A stretch of DNA of 64,000 bases. It comes from Candidatus Vondammii sp. HM_W22. GTDB lineage: Bacteria > Pseudomonadota > Gammaproteobacteria > Chromatiales > Chromatiaceae. The position numbers and the translations under genes were made by a program. The notes beneath the pieces were generated by a model, which was not told the origin of the DNA, did no database searches, and worked only from the letters and a program-made list of their open reading frames with translations. Position 1 is the first letter of the stretch, and the number at the start of each line of letters is the position of its first letter. Below are positions 1 through 64,000 of the stretch, one piece after another. Location of the stretch: assembly GCF_022530855.2 (NCBI RefSeq), contig NZ_CP099567.1, positions 2,170,001 through 2,234,000 of the forward strand, given 5' to 3'.

Positions 1-536
1 GCGTATTGCGTTGCCTGGGTACTGGAGCGATAGCGGCATCTACAATCTGTCCCTTGCGAGCACTGAAGCCTGCTGCATCAATCCGGATCAACAGTTCTGA
101 AAAGAGTTTATCAACAAGGCCCCGTTCTCTCAGACGCTTACGATATACCCAAACCGTTTTAGCATCGGGTACCTTACCCTCCGGGCTCAGCCCAAGAAAA
201 CGACAAAAGCTATAGCGAGCCCGTATTTGGAACTCTGTTTGATCATCGTTCAGATTGAATAAATGCTGCAGAACCAACACTTTGAACATCAGTATCGCAT
301 CGTAAGGTGGACGCCACCTTTACTGGGATCACTATTTTTATAAACTGAGCCCAACAATACCCCAAAAGCCTTCTAGTCTACGGTCCTTTCCAGCTTTGGC
401 AGCGAGTCTCTCAACGGCTCAAGGACGTCAAATCAATCTTGATGATCAAAAAACTCGGTTGCATGGTTTTTATCAACGGTTGGTTGAATTGGTTACTAAC
501 TTGATCGCTGATTTGGCAGGTTTTTTAGAGGCTCCC
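1..536 (-). mobile_element. IS5-family transposase remnant, 5' part only (copy A, cut by window edge)
   Basis: Read on the minus strand this stretch encodes the N-terminal part of the same IS5-type transposase seen at 6968 (+) and near 36200 (-), beginning near 480 with residues like MQPSFFDHQD. The frame is broken: where the copy at 6968 reads VDWEVFG, this copy has a TAG in place of the Trp codon, followed by further frame changes. The outer end near 536 carries GGGAGCCTCTAA, also found at the end of the copy near 36300. The C-terminal half lies outside the window or is missing. It is a dead fragment; the family call rests on similarity to the other copies in the window. Confidence 0.7.
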
Positions 537-683
537 TAAACCCTAATAAACCTTTACATTGCGTAAATACTCAACAATGCCATGCAGGTATTTGCACACT
601 TTGAGAGAACCTATTGTATTCTCAGTGCTCCCTACCCTCATTCACACCGTTTTTCATACAGACCTCAGTGGAAAAATAGAATG

Positions 684-794
684 TTTTCGGACGATTATAA
701 TATTTGCGAAAAAAACCCTTTAACAATTCAAACCTTATGCTACCATCCATTTTAATTGCTCTCAAAAACAGAAAATAGGTCAATCGTCCGAAAA
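684..794. promoter_or_regulatory. sucA leader with a 13-bp perfect inverted repeat overlapping the start codon
   Basis: TTTTCGGACGATT at 684-696 is exactly complementary to AATCGTCCGAAAA at 782-794. The second arm ends on the A of the sucA ATG and fills the region where a ribosome binding site would lie; the nearest AGG-like sequence is about 15 bases upstream of the ATG. A TATAAT at 696-701 starts at the edge of the first arm but has no good -35 partner. The arms could pair in the mRNA and hide the start codon, or could be two copies of an operator. The repeat is seen directly; its function is inferred. Confidence 0.4.
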
Positions 795-3655
795 TGAGCG
801 CACCATTGGAATTATTACGTACCACATCTGCACTCTCTGGCGGCAATGCAGCCTTCATTGAAGGTCTCTATGAGCGTTTCTTACAAGACCCTAATAGCGT
901 CGATGAAGCCTGGAGGGCACACTTTGAGAACATACTGAAAGATTCAGCAAACGAGGCTCCTGATATTGCTCACGGACCCATCAGATCCAACTTTGCCCGT
1001 CTGGCCAGAGAGAAGCACCCCACTACTCGGATCAGCGCTGAAAGGATGTCCCCCGGAGCAGCTGAAAAGCAGGCAGTGGTATTACGCTTGATCAATGCTT
1101 GGCGAGTACGCGGACACCAGAATGCGACCCTTGACCCTCTGCAACTAAGAGAACGCGAGCAGGTACCTGATCTCGATCCCGGATTCCACCGCCTGAGTGA
1201 AACGGACATGGATACGGTATTCAACACCGGCTCGCTCTATGCGCCAGATCGCATGCCCCTGAGAGAGATCATCAAACTCGTCAAGGAGGTTTATGGCGAA
1301 AATGTCGGTTCCGAGTATATGCATATTACGGACACCCGGCAGAAGCGCTGGATTCAAAAGCGTGTGGAAGGCTACAGAACCAAAGCCGACCTGAATAAAG
1401 ACGAAAAACTCTGGCTTCTGACACTTCTGACGGCATCTGAAGGCCTAGATAAATACCTACATACCCGCTACGTCGGCCAGAAACGCTTCTCACTGGAAGG
1501 GGCTGAGTCACTGATCCCAATGCTGGATGAATTAATCCAGCGAGGCGGCGGCAGCGGGATCAGAGAAGTGGTCATCGGCATGGCACACCGCGGCCGCCTC
1601 AACGTCTTAACCAATATACTCGGCAAACCCCCGGCGGATCTGTTCGATGAGTTCGAAGGTAGAAAAACGCCGGAACACCATAAAAGCTCAGGTGATGTCA
1701 AATATCATCTTGGTTTTTCCACTGACATCGAAACGCCTGGCAACTTCACCCATGTAGTTCTGGGCTTCAACCCGTCCCACCTGGAGATCATCAGCCCGGT
1801 GGTTGAAGGCTCGGTACGAGCACGCCAACAGCGTCGCGGTGATCACACCGGCGATGAGGTTATACCAATTCTCATCCACGGCGATTCTGCGTTCGCCGGC
1901 CAAGGTGTCGTCATGGAGACACTTCAGATGTCCCAGGCACGGGGATACGCCACCGGCGGCAGTATACATATCGTCGTCAACAATCAGATCGGATTTACCA
2001 CCAGTAATCCAATGGACACCCGTTCAAGCCTCTACTGCACCGATGTGGCAAAAATGGTTCAGGCCCCGATTTTTCATGTTAATGGTGATGACCCTGAGGC
2101 GGTTATCTTCGTCACTGATCTTGCCCTGGATTTCCGCCAAAGATTCCATAAGGATGTGGTTATCGACCTCGTCTGCTATCGCCGACACGGCCATAACGAG
2201 GCAGATGAACCGGCGATGACTCAACCCCAGATGTATCAGAAAATCCGCCGGATGCCCACCACCCGCAGCAACTATTCCGACCAATTGATTGTCGAGGGTG
2301 TCATCACACCTGAACAGAGTCGGGAAATGGTGGAGGATTACCGCTCCTCACTGGAACAGAATTCAGTGGTATCTCGCCCCACGCTAGCAGATCTCAGCTT
2401 TCCTTATCACGTAGATTGGGCACCTTATCAACACGTTGGGTGGGAAGAACCTGCTGAGACGGCTATCGATGAAGAGAAGCTCTGCCAATTGGCGAAGGGG
2501 CTGCTGAGGGTGCCCGAAGGATTCGAACTTCACGGCCGAGTTTCCAAAATCATGCAGGACCGCCACAAAATGGCCTGTGGCGACCAGATGGTAGATTGGG
2601 GGTTTGGAGAACTTTTGGCCTACGCGTCACTCGTTGACAATGGCTATCCGGTCCGCCTCTCGGGACAAGACTGCGCCCGCGGCACATTTTCACACAGACA
2701 CTCGGTGCTGCATAATCAGATAGATGGAGAGATACACATCCCGCTGCAACATCTCTCTGATACCCAGGCTAATTTTGTCGTTATCGATTCCCTGCTCTCC
2801 GAAGAGGCGGTACTTGGATTTGAGTACGGGTACTCTTCTGCAGAACCGACAGCGCTGACTATCTGGGAAGCCCAGTTTGGTGATTTTGCCAATGGTGCCC
2901 AGGTTGTCATTGACCAGTTTATCAGCTCCGGCGGCTCCAAGTGGGGTCTCTACTGTGGGCTCGTCTTGTTCCTTCCCCACGGTTATGAGGGCCAGGGAGC
3001 AGAACACTCATCCGCCCGGCTGGAGCGCTATCTGCAACTCTGCGCAGAACACAACATGCAGGTCTGCATTCCCACCACACCCGCCCAGGTTTTCCATATG
3101 TTAAGGCGCCAAATGGTGAGGCCGATGCGCAAGCCACTTATTGTAATGACACCAAAAAGCCTGCTGCGCCATCGCCTGGCCACTTCGTCACTGAATGAGT
3201 TTACCAAAGGCGAATTTCAACCGGTGATTGGCGAAGTGGATGACCTAGACCCAAGAGAGGTTGAGCACATCGTAGTCTGCTCGGGAAAACTCTACTATGA
3301 GTTGCTCGAGGCACGCAAAACGCGAGGACTGAGCAACGTAGCCATCATCCGTCTGGAACAGATCTACCCTTTCCCTCAGGATCAGTTCGATAAGGCCACC
3401 GAAAACTACACCCAGGCCAACAAGCTGATCTGGTGTCAGGAAGAGCCACAAAACCAGGGGGCATGGGACCAGATAAAACACCGTCTCTATAACCAGCTGG
3501 GTGAAGGCAAAAAAACCCATTATGTCGGTCGGCCTTCAGCTGCTGCGCCTGCCGTGGGCTTCTACCACATACATGCAAAACAGCAAGAAATCCTAATCGA
3601 CGAAGCCCTCTCCGGGCTCATCAACCAATCCATGAACCCCAGGATGCCTACATAA
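794..3655 (+). CDS. sucA: 2-oxoglutarate dehydrogenase E1 component
   Basis: Thiamine-diphosphate-dependent E1 subunit of the 2-oxoglutarate dehydrogenase complex of the TCA cycle; it decarboxylates 2-oxoglutarate and passes the succinyl group to the lipoyl arm of SucB. The 953-residue product is close to the family's usual 930-950. Typical family segments are visible: [11 protein letters not shown] (about residue 263), GDSAFAGQG (about 364) and [11 protein letters not shown] (about 463). The ATG at 794 gives the usual N-terminus with an early [11 protein letters not shown] segment. sucB follows after only two bases, so the two are co-transcribed. No lpd (E3) gene follows. The leader carries an unusual inverted repeat that overlaps the start codon. 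Confidence 0.97.
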
Positions 3656-3657
3656 TC

Positions 3658-4875
<1,218 letters not shown>

Positions 4876-4980
4876 CCCCGATGATACTTACCTTAGTGTC
4901 CATCCAGAGGCCACCAATAAAAGGATCGCAGAGGGTTTCTTTGCTTTTCAATAACGCCACACAAATGTTGACAGCAAGTT

Positions 4981-5117
4981 ATGGAGCGTCCACTTCCATG
5001 AAGTGTAGTTGGCAGGGATGCCAACTTCAAGCGTACATAGAGGTATTCACAGCGTCTCTTGGCAGTGAACTCGCCATGACCTCTAACCACAGATTTATTG
5101 AGAACTTACATCGCAAA
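4981..5117. repeat. Structured dispersed repeat, copy 1
   Basis: This intergenic block shares a core with 13913-14005. Both contain TATTCACAGCGTC followed by CTTGG, then a purine-rich stretch and ACTC.CCAT, and both then contain TTGAGAACT and CAAAGTT. In the opposite orientation it reads GACGCTGTGAATAC, then TGTACGCTT, then a small hairpin TTGGCA/TGCCAA. No reading frame runs through it. It appears to belong to a family of intergenic palindromic repeats; similar GACGC.GTGAATAC elements are widespread in gammaproteobacteria as far as I recall, though I cannot name the family with certainty. Confidence 0.6.
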
Positions 5118-5129
5118 GTTATATCTTAA

Positions 5130-5288
5130 ACAGCCTCTGATTAATTCTGGATCGGATAGATGACGAGTTAAAATCTTCCGGATCAAGGCGGAAATTGCCG
5201 ATAATAGCTGGCTATTGCCAAGATTTTCAACGCAGAGCCGGGAGATTTCAGCCATCAGACACCGATTCATGAATTGATCAGAGGCTCC
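5130..5288. mobile_element. MITE-like element, 159 bp, with TTAA target duplication
   Basis: The ends are inverted repeats: ACAGCCTCTGATTAATTC on the left and, read in reverse complement, GGAGCCTCTGATCAATTC on the right, which match at 15 of 18 positions. TTAA directly flanks both sides (5126-5129 and 5289-5292), which fits the four-base YTAR target of IS5-type elements. No coding potential is present. The AGCCTCT end motif also occurs at the ends of the IS5-family remnants near 536 and 36295, so this may be a non-autonomous derivative of that element. It lies between sucB and the fumarase gene. Confidence 0.6.
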
Positions 5289-5392
5289 TTAAATTGAGCA
5301 CCCAGACAGTTTGTAGTGAAACCATTGCACCCGCCTCTCTATCCTTATAAGGTTTATCCAGCCGAAATAAACTCACATAACGCCGGGACCAG

Positions 5393-6904
5393 ATGATGAC
5401 TACGATCAGACAGGATGACCTTATCCAGAGTATTGTCGATGCACTGCAGTATATCTCCTACTACCACCCGGTGGATTACATCCAGGCCCTGACCAAGGCG
5501 TGGGAGAGGGAGGCATCAGTTGCAGCAAAAGATGCCATGGCCCAGATCCTGGTCAACTCACGGATGTGCGCTGAAGGACACCGGCCCATTTGCCAGGATA
5601 CAGGCATGGTGGTGGCCTTCATCAATGTCGGTATGGAGGTTCGCTGGGATACCCGGATGAGCCTGGAAGAGATGGTGAATGAGGGTGTCCGTCAAGCTTA
5701 TAACCACCCGGACAATGTGCTGCGCGCATCGGTTGTGCGCGACCCTGCCGGAGAGCGAATCAACACCCGTGACAATACACCCGCAGTGATTCATACCCGC
5801 CTAGTTCCTGGAGATAAGGTAGAGATCAAGCTGGCGGCCAAAGGGGGCGGATCTGAGAACAAATCACGTTTCACTGTACTCAACCCATCCGGCAGTCTGG
5901 TGGATTGGGTTCTCGATGTGATGCCGACTCTGGGGGCTGGCTGGTGCCCGCCCGGCATGTTGGGAATCGGTATCGGCGGCTCTGCTGAAAAGGCGATGCT
6001 GCTGGCCAAAGAGTCATTAATGGAACCGATTGATATCCATGAACTCCAAGCACGAGGGCCAGCCAACCGCACTGAAGAGCTGCGCCTGGAGCTGTTTGAA
6101 AAGGTCAATGCACTCGGTATAGGCGCACAAGGACTTGGCGGCCTAACCACAGTCCTTGACGTCAAGATCAGTGATTACCCCACCCATGCCGCCTCACTTC
6201 CAGTTGCGCTGATCCCCAACTGTGCTGCCACCCGTCACATAGAGTTTACTCTGGATGGGAGCGGACCTGCTGAACTGCAACCACCCGGACCGGAAGATTG
6301 GCCCGAGGTAACCTGGGAGGCATCAGCCGGTGCCCATCGGGTTGATCTGGACAGCATTACCAAAGAGCAGATCGCCAGTTGGAAACCCGGAGACCGTATT
6401 CTGCTCTCGGGTAAACTGCTGACCGGCAGGGATGCAGCACATAAGCGCATTCAGGGACTGCTCTCCAAGGGAGAGCCATTACCTGACGGAGTCGATTTCA
6501 ATGGCCGTTTTATCTACTACGTGGGCCCAGTTGATCCTGTAGGAGATGAAGTCGTCGGACCTGCCGGCCCCACTACCGCCACCCGTATGGATAAATTTAC
6601 CGATATGATGCTGGGTGACACCGGCCTGATCGGCATGGTGGGCAAGGCGGAGCGTGGTCCTGCCGCACGCGAATCGATCAAACAACACGGCGCTGTTTAT
6701 CTGATGGCCGTAGGTGGTGCAGCCTACTTGGTCGCCAAGGCGGTCCGCTCATCACGTATAGTCACTTTTGAAGATCTCGGGATGGAGGCTATCCGCGAGC
6801 TTGAGGTAAAGGATATGCCCGTGACCGTCGCCGTTGATAGCCGGGGTGAGTCGGTACACGAAAGTGGCCCGGCGGAATGGAAAATCACGATTGGCAAGAT
6901 GTAA
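5393..6904 (+). CDS. fumA: Class I (iron-sulfur) fumarate hydratase
   Basis: Oxygen-sensitive [4Fe-4S] fumarase interconverting fumarate and malate in the TCA cycle. The 503-residue protein has the fused alpha and beta halves of the class I family. Candidate cluster ligands are in CAEGHRPICQDTG (about residue 58) and NCAATRH (about 280), and the beta half begins around residue 320 with GDRILLSGKLLTGRDAAHKR. It is somewhat shorter than the E. coli FumA/FumB proteins (about 548) but within the range of single-chain class I enzymes. The start is either the ATG at 5393 or the adjacent ATG at 5396. It stands alone between repeats and an IS5 remnant, probably as its own transcription unit. Confidence 0.92.
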   Translation: MMTTIRQDDLIQSIVDALQYISYYHPVDYIQALTKAWEREASVAAKDAMAQILVNSRMCAEGHRPICQDTGMVVAFINVGMEVRWDTRMSLEEMVNEGVRQAYNHPDNVLRASVVRDPAGERINTRDNTPAVIHTRLVPGDKVEIKLAAKGGGSENKSRFTVLNPSGSLVDWVLDVMPTLGAGWCPPGMLGIGIGGSAEKAMLLAKESLMEPIDIHELQARGPANRTEELRLELFEKVNALGIGAQGLGGLTTVLDVKISDYPTHAASLPVALIPNCAATRHIEFTLDGSGPAELQPPGPEDWPEVTWEASAGAHRVDLDSITKEQIASWKPGDRILLSGKLLTGRDAAHKRIQGLLSKGEPLPDGVDFNGRFIYYVGPVDPVGDEVVGPAGPTTATRMDKFTDMMLGDTGLIGMVGKAERGPAARESIKQHGAVYLMAVGGAAYLVAKAVRSSRIVTFEDLGMEAIRELEVKDMPVTVAVDSRGESVHESGPAEWKITIGKM

Positions 6905-6905
6905 G

Positions 6906-7605
6906 CTAAGAGATCATCTACAAACCTTCCAAAACTAGCGATATATAGTGACCAATTCAACCAACCATTGATAAAAGCCGTGCAGCCAAGTTTTTTTGAT
7001 CATCAAGACCGACTTGAGCTCCTTGAGCAACTGGGAGATTCGCTGCTAAGGCTGGAAAGGACCGTAGACTGGGAGGTTTTCGGGTATTGTTGGGCTCAAG
7101 TTTATAAAAACAGTGATCCCAGTAAAGGTGGGCGTCCACCTTACGATGCAGTGCTGATGTTCAATCTGTCTGGTGATCAAACAGAGTTCCAAATACGGGA
7201 TCCCTATAGCTTTTGTCATTTTCTCGGGCTGAGCCCGGAAGGTAAGGTGCCCGATGCCAAAACAGTTTGGGTATATCGTGAGCGCCTGAAAGGACGAGGT
7301 CTTGTTGATAAACCCTTTTCAGAGCTGTTGGTCCAGATTGGTGCAGCAGACTTCAGTGCTCGCAAGGGACAGACTGTAGATGCTGCCATCCTTCCAGTAC
7401 CCAAGCAACATAATACACGAGAGGAAAATAGGCAGATCAAAGCCGGGGATAGCCCTGGCGTGGGGTGATAACAAACATCGCCAGAAGGATGTTGAAGCCC
7501 GCTGGACCATGAAGCATGGCAAAACCCACGATGGGTATAAAAGCCACATCAGCATAGACCGGAGGCACAAGGCCATTCGCAAGTACGCCACCTCACGTGA
7601 AGTGA
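6906..7605 (+). mobile_element. IS5-family transposase remnant (copy B), truncated
   Basis: From 6968 the sequence encodes the N-terminal two thirds of an IS5-type transposase (MIKAVQPSFFDHQD, RDPYSFCHFLGLSPEGK, VDAAILPVPKQ). Compared with the copy near 36000, about nine residues are missing after DAVLMF (in-frame deletion). A frameshift near 7430 moves the reading to another frame (DNKHRQKDVEARW, YKSHISIDRRHK), and the transposase is cut at about 7605 (IRKYATS), where IS30 sequence begins. The C-terminal catalytic part is therefore missing. The outer end (about 6906) is degenerate compared with copies A and C. Confidence 0.75.
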
Positions 7606-8405
7606 AACGCAATGGTCGACTCACGGCCTGTTATCGGAATGAGTTTGCACAGAAACGTGCGATGGCTCGATGCAAGAAACCGAGACACTCTCTCAGGCGA
7701 TCACATAAAAATCCTGCATTATGTCATCAAGCGGTTACGGGAGGATTGGTCACCGAAAACAATGGCTGGACGCCTCAGGCTGGATCACCCTCGAAGTGCA
7801 TGTCTGCTGATTAGCCCAGAAGGTATCTATCGATGGGTGTACGAGGATGCTGCACAAGGCAGTTCTTTGTACCAACATCTACTGAGGCGGCACGAAAAGC
7901 GCCGAAAATAGCAGCAATACGGGATTAGACGTGGTTTGATGCCCCATCGTGTCAGCATCCATGATCTCGTCCTTGAGTGTAGGCAACCATCGTCGCTTTG
8001 GCCACTGGGAAGGCGATAGTGTTGAGGGAGCTAAGAGCTCAGGTGGCATTGCAACCCATGTGGAAAGAAAGAGCCGCGTACTGGCTACCGCTAAACTGAG
8101 CGACAAATCGGCAGATACTTTTTATCTGGCGACAACAACTGCCTTCATGGTCACACCGGAGAAATGGCGTAAAACCCTAACGGTTGATAACGGTAAAGAA
8201 TGTGCCCAGCTCAAGAAAATTGAAGAGGCCACAAGCATGAATATTTACTTTGCCGATCTTTATTCCCCCTGGCAATGGGGCACCAATGAAAATACCAATG
8301 GGCTACTACGTCATTACTTCCCTAAAGGGATCGATTGGAGAAAAGATCACTGATCTAATGCTTTCAACGGCGGTGGAAAAGCTCGACAATCGACCTCGGA
8401 GATAG
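7606..8405 (+). mobile_element. IS30-family transposase remnant, frameshifted
   Basis: The region encodes recognisable parts of an IS30 transposase in two frames. About 7612-7911 gives the DNA-binding part (LREDWSPKTMAGRLRLDHP and SPEGIYRWVYEDAAQG) and ends at a TAG; 7949-8353 gives the catalytic part with GHWEGDSVEGA, LTVDNGKE and SPWQWGTNENTNGLLR, the three DDE regions. The first helix-turn-helix part is missing because the element joins directly to the IS5 remnant. A second, independent IS30 fragment with the same catalytic motif is at 18154. The element is inactive. Confidence 0.75.
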
Positions 8406-9298
8406 AGCCTGTAAAGTTTTCTATGTAACAGCCAGGGTTAAATATATTCCGCTAAGCGTTCTTCGAACTCAATCATAAATCTATTCAGTGCTGGTTTCCA
8501 ATGACGGATCGGCATTGTCCACTTTTTCGATGCGGCCTGAATTGCCAGGTGGATTACCTTCTTCGCCGGGTCATCGGTTGGAAACAACTTCCGCTTTTTG
8601 ATCGCTTTGCGAATGACGCTGTTCAGCGACTAATGGTGTTGTTCGTGCAGATCACTTTTCGTCTATCCTCCGGGTAGTTGAACAGCGTGTTGAGATTCTG
8701 CCAATGGGCACTCCAGGAGCGGCTCATCCGGGGGTGTTTGTTGTCCCATCGGTCAGAGGATTTATCCAGCGCCGGTAAGGCTTCTTCCCCGGTGATGGGC
8801 TGGTAACTCTTTTTCAAATCAGCCGCCACAGGCTTGTAGTCTTTCCAGGGCACCTACTTCATCGAGTTCCGTAGCATATGCACAATACACAGCTGGACAT
8901 TCGGGAAAGCCGTGTTGATTGCATCAGGAAAGCCCTTCAAGCCATCGTCACAGGCAATCAAAATATCCTTCACACCGCGATTCTGAAGCTCTGTCAGCAG
9001 GTTCAGCCAGAACTTGGCATCCTCATTCTCCGACAGCCACATCCCCGATAATTCCTTGTGGCCTTCCAGGTTAACGCCCAAAGCGAGGTAAATTGCTTTG
9101 TTGATCACTTTCTTGTCTTGCCGGATTTTAACGACAATGCTGTCCAGATAAACAATAGGCTGAATCGCATCCAGGGGGCGAGATTGCCATTCGACAACCT
9201 GTTCGATAACCGCATCAGTAACTTTGGATATGAGTGTGGCGGAGGCATCGGCTCCGTATTTCCTTCAATATCGTGGCGATTTCGCGGGTCGTCATTAG
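8406..9298 (-). mobile_element. IS256-family remnant 1 (C-terminal two thirds)
   Basis: On the minus strand, two pieces (9108-8854 and 8853-8623) encode IS256 transposase segments KAIYLALGVNLEGHKELSGMWL, GVKDILIACDDGLKGFPDAI and SRSWSAHWQNLNTLFNYPED, in a nearly identical form to the copy at 10345-12556. A TAG replaces the Tyr codon of MKYVPWKDY (near 8853) and the frame breaks again after VICTNN. The 5' part is cut at about 9298, where an IS1595 element begins. The downstream flank (8420-8620) still matches the 3' part of the second copy, so this is a truncated, dead duplicate. The run of more than 20 residues is split across family-conserved blocks. Confidence 0.75.
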
Positions 9299-10344
9299 AG
9301 ACTGTTCAAAATATTGCCTAATTACCTACCAGGCTCAGCTATTGAGCCAGTGGTTATTGCATAATATAACCCACTTAATATAGAGGGTTTTATATCATGC
9401 CGAAAAATACAGTGCAGTTTCAAAAAGGTCCTAGTTTGCACGAATTTATTGAAAAACATGGTTCTGAAGAGCAATGCCAACAAGCATTGTACCAACTGCG
9501 TTGGCCTACCGGATATATATGTCCTGAGTGTGGCAACACAACAGGTTGTGAACTCAAAAGCCGTAAGATATATCAGTACCACAAATGCCGCCACCAAAGC
9601 TCCCTGACTGCTGGCACCATCTTTCACGGCACCAAGCTGCCGTTGAAGAAGTGGTTTCTGGCCATCTATTTGTTGACTCAGCGTAAAAAGAGTACTTCTG
9701 CCTTGCAACTGTCCCGTGAAATTGGTGTGAACTACAATACAGCCTGGAAGCTCAAGCACAAACTGGTGCAGGTGATGATGGAACGTCAGAGTCAAAAAAA
9801 CTGGCTGGTCGCATCGAGATGGATGATGCCTGTATTGGTGGTGAGAAACCGGGAAAGCGTGGGCGAGGGTCTCGTAATAAAATCCCTTTCGTGGCAGCTA
9901 TTGAGACGACGCAAGACGGCAGGCCAATGAAGATCCAACTGCGTCGGCTCCGCGGTTTTCAGAGTGCGGAGATCGCTCGATATGCCAGATCCAGTCTGTG
10001 TGCCGGCAGCACAGTTCTTTCTGATGGGCTCTACTGCTTCAGAGCAGTTACAGATGCTGGATGTAATCGTATGCCTATCGTCACTGGCGGTGGGCGAAAG
10101 TATACCCAGCTCTCCACCTTTAAATGACTGAATACCATGCTTGGTAATATCAAGAATGCTTTGCAGGGAACCTTTCATGCTATTCGTAAAAAACACGTAC
10201 CTCGTTATCTCGCCAAGTTTGAATATCGCTTTAATCGCCGGTTTAATCTTCCGGCTATGATTGAACGATTGCTCTGCGTCGCGTTACGTACACCACCGAT
10301 GCCTTATCCCCTCCTGAGGATGGCTGAGGTTTATGGGTAATCAG
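9299..10344 (+). mobile_element. IS1595-family element, transposase frameshifted
   Basis: The transposase begins at 9397. Its N-terminus has a zinc ribbon (YICPECGNTTGC, then CRH where a CxxC partner is expected), followed by the ISXO2-type region (LPLKKWFLAIYLLTQ, IGVNYNTAWKLKHKL). The frame shifts at about 9810 to continue as MDDACIGGEKPGKRGRGSRN, is stopped by a TGA at 10125 in place of Trp, and resumes at 10137 with GTFHAIRKKHVPRYLAKFEY up to 10340. The element is therefore not functional as written. It separates two IS256 copies and probably inserted into one of them. Confidence 0.75.
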
Positions 10345-11072
10345 GTAAATCTATTCAGTGCTAGTTTCCAATGACGGATCGGCATTGTCCACTTTCTCGA
10401 TGCGGCCTGAATTGCTAGGTGGATTACCTTCTTCGCCGAGTCATCGGTTGGAAACAACTTCCGCTTTTTAATCGCTTTGCGAATGACGCTGTTCAGCGAC
10501 TCAATGGCGTTGTTCGTGTAGATCACTTTTCGTATGTTATCCGGGTAGTTGAACAGCGTGTTCAGGTTCTACCAATGGGCACGCCAGGAGCGGCTGATCC
10601 GGGGGTACTTGTTGTCCCATCGGTCAGAGAATTTATCCAGCGCCAATAAGGCTTCTTCCTCGGTGATGGACTGGTAAATATTTTTCAAATCAGCCGTGAC
10701 AGGCTTGTAGTCTTTCCAAGGCACGTACTTCATCGAATTCCGTACCATATGCACGATACAGAGCTGGATCTGGGTGTCCGGAAAGGCCGTGTTGATGGCA
10801 TCAGGAAAGCCTTTTAAGCCATCGACACAGGCAATCAAAATATCCTTCACACCGCGGTTTTGAAGCTCTGTCAACACGTTCAGCCTGAATTTGGCCCCCT
10901 CATTCTCCGATAGCCACATCCCTAATAATTCCTTGTAGCCTTCCAGGTTAACGCCCAGAGCGAGGTAAATCGCTTTGTTGATCACTTTCTTGTCTTGCCG
11001 GATTTTAACGACAATGCAGTCCAGATAAACAACAGGATAAATCGCATCCAGGGGGCGAGATTGCCATTCAAC

Positions 11073-12044
11073 GGTAATCCCCCCATTTTCAGCTGCGCAC
11101 AAAAGTAGAGCTTATGCGGCTTGCGCCAACTTCTGATACGGGGTTATTCCTCCAATGGCCATGTTTGGCCGCTCTGTATTGTAGCGCCACAACCATTGAG
11201 TGGCGGTGTGCTGGGCATACTCGATCGACTCAAAGAGATGCTGGTTCAGCCATTCATGTCGAACTGTTCTGTTAAAACGCTCCACGTACGCGTTCTGTTG
11301 CGGGTTGCCGGGCTGGATATAGTGTAACTTAATCCACTGTTTCTCTGCCCACTCCATCAGTTGACCACTGATTAGTTCGGGACCATTGTCGCAGCGAATG
11401 GAATTTAGCTTGCCTCGCCACTCGATGATCTGTTCCAGTGCACGAATGACACGCACTGCCGGTAACGAGAAGTCCACCTCAATACCCAGCCCCTCACGAT
11501 TGTAGTCGTCGATGACATTGAACGTCCTGAAGCTACGGCCATCGGCCAGGCTGTCATGCATAAAATCCATCGACCACATGATGTTAATTTGACGAGGTAC
11601 AGCTAGCGCATCCGGCACGTCGCGCTTCAATCGACGTTTGAGCTTGATCCGCAGGTTCAGCTCAAACTCCCTGTATATGCGGTATACACGTTTATGATTG
11701 TAGGGGTAACCCTTCACATTGCGCAGGTACAAATAGCACAACCCGAAACCCCAGGTTCGATTGGTCATCGTCAATCGGAGTAACCAATCTGCAATCAGTG
11801 CGTTGTCGCTCGAATGCTTGGCCTGATAGCGATAGCAGGTCTCGCTGATACAGAATGCACGACAAGCCAGGCGTACCGACACGCCATCCTGCGTAGCTGT
11901 GATCTTGGCCATCTCCTTGCGACGAGATGGCCTTACCACTTTTTGCCAGGGCCTTGAATCTTGATGTCTTCATGCAGAATCTCCTGCGTTCATATTACGA
12001 GAAAATTCTACTTTTGGCGTCAGCTACTTCCCGGGGGGATTACC
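11073..12044 (-). mobile_element. IS3-family element inserted into IS256 copy 2, 4-bp target duplication CAAC
   Basis: The boundaries are clear. The ends are GGTAATCCCCCC and its inverted match GGGGGGATTACC, and the four bases CAAC directly flank both sides (11069-11072 and 12045-12048). Removing the element restores the IS256 sequence, which matches remnant 1 across the join. The element is 972 bp, shorter than a normal IS3 member, because most of orfA is deleted: the first codons (MKTSRF) are fused directly to what looks like the orfA tail. orfB is complete, so this copy may have moved recently or been mobilised in trans. Confidence 0.85.
11112..11939 (-). CDS. IS3-family transposase OrfB
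   Basis: Catalytic integrase-type subunit of an IS3 element, 275 residues with no internal stop. The rve-type DDE core is visible: WSMDFMHD (first Asp, about residue 122), [10 protein letters not shown] (second Asp, about 182) and [15 protein letters not shown] (Glu, about 219). The start at 11939 is a GTG; the usual way to express OrfB is frameshifting from OrfA, which here is nearly deleted, so production of a full OrfAB transposase is unlikely. It is the only intact transposase frame in the 6.9-13.5 kb IS pile. Confidence 0.85.
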
Positions 12045-12556
12045 CAACAACCTGTTCGATAACTGCATCAGTGACTTTGGATATGAGTGTGGCAGAGACA
12101 TCGGCCCCATACATCTCCTTGAATGTCGTGACGATTCCGCGGGTTATCATACCTTGGGCATACAAGAAGAGGATCTTGTCATCCATTGAGGTAAATCGAC
12201 GCTAGTGCTTCTTAACTAGCTGAGGTTCAAAGCTGCCCGCTCTATCTCGCGGGGTATCCAGTTCAAACTGGCCATCTTCCGTTTGCAAGGTCTTGCTGGT
12301 CGTGCCGTTGCGGCTATTACTCGCTTCGGATTGTTGATGCTTGGCAAAGCCAAGATGATCAGCCAGTTCAGCATTGAGTGCTGCATCGACCGTGATCCTG
12401 GTCAGCATTTGCCGAAACTCGCTGAGATCTTCTTCAGTTTTGATGTTTTTAGCGGCCGCCTGGGCTATCGCCTGGAGCTCTTTCTTGTCGATCATCTGCC
12501 TACCCTCTCCCTTGTTTGGGTTTGATGATAGGCAGTTACACAGAATTCAGGATAGT

Positions 12557-13450
12557 CTCTATAAATAACCCGACGAATGTCCTCGGGGTAACGAAAAAAG
12601 ACGGATAAGTTATCCCACTTCTTGCCCCATGATTGAATCACGATGGAGTATTTATCGCCCCAGGCTTTCTCAAGATCGTCGGGGGCTGATTCAGCTGCCT
12701 CTTTGTTCAGCACCTTATAAACACACTTAAGGTCAACCAGAAATACCTTCTGGTGCCTGGAGCCAACGTAGCGTAGCGAGTTGCGTATTTGGTGAACAAT
12801 CTCAGTCTCTGGAAATATTGTTTGTATCGCTTCTGGAAAGCCTGTCAGACCATCCACGGAAGCAATCAGGATATCGTTCATACCCCGATTTTATAAATCA
12901 CTCAGTACGCCCAATCAGAAATCAGCGCCCTCACTTTCGGACAGGTATAACCCCAGCACTTCTTTTTTACCTTCAATATTCAGCCCAAGAACTGTATAAA
13001 CAGCGCGATTTTGGTAGCGGCCTTGAGCCCTTTACTTTGTAGTGAATTCCGTCCAGCCAAACAAGAAAGGATAATGCGAATCCAGTGGGCGCTGTTGCCA
13101 AGCTTTTACAGTATCGATTATTTTGTCGGTTATCGCGCTGATTGCTGCGGTAGAGACCGAGATGCCATAGAGATCATGGACATGTTCACTGATATCGGAA
13201 TAACTCAAGCCCCGGCCATACATCGACAAGATCCTAGTTTCAATCTCATCGCTGACACTGGTTTGATGCTTCTTAATAATTTGGGGCTCAAATGTACCGG
13301 CCCGGTCACGGGGCATATTCAGGTCAATACGGCCCTCGCTTGTTTTAAGTGTCTTGCGGAACTTGCCGTTCTTGCGGTTAGGCACCACATCATCAGCAAC
13401 ATGATTCTCTGGCCCACCAAATCAAAACGGTTAGGATTTAATCAGATCAT
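12557..13450 (-). mobile_element. IS256-family remnant 3 (a different, more diverged member)
   Basis: On the minus strand, 13388-13032 encodes the N-terminal region (KTSEGRIDLNMPRDRAGTFE, YDISEHVHDLYG-like segment, DSHYPFLFGWTEFTTK), and 12881-12492 encodes NDILIASVDGLTGFPEAI followed by the region that ends at DIRRVIY. The frame is broken at several points, including a TAA for Lys just before NRGMNDIL near 12890. The 3' end is truncated by IS256 copy 2, which enters at about 12557. The sequence is clearly different from copies 1 and 2. It lies directly downstream of ibaG. Confidence 0.7.
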
Positions 13451-13598
13451 TGAGGCTGAATACTTCACGATATTGCTGTTTATCTTGTGTTTCAAGAACA
13501 TAAGACTCTCCTTGTTCTTTTTGTACCATCCATCCCGAGAATTCAACCTTCTCACTACAAATATGGATCGGAAGGTTGATTTTTCAACCTCATGTAGT

Positions 13599-13844
13599 CT
13601 ATAGATTTTCCTGCGCTGCCCAGTCTTCGGGGGTAAAAGTTTTGATCGACAAGGCGTGCAGTTCATCGCTCTTGATCTGTACCTTGACTGCAGCCATTAC
13701 CAGCCGCTGTTTCTGAAGCAGCGACTTCCCGGCGAATGCCTCACTGATAACTACTGCCTCGAAATGACGACCATCGCCCATAACCTGCACTTCGCAACCG
13801 GGCAGGCCTCCTTTGATCAACTCTTCTACTGTCTCATTTTCCAT
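13599..13844 (-). CDS. ibaG: BolA-family protein, IbaG/YrbA type
   Basis: Small BolA-like protein of 81 residues. The family pattern is visible: an N-terminal helix (ETVEELIKGGLPGCEVQV), a central GDGRHFEAVVISEAFAGKS with the conserved His, and the class II helix-turn KQRLVMAAVKVQIKSDELHAL, then SIKTFTPEDW. IbaG-type proteins act with monothiol glutaredoxins in iron-sulfur cluster handling and acid response. The stop is TAG. The gene is intact although flanked by an IS256 remnant and a dispersed repeat. In many gammaproteobacteria it sits beside murA, which is not seen here, so the IS pile may mark a rearrangement boundary. Confidence 0.85.
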   Translation of the reverse strand: MENETVEELIKGGLPGCEVQVMGDGRHFEAVVISEAFAGKSLLQKQRLVMAAVKVQIKSDELHALSIKTFTPEDWAAQENL

Positions 13845-13873
13845 ATTGAACGCTCTTAATTAATTATCAATAA

Positions 13874-14005
13874 GTTCTCATAAACACCATAAGGATGTTT
13901 GAGAAAGGGTGATGGAGAGTCCATTCCCAGAGATGTATTCACAGCGTCCCTTGGAAATGGACTCTCCATAATTCTCCCGCACAGACGTTTTGAGAACTCG
14001 CATTG
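13874..14005. repeat. Structured dispersed repeat, copy 2, between ibaG and prfC
   Basis: Two hairpins are visible. The first pairs TTCTCATAAACA with TGTTTGAGAA (about 13875-13906). The second (13913-13968) pairs TGGAGAGTCCATT with AATGGACTCTCCA around a 30-base loop containing TATTCACAGCGTCCC, the core shared with the repeat at 4981. The shared motifs TTGAGAACT and CAAAGTT follow before the prfC stop. The repeat lies just downstream of prfC, so it may also act as a transcription or mRNA-stability structure. Confidence 0.6.
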
Positions 14006-15589
14006 TCAAAGTTCCCGTGTAGCCAGAAAGCCTGCATCGGGCCAGCGCTCCATAGCAAGACTTAAATTCACCCTGGTCGGTGCAAGGTAAACCAGCTGGC
14101 CATCGCCATCTTCGGCCAAGTTTTCGTAGGCCTTATTACGAAATTTCTCCAGTATTTTTTCATCGTCGCACTGAATCCAGCGCGCGGCAACAACGTTGAC
14201 CGGTTCAACAACGGCTTCCACGCCATATTCACCTTTCAGCCGGTATGCTGCCACATCGAACTGCAGGGTACCAATCGCTCCCAGGATTAAATCATTATTT
14301 TTCAGCGGCCGGAATACCTGGGTTGCCCCCTCTTCGCAGAGTTGCAGAACACCCTTCTGCAGCGCCTTCATCCGCAAGGGATCCTTCAATACCACTCGGC
14401 GGAAAAGCTCAGGTGCAAAATAGGGAATACCTCCATATTTCAGCTCCTCACCCTCGGTAAACGTATCGCCTATCTGAATAGTACCGTGGTTATGCAAGCC
14501 AATAATATCGCCCGGCCAAGCCTCATCTACATGCCTGCGCTCATCTGCCTGAAAGGTGATCGCGTTGCTGATCTGGACCGTTTTCCCCAAGCGCACATGA
14601 CGCATCTTCATCCCTTTTTTATAGCTCCCGGAGCAAACCCGGAGAAAAGCGATACGATCCCGGTGAGCCGGGTCCATATTTGCCTGAATTTTAAAGATGA
14701 ATCCTGAAAATTTCTTCTCAGAGGGCTCTACCAGCCGTTGCTGAGTCTCTCTCGCTACGGGAAACGGAGCATACTCCACAAAGGCATCCAACAACTCTTT
14801 GACACCAAAGTTATTGATCGCCGAACCAAAAAATACCGGTGTCAATTCACCACGTGAATAGGCCTCCAGATCCAGTTCATGGCTGGCACCGCGAACCAGC
14901 TCGATCTCCTCCCGAAGCTCATCGGCCATATCGCCAACCACTTCATCTAACCTGGGGTTATCCAGCCCTTCGATCACCTCACCTTCATTAATCTTCCCAC
15001 CATGGGTGGCAGAGAAAAGGTGAGTGGTATTGGAGTGCAGATCGTAAACACCCTTGAAACGCTTTCCCATACCGATGGGCCAGGTTACGGGGGCACACTT
15101 TATCTTCAGGATATCCTCCACCTCGTCCATGATCTCCATGACATCGCGGCCTTCCCGGTCCAGTTTGTTGACGAATGTGAGAATAGGGGTATCTCTCAGG
15201 CGACAGACCTCCATTAGTTTGATGGTCCGTTTCTCAACACCTTTGGCAACATCGATCACCATCAGGGCGGAATCCACTGCCGTCAGAGTGCGATAGGTAT
15301 CTTCAGAGAAATCTTCATGGCCGGGGGTGTCCAGCAGATTGACGATAGAGTCCTCATAAGGGAACTGCATTATCGACGATGTCACCGAGATCCCCCGCTG
15401 CTTCTCCATCCCCATCCAGTCGGAAGTAGCATGACGCGCAGCCTTGCGGCCCTTTACCGTTCCCGCCATCTGGATGGCACCGCCAAACAACAACAACTTT
15501 TCAGTCAGTGTAGTCTTACCCGCATCGGGGTGGGAGATGATGGCAAAAGTTCTACGCCTTTGAATTTGTTTAATAAAATCCGAACTCAT
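14006..15589 (-). CDS. prfC: Peptide chain release factor 3
   Basis: RF3, the translational GTPase that recycles RF1/RF2 from the ribosome after peptide release. At 527 residues it has the normal length. GTPase motifs are intact: [16 protein letters not shown] (G1, about residue 19), [14 protein letters not shown] (G3, about 87) and NKLDREGRD (G4, about 141), followed by the class II domains. The ATG at 15589 gives the standard [21 protein letters not shown] start. It is a single-gene unit flanked downstream by a structured repeat and upstream by a phage-tail remnant. The stop is TGA. Confidence 0.97.
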
Positions 15590-15694
15590 TAACCATAGCC
15601 TTGTTTATGTACGCCCATATGTACACATTAGTGAATAGCAAAAAAGCGGGAAAGTTGATAGTCCTCCATTATATAATTTTGCCGAAAATAAATC

Positions 15695-16720
15695 TTACAC
15701 TGTTTGCTTTTTCACGGTTCCATCGAGGCTAATAGAGTAGCCGCTATTGTTAAAAGTGTGTGTTGCAGTCTCAACAACCCAAGTCTTGTTCACCCCATCA
15801 CGAAAGCCGGATAATTTTAGCGGCGCTTCTGCCATGAATAAAGGATTGCCCGGTAGCTGAAGGCTAACTGTAGACTTACCCCGTTGAAAGTTTTCTAGTT
15901 GGGCACTTGCCGCCTTGATCGCTTCCGATTCATCTTTGAGCAGTTTGCGGATGGTGTAAGCCAGTTCTTCGTCACCTGTGGTCACTTCAATTTCTTTCGA
16001 TTGTGCTTTATCCCGGTACTTTGCTTTTACACTGGCATAAGCCCCACGCTCAACTAAAGACACACGCCAATTGGTAACTTCTTTCGGCGCTAGTGATATT
16101 AGCGGGATAACCGCACCGCTTGCAGTCTTGGCCTCTCCTCTCTTGATGAATAGCAAGAACCCGCTGGCCGACTTGGCAACTGCACCCACTTTGCCACCTA
16201 ATCGGTGTCAACAAGTTTAAATCATGTTCATTGGTTTGATTCACCACCTCATAATCAACAGCATCAAAGTCTTTACCAAGTTTCGCTTCAAGCCCATGTT
16301 CAGCGGCGATACTTTGCAAAATCTCTTTTAATTGAATTCGTGCGGGGGTTTACCGGGCTTCTGCCAAGTTCGTGTCTTCGGGACTTTCAGCCCTTTTTTC
16401 ATGTTTGCTGCTTTGCCACAGATCATCAAGACATTTGACGGCCCTAGTATTTCAATTTCATCAACAACATATAAACCCATGCGTTGAATCACAGTCTCTT
16501 TGTACCTCAAAGACACTTCCAGTTCTGCACCAGTGCGCGGTAACGCTAAAACATGGTCAGCGTCACCCAAGCATATTTCAAGCAGTTGCTCTTGGAATCT
16601 TCGTCTTTGCGAAGCTCTAACCTAAATTCAATACGCTTAGGTGTCCCATCTTTAAAGAAGGTATTTTGATTTTCAGTAATAGATTCAATCATCCACCGAC
16701 CGAATGCTACTTAGTCGATC
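15695..16720 (-). pseudogene. P2-like phage tail remnant: gpU tail end fused to broken gpD (late control protein)
   Basis: Read on the minus strand, about 16720-16575 gives the end of a P2 gpU-type tail protein (GRWMIESITENQNTFFKDG, PKRIEFRLEL). It then continues, in shifting frames, into a gpD-type protein: DHVLALPRTGAELEVSLRYK and GLYVVDEIEILGP (16570-16328), DFDAVDYEVVNQTNEHDLNL (about 16230) and GFLLFIKRGEAKTASG up to SLDGTVKKQTV (16189-15695). The first part of gpD is missing, so a deletion probably joined the two genes. In P2 these genes are adjacent at the end of the tail operon. No other phage genes remain; the other edge is an IS5-type element. Confidence 0.7.
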
Positions 16721-16789
16721 CTGAAATATTAATAACGTAATGATTTATATAAAATAAGCGTCTAAATTTGATAAAATAAACGTCCGGAA

Positions 16790-18153
16790 AGGGGTAAAAG
16801 CAGAGAAAAACTGGACGAAACAGAGGTGGATAATTGAGCAAAGCCAAGACAGCCAATCCCAACCAGCAAAGTTTCCTGCACCAGAACTTACTGGATCAGC
16901 TGAACCCCAAGCATCCACTTTTGCTATTGGCCAGACAGATAGACTGGTCATATTTTGATGCTGAATTTGCCCCGCTTTATTCTCATCTTGGAAAGCCCTC
17001 AAAACCGATCCGCCTAATGGTGGGCCTCTCGATACTCAAGCATCTGGAAGATCTCAGTGACGAGGTTCTGATTCAACGCTGGATACAAAATCCCTACTAC
17101 CAGTAGTTTTACGGGTGAGATCGAATTCCAATGGCAACTTCCTTGTGACCCCTCCGACCTGACTTACTTCAGAAAGCGTATTGGCAACGAAGGTTTTGAA
17201 AAGGTCCTAGCTGCCTCTATCGCCTTACATCAAGAAAAGGCGATCGAAGATAAAATGTGTATCGACACTACCGTACAAGAGAAAAACATTACCTTTCCAA
17301 CTGATGCAAAGCAGTACCGAAAGATACACGGGCAGTTACTCAAGATGGCCCGAGCAGAAGGTATCGTGCTCAGTCGAAGCCATGAGAAGGAAGTAAAAAT
17401 TCTCAAGCTCCCCACCCGATTTGCCACACATCCTAGGAATCGTAAAAAGGCACGTAAGGCCGTCAAGCAATTAAAGACCATCAGCGGCCGATTACTGCGT
17501 GAAATACAGCGTAAGATGACCGCAGAACAACAGAAATTCTATGCAGAAAAGTTCGCCCTGTACCAGCGCATGCTGAATCAGAAGCGTGCTGATAAAAACA
17601 AGTTGTACAGCCTACATGAACCTCATGTTTACTGTATGAGCAAAGGCAAGGCCCAGCAGCGTTATGAGTTTGGCACCAAGGCATCAATCACCACCACAAG
17701 GGACGCGGGCATTGTGATTGGTGCCCTGGCTTTTGAGAAGAATGTATTTGATGGTCACACCGTACCTAAGGTCTTGGCACAGGTGAAACGTCTCATCAAT
17801 CGAGTACCCAAAGTGGGTATTGCTGATCGAGGTTATCGGGGCAAATCAAAGGTTAATGACACCCAGATAGTAACGCCAAAGCCTGCTAGGAAGAATACCT
17901 CAGAAGAAGCCATGGCATTAGCCAGAAAACGTTTCAGAAGACCAGCTGGCATTGAGCCTGTGGTCACTTAAAGAGTGACCATAGGCTAAAAAGGAACTTT
18001 CTTAAAGGCTTTGCCGGGGATCAGATTAACTTGCTTATGGCGGCGGCTGCCTTCAACTTTAGAAAATGGATGAGGGAGGTTCTTTTTGTGCTGAAAAATA
18101 TCATGTCCATACTGTTGTTCCTGTTTGCAAAACAGAAACAACAGTATTATTAA
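16790..18153 (+). mobile_element. IS5-family element, transposase interrupted by stops
   Basis: The transposase reads from 16834 (TTG or GTG-like start) with HPLLLLARQIDWSYFDAEFA and LEDLSDEVLIQRWIQNPYYQ. A TAG at 17104 and a frameshift a few bases later break it. The catalytic part resumes in 17107-17969 with CIDTTVQEKNITFPTDAKQY, RYEFGTKASI, and VGIADRGYRGKSK. A stop at 17969 precedes the usual C-terminal block, still readable in another frame as FLKGFAGDQIN and AAAAFNFRKWMRE. It is a different IS5 subgroup from copies A-C. Not functional as written. Confidence 0.75.
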
Positions 18154-18531
18154 GTGCCTGGAATGAATATTTCAGGGTCGACTAATTCGGTTGTTTCCGC
18201 ACTCACGAAACAGGTTAAAAAACTTCCAGACAAGCTGGTACAGTCATTAACTTTGGATAGGGGGATGGAGCTTGCCGGTCACAAGAAATTTACTATGGCG
18301 ATAGATGCAAAAGTCTACTTTTGTGACCCACAAAGTCCATGGCAAAGAGGGACCAATGAAAATACAAATCGGCTATTGAGGCAGTACTTTCCGAAGAAAA
18401 TAGACTTGTCGATTTACTCTTAGGCACAATTAGATCGCGTGGCGAAAAAACTCAATCAGCGACCGAGAAAAACATTAGACTTCGCCACTCCTGCAGATAA
18501 ACTAAATGACAGTGTTGCATCGACCCCTTGA
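18154..18531 (+). mobile_element. IS30-family transposase, C-terminal fragment
   Basis: Encodes only the last third of an IS30 transposase: LTLDRGMELAGHKKF (second catalytic Asp region) and SPWQRGTNENTNRLLRQYFP (catalytic Glu region). A TAG at 18421-18423 interrupts the expected YSQAQLD segment, a CAG-to-TAG change, after which AQLDRVAKKLNQRPRKTLDF continues in the same frame. It is related to but distinct from the IS30 remnant at 7606. The stretch 18532-18785 that follows holds no gene that I can recognise. Confidence 0.7.
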
Positions 18532-18785
18532 ATCTACAATCGAGGGCTTGAGAAAAATGCCCATGGTGTATTTACCAAGTATGCCTTGATTAATCGCGTA
18601 CTGGCTAAGCGGCATTTATTAATCATTTCATAGGCAAGTTGCGACTGAAAGCCCCGGAATAGCCAAAATTAAGGTCACATCCGAGAATAACGCAGGTTAT
18701 TTTTACAAATATTTAAGATTGGATGGCAAGTGAAGTGAAAAAAATATTTTTCAGGCCATCCCTAGGACAGCCCCCTATCCTTTTA

Positions 18786-20598
18786 TCAGCTCTTTTAAAG
18801 CCAGTGCAAAACGCTGGGAGCGAATGGTCTATCCGGCGATCATTGTCTTTGGCTTAATGGGCCATCCGGTTTCTAGTTGATCTATAGTCTGACCACGGAT
18901 ATGCACGAATTGGAATGGAGTATAATCTGCTGATGGCGGAGAACATTTCCAAGCTATCCCTCAGTGTTGAGTCAATGGAGCTATGGTCAAATCTGGTGTA
19001 TAAGCCATCAAGCAGCTTCCTGTTCAACTCGGATCCCATCTTTAAATTGCACACCTTCAATTACATCGGCGAGCAGTTGATAGCCTCTTAAGCGGTGCCA
19101 TCTTTTTTGTGCAGTGTGCATCAACTTAAATGCCATGGCCAACGTCGTTAATCGACTACCGCAGTTCTTTGTTCTCGTGGTTCTAAGCCGCACTGTGGTA
19201 AACACCGATTCAATCGGGTTGCTGGTTCGTATATGCCCCCAGTGTTCCGCAGAAAAATCATAAAAAGTCAGCATCTTGTCTCGGTCTTTTTGTAAGCAAT
19301 GCATCGCTTTCGGGTACTTATCCTCATATTTTCGCAAGCATAAATCAAAGGCTTTTTCGGCATTGGTTCGAGAGTCAGACATCCAAATATCATGCAGATT
19401 CTCTTTGACTTTAGGCTATATCGCCCTAGGCACTTTGTTGAGCACATTGGCGGTCTTGTGCACCCAACAACGCTGGTGCTTCGTCGTTGGCCAATGCTTG
19501 GTAATGGCCTTCCAGAAGCCTAGTGCACCGTCACCAACGGCCACCTCTGGCGGCACCGTAAAACCTTGTTCTGTGAGCTGCTCTAACAACTCTAACCAGC
19601 TCGCTTCTGACTCACGGTAGCCATCCGTAAGCCCAATGACTTCCTTACGACCTGTGCTGTCGGAACCCATGATCACCAGCAAGCAAAGCTTGTCGTCTTG
19701 CCTTACGTTGCAATAAACACCGTCGGCCCAAATGTACACATAGCGCCGCTTTGATAAATCGCGCTTACGCCACTGACCATATTCGCTTTCCCAAGTTTGC
19801 TTGAGGCGGCTTATGGTATTGGAGGACAAACCTTTGGCATCAGCGCCAAGCAAACCTGCCAGTGCGTCCCTGAAGTCGCCTGTAGAGATGCCTTTCAAGT
19901 ACAACCAGGGCAGCAGCTCTTCAATGGTCTTCGCTCGCTTCAAGTACGGTGGCACCAAACCGCTGTTAAACTTGATGCCTTGCCCGGTACGATCTCTTAC
20001 TTTGGGAACCTTGACCCCAATATCACCAAGCCCTGTTTGGATCATACGTTCCGGCAGGTGCCCATTGCGCACAACACCTTGTAAGCCTGATTCTCTCAGA
20101 AACCCTTGGTATTGTGCTAACAGGGTGGCAACTTCCGCCTCTATGGCTTGGGCTAATAGTTGCTGGGATCCGGTATGTAAAAGCTCAGAAAGGACATCTC
20201 GCGCTGGCCTATTCAGCCCGACAATATTATCATCCTTCATGTAGCGTACTCTTGTTGGTTGGTGATCGGCTAGGATCTTTTCCTTCCAACAGGATATGCT
20301 GCTTTAATTCCTCATACACCAGAAATGGCTATGCCTCGAGTCAATGACGTCAGAGGTAAGGGATATGCAGATGCATATCCATAGCATGGACACATCTATT
20401 TTGGTGATGAAGGATGATATGGGTGCTATCGCCACTAAACTGGATACCTTGCCACCCATGTTGCATGCAATTTCAGAAATGAACCAGTCGATGAAATTGA
20501 TGACTGTTAATACAGGGGTGATGAGTCATGATGTGAGAGGCATGAACCAGAGTGTTGGTCGCCCTATGTCATTCATGAACTCATTCGCCCCCTGGTGA
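18786..20598 (+). pseudogene. Small membrane-anchored, Met-rich coiled-coil protein gene, split by an IS256 element
   Basis: Before the IS256 copy the sequence encodes SFKASAKRWERMVYPAIIVF, a basic start leading into a transmembrane segment; a stop near 18885 and at least one frameshift follow, then MEYNLLMAENISKLSLSVES. After the element, at 20344, the same frame continues with TSEVRDMQMHIHSMD and ends at 20598 with GRPMSFMNSFAPW. Removing the element and one target duplication joins the two halves in frame. The heptad-like spacing of Met residues suggests a coiled coil. I do not recognise the family by name. It is inactivated by the insertion, and the N-terminal part has additional frame damage. 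Confidence 0.55.
18978..20337 (-). mobile_element. IS256-family element 4 with 9-bp target duplication
   Basis: The element has related inverted ends (GAGCTATGG at the left; GAGGCATAGCC reading inward from the right, both followed by TCTGGTGTAT). The nine bases GAGTCAATG are repeated on both sides (18969-18977 and 20338-20346), as expected for IS256 transposition. The transposase runs from 20240 to 19008 with typical blocks (VYIWADGVYCNVRQD, CWVHKTANVLNKVP, HIRTSNPIESVF). One in-frame TAG at 19416-19418 interrupts RAI-PKVKENL, most simply a CAG codon changed to TAG. Apart from that the 410-codon frame is complete, so this is a recent arrival that was later damaged. Confidence 0.85.
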
Positions 20599-20615
20599 TA
20601 AGTCAGCAGCTTCAA

Positions 20616-21725
20616 TCAGTGAAACAGTGACTCCAGTTCGCCAAAACCGCTATCCGCCAGCTTCTCTTTGGGGATAAATCGCAGTGATGCAGAGTTGACG
20701 CAATAACGCAGTCCCGTAGGCTTGGGCCCGTCATTGAAGACGTGGCCAAGATGGGAGTCACCCATCTTGCTGCGAACCTCGGTCCGGGGAAAGATCATTT
20801 TGTAATCCGTCTCTTCCACAATACTTTCCGCTTTTAGGGGGCGGGTAAAACTGGGCCAGCCGGTGCCTGATTTGTATTTATCCTTCGAGGAGAAGAGGGG
20901 CTCTCCACTCACGATATCCACATAAATGCCATCACGTTTTTCATCCCAGTATTCATTATTGAACGACCGCTCGGTACCCTCTTCCTGGGTTACCTTGTAC
21001 TGCAGCGGTGTCAGTTTACTGCGCAGTTCTCTGTCAGAAGGCTTGGCGAAGTTGCTTGCACTCTGTTCCGGTTTTGCTACTTTTATCTGTAAGTCATCTC
21101 CCCAGGTCTCTTCCAGAAACTGGTCGCGTCCGGAATTGTAACGATAGAACTTGTAGCGGATTGGGTTCTTTTTATAGTAATCCTGGTGATACTCTTCGGC
21201 ATTCCAGAACTGTGTAAGTGGAAGCAGTTCGGTCACCACCGGCTTGTTGAAAACACCGGAGCTGTCCAAGGCGGCACGTGACTTTTCCGCGGCCTCTTTC
21301 TGGTGTTCGTTGTGATAGAAGATGGCAGGGCGATACTGTGCTCCCCTATCATAGAACTGCCCGCCGCCATCCGTCGGATCGATTTGACGCCAGAGGGAAT
21401 CCAACAGCGTTTCATAGGTGATCACGGTTGGGTCATAATAGACCTGAACGGCCTCAATATGCTTTGTGCGGCTGGATGAAACCTGCCTATAGGTGGGGTT
21501 TTCCACCTCACCACCGGTATAGCCGGAGATCGCCTCTTTCACCCCCTCCAACTTTTCAAAACCCGACTCAACGCACCAAAAACAGCCGCCGGCAAAAGTG
21601 GCTACCTGAAGATTGCTTCCCAATTCCAAAGGCATTGCTTTCTGACTCTTGTCAGCGACGGTCTGGCTGCATCCGGCCAGCAGTGGGATAAGGAAAAGTA
21701 TCACGTACAACAAAGGATGTTTCAT
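20616..21725 (-). CDS. msrAB: Lipoprotein MsrA-MsrB fusion, peptide methionine sulfoxide reductase
   Basis: Bifunctional enzyme reducing both the S and R epimers of methionine sulfoxide in proteins. A signal peptide with the lipobox LLAGC (about residues 15-19) places it in the cell envelope facing the periplasm. The MsrA domain has GGCFWCVE (catalytic Cys, about residue 49); the MsrB domain has GTGWPSF and RYCVNSASL (catalytic Cys, about 346). A clear GGAGAG site precedes the ATG at 21725, which I prefer over an upstream in-frame codon at 21752. It lies next to a two-component system and a methionine-rich periplasmic protein. Confidence 0.93.
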
Positions 21726-21828
21726 CTCTCTCTCCAAATAATTCAATCGCATAAAATCTCAGATACAAGAGTGGGCTAAAGAGTTCAAATCACCATCACG
21801 GAAAAATCATAATTTTATCACGAGAAGT

Positions 21829-23322
21829 TTATCTGATGGTTGGCTGGTGTGAATCCGGAAGGGCAACAGGCAGGCTGAAAGTAAATATAGCACCGCCTTC
21901 CGGGTTGTTGACAACCTTGAGTTTACCCTGCAGCAGTTCTGCAATACGCTTTACTATAGCCAGCCCCAAGCCAGCGTGCCTCTGGTTACCCGCCTGTGCG
22001 GAACCCCGATAAAAAGGGCTAAATATATGAGGTAAATCTGCGGCCGGGATGCCAGGGCCAGTATCTGACACACTCACGGTTATCTCATTATTTTCCAGAA
22101 TTATCCCCAGGGTTATTGCTTCCCCATTCGGTGTGTGGTCAATTGCGTTGCTGATCAGGTTGTCGAGCAGGCGTTCGGCCATGGCGATATCTGTGGTGAT
22201 TAGCGGCATGGCCGGAGGGGGTGCCATCGACAGTTGCAGGTTGTTTTTCTCCGTATGCAGTTGGAATTTTTGCGTCACATCCTGAAGCAGTTCACCCAGG
22301 GCACAGGATTCGTACTGGGGTTGGGCATCCCTGGCCTCCAGGTGGGCAAGTTCGAACAGCTCCTCCACCATCTGTGTCAACCGGTTGCTCTGGCGCAGGG
22401 CAATCGCCAGATACTCTTTTTTCTGCCCGCTATTCAGTGCGGTATCTTTCATGATCATGGTCTCAAGGTAGCCGTGAAGGGCGGCCAGAGGTGTACGCAA
22501 ATCGTGGGAACCTGTGCCACTAATTCCCGGCGTAGCCGGTCCTGGTCCTTGAGTTCATTCAGCTGGGAGATGATGCGTTCCGCCATTCCATCAAAGGCTT
22601 CACCCAGGCTCTCGATCTCATCGCCCGCCAACCTGCTTTTTGCGGCATAGGGCTGATGGTGGGTGAAATCACTGCGTTGAAACGTTTCCATTATTGTTGC
22701 CAGGCGTTGCAGGCGGCGGGTCAGCAGGTGGAATAGCAAGAGACCTGCAAACAGGCCGAATCCCAGGCTGCCGATAACTGCCCATGCGCTTAATCGAAGG
22801 ACATAACTCTCCTGGACCAGCTGCTCCGCCGACTCATACTGCTCCCCCTGAAGCACCAGATAGAGATAACCCTGGGGGTTGTCCCCGGATGGAACCTGGG
22901 TTACGGAGAATGCCTTCCGGCGGTCATGGGATCGGGGGTCATCCCCCAGCAGTGGAAAACCCTCACCACTCAGAAAGGCCTTGATAGGTGCAAGATCGAC
23001 ACGCTGGCGTTTTACCCGGTTCGGGTCGGCCGAGAAGGAAAGAATTCGTCCTTCAAGATCAAGCAGGTAGATTTCAATGCTTGGATTGATATCCATGTAG
23101 GCGCTGAAGGTGTTTTTCAGTGCGGTTTCATTCAGCCGCCCCTCTTCAACCAGATTCCGATCGGCCACAATACGGCGGGATAGATCACGGTTGAAGTGCT
23201 GACTGAGTTCCTGGAGATAGCGTTGGACTGTGGTTGTAGTGATAACCGCATAGGTAAGGCCAATGGCGATAAACACCACGACCAGTACAACGGCAAGACG
23301 GGCATATAGGGTTCGGAACAAG
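21829..23322 (-). pseudogene. Sensor histidine kinase, frameshifted at the H-box
   Basis: Membrane sensor kinase with transmembrane segment 1 (VVLVVVFIAIGLTYAVI), a periplasmic region of about 130 residues, transmembrane segment 2 (SLGFGLFAGLLLF), a HAMP region, and then the dimerisation and ATPase domains (N-box DNLISNAIDH, DTGPGIP, GLGLAIVKRI). A single missing base near 22513 breaks the frame exactly at the phosphorylation site: the sequence reads RRELVAQV then shifts, where RRELVAQVSHDLRTPLAA is expected. The two frames together make an otherwise complete kinase. A TTG at 23322 with an upstream GGAAGAG is the likely start, just after the regulator's stop. Probably inactive; a sequencing error cannot be excluded. 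Confidence 0.8.
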
Positions 23323-23338
23323 GTTAGGCTCTTCCTGT

Positions 23339-24029
23339 CAGTGGCTGTCGCCGGAGAATTTGTAGCCCACACCCCAGACAGTCAATATATAGTGCGGGTT
23401 AGATGGATCTGTCTCTATTTTTGCTCTTAGCCGGTTGATATGAGAATTGACCGTGTGCTCATATCCGTCATGGTTGTAGCCCCATACCTGATCCAGCAGC
23501 TGAACGCGGTTGAATACATGGCCTGGATGGCGGGTGAAGAAGAGCAGTCAGTTCAACCTCTTTGTTGCCGATCAGCACGTGGCGTTTATCCACATCGATC
23601 ACCATGCCACCCCATTTGATGATCTCGCCCTGAATGCCGGTGGTCGGCGGTTGCTTGAGTGCATCGACACGTCGGAACAGCGCCTTGATTCGTGCAATCA
23701 GCTCAGGGATGCTGAAAGGCTTTGTCAGATAAGTCATCCGCACCCATCTCCAGCCCCAGCACCCGGTCGAGTTCACTGGATTTGGCTGTAAGCATCAGAA
23801 TGGGCAGGTAGTCGGCTGACTCTCTCATGCGCCGGCAGAGGCTTAGTCCATCTGTATCCGGCAGCATCAGATCCAAGACCACCAGCTGGTATCCGCCTTT
23901 ATCAAACAGCGCCATTGCGCTGCCGCCATTACCGGCAATATCGGCGTCACAGCCGATATCAGCCAAGTGCTCCTGCACCAGGCGGGCAATGTCAGGTTCA
24001 TCTTCAACGATCAGTACTTTACGTCGCAT
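23339..24029 (-). pseudogene. OmpR/PhoB-family response regulator, two frameshifts
   Basis: The receiver domain starts at 24029 (MRRKVLIVEDEPDIARL) and has the phosphoacceptor region LVVLDLMLPDTDG and the Lys block MLTAKSSE. An extra T near 23725 shifts the frame just before the expected DDYLTKPFSIPELIARI, which continues in another frame. A second shift near 23555, within the winged-helix DNA-binding domain, is followed by HVFNRVQLLDQVWGYNHDGY and ends in VWGVGYKFSGDSH with a TGA at 23339. The gene sits just upstream of the kinase in the usual regulator-kinase order. With three indels across the pair, the system looks decayed. Confidence 0.8.
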
Positions 24030-24091
24030 AGACTGAATGTTTCCTAAAAAAACATCTCTCTTGGTATTACCTGTTTGGCACTATCATGAAA

Positions 24092-24154
24092 GGACGCGGA
24101 GATCGCAGAGGGCTGATTGGTGGCCTGTGCCTCTTGTTTGTGATCCCTGCGTCC
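24092..24154. repeat. Hairpin of CGCAGAG-type repeat
   Basis: GGACGCGGAGATC is matched by an inverted GATCCCTGCGTCC about 40 bases later, with 11 of 13 positions pairing. The GGACGCNGAG...CGCAGAG wording resembles the larger repeat block at 59070-59333, so both may belong to one dispersed family. It lies between the response regulator gene and the methionine-rich protein gene. Confidence 0.45.
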
Positions 24155-24202
24155 ATTTCCACTGTTTTTTACGCAGTCACTTGATAGATATGTAGATTAT
24201 CC

Positions 24203-24442
24203 TCACATCTCTTTCTTCATCTTATCTTTCATTGTCCCTTCTTTCATCATTTTATCGTCCATCATTTTCTTATCCATGGAATTGCTGCCCATCTCCTTAT
24301 GCGTCATCATGGTTTTCTTTTCCATGGTTTTTGTCTCCATCATCCCATCCTTCTTCATCATGTCACCGGCTTGAGCTGTGACTGCAGCAAAGATCAGGCA
24401 TGTTCCAAGAATGGCAGGTACAAAGTGATTGATTTTTTTCAT
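24203..24442 (-). CDS. Periplasmic methionine/lysine-rich protein, pentapeptide MXKDX type
   Basis: A 79-residue protein with an N-terminal signal peptide (FVPAILGTCLIFAAVTAQA, cleavage after AQA). The mature part of about 54 residues contains 16 Met and about as many Lys, in loose repeats such as DGMMETKTMEKK and DKKMMDDKMMKEG, without cysteines or a folded-domain pattern. It resembles proteins annotated as pentapeptide MXKDX repeat proteins, whose function is poorly known. Neighbouring msrAB and a two-component system suggest a role as a sacrificial or metal-binding methionine reservoir, which is inference. Three spaced TCACG repeats lie about 100 bases upstream. Confidence 0.75.
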   Translation of the reverse strand: MKKINHFVPAILGTCLIFAAVTAQAGDMMKKDGMMETKTMEKKTMMTHKEMGSNSMDKKMMDDKMMKEGTMKDKMKKEM

Positions 24443-24537
24443 GGTGATAATCTCCGGTAGTTAAGAATTCTGAATGCAGATCGCTATAGATATTCGATAT
24501 ACAGGGGTTATTAAAGAGGATGGAAATCTCACTGAGA

Positions 24538-24564
24538 TCACGAAAATGTCACGAAATTATCACG
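24538..24564 (-). promoter_or_regulatory. Three TCACG direct repeats at 11-bp spacing, candidate response-regulator site
   Basis: TCACG occurs at 24538, 24549 and 24560, each exactly eleven bases apart, within TCACGAAAATG, TCACGAAATTA and TCACGCGGGG. Direct repeats with helical spacing are typical of OmpR/PhoB-family binding sites. The site lies 96-122 bases upstream of the methionine-rich protein gene, and the broken OmpR-type regulator is encoded just downstream. The repeats are seen directly; the binding role is inferred. Confidence 0.4.
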
Positions 24565-24619
24565 CGGGGAAAAAGTGGTTTTTCAGTCGATGTTGGTTGA
24601 TTATAAGCTTAAACAGGCT

Positions 24620-24951
24620 CCGGCTGTGTGAGCAGTTTGTTAACCAAGTTTGACATTTTTTTAGGGGCTGTCCTGCGATTCACAACGCTCTCATTGAAAG
24701 TGTGCTTGAGGTAATGCAGGCCCGCCAGTAAACGAGTGGGTAACGGGGGGTTGGCCAGCACCTTCGTTGTAAATGACATCAATGTCAACTTCAAGTTTTT
24801 CCCAGCTCATCTTCTCGGATAACCGCACCAATGGGAGAGAGAGATTTAAGATCTGAGAAAGTTGCGAATAGAATAAATCAGCACTGTTATCCGGTTTTTG
24901 TGATTTCATACTTGCAAGATTTTGATGTTGAAGGAGGGGCTCTTCTTGCAA
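24620..24951 (-). mobile_element. IS5-family transposase N-terminal fragment, frameshifted
   Basis: The minus strand from about 24915 encodes KSQKPDNSADLFYSQLSQIL and SEKMSWEKLEVDIDVIYNEG, then shifts frame into LPTRLLAGLHYLKHTFNESV, matching the start of an IS5-type transposase (the last block precedes the usual ESVVARWVENPYWQ). Nothing after about residue 80 of the transposase remains. It lies in the otherwise empty 24568-25182 gap; 24952-25182 shows no gene or clear signal. Confidence 0.6.
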
Positions 24952-25182
24952 ACTACTTTATATAAATAGCTTATTAATTCATATTTATCATGTGATTATA
25001 AATAATTCAGAGGCGATAAACTACGAATTTCACAGGAGGGGTTGTGAATATTTTCCGACAGGTGAACATGGGTCCCGAGGAGCTATTTCCAGACATTGAA
25101 TCACGAATCTTGCACCCATAAAAAAATATGGATATAAACCATAACGCTTCCAGACGACTGACAGCGAAAAGCAGGTTACCCG

Positions 25183-26502
<1,320 letters not shown>

Positions 26503-26521
26503 TTATTCAGTGTCCTGACAA

Positions 26522-27712
26522 TCACTGTGCTGCCACGGCAACCCAATTCTCACCCTGTTTTTCCAGGACTTCCCCACAGCCCATCTCCAAAGCGTTAGCT
26601 GCCTGCCCGGGAAGTGCGCAAATTACACGACGCCCATGACGCCGCAGCTCTTCAACCCGCTGTTTGAGAAGCGGATCTTCAGACAGAGGGGCAAAAATAC
26701 CCGCTCGCTCTTCACTACTTTCTGTTGCACCCAATCCCAGGAGCATTTTCAGGTCGGCACTGAAACCACAGGCCGGTCGTGCGCGACCAAATACCCGGCC
26801 AATATCATCATAGCGGCCACCACGAGCCATCCCCTGTCCCAACCCCGGGACAAAGGCAGCAAACACCACACCTGTATGGTAATAATAGCCACGCAGTTCT
26901 GACAGGTCGAAATGGATCGGCAGATCAGGGCGCTGTTCCGCCAACAGGACAGCCAGACGCTCCAGCTGTGACAGGGCATTCAACACTGCTTCACTGGCAC
27001 CACTCAGGTTCTTCCGCGCCCTTGCCAAAACATCATCACCGCTCAATTGCGCCAGCTCGGCAAGCATATCCCTGACAGCACCTGACAGGTTAAACTCTCG
27101 CAGTAGACCTTCTGTCTCAGTCACTGCTTTGCGCTGCAGCACATCAAACAGTGCCAGTTCCTGGCGCTGGTCGAGTCCCGCCTGTTGTATCAGCCCACGG
27201 AAAATACCGACATGCCCAAGATCCAGGTAGATATTCTTGAGCCCGGCCTGTTCCAGTGTTTCGATCATTAGTAAGAGCACTTCCAGATCACTTTCCACTC
27301 CGGCATGACCATAGAGTTCGGCACCAACCTGCAGCGGCGCGCGGGAACCGGAAAATCCGCCACTTCGGGTATTCAGTACGGTACCGAGATAACAGAGGCG
27401 CGTGGGAGCTGAGCGTCGCAACTGGTGGGCGTCTATCCGTGCTACCTGGGGAGTAATATCAGCACGGATCCCCATGGTACGGCCGCTGATCTGATCGGTA
27501 ATCTTGAAGGTTCGCAGATCCAGGTCGCTGCCTGTTCCTGTGAGCAGTGACTCCAGGTATTCAATAAACGGCGGCATCACCAGTTCATAGCCCCAGCCAT
27601 CAAAGAGGTCGAGGAGCTCCCTGCGCAACTTCTCCAGCTTTTTGGCCTGGGGGGGAAGAACTTCGTCAATACCCTCAGGCAACAGCCAGTGGTTGTTTGT
27701 CATCATCTCCAT
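26522..27712 (-). CDS. hisZ: ATP phosphoribosyltransferase regulatory subunit
   Basis: HisZ is a catalytically inactive class II aminoacyl-tRNA-synthetase-like protein that, with short-form HisG, forms the first enzyme of histidine synthesis. The protein has the HisS-like core (GWGYELVMPPFIEYLESLL, about residue 35) and the SGRTMGIRADITPQVARI block. The ATG at 27712 overlaps the TGA of the preceding DUF2065 gene (TGATG), which points to coupled translation; two further ATGs at 27706 and 27703 are alternatives. It lies before purA. Its presence implies a short HisG elsewhere in the genome. Confidence 0.92.
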   Translation of the reverse strand: MEMMTNNHWLLPEGIDEVLPPQAKKLEKLRRELLDLFDGWGYELVMPPFIEYLESLLTGTGSDLDLRTFKITDQISGRTMGIRADITPQVARIDAHQLRRSAPTRLCYLGTVLNTRSGGFSGSRAPLQVGAELYGHAGVESDLEVLLLMIETLEQAGLKNIYLDLGHVGIFRGLIQQAGLDQRQELALFDVLQRKAVTETEGLLREFNLSGAVRDMLAELAQLSGDDVLARARKNLSGASEAVLNALSQLERLAVLLAEQRPDLPIHFDLSELRGYYYHTGVVFAAFVPGLGQGMARGGRYDDIGRVFGRARPACGFSADLKMLLGLGATESSEERAGIFAPLSEDPLLKQRVEELRRHGRRVICALPGQAANALEMGCGEVLEKQGENWVAVAAQ

Positions 27713-27897
27713 CAATTCACAAGATAGAGTGTCACTACACCCAATATCATGCTCACCAGGCCGCCAACGCGCAGAGCGTGATCGTCCATTTCAACCACCA
27801 CCTGCATCATTTTACGCATGGTGCCGGGACTTAGAAAAGGCATTACACCCTCGATTACCATCAATAACGCAAAAGCAATCAGCAGTTCATGCCACAT
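27712..27897 (-). CDS. DUF2065 family small membrane protein (YjeT-like)
   Basis: A protein of about 61 residues with two membrane segments (ELLIAFALLMVIEGVMPFL and GLVSMILGVVTLYLV) separated by the SPGTMRKMMQVVVEMDDHALR loop. DUF2065/YjeT proteins are commonly found next to hflC and purA in gammaproteobacteria; their function is unknown. The ATG at 27897 is preferred because the longer frame starts with a non-ATG codon. Its stop overlaps the hisZ start. A strong terminator lies immediately upstream, so this gene probably starts a new transcript or depends on readthrough. Confidence 0.85.
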   Translation of the reverse strand: MWHELLIAFALLMVIEGVMPFLSPGTMRKMMQVVVEMDDHALRVGGLVSMILGVVTLYLVN

Positions 27898-27907
27898 AGT
27901 ACTGTCC

Positions 27908-27936
27908 AAAAAAAAGCCGGGGTTTGGTTACCCGGC
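27908..27936 (-). terminator. Rho-independent terminator downstream of hflKC
   Basis: On the minus strand the stem GCCGGG/CCCGGC with a short loop is followed by eight T residues. It lies between hflC and the DUF2065 gene and ends 11 bases before that gene's start. The stretch between it and hflC (27937-28221) contains no gene that I can see. Confidence 0.75.
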
Positions 27937-28221
27937 CGCATTCGGTAGTCAGGTCCGTAGGGACAGGCTGTGCATCTTCCCAGACCGGACAGAGATTGTC
28001 CATAAAAGCTATCACCGGGCTGCACAGAAATTCAATCTTCACCATATGGATTTATTGAGACCTTGCAATCGAGAATATTAATTCGCGGGCGGCCGAAAAC
28101 TTAATTATTCACCCCAAAACGCACGCAGAAAATAAATTGACTGGCAATAGATTTTTTTCACGTCCTTCGGGGTAAAAAGGGTTTTTCGGCAGGTGCTGAA
28201 CGATGGGAAAAGAGGTGCGGT

Positions 28222-28248
28222 TGTGCCCCGGAAACATCCCGGGGCACA
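28222..28248 (-). terminator. GC-rich hairpin directly after hflC
   Basis: TGTGCCCCGG pairs perfectly with CCGGGGCACA across a seven-base loop, ten bases past the hflC stop. There is no long T-run behind it, so it may stabilise the mRNA end or act as a weak terminator before the stronger one at 27908. Confidence 0.5.
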
Positions 28249-28257
28249 CCTTCATCA

Positions 28258-29133
28258 TTAACGAACTCCGCCTTTGTCCTTAAAGAAACGGAAAAACTCA
28301 GAATCCGGTTCCAGCACCATCATGTCACCACCCTGCTCAAAAACCTTTCGATAGGCAATCAGGCTGCGGTAGAAGGCGTAAAATTCCGCATTCTTCTGGT
28401 AGGCAGTGGCATAGACATCCGCTGATTTTGCATCGCCGGCACCACGCAGCTGTTCGGCTTCTTTATAGGCTTCAGCCAGAATCACCACCTGCTGGCGATC
28501 CGCTTCAGCCCGGATACGCTCTGCCGCCTCTGCACCCTTGGCCCGTAGGTCACGTGCGACACGTTCACGCTCGGCACGCATACGGCCATAGACAGATTCG
28601 CTCACTTCCGGGGGCAAATCGATCTGCTTGACCCTGACATCAAGGACCTCAATGCCCAGTTCATTGGCCATCTCATCCGAAGCCTTGGTCAGCTCCGCCA
28701 TAATCTCGGCACGCTCACCGGAGACCACCTCTTTAATCGTCCGCTTACCGAACTCATTTCGAAGGCTGGTATTAATGCGCTCGGAGAGTAGGCGTGACGC
28801 CTTGGTACTGCTGCCACCGGTAGACCGGAAGTACTGAGCAACATGGGTAATACGCCACTTGACGTAAGAGTCAACGATCACGTCTTTCTTTTCAATGGTC
28901 AGATAGCGTTCGGGACGGGTATCCAGTGTCTGAATACGGCCATCAAACTTCATCACATTATGAATGACCGGTATACGCCAGTGCAGGCCAGGAGCATAGT
29001 CATCATCGACAATTTCGCCCAGTCGCAGCTTCAGTGCCATCTCCCATTGGTTCACCACAAACAGGCTGGAGAAACCAAACCCGGCAAGAATAATCAGGCC
29101 AACCGCCAGAAAACCGATTTTTCCACTGTTCAT
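28258..29133 (-). CDS. hflC: HflC, subunit of the HflKC modulator of FtsH protease
   Basis: SPFH/prohibitin-domain inner-membrane protein that, with HflK, forms a large cage around FtsH and controls its access to membrane substrates. The 291-residue product has an N-terminal membrane anchor (GFLAVGLIILAGFGFSSLFVV), the prohibitin core and a long helical region (REAERERVARDLRAKGAEA-like repeats) rich in Ala, Glu and Arg, ending in EFFRFFKDKGGVR. The ATG overlaps the hflK stop (TAATG), so the two are translationally coupled. It is the last gene of the hflX-hflK-hflC group before two terminators. Confidence 0.95.
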   Translation of the reverse strand: MNSGKIGFLAVGLIILAGFGFSSLFVVNQWEMALKLRLGEIVDDDYAPGLHWRIPVIHNVMKFDGRIQTLDTRPERYLTIEKKDVIVDSYVKWRITHVAQYFRSTGGSSTKASRLLSERINTSLRNEFGKRTIKEVVSGERAEIMAELTKASDEMANELGIEVLDVRVKQIDLPPEVSESVYGRMRAERERVARDLRAKGAEAAERIRAEADRQQVVILAEAYKEAEQLRGAGDAKSADVYATAYQKNAEFYAFYRSLIAYRKVFEQGGDMMVLEPDSEFFRFFKDKGGVR

Positions 29134-30281
29134 TAGCGAACCCTCCTGCTGCGGGTTGACCCGGTGGAACCGCCATCCACCCTCTGAGGCGTAGACATAG
29201 TGTTGGACGGGCTGGTCGTAGCCGATCCACGCGCCGACCCCTGAATCAGCTTATCCAGCGGTAGATACATCAGACTGTTGCCGCTATCCACATCCATAAT
29301 AACCTTGTTGGTATTGCTCAACACATTTTCCACAGTCTCCAGATAGAGACGCTTGCGAGTCACTTCCGGGGCCTTTTCATACTCAGTAAGTACCGCCAGG
29401 AAACGGGATGCCTCACCCTCTGCCTCAGCTATTACTTTTTCACGGTAGGCGTTGGCATCGGCCACGCGCCTGGCTGCACCACCACGCGCCACCGGCACAA
29501 TTTCGTTGGCGTAGGCTTCCGCTTGATTCTCCAGACGCTCTTTATCCTCACGGGCCTTGATGGCATCATCGAATGCGCTCTTCACCTGCTCTGGCGGCTT
29601 CGCCGGCTGGGTATTCACACTGGTCACTTCCAGACCAGTGCGATAGAGGTTTAGCAGCGACTGTATACGCGTTTTGATATCGGCGGCAATGGCGCTACGG
29701 CCTTCGGTAAGAATAAAATCCAGATCATTCTTGCCGATGGACTGGCGTACCGCTGTTTCAGTAGCGTCACGAATGGTCTTTTCCGGAGATTGATCCTGGA
29801 ACAAATAATCTGCCGCATCCTGGATGCGTGACTGTACCGTCAACTCAATATCGACAATGTTCTCATCCTTGGTCAGCATGGTTGCTTTGTGACGGAAGGT
29901 GGAGATCTGATCGACGTTGACCTTGAGCACCTCATCCATTATCGGGATCATAAAGTGGGGACCAGGCTCGGTCACTTCGAAATAGGCACCAAAGCGCAAA
30001 ATGACGCCGCGCTCAGCCGGTTCAACAGTATAGAAACTCTTAACGGCCAGCAGCACAATCAAACCTGCAGCAATCAGACCGCCAATCACTTTTATATTTG
30101 CCGGGCCGGGGGTTCCTGAGGAGCTTCCGCTGCCATTTCCGCCACCACCCTTGCCGCCGAAGATACCGCCAAACTTCTCCTGCATCTTCTTAACCACTTC
30201 ATCCAGGTCAGGCGGTCCTTGATCACCACCTTTTCCACTCCAGGGGTCCTTATTGTCCCCACCCGGTTCATTCCAGGCCAT
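29133..30281 (-). CDS. hflK: HflK, subunit of the HflKC modulator of FtsH protease
   Basis: Partner of HflC in the periplasm-facing SPFH complex. The 382-residue protein begins with the typical Gly/Pro/Asp-rich cytoplasmic segment (GGDNKDPWSGKGGDQGPPDL), followed by a membrane anchor (IGGLIAAGLIVLLAVKSFY, about residue 65), the prohibitin domain with RGVILRFG, and a helical C-terminal part with a Ser/Thr-rich tail. It lies 91 bases after hflX and overlaps hflC by one base. It is intact. Confidence 0.95.
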   Translation of the reverse strand: MAWNEPGGDNKDPWSGKGGDQGPPDLDEVVKKMQEKFGGIFGGKGGGGNGSGSSSGTPGPANIKVIGGLIAAGLIVLLAVKSFYTVEPAERGVILRFGAYFEVTEPGPHFMIPIMDEVLKVNVDQISTFRHKATMLTKDENIVDIELTVQSRIQDAADYLFQDQSPEKTIRDATETAVRQSIGKNDLDFILTEGRSAIAADIKTRIQSLLNLYRTGLEVTSVNTQPAKPPEQVKSAFDDAIKAREDKERLENQAEAYANEIVPVARGGAARRVADANAYREKVIAEAEGEASRFLAVLTEYEKAPEVTRKRLYLETVENVLSNTNKVIMDVDSGNSLMYLPLDKLIQGSARGSATTSPSNTMSTPQRVDGGSTGSTRSRRVR

Positions 30282-30372
30282 TGAACACTCCAGTTTCTAT
30301 TGTATGTTGTAAGTTACCCGCCGAAAAACCATTGATTCCGGCGAACTGTTGATTCTATTAGTTGCCGGTCCA

Positions 30373-31656
30373 TCAGGCAATCAATCGTTTCTCCAGCGTT
30401 GATTCCTGACAAATCAGCTGATCATACGCTTTCTTCGGCAGTTCAATCTCTATCTCCCAGCCACCCATTTCAGTGACCGCTTCTGCGACCACCCCGCCCA
30501 GTTCAAACAATCTCGCCCGTAAACGGCCATCTGCCGGCTCAAGCTGCACCACTTTGTGGACCCGCTCCTGATGAAAAAATTCCGCCAGAGCACCCAATAA
30601 AAGATCGACACCCTCTCCGGTCCGTGCTGAGAGCCGGACTCGTCGGACCAGACCATCTTCACCCCGCTCTAAACCGGGGCCTCCATCTTCCATCAGATCG
30701 ATCTTGTTATAGATCTCGATCTGGGGAATCTCATCTGCCCCAATCTGCTTTAGAACACTGTTCACTTCTGTAACGCAGACCGTTTTTTGCGGGCTCGCCG
30801 CATCAATTATATGCAACAGCAGCGAGGCTTCTGAAGTCTCCTGCAGGGTAGATCTGAAAGCCGCCACCAATTCATGAGGAAGATTGGAGATAAATCCTAC
30901 GGTATCGGCCAATACAAGGGAACTCTCTCCTGGCAGATCCACCCGTCGCAGGGTAGGGTCAAGAGTCGCGAAGAGCTGGTTCTCAACGTACACACCCGAA
31001 CCGGTCATCTGGTTGAATAGCGTGGATTTTCCGGCGTTGGTATAACCAACCAGAGAGACCGTTGCTATCTCCGCCTTGCTGCGTGCCCGTCTTCCCTGGT
31101 CTCTTTGCCCCTCCACTTTTGCCAGTCGTCGCCGGATCTTGGCAATGCGGTTATTCAATAAGCGCCTGTCAGTCTCCAGCTGGGTTTCACCCGGGCCGCG
31201 CAGACCAATACCACCCTTCTGTCTTTTCAGGTGAGTCCAGCCTCTGACCAGACGGGTTGAAAAATGCCGGAGCTGGGCCAACTCAACCTGCAGTTTACCT
31301 TCGAACGAGCGCGCCCGCTGGGCGAAAATATCAAGAATCAGGCCGGTTCTATCCACTACCCGACACTCAAATTCCTGCTCCAGGTTACGCTCCTGGCTGG
31401 GTGAGAGCGCATGATTGAAAATCACCAGCCCCGCCCCGGTAGCGAGGATGGTTTCACGGATCTCTCCAGCTTTGCCGCGTCCGATATAGAGCCTGGGATC
31501 AGGCTCTTTCCTACTGCTCATTACCGTAGCCACAGGCGACCCGCCGGCCGAAGTTGCCAGCTCTTCAAACTCAGCCAGTTCATCCTGGTCTGTTTTCGTG
31601 CCAATATCAACATGCACCAGGATGGCTTTCTCTCCGTTTTTTGGGCATTCAAACAT
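30373..31656 (-). CDS. hflX: GTPase HflX, ribosome-splitting factor
   Basis: Ribosome-associated GTPase that rescues stalled or heat-damaged 70S ribosomes. The product of about 427 residues has the N-terminal HflX domain (DPRLYIGRGKAGEIRE, NHALSPSQERNLEQ), a coiled-coil connector, and the G-domain with GYTNAGKSTLFNQMTG (G1), DTVGFISNLPH (G3) and NKIDL (G4). The ATG at 31656 gives the usual MFECPKNGEKAILVHVD start; the in-frame TTG just before it is less likely. It follows miaA and hfq in the conserved mutL-miaA-hfq-hflX-hflK-hflC order. Confidence 0.95.
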   Translation of the reverse strand: MFECPKNGEKAILVHVDIGTKTDQDELAEFEELATSAGGSPVATVMSSRKEPDPRLYIGRGKAGEIRETILATGAGLVIFNHALSPSQERNLEQEFECRVVDRTGLILDIFAQRARSFEGKLQVELAQLRHFSTRLVRGWTHLKRQKGGIGLRGPGETQLETDRRLLNNRIAKIRRRLAKVEGQRDQGRRARSKAEIATVSLVGYTNAGKSTLFNQMTGSGVYVENQLFATLDPTLRRVDLPGESSLVLADTVGFISNLPHELVAAFRSTLQETSEASLLLHIIDAASPQKTVCVTEVNSVLKQIGADEIPQIEIYNKIDLMEDGGPGLERGEDGLVRRVRLSARTGEGVDLLLGALAEFFHQERVHKVVQLEPADGRLRARLFELGGVVAEAVTEMGGWEIEIELPKKAYDQLICQESTLEKRLIA

Positions 31657-31763
31657 CAATAGCGGCCGAGAATTCTGATTTGACGGCTATCAGCAACCAC
31701 ATTAAACAACACATTGCCTCCCGATTATGATTATAGTTGGAGTCACCTCGCCTGCTTTGGGGA

Positions 31764-32021
31764 TCAATAGTTGCCTGGCTCCGATTCCGACGAGTTTTCA
31801 GTGCTTACCTGGAGCTTAACGTTGCGTGATGGAACCACTGTGGAAATGGCGTGTTTGTACACCATCTGGCTGACAGTATTCTTCAGCAGCACGACGAATT
31901 GATCAAATGACTCGATCTGCCCCTGTAATTTGATTCCATTCACAAGGAAGATTGACACAGGAATACGCTCTTTACGCAATGCATTCAGGAAAGGGTCTTG
32001 CAAGCTCTGCCCTTTGGACAT
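31764..32021 (-). CDS. hfq: RNA chaperone Hfq
   Basis: Hexameric Sm-like protein that promotes small-RNA/mRNA pairing. The 85-residue product has the classical [19 protein letters not shown] start, the Sm1 motif [20 protein letters not shown] and the Sm2 KHAIST region. The ATG at 32021 has a good AAGGAG site; a longer frame upstream is unlikely to be used. The C-terminal tail is short ([14 protein letters not shown]). It lies between miaA and hflX in the standard cluster. Confidence 0.97.
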
Positions 32022-32135
32022 GGAGTTCTCCTTATTTTTTTCCAAAACGGGAAAAGCCGTAGGGACAAAAAGCAGTCCCAATAAATCTAAAGTCTAACAA
32101 TTCACAGTTGTAGCATATGCACAGACGCCTGCAGT

Positions 32136-33074
32136 TCATATGAGGACAGGACGAATGATTTTCAAGGCCTCTGAGCTCAACTCACCCTCTATTTCGTCCA
32201 GCCAGTGGATTTCAGAATCGGATCGGAGCCAGGTTAATTGGCGTTTGGCGAGCTGGCGGGTGGCTATGATGCCCTTTTCTATCATCATTTCCCTATCCCA
32301 CTCCCCCAGTATATATTTCAGCATCTGGCGATAGCCGACAGAGCGCATCGAGGGCATATCAGGTACCAGATCATCTTGTTTCAGCAGGTTTCTAACCTCC
32401 TGCTCAAAGCCCTGATCCAGCATCAGCTGAAACCGTCCGGCAATCCGTTGGTACAACACCGCCCGCTCTTTTGGCGCGCGCGCCAGCTTTATCACACGAT
32501 AGGGCAGCTTTTTACCACTGCTCTGTGCCTGTAGTTCGGACATGGGACGCCCAGTCAATTCATGCACCTCCAAGGCCCGCTGGATGCGCTGGGTGTCATT
32601 GGGATGAATTCTGGCCCCACCTTTCGGATCGACTTTCAACAGTTTGTCATGCATATACGTCCAACCATGCAGAGCCGCTTCCCGTTCCAGATGTGACCGC
32701 ACCCCCTTATCCGCTTCAGGCAGCTCCGACAAACCGTGCTCCAGAGCACGAAAGTAGAGCATAGTCCCTCCCACCAATAATGGGATATGCCCGGCTGCGG
32801 TGATCTCTGCCATCTCTGCCAGGGCATCCTCCCGGAAACTGGCCACTGAATAGATCTCTGCCGGGTCACAGATATCAATCAGCCGGTGGGGTGCCAGGGC
32901 CAGCCCATCGGCATCCGGTTTGGCTGTACCTATATCCATACCACGGTAAACCAGGGCTGAATCCACACTGATGATTTCACAGGGAAGCTCCTGCACCAAC
33001 TGGATCGCCAGTTCTGTTTTACCGGAGGCCGTCGGCCCCATCAGGAAGATAGCCGGTGGCAGCAGGCTACTCAT
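32136..33074 (-). CDS. miaA: tRNA dimethylallyltransferase
   Basis: Adds the isopentenyl group to A37 of tRNAs reading codons starting with U, the first step to ms2i6A. The 312-residue product contains the P-loop [11 protein letters not shown] (about residue 14), [16 protein letters not shown] (about 38) and [16 protein letters not shown] (about 100), with a C-terminal [12 protein letters not shown] block. The ATG at 33074 overlaps the mutL stop (TGATG), which indicates translational coupling; I prefer it over an upstream extension to 33149. It is intact and in the conserved mutL-miaA-hfq order. Confidence 0.96.
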
Positions 33075-34867
33075 CAACGGCCTCGCAGAAAAAGCCGGTC
33101 CAGATTGGCCATATCGAGCTGGGTCCAGGTCGGGCGTCCATGGTTGCACTGATCACTTCGCTCAGTGCGTTCCATATCGCGCAACAGTGCGTTCATCTCT
33201 TCAACAGTTAGGAGGCGATTGGCACGCACCGAGCCATGACAAGCCATGGTCGATAACACCCCATTGATCTCGTTTCGAATCCGCTCACTGGTACCGTGAA
33301 CCACAATATCGGAGAGCAAATCCCGCAACAATTTTTCAGCATCTGCACCCTGTAACGGTACCGGAATGGCACGTACCACCAATGTCTCGGTATCCAATCT
33401 GTCCACCTCCATGCCAAGCTCGGAAAACAGATCCATGTGCTCTTCTGCAAGCTCAGCCTCCCGTCCGCTGACAACGACCGATACCGGCACCAACAGCGGC
33501 TGGCTTTGGATTCCATTCTCGGCACGGGCCTGCTTGAAACATTCGTAGGTGATACGTTCGTGGGCTGCGTGCATATCCACCAGTACCAGCCCCTCACTGT
33601 TCTCCGCCAGAACATAGACCCCTTTGAGCTGCGCCAGGGCATACCCAAGGGGCGGAATCTCTTCAGGTTCATCGGCATTCTCAGCAGATGCAGATGGCAA
33701 TGGGTGTTGCATGTCAAAACTGGACCTATAATTGCCAGAGCGCTCCTGTACTTGAAACCCCAGGGGCCGCTGATAAGCAGACGTTGCCGATAAAGAGGTG
33801 GGCGCCGGTGTCAAGGCAGCATCGATCTGTCGAATTTCACCGGTCTCTCTATCCACTTCTGTTCCGGGTTTAGTCTTGGCCAAAACCTTGTGCAGGGTAC
33901 GGAACAGGAAGTCATGGGCCATCCGACCATCACGAAAACGAACCTCGTGTTTGGTGGGATGGACATTGACATCAACCAGCAGCGGGTCCAGCTCAAGATA
34001 GAGTACATAGGCAGGATGCCTGCCGTGAAACAGCACACCCTGAAACGCCTGACGTACTGCATGAGTGACCAGCTTATCCCGCACCATGCGACCGTTGACA
34101 TAAAAGTACTGCATATCGGCCTGACTACGTGAGAAGGTCGGCCGGGCAACCCATCCAAACAGACGTAATCCCGCCTGCTTCCGCTCAAAATAGAGCGCCT
34201 GCTCCAGAAAAGCCCCCCCCAGAAGCCCGGCCAGCCGTCTCTCCTGCTCCACCCGCTGAGTTGCAGGGGGCTGAGAGAATATTTCACGCCGGTTATGTTG
34301 CAGGGAAAAAGCCACATCAAACCGGCTCAGGGCCAAACGCTTCACCAGAGTCTCGATTTGATTGAATTCTGTCTTTTCCGTGCGCAAAAATTTGCGCCGG
34401 GCCGGTGTGTTAAAGAAAAGGTCGCGCACGTCAAGAGTGGTCCCTACCGGGTGGGCGACAGGTTCGGGTAATGCCACTTGTTTACCACCATCGCCAGTTA
34501 CACTCCAGCCGGCATCCCCATCGGCAGACCTCGATGAGAGGGTCAACCGTGATACCGAGGCTATGCTGGGCAGTGCCTCGCCACGAAACCCCATACTGCA
34601 GACCCTCTCCAACTCTTCAAGGCTGCCGATCTTGCTGGTGGCATGACGGGAGAGCGCCAGGGCCAGATCATCATGCTGAATGCCGCCACCATTATCACGC
34701 ACCCGAATGAGACGAACACCCCCCTGCTCTATCTCCACATCAATCCGGATTGCACCAGCGTCCAGACTGTTCTCCACCAGCTCTTTAACCACCGAAGCCG
34801 GGCGCTCAACCACCTCGCCAGCGGCGATCTGATTGATCAGTTGAGGAGGTAAGGCATGAATGCGCAT
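33074..34867 (-). CDS. mutL: DNA mismatch repair protein MutL
   Basis: Molecular matchmaker between MutS and downstream repair. The 597-residue product has the GHKL ATPase motifs [11 protein letters not shown] (about residue 32), VRDNGGGI (about 57) and [16 protein letters not shown] (about 95). The C-terminal half has [12 protein letters not shown], similar to the endonuclease motif found in many MutL proteins, with Met in place of Gln. It is intact. With a working mutL here, loss of mismatch repair is not the obvious explanation for the many single-base indels in neighbouring genes, although mutS is not in view. Confidence 0.96.
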
Positions 34868-34995
34868 AAGTTCGTGAATTCCCGATTATTTCTGAAAAGA
34901 GGATTATAAACCGGTTTATGCAATCGAGATTAGTCAAAACTAAAAAAATTCTCTGCATCTCATAATTCAAATTGTTCCAGGATAGTCACTACTTA

Positions 34996-35714
34996 GGATC
35001 TATTAACACTAATTCAGTGCATCAATGATAAGTGCAAAATGAATAAAAACATGAATACAGCATCCAATTTGTCAAAGCGTGAGAAAATATGACGAAATCC
35101 TTTCAAGCGGCGGAACAACGGGAACAATACCCGGATCAAATACCAATTGTCGGGTTTCATCGCCTTCGTAGGCCTTCTCCACAATCACCTGAGTACCTCC
35201 CCAGCTATTGTTTTTAAGGGCTTTAAGCAATTTGCTTCCTTCAGGCTCATCATCAGCTTGTCAGGGATACAATGAAAATGTCACTGCTGTTTGAGCATCT
35301 GCTACAACCCTATGAATTTTGGTTGTCCATCCGGCTCGTGATTTACCGATAAGTTGTTCACCGTTTTTTTAATACGCCCGTACCATCTGGATGGACTTTT
35401 ACTGCCGTGCTATCGAGAGAAACATGATCAACTTGAATATTGGTGATGTCGTTCTCTTGCAGGTCAGAAAATACACAATCCAGAACGCCCTTTCTGGCCC
35501 AACAATTAACACGCGCACAAATACTGTGCCAATTGCCAAATTTCTTCAGTAATCCACGCCACTTGCAACCTTGTTCGACTACATACAAAACGGCATTCCA
35601 CACTTGTAAATTGGATATCTTTGCGTTGCCGCGTTGAATGGGCAGTGATTTTTCAGAAATCTAGTAATGCGCCGATGTAATTTCCATCAGTTTGTTCTAC
35701 CTTAAATTAGTGAT
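34996..35714 (-). mobile_element. IS5-family (IS427-like) element, eroded
   Basis: The minus strand encodes VWNAVLYVVEQGCKWRGLLKK and VDHVSLDSTAVKVHPDGTG, and in another frame LIGKSRAGWTTKIHRVV and GIVPVVPPLEGFRHIFSRFD, all typical of IS427-group transposases. Several frame breaks make it inactive. The left end begins GGATCTATTAACACTAATT after TA; the right end (near 35712) has a partially matching inverse, so it has lost its terminal bases. The end sequence matches that of the MITE at 41782. It lies upstream of mutL in the 34868-36400 non-coding gap. Confidence 0.65.
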
Positions 35715-36300
35715 AAGGAAAACTCTAAAAAACCGACAAAGGCCAATAGTCTCTAGCAAATCGGGAGAGCCCGGTATCTTCGCGCTCATTTTTCTGGCAA
35801 CATCCATATTCATACCTCGCTTCATCCGGCCAGCCACACCAATCGACGCATGTTGTACACCAAATTCATCATACCAACCAACTGGATCAACAGCTCTGAA
35901 AAGAGTTTATCGAAAAAGCCCCATTCTTTCAGGCGCTCACGATATACCCAAACTGTTTTGGCATCGGGCACCTTACCTTCCGGGCTCAGTCCAAGAAAAT
36001 GACAAACGCTATAGCGATCCCGAATCTGGAACTCTGTTTGATCATCGGGTAGATTGAGTAAATGCTGTAGGACCAACACCTTGAACATCGGTACCGCATC
36101 GTAAGGTGGATGCCCACCTTTACTGGGATCATTGTTTTTATAAACTGAGCCCAACAATATCCGAAAACCTCCCAGTCTCCGGTCCTTTCCAGCTTTGGCA
36201 GCGAGTCTCCCATCTGCTCAAGGACGTTAAGTCGGTCTTGATGATCAAAAAACGTTGAATTGGTTACTATGATCGCTGATTTTGGAAGATTTTTAGAGGC
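35715..36300 (-). mobile_element. IS5-family remnant (copy C) with internal deletion
   Basis: On the minus strand the N-terminal half of the copy A/B transposase (KLERTGDWEVFGYCW, RDRYSVCHFLGLSPEGK, KTVWVYRERLKEWGF) runs directly into the last codons of the same family (VGMMNLVYNMRRLVWLAG), so the central catalytic region is deleted. It also carries at least one frameshift near 36150. The two termini may still be close to intact, making this a MITE-like derivative. It abuts the IS427-like remnant at 34996. Confidence 0.65.
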
Positions 36301-36328
36301 TCCCTCAGCACGCCCATAGGGAGCCTCT
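36295..36328. repeat. Perfect 11-bp hairpin made of IS5 end sequence
   Basis: AGAGGCTCCCT and AGGGAGCCTCT are perfect inverse copies around a 12-base loop. The left arm is the end of the adjacent IS5 remnant (copy C), so the right arm is probably the end of a second or deleted copy. It lies just past the 3' end of the ald gene and might terminate its transcript, although only a short run of A or T bases follows. Confidence 0.5.
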
Positions 36329-36404
36329 AATCAATTTATAATCTTCTTGATTCTTTGTAAAAACGGGTCTTCTAGAAAACGACCAATGCAATACCAAGAG
36401 CCAA

Positions 36405-37522
36405 TCACTCCATCATTGCCGCTTTAGCAGATTGATAATCGTAATCCAACGCCCTTGCCACTGCTTCGCAGGTTACCTGCCCACGATGGACATTTAAGCC
36501 ATTCAATAGACCAGCGTCATCCGTCAGCGCCTGGAGGAGTCCTTTATTGGCAAGCGCCAGTGTATAAGGCAGTGTTGCATTGTTCAGCGCATAGGTCGAT
36601 GTATGAGCCACAGCACCCGGCATGTTGGCCACGCAATAGTGGACAATATTATCGACAATAAAAGCAGGGTTTGCATGGGTGGTTGGATGGGACGTCTCAA
36701 AACAACCGCCCTGATCAATGGCGACATCCACCAGCACCGAACCCGCTTTCATCCGCCCCAGCATCTCCCGGGTGACCAATTTGGGTGCGGCGGCACCTGG
36801 AACCAGGACTGCACCAACCACCAGATCAGCACCTAATACGTACTCCTCCAACGTCTCCGTGGTTGAATAGATCGTATTGAGCCGACCACCAAACTGCGTA
36901 TCCAGTTCAGCCAATCGCTCCAATGAACGGTCAAGTACAGTGACACGGGCTTCCAACCCCATCGCCATGCGAATGGCATTGGTGCCCACAACACCGCAGC
37001 CAATAACCGCAACATGAGCAGGGGAAACACCAGGCACCCCACCCAGTAGACGCCCTGCCCCATCATTGGATTTTTCCAGGCACTGTGCCCCGGCCTGGAT
37101 CGACATCCGACCAGCCACTTCTGACATTGGAGTTAACAGGGGCAGTCCGCCCCGTTCATCGGTTACCGTTTCATAAGCAATGGCCGTGGCACCAGAGGTG
37201 GCCAGTAATTTCGCCTGTTCAGGGTCGGCGCAAGGTGCAAGTAGGTGAACAGTAACTGCCCCTCTCTCAACATTCTGCACTCATCAGGCTGGGGCTCTTT
37301 GACTTTAACGATCATCTCTGCCCTTTGAAAAATCTCGCCGGCGCTGCCGACAATCCCTGCCCCGGCCGCCATATAGGCGTCATCACCCATACCTATACCC
37401 ATCCCGGCCTGGGTCTCCACCAGCACCTGATGACCATTGGCAATCAGCTCACGCACACTGGCCGGTATCATCCCGACACGATATTCATTATTTTTAATCT
37501 CTTTGGGTATACCGATCAGCAT
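36405..37522 (-). pseudogene. ald: Alanine dehydrogenase, single frameshift
   Basis: NAD-dependent enzyme interconverting alanine with pyruvate and ammonia. The N-terminal part (37522, MLIGIPKEIKNNEYRVGMIP) ends its frame at YLHLAPTLNRR; the rest resumes in another frame at [19 protein letters not shown] and continues to 36405 with the NAD-binding region [19 protein letters not shown] and TTHANPAFIVDNIVHYCVAN. One base missing near 37225 (YLHLAPDPEQ would be natural) explains the break. All other conserved parts are present. The gene is either recently inactivated or affected by a sequencing error. It is transcribed divergently from an ABC exporter. Confidence 0.85.
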
Positions 37523-37607
37523 GAATTTGTCTCCAAACAAGCTCTGTTTCTGAAGCAGGCAACAATAATAGGATACAATGCCTTTCTGTTTTTTGCCGGG
37601 AAAATCC

Positions 37608-38495
37608 GTGAATCCTATTCTGCAAGTAACCAACTTGGCTAAGCACTACAGCGAAGTGAAAGCCGTAGATGGCGTAAGTTTTGCTATTGAGCAAGGTACC
37701 TGCTTTGGCTTGCTGGGGCCCAACGGCGCAGGCAAAAGTACAACCGTAGAGATACTTGAAGGGATTATTACACCCACTTCCGGCAACATCAGATACAGGG
37801 GGGAACCGATTGGTCCCGAGTTCCGCAACGATGCCGGAATCATGTTCCAGAGCACATCACTGCAGGATTACATCAAGGTAAAAGAGGCCCTGATCCTGTT
37901 TCAGCGCTTCTATCCCCGCTCCCGTCCTCTGGATGAGTTGATCGAACGCTGCGCCCTGAATAAGTTTCTCGACCGTGATGTAAGAAATCTCTCAGGCGGC
38001 CAGAGACAACGATTGTTGCTGGCCATTGCCCTGATCAATGATCCGGAAATTATTTTTCTCGACGAACCCACCACAGGTCTCGATCCACAGGCACGGCGGA
38101 ATTTCTGGTCGTTGGTAAAACAGATCAAAGCGGAAAAAAAGACGCTGATACTCACCACCCACTACATGGAAGAGGCGCATGAACTCTGCGATGAAATCGC
38201 CATCATGGATCATGGGCATATTATCTCCCAGGGATCGCCCCAAGCCTTACTCAAAGCACATTTTGATAATTCAGTAATCACTCTCCCCGATAGCGATGTA
38301 CCGCAATCACTTGACCAGGACGACAAGCTTTCTCTGTTCAGGAAAGAGGGTCAGGTCAGCATTCTTAGCAGTGACATAAACACCTCAATCCTGCATCTAA
38401 TCAACCAGGGAGTGCCCCTCACTCGTCTCCAGGTCCGCTCCCGCACCCTAGAAGACCTATTTCTTGCACTCACCGGCCACGAACTACGAAGCTGA
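37608..38495 (+). CDS. ABC transporter ATP-binding protein (DrrA/NodI type)
   Basis: ATPase subunit of an ABC-2 exporter, about 295 residues. Motifs: Walker A GPNGAGKST (about residue 38), signature NLSGGQRQR, Walker B IIFLDEPTTGLD and a switch His in LTTHYMEEAHE, followed by the C-terminal domain typical of this family. I prefer the GTG at 37608, giving VNPILQVTNLAKHYSEVKA, over an ATG at 37578. The permease starts one base after its stop, so they are one operon. Possible substrates include polyketides, Nod-factor-like lipids or drugs; nothing here decides between them. Confidence 0.9.
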   Translation: MNPILQVTNLAKHYSEVKAVDGVSFAIEQGTCFGLLGPNGAGKSTTVEILEGIITPTSGNIRYRGEPIGPEFRNDAGIMFQSTSLQDYIKVKEALILFQRFYPRSRPLDELIERCALNKFLDRDVRNLSGGQRQRLLLAIALINDPEIIFLDEPTTGLDPQARRNFWSLVKQIKAEKKTLILTTHYMEEAHELCDEIAIMDHGHIISQGSPQALLKAHFDNSVITLPDSDVPQSLDQDDKLSLFRKEGQVSILSSDINTSILHLINQGVPLTRLQVRSRTLEDLFLALTGHELRS

Positions 38496-38496
38496 C

Positions 38497-39504
38497 ATGA
38501 TCAAATCACGCCGCTTTTTTGCTGTTTTCTCAGCCCGCAACCATGAGTTCATGCGGGACAGGGTTGCTGTCTCCTGGAATATCGTGCTGCCGGTAATGAT
38601 TGTCATGGGCTTTGCCTTTGCATTCACCAGCGACAGTATGGATCTGTTTAAAGTTGGTATCCATGGCGATCCCGGCCAAGCTGCCGAGACCAACCACTTT
38701 CTGCAAACGGAACACATCCAGTTTATTCCTGTGGACAAACTGGATACTGCGGTAACCAAAGTCGAACGCCACCAACTGGATATGCTGCTCGACCTCGATA
38801 GCATGCGCTACTGGATCAACAGCAGCTCAGCCAATGGTTATATCGTGGAGAGGCTCCTCGAAGGTTCCTCATCAGCACTGGAAAAACAGACCGTCACCGG
38901 GGATGAGGTCCGTTATGTAGACTGGCTGATCCCCGGTGTACTGGGGATGAACATCATGTTCAGTTCCCTGTTCGGCGTAGGTTATGTGATTGTGCGGTAC
39001 CGGAAAAACGGTGTGCTAAAACGACTGAAGGCAACACCCCTCACCGCTTTCGAATTCCTTTCCGCCCAGGTACTCTCCCGGCTCTGGCTGATTGTCCTGG
39101 TGACCGTGTTGGTTTACGCTGGCACTAATCTGCTGATTGGCTTTCGCATGTACGGTTCCTACACAACGCTGCTACTGGTACTGACACTCGGTACACTGAG
39201 CATGATCAGCCTGGGATTGATCGTTGCCGCCCGCCTGGCCAGTGAGGAAGCCGCCAATGGCCTGCTGAACATGATGAGCTGGCCGATGATGCTGCTGTCC
39301 GGTGTCTGGTTCTCCCTTGAGGGATCAAATCCATTGGTTCAGCAGTTTGCCAACGCCCTTCCGCTCACCCATGTAATCGAAGCGGCGAGGGCCGTGATGA
39401 TCGATGGCGCAGCCATTACAGATATCTGGCACCATCTGGTGATTCTTGTGGGGATGACGGCCCTGTTCACGACGATTGGGGCAAGCAGCTTCAAATGGGA
39501 ATAA
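38497..39504 (+). CDS. ABC-2 type transporter permease
   Basis: Integral membrane subunit of the exporter with the ATPase encoded just upstream (one-base gap). The 335-residue protein has an N-terminal membrane segment (NIVLPVMIVMGFAFAF), a periplasmic domain of about 110 residues, then five membrane segments, and the ABC-2 signature region NGLLNMMSWPMMLLSGVWFS with LPLTHVIEAARAVMIDG. The ATG at 38497 matches the ATPase gene's end. It meets ptsP tail to tail, with ten bases between. Confidence 0.88.
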   Translation: MIKSRRFFAVFSARNHEFMRDRVAVSWNIVLPVMIVMGFAFAFTSDSMDLFKVGIHGDPGQAAETNHFLQTEHIQFIPVDKLDTAVTKVERHQLDMLLDLDSMRYWINSSSANGYIVERLLEGSSSALEKQTVTGDEVRYVDWLIPGVLGMNIMFSSLFGVGYVIVRYRKNGVLKRLKATPLTAFEFLSAQVLSRLWLIVLVTVLVYAGTNLLIGFRMYGSYTTLLLVLTLGTLSMISLGLIVAARLASEEAANGLLNMMSWPMMLLSGVWFSLEGSNPLVQQFANALPLTHVIEAARAVMIDGAAITDIWHHLVILVGMTALFTTIGASSFKWE

Positions 39505-39513
39505 CCTGACTGA

Positions 39514-41778
39514 TTATTTACCCGGCCTAACCAGCCCGCTCAGCCCCATATCCTCAAATGCATTCTCCATCAGCTCACGGACCTTACCAGCATCTTCCAG
39601 TCTAAGCGCAGCCTTCAGCAGATGGCGTGCCCGGGAGCGGCTGAAACTGCGCACCACCCACTTGACTTTGAGCAGACTGGCAGCGCTCATGCTGAGGCTG
39701 TCCACTCCCATACCAAGCAACAGTACCGAAGCCAGCGGATCGCCAGCCATTTCACCGCAGACACTCACCGGCCGATTGTAGACGGCCGCACCTTTGACAA
39801 TCTGCACCAAAGCTCTCAACACGGAAGGGTGCATTTCGTTATAGAGTTCAGCAACCATGGGATTGTTGCGATCGACCGCCAGTAGATACTGCGTCAGGTC
39901 ATTGCTGCCTACTGAGAGAAAATCGACCCGGCGGGCGATCTCCTCTATCTGATAAACCGCAGCAGGCACCTCGATCATCACACCCACCTTGGGCATGGTC
40001 ACGGCAGCTCCCTCATCTTCCAACTCATCATGAGCCCGCTGAATCAGCAGCAGCAGTTCATCCACTTCGGTAACCGAGCTGATCATTGGCAGCATAATCT
40101 GTAGATTATCCGTGCCGATAGCCGCTTTCAGCATGGCACGGATCTGGGTAAGGAAGATCTCCGGGTGATCAAGGGATATACGAATACCACGCCAGCCGAG
40201 GAAAGGGTTGGGCTCCTCCACAGGAAAATAGGGCAGCGGTTTGTCACCACCGATATCGAGGGTACGCAAGGTTACGGGGCGGGGAGCAAAGGTCTCCAGC
40301 ACTTTACCGTAGGCTGCCGTCTGGGTCGTTTCTCCCGGGAAGCGGTCACGGGCCATAAACAGAAATTCTGTGCGGTAAAGACCTATACCTTCTGATTCTG
40401 CGATACCCAGAGAGCTCATCTCAGAGACCAGGCCGGTGTTGAGATAGAGCGGTACTTTAACGCCGTCAGTCATCTCCGCCGGCTGACCGCGCAACCTATC
40501 CAGCTCACGCGACAGCTCACGCTCCTCTTTCGCCAGCCGCTGATACTCATTCCGAACAGAACCCGTAGGAGAGAGATAAACCCTGCCATGATAGCCATCG
40601 ATAATGACTTCACGCCCTTCGACACGGTTCACCGGAAGATCCTTCACTCCCATGACCGCAGGAACCCCCATACCCCGGGCCAGAATGGCCACATGGGATG
40701 AACCGGTCCCGGTTGCGGAAACGATCCCGGCCAACCGCTCTCTCGGAACTTCTGCCAACTGGGTTGCACTCACATCCTCACCCACCAGGATGGTCTGCTC
40801 GGGATAGATGACTTCCCGGGGCTTGTCACTCTGCAGATGCATCAGAATCCGCCGTCCCAGATCCCGAATATCGGAGGCACGCTCCCGCAGATAGACATCT
40901 TCCATATCATCAAATATTTTTGCGTGTACTTCTGTTGTATGGTGCAACGCCGTCTGTACCCACTCTCCCTGCTGAATACGCTCTATGGTCTGGCTTATCA
41001 GGGTGTCGCCACCCAGCATCAGCAGCAAGGCATCGAACAGGGCGCGATCTTCCGCAGGCAATCGCTTATCCAGATTCGCCTGAAGCCGCTTCAGCTCCAC
41101 TTCCACTTTGGCAACTGCAGCACGGAAAGCAGCAATCTCCTCTTCAGGATCTTCCACAGGTCTGTCCGGCACTGCTTCCAGATCAGCCTGCTGGTAAGCC
41201 ACCACCACTGAGCCGATGGCAACACCTGAGGCACTGGGGCGTCCCCGGAGAAAACGATCCGCCCCTCCGTTGGTAGTGTGTCCGCTGTCCAGTTCACCAC
41301 TCGCCCGTGCATGGGTTATGGCACCCGCCAGCTGGGCCGCCAGGGTAAAGAGAAAGGTAACTTCATCATCGTCGAATTGACGAGGCTCCTGTTGGCGTAC
41401 CACCAGCACACCCAACACCTTTCGATTCTGGATAATCGGCGCTCCGAGAAACCCGTGGTAGTGGGTTTCTCCCGTCGCGCTGACACGGAGATAGTGGGGG
41501 TGGTTGGTGGCATCGTCCAGATTAAGGGGTTCCGCCCGCTCACATACCAGGCCGATCAGGCCCCGGTGCAGAGGGAGGCTTACCTTGCCCACCGCCTCTG
41601 GCCGCAGGCCTTTGGTAGCACGCAGAACATGGCAACGCTGTTTGAAATCGGTCAGATAGACAGAGCAGACATCTGCATCGATTGCCTGCTTCACCTGTTC
41701 CACGATGATAGTAAGTGCCTCACCCAGGTCAGGCGCTCTATTTACTTTCTTGACAATGCGGTGCAGCGTCTCAAGCAT
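39514..41778 (-). CDS. ptsP: Phosphoenolpyruvate-protein phosphotransferase PtsP (EI-Ntr)
   Basis: First component of the nitrogen-related phosphotransferase chain, passing phosphate from PEP to NPr. The 754-residue product has an N-terminal GAF domain (about 1-165), the phosphohistidine domain with TGTGSSHVAILARGMGVPAV (about residue 345) and the PEP-binding TIM barrel with GLYRTEFLFMARDRFP and SVGSNDLTQYLLAVDRNNP. The ATG at 41778 gives the standard MLETLHRIVKKVN start. A MITE end lies only three bases upstream of this ATG, so its ribosome binding site must come from MITE sequence (AGG at about -10). In other gammaproteobacteria it lies just after rppH, as here. Confidence 0.95.
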   Translation of the reverse strand: MLETLHRIVKKVNRAPDLGEALTIIVEQVKQAIDADVCSVYLTDFKQRCHVLRATKGLRPEAVGKVSLPLHRGLIGLVCERAEPLNLDDATNHPHYLRVSATGETHYHGFLGAPIIQNRKVLGVLVVRQQEPRQFDDDEVTFLFTLAAQLAGAITHARASGELDSGHTTNGGADRFLRGRPSASGVAIGSVVVAYQQADLEAVPDRPVEDPEEEIAAFRAAVAKVEVELKRLQANLDKRLPAEDRALFDALLLMLGGDTLISQTIERIQQGEWVQTALHHTTEVHAKIFDDMEDVYLRERASDIRDLGRRILMHLQSDKPREVIYPEQTILVGEDVSATQLAEVPRERLAGIVSATGTGSSHVAILARGMGVPAVMGVKDLPVNRVEGREVIIDGYHGRVYLSPTGSVRNEYQRLAKEERELSRELDRLRGQPAEMTDGVKVPLYLNTGLVSEMSSLGIAESEGIGLYRTEFLFMARDRFPGETTQTAAYGKVLETFAPRPVTLRTLDIGGDKPLPYFPVEEPNPFLGWRGIRISLDHPEIFLTQIRAMLKAAIGTDNLQIMLPMISSVTEVDELLLLIQRAHDELEDEGAAVTMPKVGVMIEVPAAVYQIEEIARRVDFLSVGSNDLTQYLLAVDRNNPMVAELYNEMHPSVLRALVQIVKGAAVYNRPVSVCGEMAGDPLASVLLLGMGVDSLSMSAASLLKVKWVVRSFSRSRARHLLKAALRLEDAGKVRELMENAFEDMGLSGLVRPGK

Positions 41779-41781
41779 CTA

Positions 41782-42046
41782 GGACCTGTTAACACTAATC
41801 CAATAGGCTCTGCTGGGACTATTTTTTTGCCCAGCAAGGCAGAATGAGTAAGGTGTAGTAACTCTACATGAGCGAATGATAACGCGGCTGGGCGGAAAAA
41901 TAGCCCCAGCCCTTCGGGTTGCGCCTGAAAAAGTGCCACTCATCGTTGCTCGTCGCTCATTTGGAGTAACCAAACTACTCTCCTCGCGCCTTGATTGGCA
42001 CTTTTTCAGGCACAACAGAGCCTATTGGATCAGTGTTAACAGATCC
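41782..42046. mobile_element. MITE between rppH and ptsP, 265 bp
   Basis: The ends are 31-base near-perfect inverted repeats: GGACCTGTTAACACTAATCC and onward on the left, and GGATCTGTTAACACTGATCC and onward when the right end is read inward. TA flanks both sides. No coding sequence is inside; it carries a palindromic interior (for example GCCACTCATC...GGCACTTTTTC around GCCCTTCGGGTTGC). The first 19 bases match the end of the IS427-like element at 34996, suggesting that it was mobilised by that family. It separates rppH and ptsP, which normally form one operon. Confidence 0.75.
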
Positions 42047-42053
42047 TATAGGG

Positions 42054-42578
42054 TCAGCGACGATTTTGGCGCAGGTAGTTGGCACGTGAGCGCACCGGGG
42101 TGCCCTTGGGAAACAGTAATGGTGCCAGTTCCTCCAGCGCTCGACTGTAGACCCTCCATTTGAAATAGACCACCTCACGCAGAGGATGCCAGTACCTTAC
42201 CCAACGCCAATCATCAAACTCAGGTTTGGGGGAGCGATCGAGGCAGAAGCTCGTCTCACTACAGAGCACCCGCAACAGAAACCAGCGCTGTTTCTGGCCA
42301 ATGCAGAGTGGCTGGCAATGGTGACGGAGGTAGCGTTTTGGAAGCCGGTATTTCAACCAGTCTCCGGTCACACCCACCAGTTCCACTTGGTTTGGCTTGA
42401 GCCCAACCTCCTCTTCCAACTCCCTGAACATCGCCTGCTCTGGCGTCTCATCCTCATTTATACCACCCTGGGGGAATTGCCAGGCATTCTGCCCCACCCG
42501 GCGCCCCCAAAACAGCTGCCGATTATGATTGCAGAGAATAATGCCGACGTTAGGTCTGTAACCTTCAGAATCAATCAA
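42054..42578 (-). CDS. rppH: RNA 5'-pyrophosphohydrolase
   Basis: Nudix enzyme that removes pyrophosphate from triphosphorylated mRNA 5' ends and so starts RNase E decay. The 174-residue protein has the Nudix box [22 protein letters not shown] (positions about 38-59; split here by residue spacing) and the family segments QNAWQFPQ and YRLPKRYLR. The start is a TTG at 42578 giving the typical [13 protein letters not shown]-terminus; AGG lies seven bases upstream. The 3' end lies eight bases from the MITE. The motif length follows the normal GX5EX7REUXEEXGU pattern. Confidence 0.93.
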
Positions 42579-42701
42579 AGGAAAACCTATTGAAATTATT
42601 TAAGTTGATTTGATTGTTCCATATTCACCCGCATCCCGGCAACTCTCGACCAAGAATGAGATAGAATGCTGTTTTCAAAATCATAATTGGGAGTCAAGCC
42701 C

Positions 42702-43358
42702 TTGGCACTGGCCATTTTTGACCTGGATAACACGCTGCTTGCCGGAGATTCCGACTATCTTTGGGGGGTTTTCCTTGCCGAGAAGGGCGTGGTGGACGGC
42801 AACTATTACGAGCGGGAAAACGAGCGCTTCTACCAAGAGTACAAGGAGGGCCGCCTGGATATTTTTGAGTTCCTGCGTTTTTCGCTCAAGCCGCTTCAGG
42901 AAAACAGCCTGAAAAAACTGGAAAATCTGCGAAAAGAGTTCCTAAAGAAGAGAATCGAACCGATCATGCTGCCTGCTGCCATCGCCCTGGTGGAAAAACA
43001 CCGTCAGGCGGGTGATGTCCTGATGATCATCACCGCAACCAATGCGTTTGTTACAACCCCCATTGCCCAGGCATTCGGTATCGACCACCTGATTGCCACC
43101 GACCCCGAAGTTGTGGATGGCGGCTATACAGGGGAAGTCGCCGGCATACCCAGCTTTCAGGAGGGGAAGACAGAGCGTTTGAAACAGTGGATGGAGAGAG
43201 AGAATCAGACACTGGAAGGCAGCAGCTTTTATAGCGACTCCCATAATGACATCCCGCTCCTGGAGCAGGTTGACAATCCGGTCGCCGTCGACCCGGATGA
43301 AGCACTGATAAAGGCAGCCAAACAGAAGGCCTGGTCTATAATCAGCCTGCGAGGCTAA
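42702..43358 (+). CDS. HAD-IB family phosphatase
   Basis: HAD-superfamily hydrolase of the SerB-like IB subfamily, about 218 residues. Motif I is FDLDNTLLAGDS (nucleophilic Asp and the second Asp, about residue 7), motif II TATNAF (about 112), and motif IV SDSHNDIPLLE (about 178). The TTG at 42702 is the likely start because GGGAG lies eight bases upstream; a longer frame starts at 42687. Proteins of this group next to rppH/ptsP are common in gammaproteobacteria, and they dephosphorylate small metabolites; the substrate is not known here. It is divergent from rppH. Confidence 0.85.
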   Translation: MALAIFDLDNTLLAGDSDYLWGVFLAEKGVVDGNYYERENERFYQEYKEGRLDIFEFLRFSLKPLQENSLKKLENLRKEFLKKRIEPIMLPAAIALVEKHRQAGDVLMIITATNAFVTTPIAQAFGIDHLIATDPEVVDGGYTGEVAGIPSFQEGKTERLKQWMERENQTLEGSSFYSDSHNDIPLLEQVDNPVAVDPDEALIKAAKQKAWSIISLRG

Positions 43359-43401
43359 CCTCCTGGCCGATTCTCGACTATTCTTACCAGTGAACCGCTG
43401 A

Positions 43402-43650
43402 TTGATACATTTATCGGCTTGCTCACCCAAAAGGTGCTTCAGCGATGAAAATAAAACCCTTTTCCCTGTATTTATCGTACTGGTGGGTGTCGTCATCTAT
43501 GCCTACAATGCACCAAAACAGAAGCCCGAGCAGACAACCACTCTGACCCCAAAAGAGTACATTGAATTAGTAGAGGTAAAGAAGAAAGAGCGGCTCAAGA
43601 AGAGCGCAGAAGAGGCGGCTAAAACGCAGACTCAGGAGAAAACACGGTAG
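43402..43650 (+). CDS. Small single-pass membrane protein, hypothetical, start doubtful
   Basis: The product has one membrane segment (LFPVFIVLVGVVIYAY), followed by a charged Lys/Glu-rich tail (VKKKERLKKSAEEAAKTQ). The longer frame starts at a non-ATG codon (43402). An ATG at 43445 has a plausible site (AAGGTG) but lies one base out of frame with the membrane segment; adding one A in the run ATGAAAATAAAA would bring it into frame. So a natural start may have been lost by a single-base deletion. I do not recognise a family. Confidence 0.4.
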   Translation: MIHLSACSPKRCFSDENKTLFPVFIVLVGVVIYAYNAPKQKPEQTTTLTPKEYIELVEVKKKERLKKSAEEAAKTQTQEKTR

Positions 43651-43699
43651 AGTACCCGAGCTTCGCAAGTTCAGCACGGCTCTCATTGGACGATCTCAA

Positions 43700-44104
43700 T
43701 CAATGCCGGCGGCAAAAAGGGCGCTCATCTGGTTTTTCAATCGCATCCACAATCGCCGTAATAAACTGACCCGGCTCATCGGTACTGAGCACCTCAAGGA
43801 TTCGGTTCAGCAACTTTGGATCCACTGAAGCCTCAACCATCCTCCCATCGCTGAGATTGACAGAGACTCCAACGGCATGCACATCCTCATCGCCCTGCTC
43901 TTCCATGAACAGCGCCTCATTCATCTCCAGCATCTCATCATAGTAGGCCTCGATCGCATCCATAAGCTCATCGGCCGTATCATCCGGCAGGCTCACCATG
44001 AAGCCCTGATCCTCCTTTGCGGATTCAGGCTGTAATCCTTTCTCCACCAGAAACGTAATAAACAGTTTCCAGGGACGTTCGTCGAAGAATATATATTCAA
44101 GCAT
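43700..44104 (-). CDS. Conserved hypothetical protein, acidic
   Basis: A 134-residue acidic protein starting MLEYIFFDERPWKLFITFLVEKG, with ELMDAIEAYYDEMLEMNEALF in the middle and GQFITAIVDAIEKPDERPFCRRH at the end. There is no signal peptide or membrane segment. The pattern (FFDERP, GF.V.LPDD, DAVGVSVNLSDG) suggests a soluble two-part fold, but I cannot assign a function. It begins just downstream of the remains of a kinase-HDOD-GAF gene on the same strand. Confidence 0.65.
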   Translation of the reverse strand: MLEYIFFDERPWKLFITFLVEKGLQPESAKEDQGFMVSLPDDTADELMDAIEAYYDEMLEMNEALFMEEQGDEDVHAVGVSVNLSDGRMVEASVDPKLLNRILEVLSTDEPGQFITAIVDAIEKPDERPFCRRH

Positions 44105-44526
44105 TTTTGTTTCCGGTGTTGATGTCGATTAATGGCTGGCAGTTACATTCTGGTCTTGAATACCAGAATAATCTGATTGCGCAGGGTCTTGATCAGGTTT
44201 AGCTGCTTGCTGGTCAGCGCAACACCCTGGGGAGTTTGATGATCGGCATAGATAAGCCCAAGAGGCCGCTGCCTGAGAATCAGTGGAAATACAAAAAACG
44301 ATCCCGCTTTGGATATTTTCCGATACCAGTCCGGAATATCTTTTTTAATTGTTCTCATGAGTATCGGCAATATAGAGGTCGGCGCCATTTTTCAGGGCGG
44401 CATGAAATACTGTGGACTGGTAGCGGATAGGGAAATGAAAACTACTCATAAAATCCTCAACGCCTTCATCAAGGCCCAGCCTGGCACTGACCTGATTCAG
44501 ATTCACCCTCTCATTGCTCTGGTCAA

Positions 44527-45739
44527 GTCGAACCGGACACATTCAATTGAGACAGTTCATAGTTAATCGGTGACAAACTACCATTGGCAGTGTGTAACCG
44601 ATCTTTGTTGTAGTAGCGGATGTAATCCGCGACATCGTACTTCATGTGCTCTCGTGTAGGTTGAGACACTTTTAAAATCCAGTCATGCTTCAGGCTGCTA
44701 AAAAAACGTTCAACCACCACATTGTCCCAACAAGCACCTACATCTCCCATCGACGAGCGTAGGCCATGATTTTCTAATAAATGTCGGTGCGACTTGCTCG
44801 TGTACTGTGACCCGCGATCACGGTGAAACACTAAACCCTTGTTAGGTTGGCGTAGGTTAACGGCTTTTATCAACGCTTTCTTCACCAGATTAGTCGTCAT
44901 GCGTTTATCTATGGACCAGCCAACAATACGCCGTGAATATAAATCCATGACAATGGCTAAATACATCCACCCTTCGCCTGTTCTTAAGTAGGTAATATCA
45001 CCGGCCAAAACATCATTGGCGGCGACCGGATTAAAGTTCTTATTCAACAAGTTATCTGCTACTGCATCGCTATGCTGACGGTTTGTCGTGACTCTATAGG
45101 CGGTACGCTGTGTGACGCGCAGCCCCTAGCTTACGCATCACAGTTTTCGTTCGATAGCGGCCAATAGAGAAGCCTTCTTCGCGCAGTTTTTTCATTAGCT
45201 CTCTGGAGCCCAGACTTTGGCGGCTTGCTGCAAACAAGGCTTTAGCTCGGCGATAAAGCTGTAACTCTTCAGCGCTGATTAACAGGGCAGGCCGCTTAAC
45301 CCACGCGTAGTAGCTTGATCGACTCAATCCAACCATTTGGCATAAGCGGTTAACCGGCAACTGGGCTGAGTGACACTGAATAAACTGATGCTTTATTTCA
45401 TTTCTTTGGCGAACAAGGCTGAAGCCTTTTTTAATATGTCCTTTTCGATACGTAGGTGCTTATTCTCTCTGCGTAATCGGTGAAGCTCCGTCCGCTCATC
45501 GGCTGATAACGCACCGTCTTGTTTTGAGGCTTCAATCTTTGTTTTACAATCATAGAGTTGATTTGCTCGAATACCCAGTGTATTTAGCCGCCTCAGCGAC
45601 CGAATAACCTTGATCTGTCACCAATCCAATCGCTTCTTCTTTAAAGGCTTGAGGGTAACTCTTGTAAACTCGTTTTTGATTCATATCCGCTACAATAACC
45701 AACGGTATTGTCTTTTATTCAAGTGTCCAGATCAATTAA
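44527..45739 (-). mobile_element. IS3-family element (IS3/IS150-like), frameshifted
   Basis: The orfA part (about 45685-45365) starts MNQKRVYKSYPQAFKEEAIG and is frameshifted in the KYTG region. The orfB part is split between 45360-45094 (VGLSRSSYYAWVKRP, RELMKKLREEGFSIG) and 45050-44523 (AGDITYLRTGEGWMYLAIV, FHRDRGSQYTS, VERFFSSLKHDW), with a frame break near 45090. The right end is GTGTCCAGATC (inverse GATCTGGACAC); the left end GAACCGGACAC is a partial match. No clear target duplication is visible. It sits in the GAF region of the kinase pseudogene, on the same strand. Confidence 0.8.
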
Positions 45740-46185
45740 ACCAGAACACATCAAGCAGCATTCCCGTCACCTCCTGCAATCCCTCTGTCAACACCACCTC
45801 GGCATTGATAGCAGGCTGCTCCGGCACGACCTCACCCATTGCCAGCTCGATAAAAGGGTCTGAATCAGCTTCCAATACCAAAGTCTGAGTAAAATCCTGC
45901 TTCTCCCCGGACTCATCCTCAACCGACTCCTCTGAGGCCGAACCTTTGACCAGACGCTGTATAAACGAGTCGCTTTCCGCATTACGAACCAGGCTGCCAC
46001 TGAATTCACCAAACTCCTGGCGCCTCTTTCACCATATGGTCAAACCACCGGCCGGTAATGGCCAGACTGTTGCGGTATCTTTTTACCAGTTTATCGACAC
46101 TGATTTTGTCATGACCTTTCCCCCAGAAATAGAGCCATGACAAGGATGAGATTTCCAATTAGTCTGTGTATTAGGAGATCTCAAG

Positions 46186-46452
46186 ATGAAGAAGAAGCGT
46201 TACAGAGAAGAGCAAATTATTGGTGCCATCAAGCAGCATGAGTCAGGGGTAAAAGTTGATGACATTTGTCGTCAGTTCGGCATTTCAACCGGGTGCTTTT
46301 ATAACTGGCGAAGCAAATACGCCGGGATGGATGTCTCAGAAGCCAAACGGCTCAAAGAGCTTGAAAGCGAAAATAACAAGCTTAAGAAGTTACTTGCCGA
46401 GAAAATGCTTGAAGCTGAGGCGATGAAGGATGTGCTCTCAAAAAAGTGGTAA
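46186..46452 (+). CDS. IS3-family OrfA
   Basis: An 88-residue helix-turn-helix protein (MKKKRYREEQIIGAIKQHES, DDICRQFGISTGCFYNWRSK) with a leucine-zipper-like C-terminus (KRLKELESENNKLKKLLAEK). It overlaps orfB by seven bases. The sequence CTCAAAAAAGTGG at its end provides a run of A residues of the type used for -1 frameshifting to make the OrfAB transposase. A purine-rich AGGAG site lies about 13 bases upstream of the ATG. Confidence 0.9.
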   Translation: MKKKRYREEQIIGAIKQHESGVKVDDICRQFGISTGCFYNWRSKYAGMDVSEAKRLKELESENNKLKKLLAEKMLEAEAMKDVLSKKW

Positions 46453-47264
46453 AGCCTGCTGATAGAAAACAAATCGTGAGCTACCTTAAGTCGCGGTTCA
46501 AATTAAGTGAGCGTAGAGCTTGCCAATTAGTAGGCTTAAGTAGAACCGCTTTTCGGTACGTTACTCAATGGGGAAAAGATGAGCCTCTACGCAAACGGTT
46601 ACTTGAGCTGGCAAAAAAGCATCCGAGTTATGGTTATTTGTTTTTACATGGCCTCCTGAGAGGAGAGGGGCTTGTGAAAAACAAGAAGCGGACCTACCGA
46701 GTCTATAACGAAGAAGGTCTTCAAGTGAGGACTAAAAAACGCAAGAAGATAATACGACCAAGAATGCCAACGATTATGCCCATTGGTAAAAATATACGCT
46801 GGTCAATGGATTTTGTCAGTGATCAGTTGGCTAATGGTCGCCGCTTTCGAGTATTTAATGTGATTGATGATTACTCAAGAGAAGTTATTGGCCAGCTCTC
46901 TGACTTCTCGATCAATGGTCACCAGGTCGCTCGTTTTTTAACTCAGGTGATTGAGCTAAGGAGCGCTCCGGATCAAATAATCTGCGACAACGATACTGAG
47001 TTTACTAGCAAGGCGATGTTCTACTGGCAAAAAGAAAGTGGCGTTAAGCTAGGTTTTATTCAGCCAGGTAAGCCTACTCAGAATGCGTTTGTAGAAAGCT
47101 TAAACGGTAAATTCAGAAATGAATGCTTAAATCAGCATTGGTTCAGGTCCATTGATGACGCTAGACATGAAATTGATCAATGGCGAGAGCACTACAATCA
47201 CGTGCGGCCTCATAGCGCATTAAATTATTTGTCACCTGTGGCCTTTATGAATAGGGCCGCTTAG
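46446..47264 (+). CDS. IS3-family OrfB, catalytic part
   Basis: A 272-residue integrase-type protein. DDE residues are placed in WSMDFVSDQ (first Asp, about residue 119), CDNDTEFTS (second Asp, about 179) and AFVESLNGKFRNECL (Glu, about 215). The usual CDNGPEF is changed to CDNDTEF, so a Gly and a Pro next to the catalytic Asp are replaced, which may weaken activity. It probably is produced as an OrfAB fusion by frameshifting from orfA. Confidence 0.9.
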   Translation: MVKPADRKQIVSYLKSRFKLSERRACQLVGLSRTAFRYVTQWGKDEPLRKRLLELAKKHPSYGYLFLHGLLRGEGLVKNKKRTYRVYNEEGLQVRTKKRKKIIRPRMPTIMPIGKNIRWSMDFVSDQLANGRRFRVFNVIDDYSREVIGQLSDFSINGHQVARFLTQVIELRSAPDQIICDNDTEFTSKAMFYWQKESGVKLGFIQPGKPTQNAFVESLNGKFRNECLNQHWFRSIDDARHEIDQWREHYNHVRPHSALNYLSPVAFMNRAA

Positions 47265-48988
47265 AATGAATTATCTCATCCAAGTCTTGGTATTAAGATG
47301 GGGGGAAGGTCAGTCATCGCCATCCAATTCGCCGATGATTTTCGATGCTTCGTTGGAGAAGTTTGCGATCAGCCGCAGCTTTACATCACTTTTACTCAGA
47401 TCGCCGGGGGCTGCAGGATCCACCTTTGCCATCCTTTCGGTGATGGTCTGTGGAAAATTCCACTGCTTGGCGATATTAACGCCAACCTGCTGGAAGGTCA
47501 TACCCAGGACAAGATGCTCCGCTTTCTCCAGGAGCATCCCTTCCTGCTTTACCAGACGTTCCACCTCTTCACTCTCATCATGGAGATAGTAGATAACGAA
47601 TATCCTGCCCAGATTGTGCAACATGCCACAGAGAAAACTCTCTTCCACATGCTCCATTTTTGCGTCCACTACTGCCTGCTTGGCCAAGGCGCGGCACTGA
47701 AAATGGCGCTGGCAATCTCATTTTTAAGCCGGGTTGCCTGAGTTTTGTTGTACAGATGTTCAAACAAGATCAACGAAGCAGCAACAGAATGGACCGTCCT
47801 GACACCAAGCACCACAATGGCCCGGGTGATAGTGCCTATTTTTCCTGCAAAGCGCAGAGTTAACCACCCTCAGAATCTTACTCGTCAGCGCAAAATCACG
47901 AACAATAATTCCCGCCAGACGATCAATATTCTCATCATCCGAAGAGGAGAGACGGTTCAGTGTTAGAATCGACTCTGAAAGTGCAGGAAAGTCACTCTTA
48001 TGCTGCATTCGGCGCAACAGAAATTCGACTGTGCCTTTTGTGGCACCACCGTCACGTACTTCATCTATCGCTTCGCGATACTTCAACAGTGCAGTCAGCA
48101 TCTCTCCCGCATTTGAAAAACGTTTTGAAGGCTCTTTTTCCAGGGAGGAGGAACCTGCCGCTCCTGGATATTCTGCAACAGGGTATGTTGATCTTTCCCG
48201 ATGAATGCATGACTGCCGGTCAGCAGTTCATACAAAATAGCGCCCAGTGCAAAGACATCTGCTTGTGCATTCACTTCGCCCCGGACGATATATTCCGGCG
48301 CCATATAGCGTGGCGTACCGGTCAGCACTTCATCGTTACTGCTGCCGGGGGTCAATATTCGGACAATACCAAAATCCATGATTCTCGGCATACCTTCAGC
48401 ATTGAGAATAATGTTCGAGGGTTTGATATCCCGATGAACAATCCCTTTCTGATGGACCTGATCGACACCGGAGAGCATGCCTGTAAAGATATCCAGAGAG
48501 TCATGCAATTCCGGTGTTGCACGTTTCAACCGGTCAGAGAGTAGCTTCCCATCAACTAGTTCGAATACCAGGTAAGGCCTGCCCTGCTCTCTGCCCACAT
48601 CAAAGATAGAGACGATATTGGGATGCTGGATTCCAGCTGATGGCACGAGCCTCGCGCAGAAAATCCCGCACATTGTCACCGCTTCGATTCAATGAGCGAT
48701 CAAGCAATTTAATCGCCACCTGACGTTGCAGTTCCGGATCGGGACAAAGTATAGACCGTTCCCTGATTGCCTGCACCCAGTTTTCTTTTTACCTTATATC
48801 GACCAATGTTTGGCATATTCTAGTGTTTTCAATAGGTAATATTACCGACTCTGCATCCACCTTAACTGTTTCCGGATGGCGGTCAGTTGATTCGGCTAAT
48901 ATATCTGTATTCTTCGATAGAGACTAATTCTATCTGGCCAAACCAAACATCAGTGGCATCACCAATCTAACCAGACAAATCGGGGCAA

Positions 48989-49002
48989 TTGATTTATCGC
49001 AA
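48989..49002 (+). promoter_or_regulatory. Weak FNR-like site upstream of hoxF
   Basis: TTGATTTATCGCAA matches the FNR/Anr consensus TTGAT-N4-ATCAA at eight of ten defined bases. It lies about 130 bases before the hoxF ATG, within the 48817-49130 gap that otherwise shows no gene and no clear -35/-10 pair. The stronger match upstream of nifJ makes a shared anaerobic control plausible, but this site alone is weak. Confidence 0.25.
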
Positions 49003-49130
49003 CTCGCAGAGATATATTTCCCACTCTTTTCACCAGGTTAAACAGATTGTCCTATACTGAGGTGGCATCAATATTTGTGGTGCTTTGTGAATAAAATTTA
49101 CGACTCTAAAAAGAACAAGCGAGGCAGGCA

Positions 49131-50807
49131 ATGCCTGATATGGATACGCGGAAGGCCGCCACTGAACTGTTGAAACAATGGAACGAAAATCCACACAACC
49201 TGTTGCAAATACTGATCGGATTACAGCAGACTTTTCAACATATCCCCGCTACGGCTATTGAACTCCTTGCCGAGAAACTCTCTCTGTCATATGCAACGAT
49301 TAAGGGCATCATCAGCTTCTACAGCTTTCTCCACCTGGAGCCTCGCGGCAGCTACGATATTCTGTTCAGCGACAATGTTATTGATCAGATGCAGGGGAGC
49401 CGCGCCCTCGCGACCAGACTCTCCGAGCGGCTCGGCTCCACCGGACTGGATGGCCAGATCAGCATAGACTTCACATCCTGTACTGGAATGGGTGATCAGG
49501 GCCCGGCGTGCCTGGTGAACGGGCATACCATTGCCTCCCTCACCCCAGCCCGTATTGAGCAAATAGCACTACTCATTAAAAAAGAATTGCCTCTCGAACA
49601 CTGGCCTCAGGAGCTCTTCTCTATAAAAGGCAATATCCAACGGAAGGATATCCAGCTCAGCGGCAGCCTGACACCCGGTGATGCCATCGGCGCAACCCTC
49701 AAACAAGGTCCGGAAAACACCCTTAAAAAAATTGAAGCCGCCGGCCTACGTGGCCGGGGAGGCGCAGGTTTCAGCACGGCCACAAAGTGGCGGTTCTGCC
49801 GTGAAGCGGATGCCAAAGAACGTGTTGTCGTCTGCAATGCCGACGAGGGCGAACCGGGCACCTTCAAGGACCGGCTGCTACTGCAGTTTTATCCCGACCG
49901 CCTGTTTGAGGGTATGACGCTGTGTGCAGCAGTCATCGGGGCCGGCAAGGGCTTTCTCTATCTGCGGGGAGAGTATCTCTACCTGCATGAGCCACTACAA
50001 AAAGAGTTGGAGAGACGTCGGGCAGAGGGGCTGCTTGGCAAAGCCATTCTGGGTGACTCCGACTTTAATTTCGACATAGAGATCCATCTCGGGGCCGGCG
50101 CTTATATCTGCGGCGAAGAGTCTGCCTTGATCGAATCACTGGAAGGTAAACGGGGAATACCACGAATTCGCCCCCCATTCCCAGTCACCAGCGGTTATCT
50201 TGGATATCCAACGGTCGTCAACAATGTGGAAACTCTGGTTGCTGCCGCCATGATTGTCGATAAAGGTGCTGACTGGTTCCGTTCCAGAGGGACTGAATCA
50301 TCTACCGGCACTAAGCTGTTGAGCATCTCCGGCGACTGTGAGCAACCCGGCATCTACGAATATCCGTTTGGTGTAACCATAGAGAGAGTACTTGCTGACT
50401 GTGGCGCCACAGAAGTACAGGCAGTACAGGTATCAGGACCGGCAGGAGAGCTGGTTCCTCCATCAGAGTTTCAACGCCGGATCGCGTTTGAGGACCTAGC
50501 TACAGTCGGCACCACCCTGCTGGTCAAACGCCTGGAAAAGGTGTCCAACAGTCACGCCACCTGTAAAGACCTGGATAATATGGAGACCATCGGCACATTA
50601 ATGCGCGAAACCAGCCATTGCGGACTTGGCCAGACTGCTGCCAATCCCATATTGGAGAGTATGGCCAAGTTCCCGGATCTCTACCGGGCACGATTACGTT
50701 CTACCAGTTTTGAGCCGGCCTTCGATGTGGATGCATCCCTGGAAGAGGCACGGAAAATCACCGGCAGAGATGACCCAGGCGCTCATCTCAAAAGAGGTGG
50801 CGTATGA
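49131..50807 (+). CDS. hoxF: NAD-reducing hydrogenase diaphorase subunit HoxF
   Basis: NAD(H)- and FMN-binding subunit of a soluble group 3d [NiFe] hydrogenase. The 558-residue protein has an N-terminal NuoE-like domain (residues about 1-150, TCTGMGDQGPACLVNG) fused to a NuoF-like domain: FMN/NAD loops GRGGAGFSTATKW (about 203), CNADEGEPGTFKDR (about 228) and GAGAYICGEESALIESLEGK (about 322). The C-terminal cluster region reads SHCGLGQTAANP, with only the first of the usual CxxCxxC cysteines, so an N3-type 4Fe-4S cluster may be altered. GAGG precedes the ATG. It overlaps hoxU by four bases. Confidence 0.9.
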   Translation: MPDMDTRKAATELLKQWNENPHNLLQILIGLQQTFQHIPATAIELLAEKLSLSYATIKGIISFYSFLHLEPRGSYDILFSDNVIDQMQGSRALATRLSERLGSTGLDGQISIDFTSCTGMGDQGPACLVNGHTIASLTPARIEQIALLIKKELPLEHWPQELFSIKGNIQRKDIQLSGSLTPGDAIGATLKQGPENTLKKIEAAGLRGRGGAGFSTATKWRFCREADAKERVVVCNADEGEPGTFKDRLLLQFYPDRLFEGMTLCAAVIGAGKGFLYLRGEYLYLHEPLQKELERRRAEGLLGKAILGDSDFNFDIEIHLGAGAYICGEESALIESLEGKRGIPRIRPPFPVTSGYLGYPTVVNNVETLVAAAMIVDKGADWFRSRGTESSTGTKLLSISGDCEQPGIYEYPFGVTIERVLADCGATEVQAVQVSGPAGELVPPSEFQRRIAFEDLATVGTTLLVKRLEKVSNSHATCKDLDNMETIGTLMRETSHCGLGQTAANPILESMAKFPDLYRARLRSTSFEPAFDVDASLEEARKITGRDDPGAHLKRGGV

Positions 50808-51526
50808 GCGGGCACTTCACCATAGATGACAGGAAAATCCCCTTCGAACAGGGCGAAAGCATCATGGATGCCGCCAGAAAAGCGGGTATCTATATCCCTC
50901 ATCTCTGCTTCAACCCGGAACTCCACCCTCATGGCAGCTGCCGACTCTGCATGGTCTTCGTCAATAGCCGTTTTGCGGCCGCCTGCACCACACCCTCTGT
51001 CGAGGGTTCCAGAGTGGGAAATGAGATAAAAAAAGTGATCACCCGGCGCCGCCTGCTCCTCAAGATGTTATTCGTGGAAGGCAATCACACCTGCCCCGCC
51101 TGTGAGAAAAGCGGTGCCTGCCAGCTCCAGGCAATGGCCTACCATTGCGGAATGCTGGCTACGGAATTCACCTATCTCTATCCACTGCGAAAGGTGGATG
51201 CCTCCCACCGCTCCATGGTGATTGATTTCAACCGCTGTATTCTCTGTGGGCAGTGTGTTCAGGCCAGCCGTGATTGCGATGAAAAAGAGATCTTTGCCAT
51301 CAGTGGCCGTGGCATAAACGCCCATCTGGTGATCAATTCACCCACGGGAAAACTGGGGGACTCCACTTTCAGCAGTAACGATAAAGCGGCCAAAATCTGC
51401 CCTGTGGGAGCCATTCTACCGAAACACAAAGGGTATGATGTCCCTATTGGCCAGCGGCTCTATGACCAGGAATCGGTAAGCCTAGTCGGTGACGTCAGAG
51501 ACCCCGAGAGGAAATGTCGTGAGTGA
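50804..51526 (+). CDS. hoxU: NAD-reducing hydrogenase iron-sulfur subunit HoxU
   Basis: Electron-transfer subunit resembling the N-terminus of NuoG, 240 residues. It has a 2Fe-2S region (CFNPELHPHGSCRLCMVFV with a later CTTP), HTCPACEKSGACQLQ for the next cluster, and the 4Fe-4S pairs CILCGQCVQASRDC and KICPVGAI. The start overlaps the hoxF stop (ATGA) and its end overlaps the hoxY start. It links HoxF to the HoxYH hydrogenase module. Confidence 0.93.
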   Translation: MSGHFTIDDRKIPFEQGESIMDAARKAGIYIPHLCFNPELHPHGSCRLCMVFVNSRFAAACTTPSVEGSRVGNEIKKVITRRRLLLKMLFVEGNHTCPACEKSGACQLQAMAYHCGMLATEFTYLYPLRKVDASHRSMVIDFNRCILCGQCVQASRDCDEKEIFAISGRGINAHLVINSPTGKLGDSTFSSNDKAAKICPVGAILPKHKGYDVPIGQRLYDQESVSLVGDVRDPERKCRE

Positions 51527-52058
51527 CAAGATCAGGATTGCAACGGCATCCCTTGCCGGCTGTTTCGGCTGCCACATGTCGCTGCTGGATATTGATGCCC
51601 GGATTATCGATCTGGTAGAACTGGTGGAGTTTGACCGCTCCCCGATAACCGACATCAAAACAGTTGGCCTCTGTGATGTCGGCCTGATTGAAGGCGGTGT
51701 CTGCAATGCGGAGAATGTGGAGGTATTACGGGAGTTCCGGCGCAACTGCAAAACACTGGTCGCCATAGGCGCTTGTGCCATCAACGGGGGAATTCCTGCG
51801 ATGCGCAATCAATATACGCTACAGGAGTGCCTGGAAGAGTCCTATCTCCAGGGCGTCGGCGTAGACAATCCACAGATCCCCAACGACCCGGAACTGCCGC
51901 TGTTGCTGAATAAGGTCCATCCGATCCACGATGTAGTCTGGGTGGACTATTTCCTGCCGGGTTGCCCGCCGCCCGCCGACACTATCTGGACCTTTCTTGA
52001 AGAGCTGATATCCGGCAAACCCATCGAATTCGCCTACCGGCAGATCCACTATGACTGA
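51519..52058 (+). CDS. hoxY: NAD-reducing hydrogenase small subunit HoxY
   Basis: Small [NiFe]-hydrogenase subunit carrying the proximal 4Fe-4S cluster. Cluster cysteines can be placed in AGCFGCHMSLLDID, GACAINGGIP and PGCPPPADTIW. The start is most likely the GTG at 51519, preceded by GAGAGGA and overlapping the end of hoxU; an upstream GTG at 51489 would add ten residues. At about 179 residues it has the size of the short HoxY-type subunits. It overlaps hoxH by eight bases. It is intact. Confidence 0.93.
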   Translation: MSDKIRIATASLAGCFGCHMSLLDIDARIIDLVELVEFDRSPITDIKTVGLCDVGLIEGGVCNAENVEVLREFRRNCKTLVAIGACAINGGIPAMRNQYTLQECLEESYLQGVGVDNPQIPNDPELPLLLNKVHPIHDVVWVDYFLPGCPPPADTIWTFLEELISGKPIEFAYRQIHYD

Positions 52059-53556
52059 CACAACCGACACTGATATCAACCGAATGGAAACGGCAGAACA
52101 CCCGGAACAGCTCAGGCGGGTAACCATTGAACCACTTACCCGGGTTGAAGGGCACGGTAAAGTATCCCTGCTGCTGGATGAGAATAACCAGGTAAAACAG
52201 GCACGGCTGCACATTGTCGAATTCCGCGGTTTTGAGAAGTTCATCCAGGGGCGGCCTTACTGGGAACTGCCGGTATTGGTACAACGACTCTGCGGAATAT
52301 GTCCGGTGAGCCACCATTTGGCGGCGGGTAAAGCCATCGACCAGTTGGCAGGTGTGGAGCGACTCCCGCCCACTGCGGAGAAGATACGCCGGCTGATGCA
52401 CCTGGGCTAGATACTTCAATCTCACGCACTCCACTTCTTTCACCTGGCATCACCCGATCTGCTGTTCGGCGAGGACGATAAAGTGGCGCACCGAAATATC
52501 ATTGGAGTGCTTGCCGATCACCCCGATCTTGCAAGAAAGGGCGTGTTGCTGCGCAAGTTCGGCCAGGAGGTGATACGGGTTGTCTCCGGCAAACGGATAC
52601 ATGGTACCTGTGCTATTCCCGGGGGGGTGAATAAAGCGATATCCAGAGCCGAGCACGATTATCTGAGCCGGGATATCGGGCAGATTATCGACTGGAGCAA
52701 GGGCGCACTGGCGTTGGTAAAACGGATTTTTTTCGAAAACTTAGAACACAACCGACAGTTCGCACTAATCACAACCAATATGCTAAGCCTCTGCCGCGAG
52801 GATGGTGCTCTGGAGTTCTATCATGGAGGGTTGAGAGCGAAGAGCCCGGATAACGAGCTACTTTTCGACAAGGTGGATTACCGAAACTACGGTGCCTATA
52901 TCAGAGAAGAGGTGAAACCCTGGCGCTATATGAAGTTCCCCTATCTGATCTCTCTTGGCAGCGATGAGGGCTCCTATCGAGCTGGCCCTCTTGCCCGTAT
53001 CAATAACTGCGATTTCATCGATACCCCCCTGGCAGAAGCGGCACGTCTGGAGTTCCGCGCTTTTGTCGACGGTGGCCTAGTGCAATCCACCCTGGCCTAT
53101 CATTGGGCGCGCATGATCGAGCTGCTCTACTGTGCTGAAGCGATCAAAACGCTGCTTGAAGACCCAGGCCTACTCGGGAGTGAACTCCAGTACCGGGGTG
53201 AGATGCAATCCATGGGAATCGGCGTTATCGAAGCGCCCCGTGGGACACTTTTCCACCATTACGAGATTGATCAGGACGGCCTGGTCACCAAAGCGAATCT
53301 GATTGTCTCCACGACCAACAATAACCACGCCATGAACCAGTCGATCCGGCAGGTGGCGGCAGATATGTTGAATGGAGAAGAGCTCACCGAACCACTCATC
53401 AACCAGATAGAGGTGGCCATTCGGGCCTATGACCCCTGTCTGTCATGCGCTACCCATGCCCTAGGAAAAATGCCCCTGGAGGTGGAATTGGTGGATGCGG
53501 AAGGAAAAACAGTGGACTGGCTGGTTAAAGACTCTGTTGGGAATTGCACTACTTAG
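52051..53556 (+). pseudogene. hoxH: NAD-reducing hydrogenase large subunit HoxH with one in-frame amber codon
   Basis: Catalytic [NiFe] subunit. The N-terminal cluster motif RLCGICPVSHH (about residue 83) and the C-terminal DPCLSCATHALGK (about 470) are both present, as is a C-terminal extension of about 24 residues for HoxW processing. At codon 120 (52408-52410) TAG interrupts RLMHLG-ILQSHALHFF, where Gln (CAG) is expected. The frame is otherwise open from 52051 to the normal stop, also TAG, at 53556. A single C-to-T change therefore separates this gene from a full 501-codon hydrogenase subunit. Translation could restart only far downstream and would lose the N-terminal cysteines. Confidence 0.9.
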
Positions 53557-53596
53557 TATCCATCCGGAACTATCAAAATCAGGATCGGAGAGCGCA

Positions 53597-54148
53597 TTGA
53601 ATCCTTCAGCAACAGATTTCGAGGCCAATAACAAACCCGTTGCTATCCTCGGCTACGGCAATCCCTCACGGGGTGATGATGCTCTGGGCCCTGAGTTTCT
53701 GCGACTTTTGGAGCTCGAGAGACAAAAAGGGGGAGTCCCTGGCCTTTTCACCGGAATCACTGATTTCCAGCTGCAGATCGAACACGCACTGGACCTAGTG
53801 AACAGAGAGCTGATCCTGTTCGTTGACGCCAGCACCAACGCCTCTGCCCCATTTGAGTTTTCCCGCCTGAAAGCTTCACGTGATGAGAGCTACAGCTCCC
53901 ACGCCATCTCCCCGGCGGCTGTGCTGGCGGTATTCGAACAGATCCACAACACTCCCGCACCCGCCGCTTATCTGCTCGCCATCAGAGGTGATGAGTTCAA
54001 ACTCGGAAGCCCAATCGGCACGGCAGCTGAGGCCAATCTAAAAAATGCCATCGCATTCAGCAAAAAACTGCTCCAACAGGCGAATCACGATAGCTGGGAG
54101 AGAATACTCAGCCGGCAGCAACAGACTTCACAAGAAACCGCAGGTTAA
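53597..54148 (+). CDS. hoxW: Hydrogenase maturation endopeptidase HoxW
   Basis: Protease of the HyaD/HycI family that removes the C-terminal extension of HoxH after nickel insertion. About 183 residues, with GYGNPSRGDDALGP at the start (the Asp-containing metal loop), FQLQIEHALDL and LFVDAS in the middle, and SSHAISP toward the end. The TTG at 53597 is chosen because GGAGAG lies about six bases upstream; a longer frame starts within the end of hoxH. Last gene of the hox set, followed by nifJ after 120 bases. Confidence 0.85.
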   Translation: MNPSATDFEANNKPVAILGYGNPSRGDDALGPEFLRLLELERQKGGVPGLFTGITDFQLQIEHALDLVNRELILFVDASTNASAPFEFSRLKASRDESYSSHAISPAAVLAVFEQIHNTPAPAAYLLAIRGDEFKLGSPIGTAAEANLKNAIAFSKKLLQQANHDSWERILSRQQQTSQETAG

Positions 54149-54188
54149 CGGACACCATTGAGAGGCTGTATCAGAATCGGAAAATAGA

Positions 54189-54202
54189 TTGATCCATATC
54201 AT
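54189..54202 (+). promoter_or_regulatory. FNR/Anr-type box upstream of nifJ
   Basis: TTGATCCATATCAT matches TTGAT-N4-ATCAA at nine of the ten defined bases. It lies 67-80 bases before the nifJ ATG, in the 54149-54268 gap, so it is suitably placed for activation of nifJ. It suggests oxygen-dependent control of pyruvate oxidation. The match is direct; its use by an FNR-type regulator is inferred. Confidence 0.5.
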
Positions 54203-54268
54203 GCACTAAAATGCCCTCTGTTGGTTAGGATTACACCTCTGGAATGACACCGACAGACTAGGCCACAA

Positions 54269-57200
54269 ATGACCCCATCTTCACTGACAACCATTGACGG
54301 TAACGAAGCCGCCGCCTATATCGCCCACCTCACCAATGAAGTAATCGCCATCTACCCCATCACACCCGCCTCTCCCATGGGTGAGTGGTCTGATGAGTGG
54401 TCGGCTCAGGGACGCAAAAACATCTGGAACAGCGTGCCGGAAGTGATTGAGATGCAGAGCGAGGCCGGTGCTGCGGGTGCGATCCACGGCGCCCTCCAGT
54501 CAGGTGCACTGTCAACCTCCTTCACGGCATCTCAGGGGCTGCTGCTGATGCTCCCCAACATGTACAAGATTGCCGGTGAATTGACCCCGACGGTGCTGCA
54601 TGTCTCCGCCCGCTCCCTGGCAATGCAGGCGCTCTCCATCTTTGGCGACCACAGTGATGTCATGGCCTGCCGTTCGACCGGCTACGCCATGCTCGCATCC
54701 AACTCGGTGCAGGAGGCGATGGACTTCGCCCTGATCTCCCAGGCAGCCACCCTGGAGGGACGCATCCCGTTCATCCACTTTTTTGACGGTTTCCGTACCT
54801 CCCATGAAGTGAACAAGATCAACCAGATCGATATCGAGACGGTTCGCAGTATGATCGATGAGGAGCTGGTCCAGGCCCACCGTGAACGAGCCATGTCCCC
54901 GGATCATCCGGTGATCAGAGGCACATCGCAGAATCCCGATGTCTATTTTCAGGGGCGTGAAACGGTCAACCCCTACTACCGGGATCTGCCCGATATTGTA
55001 CAAAAAGTGATGGATCAATTCGCCGGACTTACCGGGCGTCAATACCGGCTGTTCGACTATATCGGTGCGGCGGATGCCGAGCGGGTGATCATGCTGATGG
55101 GCTCAGGTGTCGGTGCAGCCGAAGAGGCCGTCGAACATCTTGTGGCCCGCGGCAAGAAGGTCGGTCTGCTGTCGGTTCGCCTGTTCCGTCCGTTCGATCC
55201 CCAGCGACTGATCGAGGCTATCCCTGAGAGCGTTAAGAAGATTGCCGTTTTGGACCGTACCAAGGAGCCGGGTTCAGATGGCGAACCCCTGTACAAGGAT
55301 GTGATTAGCGCTTTTGCCCAGGATTTCTGCAACGGCAAGCGGAGTTCAATGCCGAACATTGTCGGGGGACGCTATGGTCTCTCATCCAAGGAGTTCACTC
55401 CCGGCATGGTTAAGGGCATTTTCGACGAGCTGGCAAAACTGGCCCCGAAAAATGGTTTCACGGTCGGCATCATCGACGATGTCAGCAACACCCACCTGGC
55501 ATGGGATCCCGCGTTCACCCCGGATGCAGCAGAAGGCGTTACCTGCTGCCTGTTTTATGGCCTGGGTTCCGACGGAACCGTCAGCGCCAACAAAAACTCG
55601 ATAAAGATCATCGGTGAAGAGACCGACAACCACACCCAGGGCTATTTCCAGTATGACTCGAAAAAGGCCGGCGCTGTCACCGTCTCTCACCTCCGTTTTG
55701 GGCCGAACCCGATCCGTTCCACTTATCTGATCGGAGAGAATCAGGCGCAGTTCGTCGCCTGTCATCAGCCAAATTTTGTCAACCGCTTCGACATGCTGGA
55801 TATGGCCTCTGATGAAGCGGTTTTTCTGCTCAATTCAACCACACCTGCCGCCAAAGTCTGGGATGACCTGCCACGGAAAATGCAGCAGCAGATGATCCAC
55901 AAGCGGATCAGTTTCTACACCATAGATGCTTACAAAATCGCAGCCGAAACCGGTATGGGCCGGCGCATCAACACCATTATGCAAACCTGCTTTTTCGCCA
56001 TCAGTAAAATCATCTCTGCAGAAGAAGCGGTTACCAAAATCAAGGATGCGGTAAAAAAGACCTATGGAAAGAAGGGCCGTCGGCTGCTTGACCGGAACTA
56101 TAGCGCCATTGATGCAGCTCTGGCGGGACTCCATCAGGTTGAGATACCAGCGGTTGTCACCAGTGACTTCGACAAGCCACCTGCTGTCTCACCCTCCGCG
56201 CCGGAATTTGTCCAGCAGGTGACCGGGAAAATCATCGCCGGTCTCGGTGATCAGATTCCAGTCAGCATGATCCCGGCCGATGGCACCTGGCCCCTTGGAA
56301 CCGCCGCCTATGAGAAGCGTGACATCGCCCTGGAAATACCAAAGTGGGAGACCGACCTCTGCACCCACTGCGGTAAATGTCCCTTCAATTGTCCTCATGG
56401 CGCGATTCGCTCCAAGGTATTCAAGCAGGAGTTGACTGATCAGGCACCCGAGAGCTTCATGCATGTCCAGATCAAGGGCAAGGATTTTGGCGAAGGCTGG
56501 CACATCAGCTATCAGGTGGCGCCTGACGATTGCACCGGCTGCGGTCTCTGTGTCGAGATCTGCCCGATTCGGGATAAGAAGAACCCGGAACGCAAGGCAC
56601 TGAATATGACACCGGACCTGGCGTTCAAGGATCAGGAGCGGGCCAACTGGGACTTCTTCCTGACACTACCGGAATATGACCGGACCAAACTGAAGCCTGC
56701 CACGATGAAAGGCTCCCAGATCCTGCAGCCACTGTTCGAGTTCTCCGGTGCCTGTGTCGGTTGCGGCGAGACCCCTTATGTCAAACTCGCCTCACAGCTG
56801 TTCGGCGACCGAATGATTGTAGCCAACGCCACCGGCTGCTCCTCCATCTATGGCGGCAACCTCCCCACCACCCCCTGGACCACCAACCCGGAAGGACGGG
56901 GACCGGCGTGGAACAATTCACTGTTTGAGGATACCGCCGAGTTTGGCCTGGGGATGAGAGTCTCCATCGACAAACAGCATGTCTATGCAGGCGAACTGCT
57001 TGAAGGATTCCGTGAGCCTGTCGGTAATGAACTGACAGATGCGATACTCCAGGCAGACCAGACGTCGGAAGCGGGCATTTTTGAACAGCGCGACCGGATC
57101 AGCGAACTGAAACAGATACTCAAGAGAATAGAGAGCCCTGAAGCCAAAACACTTGTAGGTATTGCCGATATGCTGGCCAGGAAGAGCGTCTGGATTATCG

Positions 57201-57853
57201 GCGGCGACGGCTGGGCCTATGATATCGGCTACGGCGGACTGGACCACGTTCTGGCATCGGGACGCAATGTCAATATTCTGCTGCTGGATACCGAGGTCTA
57301 CTCCAACACCGGCGGGCAGACCTCCAAGGCAACGCCGTTGGGCACCGTCGCCAAATTCTCTGCGGCCGGTAAATCCACCAGTAAAAAAGATCTGGCGCTG
57401 ATGGCCATGGCCTATGGGAATGTCTACGTTGCACAGGTGGCCTTTGGCGCAAAAGATGTCATAACCCTGCGCGCCTTCCTGGAGGCAGAGGCCTATGACG
57501 GCCCATCACTGATTATCGCCTACTCGCCCTGTATCTCCCACGGAGTGGATCTCTCGAACAATCTGCGACAGCAAAATCTGGCCGTCAATTCCGGCCACTG
57601 GCCACTGTTCCGCTATGATCCCCGGAAAGCGGAGAAAGGAGAACATCCACTGCACATGGATTCGAAACCACCCTCTATCCCCTATCGGGACTTTGCTTCA
57701 ACCGAGACCCGCTTCAGTGTATTGCAGCGGATTGACCCGGATGCCGCGGAGCACTATTACCGGAGAGCACAAAAGGAGGTGGAGAGCCGCTTCAAGCTCT
57801 ACGACCAGCTGGCCCATCTAGCAGTCGATGGCACGGAAGACAATAGTGAATAG
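54269..57853 (+). CDS. nifJ: Pyruvate:ferredoxin/flavodoxin oxidoreductase, single chain
   Basis: Converts pyruvate and CoA to acetyl-CoA and CO2, reducing ferredoxin or flavodoxin. The 1194-residue chain has all domains: the N-terminal pyrimidine-binding part (YPITPASPMGEWSDEW), the gamma part, a two-cluster ferredoxin domain (CTHCGKCPFNCPHGA at about 700, CTGCGLCVEICPI at about 757), and the thiamine diphosphate part (GACVGCGETPYVKL at about 828, ATGCSSIYGG, and GGDGWAYDIGYGGLDHV). The fourth cluster cysteines CVGC and CISH are present. The ATG at 54269 follows an FNR-like box. The gene is intact and ends with TAG. Confidence 0.97.
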   Translation: MTPSSLTTIDGNEAAAYIAHLTNEVIAIYPITPASPMGEWSDEWSAQGRKNIWNSVPEVIEMQSEAGAAGAIHGALQSGALSTSFTASQGLLLMLPNMYKIAGELTPTVLHVSARSLAMQALSIFGDHSDVMACRSTGYAMLASNSVQEAMDFALISQAATLEGRIPFIHFFDGFRTSHEVNKINQIDIETVRSMIDEELVQAHRERAMSPDHPVIRGTSQNPDVYFQGRETVNPYYRDLPDIVQKVMDQFAGLTGRQYRLFDYIGAADAERVIMLMGSGVGAAEEAVEHLVARGKKVGLLSVRLFRPFDPQRLIEAIPESVKKIAVLDRTKEPGSDGEPLYKDVISAFAQDFCNGKRSSMPNIVGGRYGLSSKEFTPGMVKGIFDELAKLAPKNGFTVGIIDDVSNTHLAWDPAFTPDAAEGVTCCLFYGLGSDGTVSANKNSIKIIGEETDNHTQGYFQYDSKKAGAVTVSHLRFGPNPIRSTYLIGENQAQFVACHQPNFVNRFDMLDMASDEAVFLLNSTTPAAKVWDDLPRKMQQQMIHKRISFYTIDAYKIAAETGMGRRINTIMQTCFFAISKIISAEEAVTKIKDAVKKTYGKKGRRLLDRNYSAIDAALAGLHQVEIPAVVTSDFDKPPAVSPSAPEFVQQVTGKIIAGLGDQIPVSMIPADGTWPLGTAAYEKRDIALEIPKWETDLCTHCGKCPFNCPHGAIRSKVFKQELTDQAPESFMHVQIKGKDFGEGWHISYQVAPDDCTGCGLCVEICPIRDKKNPERKALNMTPDLAFKDQERANWDFFLTLPEYDRTKLKPATMKGSQILQPLFEFSGACVGCGETPYVKLASQLFGDRMIVANATGCSSIYGGNLPTTPWTTNPEGRGPAWNNSLFEDTAEFGLGMRVSIDKQHVYAGELLEGFREPVGNELTDAILQADQTSEAGIFEQRDRISELKQILKRIESPEAKTLVGIADMLARKSVWIIGGDGWAYDIGYGGLDHVLASGRNVNILLLDTEVYSNTGGQTSKATPLGTVAKFSAAGKSTSKKDLALMAMAYGNVYVAQVAFGAKDVITLRAFLEAEAYDGPSLIIAYSPCISHGVDLSNNLRQQNLAVNSGHWPLFRYDPRKAEKGEHPLHMDSKPPSIPYRDFASTETRFSVLQRIDPDAAEHYYRRAQKEVESRFKLYDQLAHLAVDGTEDNSE

Positions 57854-58029
57854 ATGTGGCTTTGATAAATTTTAGAAAACAGTTGCCACAAAGAAACGCC
57901 ATGCGCTCAGGGTTTGTTATGGTCTTATCCCGTTCCCTTGCAGCACGGGGAAATAGGGAAACAGATTCTCTGATAACTCTGCGGTCTTCTTTCCATTTTT
58001 GAAATACTCATTGCTCTGGAGAGCTGATT

Positions 58030-59040
58030 ATGGATCTCACAACCCAATACCTGGGCATGAAACTGAAAAATCCGCTGGTATCCTCGGCGTCTCCCCTCAG
58101 CCGTAGCCTGGAGATGTCAAAAGAGCTGGAGGATGCGGGCGCCTCCGCAATCATCATGTACTCGTTGTTTGAAGAGGCGGTGCGATCTGAAGAGGAGGCG
58201 ATGGTACGCTTCCTCCACCACTAGGAGACCGGCTTTGCCGAAGCGGACAGTTTCCTCCCCGACCATATGGATTTCCCGGGTGAGCTGGATCTTTACCTGG
58301 AGCAGGTATCGTCACTGAAGGCGTCACTGGACATCCCGATTATTGCCAGCCTGAACGGCGTCACGACAGGAGGCTGGATCGATCATGCCAAAGAGATCCA
58401 GGATGCCGGAGCCGATACACTGGAACTCAATGTCTATTACGTGGCAGCCGACATTGGGCTCTCCGGCAACGAAGTGGAGCAGCGCTATATCGACCTGCTG
58501 AAAGAGCTGAAGTCCCACATCAGCATTCCGATCAACATGAAGCTTTCACCGACATTCAGCTCAATAGGCAACATGGTGAAACGACTGGAAGCGGCCGGGG
58601 CTGATGGTGTCTCCCTGTTCAACCGCTTTTATCCGCCCGATATAGACATTAACAATCTGCAACTGGTCAGCTGCCTCTACCCATCCCAATCAACAGAGGC
58701 GCTCCTCTCCATGCGCTGGATTGCTATCCTCTATGGACGCACCAAGCTTTCACTGGGGGCAACCAGCGGTATCCATAATGCGGAAGATGCCATCAAACTG
58801 ATTCTGGCCGGTGCGGATGTGGTCCATCTCTGCAGCGTCCTGCTGCAGAAAGGGCCAGGCTACCTGGGACGAATTCTGACAGGTCTTGAGATCTGGATGG
58901 AGGAGCAGGGATTTGAAACAATATCCGATATCTGCGGCCGTCTCAGTCAATTGAATATCCCGAACCCGGCGGAGTTTGAACGGACCAACTATATCCATGT
59001 TCTGGATAGTTATTCGCCGGGGAAAGGGGTTATGACTTAG
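58030..59040 (+). pseudogene. Dihydroorotate dehydrogenase-like (PreA-type) flavoprotein, one in-frame amber codon
   Basis: TIM-barrel FMN enzyme resembling dihydroorotate dehydrogenase, a common neighbour of nifJ in gammaproteobacteria. It starts [20 protein letters not shown] after a good GGAGAG site and runs to 59040. TAG at 58222-58224 interrupts MVRFLHH-ETGFAEADSFL, where CAG (Gln) is expected; the frame then stays open to the end. Other conserved parts are LNVYYVAADIG, NMKLSPTFSSIGNMV and ATSGIHNAEDAIKLILAGAD. Its true substrate is unknown. As in hoxH, a single C-to-T change makes it a pseudogene. Confidence 0.85.
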
Positions 59041-59069
59041 AATAGTGTCCTTTCAGAGATAGTGAAGAT

Positions 59070-59333
59070 GGAACGCAGAGAACACAGAGAAGCGCAGAGA
59101 TCGCAGAGGAATGCTTTGGTTTCTCTGGTTCCCATGCTCTGCGTGGGAACCAATACGGTACTATGACGAAAGCTCGGTATGCGTTCCCACGCAGAGCATG
59201 GGAACGAGAGGTAATATCCGTAATTATCAGGTTGACAGAGTACTAGCGCCCGTCCAGAAACAGTAAAAATGGACGCAGAGTACGCAAAGATTACATATAA
59301 ATCCTCTGCGCTCCTCTGCGTTCTCTGCGTTCC
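59070..59333. repeat. Composite inverted repeat block between two convergent genes
   Basis: The outer arms are GGAACGCAGAGAACACAGAG and onward at 59070-59103 and its near-inverse at 59302-59333 (about 26 of 30 bases pair). Inside are two copies of a second palindrome: GGTTCCCATGCTCTGCGTGGGAACC near 59128 (split across positions) and the inverse GCGTTCCCACGCAGAGCATG near 59183. A local hairpin GGACGCAGAG/CTCTGCGTTCC followed by seven T (59334-59340) could terminate the gene ending at 59040 on the plus strand. No reading frame is present. Both motifs look like well-spread bacterial repeat families. Confidence 0.6.
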
Positions 59334-59370
59334 TTTTTTTAGAGTTTCCGGAGAAACACTTGAGCACAAA

Positions 59371-61950
59371 TCAAGCCTCTATACTAAACACAAGCCCACT
59401 TCCCAATACATCCACAGATATCACATCCCCAGTCCCAAATTTTCCTGCGAGGATCTCCTGGGCCAACGGATTTTCCAGTTGTTGGCGGATTGCTCTCTTC
59501 AGCGGTCTTGCGCCATAGACCGGATCGAATCCCGCTTCACCTAATAGATCGAGAGCGGCATCGGTCAGTTCAAGCCCGATATCCTGACCACCCAGTCGCT
59601 GTTTCAGATAACGAATCTGGATTTCGCTGATAGCGCGGATCTGTTCACGGCCAAGCGGATGGAACACCACCATCTCGTCCACGCGGTTGATGAACTCCGG
59701 ACGGAAATGGTTTCCCACCACCTCCATCACGGCCTGCTTCATCTCGTCATAACGCTCCTCTCCGGCCAGGGTCTGAATCAGATCAGAGCCCAGATTTGAG
59801 GTCATTATGATCACCGTATTGCGGAAATTCACCGTCCGCCCCTGACCATCGGTAAGCCGACCGTCATCCAGCACCTGGAGCAGGACATTGAAAACATCCG
59901 GATGGGCCTTCTCCACCTCATCCAGCAAAATGACAGAATAGGGACGACGGCGTATCGCCTCGGTCAGATAACCACCCTCTTCATAACCGACATAGCCGGG
60001 AGGCGCACCGATCAGGCGGGCCACAGAGTGTTTCTCCATGAACTCTGACATATCGATTCGCACTATCGCCTCTTCAGTGTCAAAGAGAAAATCGGCCAAC
60101 GCCTTGCACAACTCTGTTTTACCCACGCCGGTTGGCCCAAGAAAGAGGAATGAGCCGTTAGGCTGATCCGGGTCCGACAACCCCGCCCGGGAACGGCGAA
60201 TGGCATTGGAGACGGCAATGAGTGCCTCATCCTGACCCACCACCCGCTTACTCAACGCCTGCTCCATGCGCAACAGTTTATCCCTGTCGCCTTCCAGCAT
60301 TTTACTTACTGGAATGCCGGTCCACTTTGAGACCACATCCGCGATCTCCTCTTCAGTGACCTTGTTACGCAGCAGTTTCATCTCCTGCATCTCTGCCTGA
60401 GCGGCCATATCCAGCTGCTTCTCCAGCTCGGGGATTTGCCCATACTGCAGCTCTGACATGCGGGCAAGATCACCAGCCCGGCGCGCCGTCTCCAACTCCA
60501 GACGGGCACGCTCCAGCTCCTCTTTGATATTGGCAGTACCCTGAAGTGCGGCCTTTTCTGATTTCCAGATCTCATCAAGATCAGAAAATTCGCGCTCCAG
60601 TTTTCCGATCTCAGCCTGGAGATCGGCCAGCCGCTTCAAAGAAGCCATATCAGACTCTTTTTTCAACGCCTCTCTTTCGATCTTCAGCTGAATCAACCGG
60701 CGCTCCATGCGGTCCATCTCTTCCGGCAGGGAGTCTATCTCCATACGGATCAGCGATGCAGCCTCGTCTATCAGGTCAATCGCCTTGTCTGGCAGTTGAC
60801 GGTCAGTGATATAACGCTGGGACAGAGTGGCAGCAGCAATAATGGCGGGATCGGTGATATCCACCCTGTGGTGTAACTCGTAGCGCTCTTTCAAACCACG
60901 CAGGATTGCGATAGTATCTTCCACCGAAGGCTCATCAACCAGTACCTTCTGGAAGCGGCGCTCAAGTGCCGCGTCTTTTTCGATGTATTGGCGATACTCA
61001 TCCAGGGTAGTGGCGCCCACACAGTGCAGCTCACCACGGGCCAGGGCCGGCTTCAGCATATTACCGGCATCCATGGCACCTTCCGCCTTGCCGGCACCCA
61101 CCATGGTGTGAAGTTCATCGATAAACAGGATGATCTGCCCCTCCTGTTTGGAGAGATCATTGAGCACCGCTTTCAGGCGCTCTTCGAATTCACCGCGAAA
61201 TTTGGCGCCGGCAATCAGAGCACCCATATCAAGCGAGAGCAGGCGCCGGTTTTTCAGCCCCTCAGGGACCTCGCCATTGATAATCCGCTGGGCCAGGCCC
61301 TCGGCAATGGCCGTCTTGCCCACACCCGGCTCACCGATGAGCACCGGGTTGTTTTTGGTTCTGCGCTGGAGCACCTGGATAGTGCGGCGAATTTCGTCAT
61401 CCCGGCCAATTACCGGATCAAGCTTTCCCTGTTCCGCACGTTCAGTGAGATCGATGGTGTATTTTTCCAGTGCTTGTCGCTGACCTTCTGCATTGGGGTC
61501 ATTGATCTGCTGCCCGCCCCTCAGGCTTTCGATCGCCTGCTCAAAGGGTTTCACGGCAGCGCCCGCTTTACGCATCAGATCGCCCAGTTCACCCTTATCC
61601 TTTGCCGCAGCAAGGGCAAAAAGTTCACTGGATATATATTTGTCTTTACGCTTTTGCGCCAGCTTGTCGGTCTGGTTCAGCAACCGCCCAAGATCGTTGG
61701 ATATGTGCAGCTCCCCGTTGCCCCCTTCCACACCGGATAGGCGGTCCAGGGCATCGCCCAAACCGGAACGCAACTGGTTAACATTGACATCTACCTGGGT
61801 CAGCAGGTGACGAACAGTGCCGCCCTCTTGATCCAGCAGGGCTACCATCAGATGTGCCGGCTCGATGAACTGATGATCACGTCCAACAGCTAGGCTCTGG
61901 GCATCTGCCAGGGCCATCTGGAATTTACTTGTCAGTTTGTCCATTCTCAT
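59371..61950 (-). CDS. clpB: ATP-dependent disaggregase ClpB
   Basis: Hexameric AAA+ chaperone that, with DnaK, resolves protein aggregates. The 859-residue product has the N-terminal Clp repeat domain, AAA-1 with [15 protein letters not shown] (about residue 204) and the Walker B region [13 protein letters not shown], the coiled-coil middle domain (about 400-525), and AAA-2 with [17 protein letters not shown] (about 602). The ATG at 61950 gives the usual [11 protein letters not shown] start, with GGAG upstream. A heat-shock promoter lies 35-63 bases upstream. It is intact. Confidence 0.97.
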
Positions 61951-61984
61951 GGAAATAACTCCGTGATTTATAAGGTTATATCCC

Positions 61985-62013
61985 AGATGGGGCGGAGTTG
62001 GTTGGAATTCAAT
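61985..62013 (-). promoter_or_regulatory. Sigma-32 heat-shock promoter of clpB
   Basis: Read on the minus strand, ATTGAA (62013-62008) is followed after 15 bases by CCCCATCT (61992-61985). The second box matches the sigma-32 -10 consensus CCCCATNT exactly, the first matches CTTGAA at five of six bases, and the spacing is in the normal range. It lies directly upstream of clpB, a standard sigma-32 gene. Confidence 0.7.
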
Positions 62014-62043
62014 AGGGGGTTATTTTGTTAGTGCCTTTGGCTT

Positions 62044-62562
62044 CTACCCTTTTTTCCCTTTCTGATAGACTTTGCGACGAAACAGATCGGTCCGGCGACT
62101 TACGACACGGTCGATAAAGAGCATACCATCCAGATGGTCCAGTTCATGCTGGACAGCCCTGGCCTCATACCCTTCCATCTCATACTCCAGATCTTTGCCC
62201 CAGGGATCCTGAGCCTTGATCTTGATTTGAGCGGCCCGGATCACGTTACCGGTATAGTCGGGTACCGAGAGGCAGCCTTCACGCCCCATTTCGTAACCAT
62301 CCCACTCGACGATCTCGGGATTCACCAGAACCATGTAGCCATGATTCGGAACCGGTTTGCGGGTGTTGGATACATCAGCAATAGCAATACGTTGAAAACG
62401 GGCCACCTGAGGAGCCGCGATGCCAACGGCCCCCGGGCCGCTCTGGCGTGTATCTTCCAGGTCATCGATAAAGGCACGCAGTTCATCGTCAAACTGCTCC
62501 ACAGGCAGTGATGCCCGCTTCAGCCGTTCATCCGGTATTTTCAGAATGTCCAATAGGGCCAT
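62044..62562 (-). CDS. def: Peptide deformylase
   Basis: Removes the formyl group from new N-terminal methionines. The 172-residue protein has the three metal-site motifs: GIAAPQV (about residue 48), EGCLSVPD (about 95) and QHELDHLDGMLF (about 138); the Cys and the two His bind the metal. It starts MALLDILKIPDERLKR with ATG at 62562, five bases after the stop of the ACT-domain gene. It ends in a TAG. The gene is intact and probably co-transcribed with its upstream neighbour. Confidence 0.96.
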   Translation of the reverse strand: MALLDILKIPDERLKRASLPVEQFDDELRAFIDDLEDTRQSGPGAVGIAAPQVARFQRIAIADVSNTRKPVPNHGYMVLVNPEIVEWDGYEMGREGCLSVPDYTGNVIRAAQIKIKAQDPWGKDLEYEMEGYEARAVQHELDHLDGMLFIDRVVSRRTDLFRRKVYQKGKKG

Positions 62563-62567
62563 GGAGA

Positions 62568-63074
62568 TTAACCAATCAGAGTCTCAATCGGAGAGACGTT
62601 GACATCAATATCGCCCAAACCGGCTACGGCACTTTCAATTGTCTCCAGGGAGGCTTCTGCATAACCTTGAATATGCATGATGTAGACAGGTGTATCAGAC
62701 GATCCGGCCACATCGGACTCCAGCTCCAGGATATTGAAACCGGCCTCTGCCAAGGCTCCCGCGACCTGAGCCACGATGCCTGCACGATCGGCACCCGCGA
62801 CACGCACCTGGATATTCGGCACCATATGCTGGTGCAGGGCACCGGAGATCTGATCCACATGCAGGTGCAATCCCATCTCATTAGCGACCGGGCCCAGAAT
62901 ACCCCCTACATCGCCGTCACCAGAGACCATCATCATGACGGTAAAGTTACCGCCCAATCTGATCATCGAGGCTTCCCCGAGATTCCAGCCGCCCCTATAG
63001 AGCGCTTCGGTTACCCGAGCCACAATACCCGGCCGGTCTTCACCAACCAGCGTCAGCATTTTCCAGTTTGTCAT
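62568..63074 (-). CDS. gcvR: Two-ACT-domain regulator, GcvR-like
   Basis: A 168-residue protein with two ACT-type domains, the first opening MTNWKMLTLVGEDRPGIVAR and the second around VPNIQVRVAGADRAGIVAQVA. This matches glycine cleavage repressor-type (GcvR) proteins, which bind GcvA. The ATG at 63074 is chosen; a TTG at 63083 would add three residues. The ligand is unknown here, and other two-ACT-domain proteins look similar, so the name is tentative. It precedes def. Confidence 0.75.
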   Translation of the reverse strand: MTNWKMLTLVGEDRPGIVARVTEALYRGGWNLGEASMIRLGGNFTVMMMVSGDGDVGGILGPVANEMGLHLHVDQISGALHQHMVPNIQVRVAGADRAGIVAQVAGALAEAGFNILELESDVAGSSDTPVYIMHIQGYAEASLETIESAVAGLGDIDVNVSPIETLIG

Positions 63075-63205
63075 AGCTGCCAATTACCCAGTATTTGCCT
63101 AAAAATATTACAGGTGAACCCTATCTATAGCCCCTATTGAAAAACAAGGGAACCCTCTGTGTTGCTCTGCATTCCTTTATCCAACAGTCTCTGAACAGGC
63201 CCTGA

Positions 63206-63943
63206 CTACCTGTGGTCGATCCATATCAGTGATGCCATCCGTCCGGTGCTGCCATCCCGCCGGTATGAGAAAAAGCGTTTCTTTTCGGTTACTGTACAGT
63301 AATCACCCCCACCGACGAATCCTATATTCCGCTTCATCAGCCGTATTCTGGCGAGCTGATAGATATCTGCCAGCCAGCGGCCTTGAGCGCCTGGTTTAAA
63401 TGCGCTCTCATCTGCCTGGCCGGAATTCAGAAACTGTTGCCGCACATCATCTCCCACTTCAAACCTATCTGGCCCGATGGCAGGGCCCAGCCATACCAAC
63501 AGCGACTCGCCCGATTCATCAAACCGGTCCAACGCGGCCTCGATAACCCCCGCGGCCAGACCTCGCCATCCGGCGTGTACTGCCGCCACCCGGCTGCCTG
63601 ATTCGTTGCATATCAATAAAGGGAGACAGTCAGCGGTCATCACGGCACAGACCTGACCAGGCTGTTCAGCCACCACGGCATCCGCCTCTACCAGAACAGT
63701 GCCGGAGTCACAGGCTGTCACCTGGCATCCATGAACCTGCTGCAACCAGTTGGGTTCGGCAGGCAAATTGAATCTCTGCCGCAGCAATGCACGATTTTTG
63801 CCCACCGTTCCAGGATCGTCTCCAACATGATCTGCCAGATTCATTCCATCGTAGGGTGTTTGGCTGTAACCACCCCACCGGGTGGTAATCATTGCCTTGA
63901 CATGTTCTGGGGCCGGCCAATCCGGGATCAAGGCTTCAGTCAT
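63206..63943 (-). CDS. pgeF: Peptidoglycan editing factor PgeF (YfiH, laccase-domain protein)
   Basis: A 245-residue protein of the Cu-oxidase_4/DUF152 family, now linked to correction of peptidoglycan precursors. Visible features are the TRWGGYSQTPYDGMNLADHVG segment, VMTADCLPLLI (about residue 103), AVHAGWRGLAAGVIEAA (about 119) and VWLGPAIGPDRFEVGDDV. The His and Cys in these blocks bind the metal. The ATG overlaps the stop of the upstream gene (ATGACTGA), so the two are translationally coupled. It ends with TAG. Confidence 0.93.
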   Translation of the reverse strand: MTEALIPDWPAPEHVKAMITTRWGGYSQTPYDGMNLADHVGDDPGTVGKNRALLRQRFNLPAEPNWLQQVHGCQVTACDSGTVLVEADAVVAEQPGQVCAVMTADCLPLLICNESGSRVAAVHAGWRGLAAGVIEAALDRFDESGESLLVWLGPAIGPDRFEVGDDVRQQFLNSGQADESAFKPGAQGRWLADIYQLARIRLMKRNIGFVGGGDYCTVTEKKRFFSYRRDGSTGRMASLIWIDHR

Positions 63944-64000
63944 CCACCGCCGTCTCCTGCCTTAATACCGCCAGCAGACACTCCATATCTTCTGGTACGG
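63941..64000 (-). CDS. C-terminal end of a gene, probably rluD
   Basis: Only the last 19 codons are visible: VPEDMECLLAVLRQETAVDD-type sequence ending in TGA that overlaps the pgeF start. The ending is similar in style to 23S rRNA pseudouridine synthase RluD, which usually precedes pgeF, but the segment is too short to prove it. Confidence 0.4.

Follow-up and report, generated by a model that had tools for sequence, protein, structure and literature searches.

The short junction between rppH and ptsP in Candidatus Vondammii sp. HM_W22 holds a miniature inverted-repeat transposable element (MITE) that ends three bases before the ptsP start codon and is predicted to bury this start in a stable RNA stem. 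In the window (the whole stretch of 64,000 nucleotides that was analyzed), the element measures 265 bp by direct reading of the sequence. The earlier note, which had placed a 265-bp MITE with 31-base ends in the rppH–ptsP gap, three bases from the ptsP ATG, was exact to the base. The junction element is a MITE: it is short and non-coding, carries terminal inverted repeats, has dispersed copies, and shows a TA target duplication. It is thus a mobile element of an ordinary kind, and its effect on ptsP is a prediction. We consider it fairly probable that an IS427-like MITE inserted here and ended the coupling of rppH and ptsP, that its stem buries an AGGU stretch, and that ptsP translation became lowered and dependent on processing while the gene is still used. 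The features of the junction are as follows.

39514–41778, minus strand: ptsP, encoding EI-Ntr, 754 aa, intact frame (NF008283, 812 bits)
41780–41781, no strand: TA, ptsP-side half of the presumed target duplication
41782–42046, no strand: 265-bp body of the MITE, non-coding, with 57 further independent copies as homologues
41782–41812, plus strand: 31-base terminal inverted repeat at the left end, next to the ptsP start
41784–41787, minus strand: AGGU, the sole Shine–Dalgarno (SD)-like stretch found before ptsP, within the left end; paired in the modelled read-through RNA
41918–41942, plus strand: inner inverted repeat, first arm
41992–42016, minus strand: inner inverted repeat, second arm
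42016–42046, minus strand: 31-base terminal inverted repeat at the right end, facing rppH
42047–42048, no strand: TA, rppH-side half of the presumed target duplication
42054–42578, minus strand: rppH, RNA pyrophosphohydrolase, with its stop TGA at 42056–42054 (NF001937, 250 bits)

The terminal inverted repeats are identical at 29 of 31 positions when the left end (GGACCTGTTAACACTAATCCAATAGGCTCTG) is compared with the reverse complement of the right end (GGATCTGTTAACACTGATCCAATAGGCTCTG). A repeat search extended these arms to 41 nt (41780–41820 and 42008–42048, 88% complementary) and also returned the inner inverted repeat, whose arms are 92% complementary. As single-stranded DNA, the region 41776–42056 folds at –75.3 kcal/mol, compared with –33.2 ± 3.8 kcal/mol for 200 shuffled sequences (z –11), which is beyond chance. 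According to the ORF list of the window, no ORF of at least 80 aa lies wholly inside the element, and two plus-strand ORFs overlap it from one side. An Rfam scan of 41500–42300 gave a single match at chance level. The three bases between the element and the ptsP ATG read CTA on the plus strand and TAG in the mRNA. Only the G adjoining the ATG is certainly native on the 5′ side of the start; the TA may be either target copy, and the remainder belongs to the element.

Matches to the element were found in 10 of 55 genomes searched as relatives, the own genome included. A single full-length match lies on the one contig (3.35 Mb) of the own genome, and full-length copies with 81–91% identity occur in the congener G001 as well as in G008, G013, and G030. 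The end sequence is also present in two Candidatus Thiodiazotropha MAGs. Altogether, 22 full copies align end to end; with 40 further copies the set comprises 62. Four pairs among them each stand for one insertion shared by two genomes, so that 58 independent copies from six genomes remain. Directly before the left TA, 57 of these 58 copies have C or T, and directly after the right TA, 56 have A or G, so that the preferred target of the family is YTAR; the window copy, with a T in the latter position, belongs to the two that deviate there. Copies L009 and L018 carry a changed outer base. Two copies in G008 (L008 and L028) have clean empty counterparts in G116 (L233 and L243, respectively), with flanks 95–98% identical. 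The empty sites contain a single TA, whereas the filled sites contain two, which identifies the TA as the duplicated target. Two further flank pairings (L140 and L214) were left out of this evidence because their sites involve other end-like sequence. Lone element ends also exist in the own genome, one of ∼39 bp at C1:3132870 and another at C1:275364. At the former (C1:3132870–3132909), the edge of the lone end coincides with the TAG stop of the preceding frame, and another ATG-opened frame comes next.

To place the junction among relatives, we searched 96 genomes of the family for ptsP and took the best 30 loci, of which 29 come from relatives (95 other genomes) and one is the own locus. The earlier note had described rppH and ptsP as usually forming one operon. 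This is stated for Escherichia coli in a passage of PMC4635465, and rppH adjoins ptsP in 28 of the 29 best-scoring relatives' loci (L061, in which no rppH was found, was left out of the junction count), but the gap ranges from a 1-base overlap to 175 nt and falls below 10 nt in 6 of 28. None of the 28 relatives with a readable junction carries the MITE there. A diverged family fragment (∼72% identical) occurs upstream of rppH, outside the junction, in G116 (L066, 514–654) and G008 (L067, 4634–4774).

The earlier note had also named the alternative that the sequence is an ancestral intergenic region, recognizable by the same spacing and sequence in many relatives. What speaks for it is the congener G001 (L046), where the 52 nt before ptsP contain a hairpin with 16-base arms that masks a good SD sequence (AAGGAG) right before the start, which reads CTAG-ATG. 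This hairpin, however, has no sequence relation to the MITE, and its arm, searched in the own genome (G000) and in G001, was found only as its own two arms; a repeat family behind it was therefore dropped as a candidate. Together with the 28 junctions that lack the element, the homologues at other sites and the empty sites leave an ancestral intergenic regulatory region extremely improbable and close to refuted. On these comparisons of sequence, the junction sequence is a real insertion, and the transposition probably took place after the split from the one sequenced congener, a coarse age given by a single other genome of the genus.

Removal of the element and one TA yields a reconstructed pre-insertion site of the form TGA-CCCTATAG-ATG, with a gap of 8 nt. 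A crude test finds no SD-like stretch in this site, and likewise none in 10 of the 29 relatives. With the rppH stop so near, native ptsP was probably translated through its proximity to that stop. In the present sequence, the best SD-like stretch before ptsP is AGGU (5-nt spacing, –2.5 kcal/mol), which is weak and belongs to the MITE end; the family consensus end offers only AGG at this position. The modelled read-through RNA (41740–42070) folds at –158.9 kcal/mol (z –13.3), and in it the AGGU has an unpaired probability of 0.00, its partner being the opposite end of the element. Opening the start region would cost 27.3 kcal/mol in this RNA, compared with 9.5 kcal/mol in the reconstructed site. 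For RNAs with 5′ ends inside the element (41915, 41880, 41840, and 41815), the cost is 11.8–14.5 kcal/mol, and the AGGU is still mostly paired. Strong masking thus appears to be confined to the full read-through RNA, whereas RNAs lacking the far arm are predicted to be only slightly worse than the reconstructed site. These values describe equilibrium thermodynamics; ribosomes, the co-transcriptional order of folding, or processing may free the start.

The proposal of the earlier note that ptsP now uses MITE sequence as its ribosome-binding site holds as far as position is concerned, the SD position now being occupied by element sequence. As a working site it fares less well, since the AGGU is paired with a probability of ∼1 in the modelled read-through RNA. 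A stronger version, in which the element end does no more than take the place of the native ribosome-binding site, with normal translation of ptsP from it and decoupling from rppH, is possible though unlikely. It gains from the AGGU standing at a 5-nt spacing where the reconstructed site has nothing, and from other copies that lie close to likely starts, namely of frames for an AlgH-like protein (5 nt), a histidine kinase (2 nt), a DnaQ-like exonuclease (8 nt), SspB (6 nt), and, farther out, a GTPase (11 nt); those at 2–8 nt indicate that such insertions survive. It is weakened by the predicted pairing of the AGGU, which extends to the four element-internal RNAs, and by the copies' nearness to starts being no greater than that of random intergenic YTAR sites. 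An ATG-opened frame begins within 15 nt of 10 of 58 copies and 139 of 1515 YTAR sites (p 0.06), and of 5 of 43 copies and 69 of 728 sites when only intergenic positions are counted (p 0.6). Within 8 nt, the corresponding counts are 5/58 and 79/1515 without the intergenic filter and 3/43 and 31/728 with it. All control sites stem from 20 stretches of 20 kb in G116, whereas the copies come from six genomes. The idea that copies seek start codons was rejected, random YTAR sites being about as often near starts. How genes survive insertions this near to a start codon is a question that the ptsP junction opens.

Since the folding model has every base of the AGGU paired with the opposite end, it is more likely that the element breaks translational coupling and masks ptsP than that it offers a free ribosome site. 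This also bears on the suggestion that the MITE may uncouple ptsP from rppH. Judging from the 8-nt reconstructed gap, tight translational coupling would indeed have been lost. Transcriptional uncoupling is not supported, since a scan for sigma-70-like consensus sequences and intrinsic terminators found neither in the element.

Taken in order, the mechanism that we favor would run as follows. Before the insertion, ptsP would have lacked an SD sequence of its own, and most of its translation would have come from ribosomes that had just completed rppH, 8 nt upstream. The short junction would then have received a non-autonomous element whose ends resemble those of the IS5 family (IS427-like, with TA duplication), and this translational coupling would have ended. 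In the co-transcript, pairing of the two ends would give a highly stable stem in which the weak AGGU is hidden. Translation of ptsP would be lowered and would depend on RNA processing, for example a cut of the stem by RNase III, or on RNAs without the opposite arm. Despite the insertion, ptsP would stay in use. Such a junction would be a clean case of a mobile element in an operon whose own sequence takes over translation initiation for a regulatory gene (EI-Ntr).

Several findings concern whether ptsP is still needed. Its frame is intact and its product is 76% identical to that of the congener. The own genome contains one HPr domain and one EIIA domain. The ptsP search counted six matches in it, among which ptsP itself was listed. 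The enzyme I paralogue beside the HPr gene (G000:C1:398475–398717; locus L246) has suffered frame changes and lacks its middle part, whereas its counterpart in the congener can be read for 581 aa with no stop. Among the matches identified, PtsP thus looks to be the only enzyme I that the cell still has intact. With HPr and EIIA present and the paralogue broken, PtsP is probably needed, which argues that it is made, at whatever level.

An intact frame would equally be expected if the element were a neutral passenger that changes nothing measurable, with ptsP having its own unrecognized promoter or start. The many broken insertion sequence (IS) transposases in the own genome fit this as well, in that the genome tolerates insertions. 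We nevertheless hold it to be distinctly unlikely, as no sigma-70-like promoter was found between the element and the ATG. Moreover, in most of the best-scoring relatives the homology of PtsP begins at residue 1 or 2, so that this ATG is the likely start. A bolder extension of the masking mechanism builds on the parallel with the congener hairpin: the ptsP start of this genus would be held shut by an SD-masking hairpin, reached twice by unrelated sequences, and the MITE would be a domesticated translational gate on what is apparently the only intact enzyme I. This parallel comprises two genomes only, and we regard the idea as very doubtful.

The arms of the element covary. Across 56 copies (27 distinct rows; L018 and L136 were left out because an indel shifts their arms), 94.4% of cells are paired and 14 columns have changed on both sides, compared with a mean of 89.2% (maximum 90.4%) and a mean of 4.8 columns (maximum 10) in 500 shuffles, although relatedness of the copies inflates these counts. 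The pattern fits either a need for pairing or a homogenizing of the ends, and by itself does not imply an RNA function.

The TA duplication pointed first to a parent of the IS630 type. This candidate was rejected in favor of IS5: the own genome has 15 matches to PF13358, all partial or interrupted, and G013 has one, and none of these 16 loci bears an element-like end within 2 mismatches of 16 (the nearest has 3). An end common to the MITE and to IS elements with an IS5-family transposase was found at two places. One is a relic in the same window:

34994–35718, minus strand: IS5-family insertion sequence relic, frames broken, with the related end TAGGATCTATTAACAC (PF13340, E 1.8e-12)

The end at 34994 borders minus-strand transposase pieces reaching ∼35718, and the relic is possibly kin of the mobilizing element. 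The other is a better preserved IS in G027 (L187), in which TAGGGCCTGTTAACGC directly precedes a PF13340 ORF (E 5.2e-24) that is followed by a second frame; its end TAGGGCCTGTTAACGCA differs from the MITE end at 2 of 17 positions. The far end of the L187 element was not found, and L187 and the window relic have one matching end each. Because the outer end resembles that of IS elements with a PF13340 transposase, we assign the element as a putative IS5-family-derived, IS427-like MITE, a name that reflects the likeness of the outer end. Reading ends and ORFs in 30 lone-end stretches of G116 (85 end matches) yielded no IS with both ends matching. A PF01609 parent was also dismissed, G116 having one such gene without a matching end, as was a parent at the contig ends of G008, where in ten ends read the sequence stops inside the MITE itself. 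The window contains further transposase fragments at 35822–36157 and 44523–45050 (IS5/IS1182-like; IS3 family).

Several known systems resemble the window MITE in part. RUP of Streptococcus pneumoniae is moved in trans by an IS transposase and is kin of IS630, whereas the kin found for the window MITE belongs to the IS5 family. As described in a section of PMC2229807, RUP is likewise small and intergenic with terminal TA; it measures 107 bp with 9-bp ends, compared with 265 bp and 31-base ends here, and has stop codons in all six frames. The Correia/NEMIS elements of Neisseria share with the window MITE a short length, long ends, terminal TA, and highly paired transcripts, and passages of PMC10969869 and PMC2229807 report that RNase III cuts their transcripts at the element ends. 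Their host is different, the likeness is one of architecture with no sequence kinship claimed, and the stem of the window MITE is known from a computed fold. Members of the IS427 group of IS5 (e.g. IS1248) are described in PMC3281130 as making duplications that are mostly of 2 bp (4 in ISPha1) and as encoding their transposase in two frames that overlap and carry a frameshift motif; the MITE has its TA duplication, and L187 has a two-frame PF13340 transposase with a matching end. Rows of a table in that paper give ends of 13–21, whereas the MITE has ends of 31 or more and no transposase. ERIC of enterobacteria is also a small palindromic element that alters the stability of adjoining transcripts; the effect described in the relevant part of PMC10969869, from which the likeness is drawn, is an RNase E site at the 3′ ends of genes. 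Our literature searches found nothing linking MITEs with Thiodiazotropha, nor anything joining MITEs, Shine–Dalgarno, bacterial genomes, and terminal inverted repeats; the papers pairing MITE with Sedimenticola are, by their titles, on other subjects.

At its edge, the element produces a stop codon anew. Among all copies, 17 of 116 element ends supply the TAG that closes a frame with 100 open codons, compared with 170 of 3193 YTAR sites (p 0.0002), a control that includes in-gene sites. The idea that copies sit on stops and rebuild TAG was dropped, as insertions at such in-gene sites would be lost. Whether AGG-carrying ends that recreate a TAG stop make the MITE gentle to operons is a further question opened by this junction. 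Finally, micro-units of ∼29–33 bp (like GGGCCTGTTAACACTAATCCAATCGGCCC between TA) are dispersed alone at L107, L113, L118, and L123 (G116) and at L092 and L082 (G013), and give the impression that the outermost part of the MITE has turned into an element of its own.
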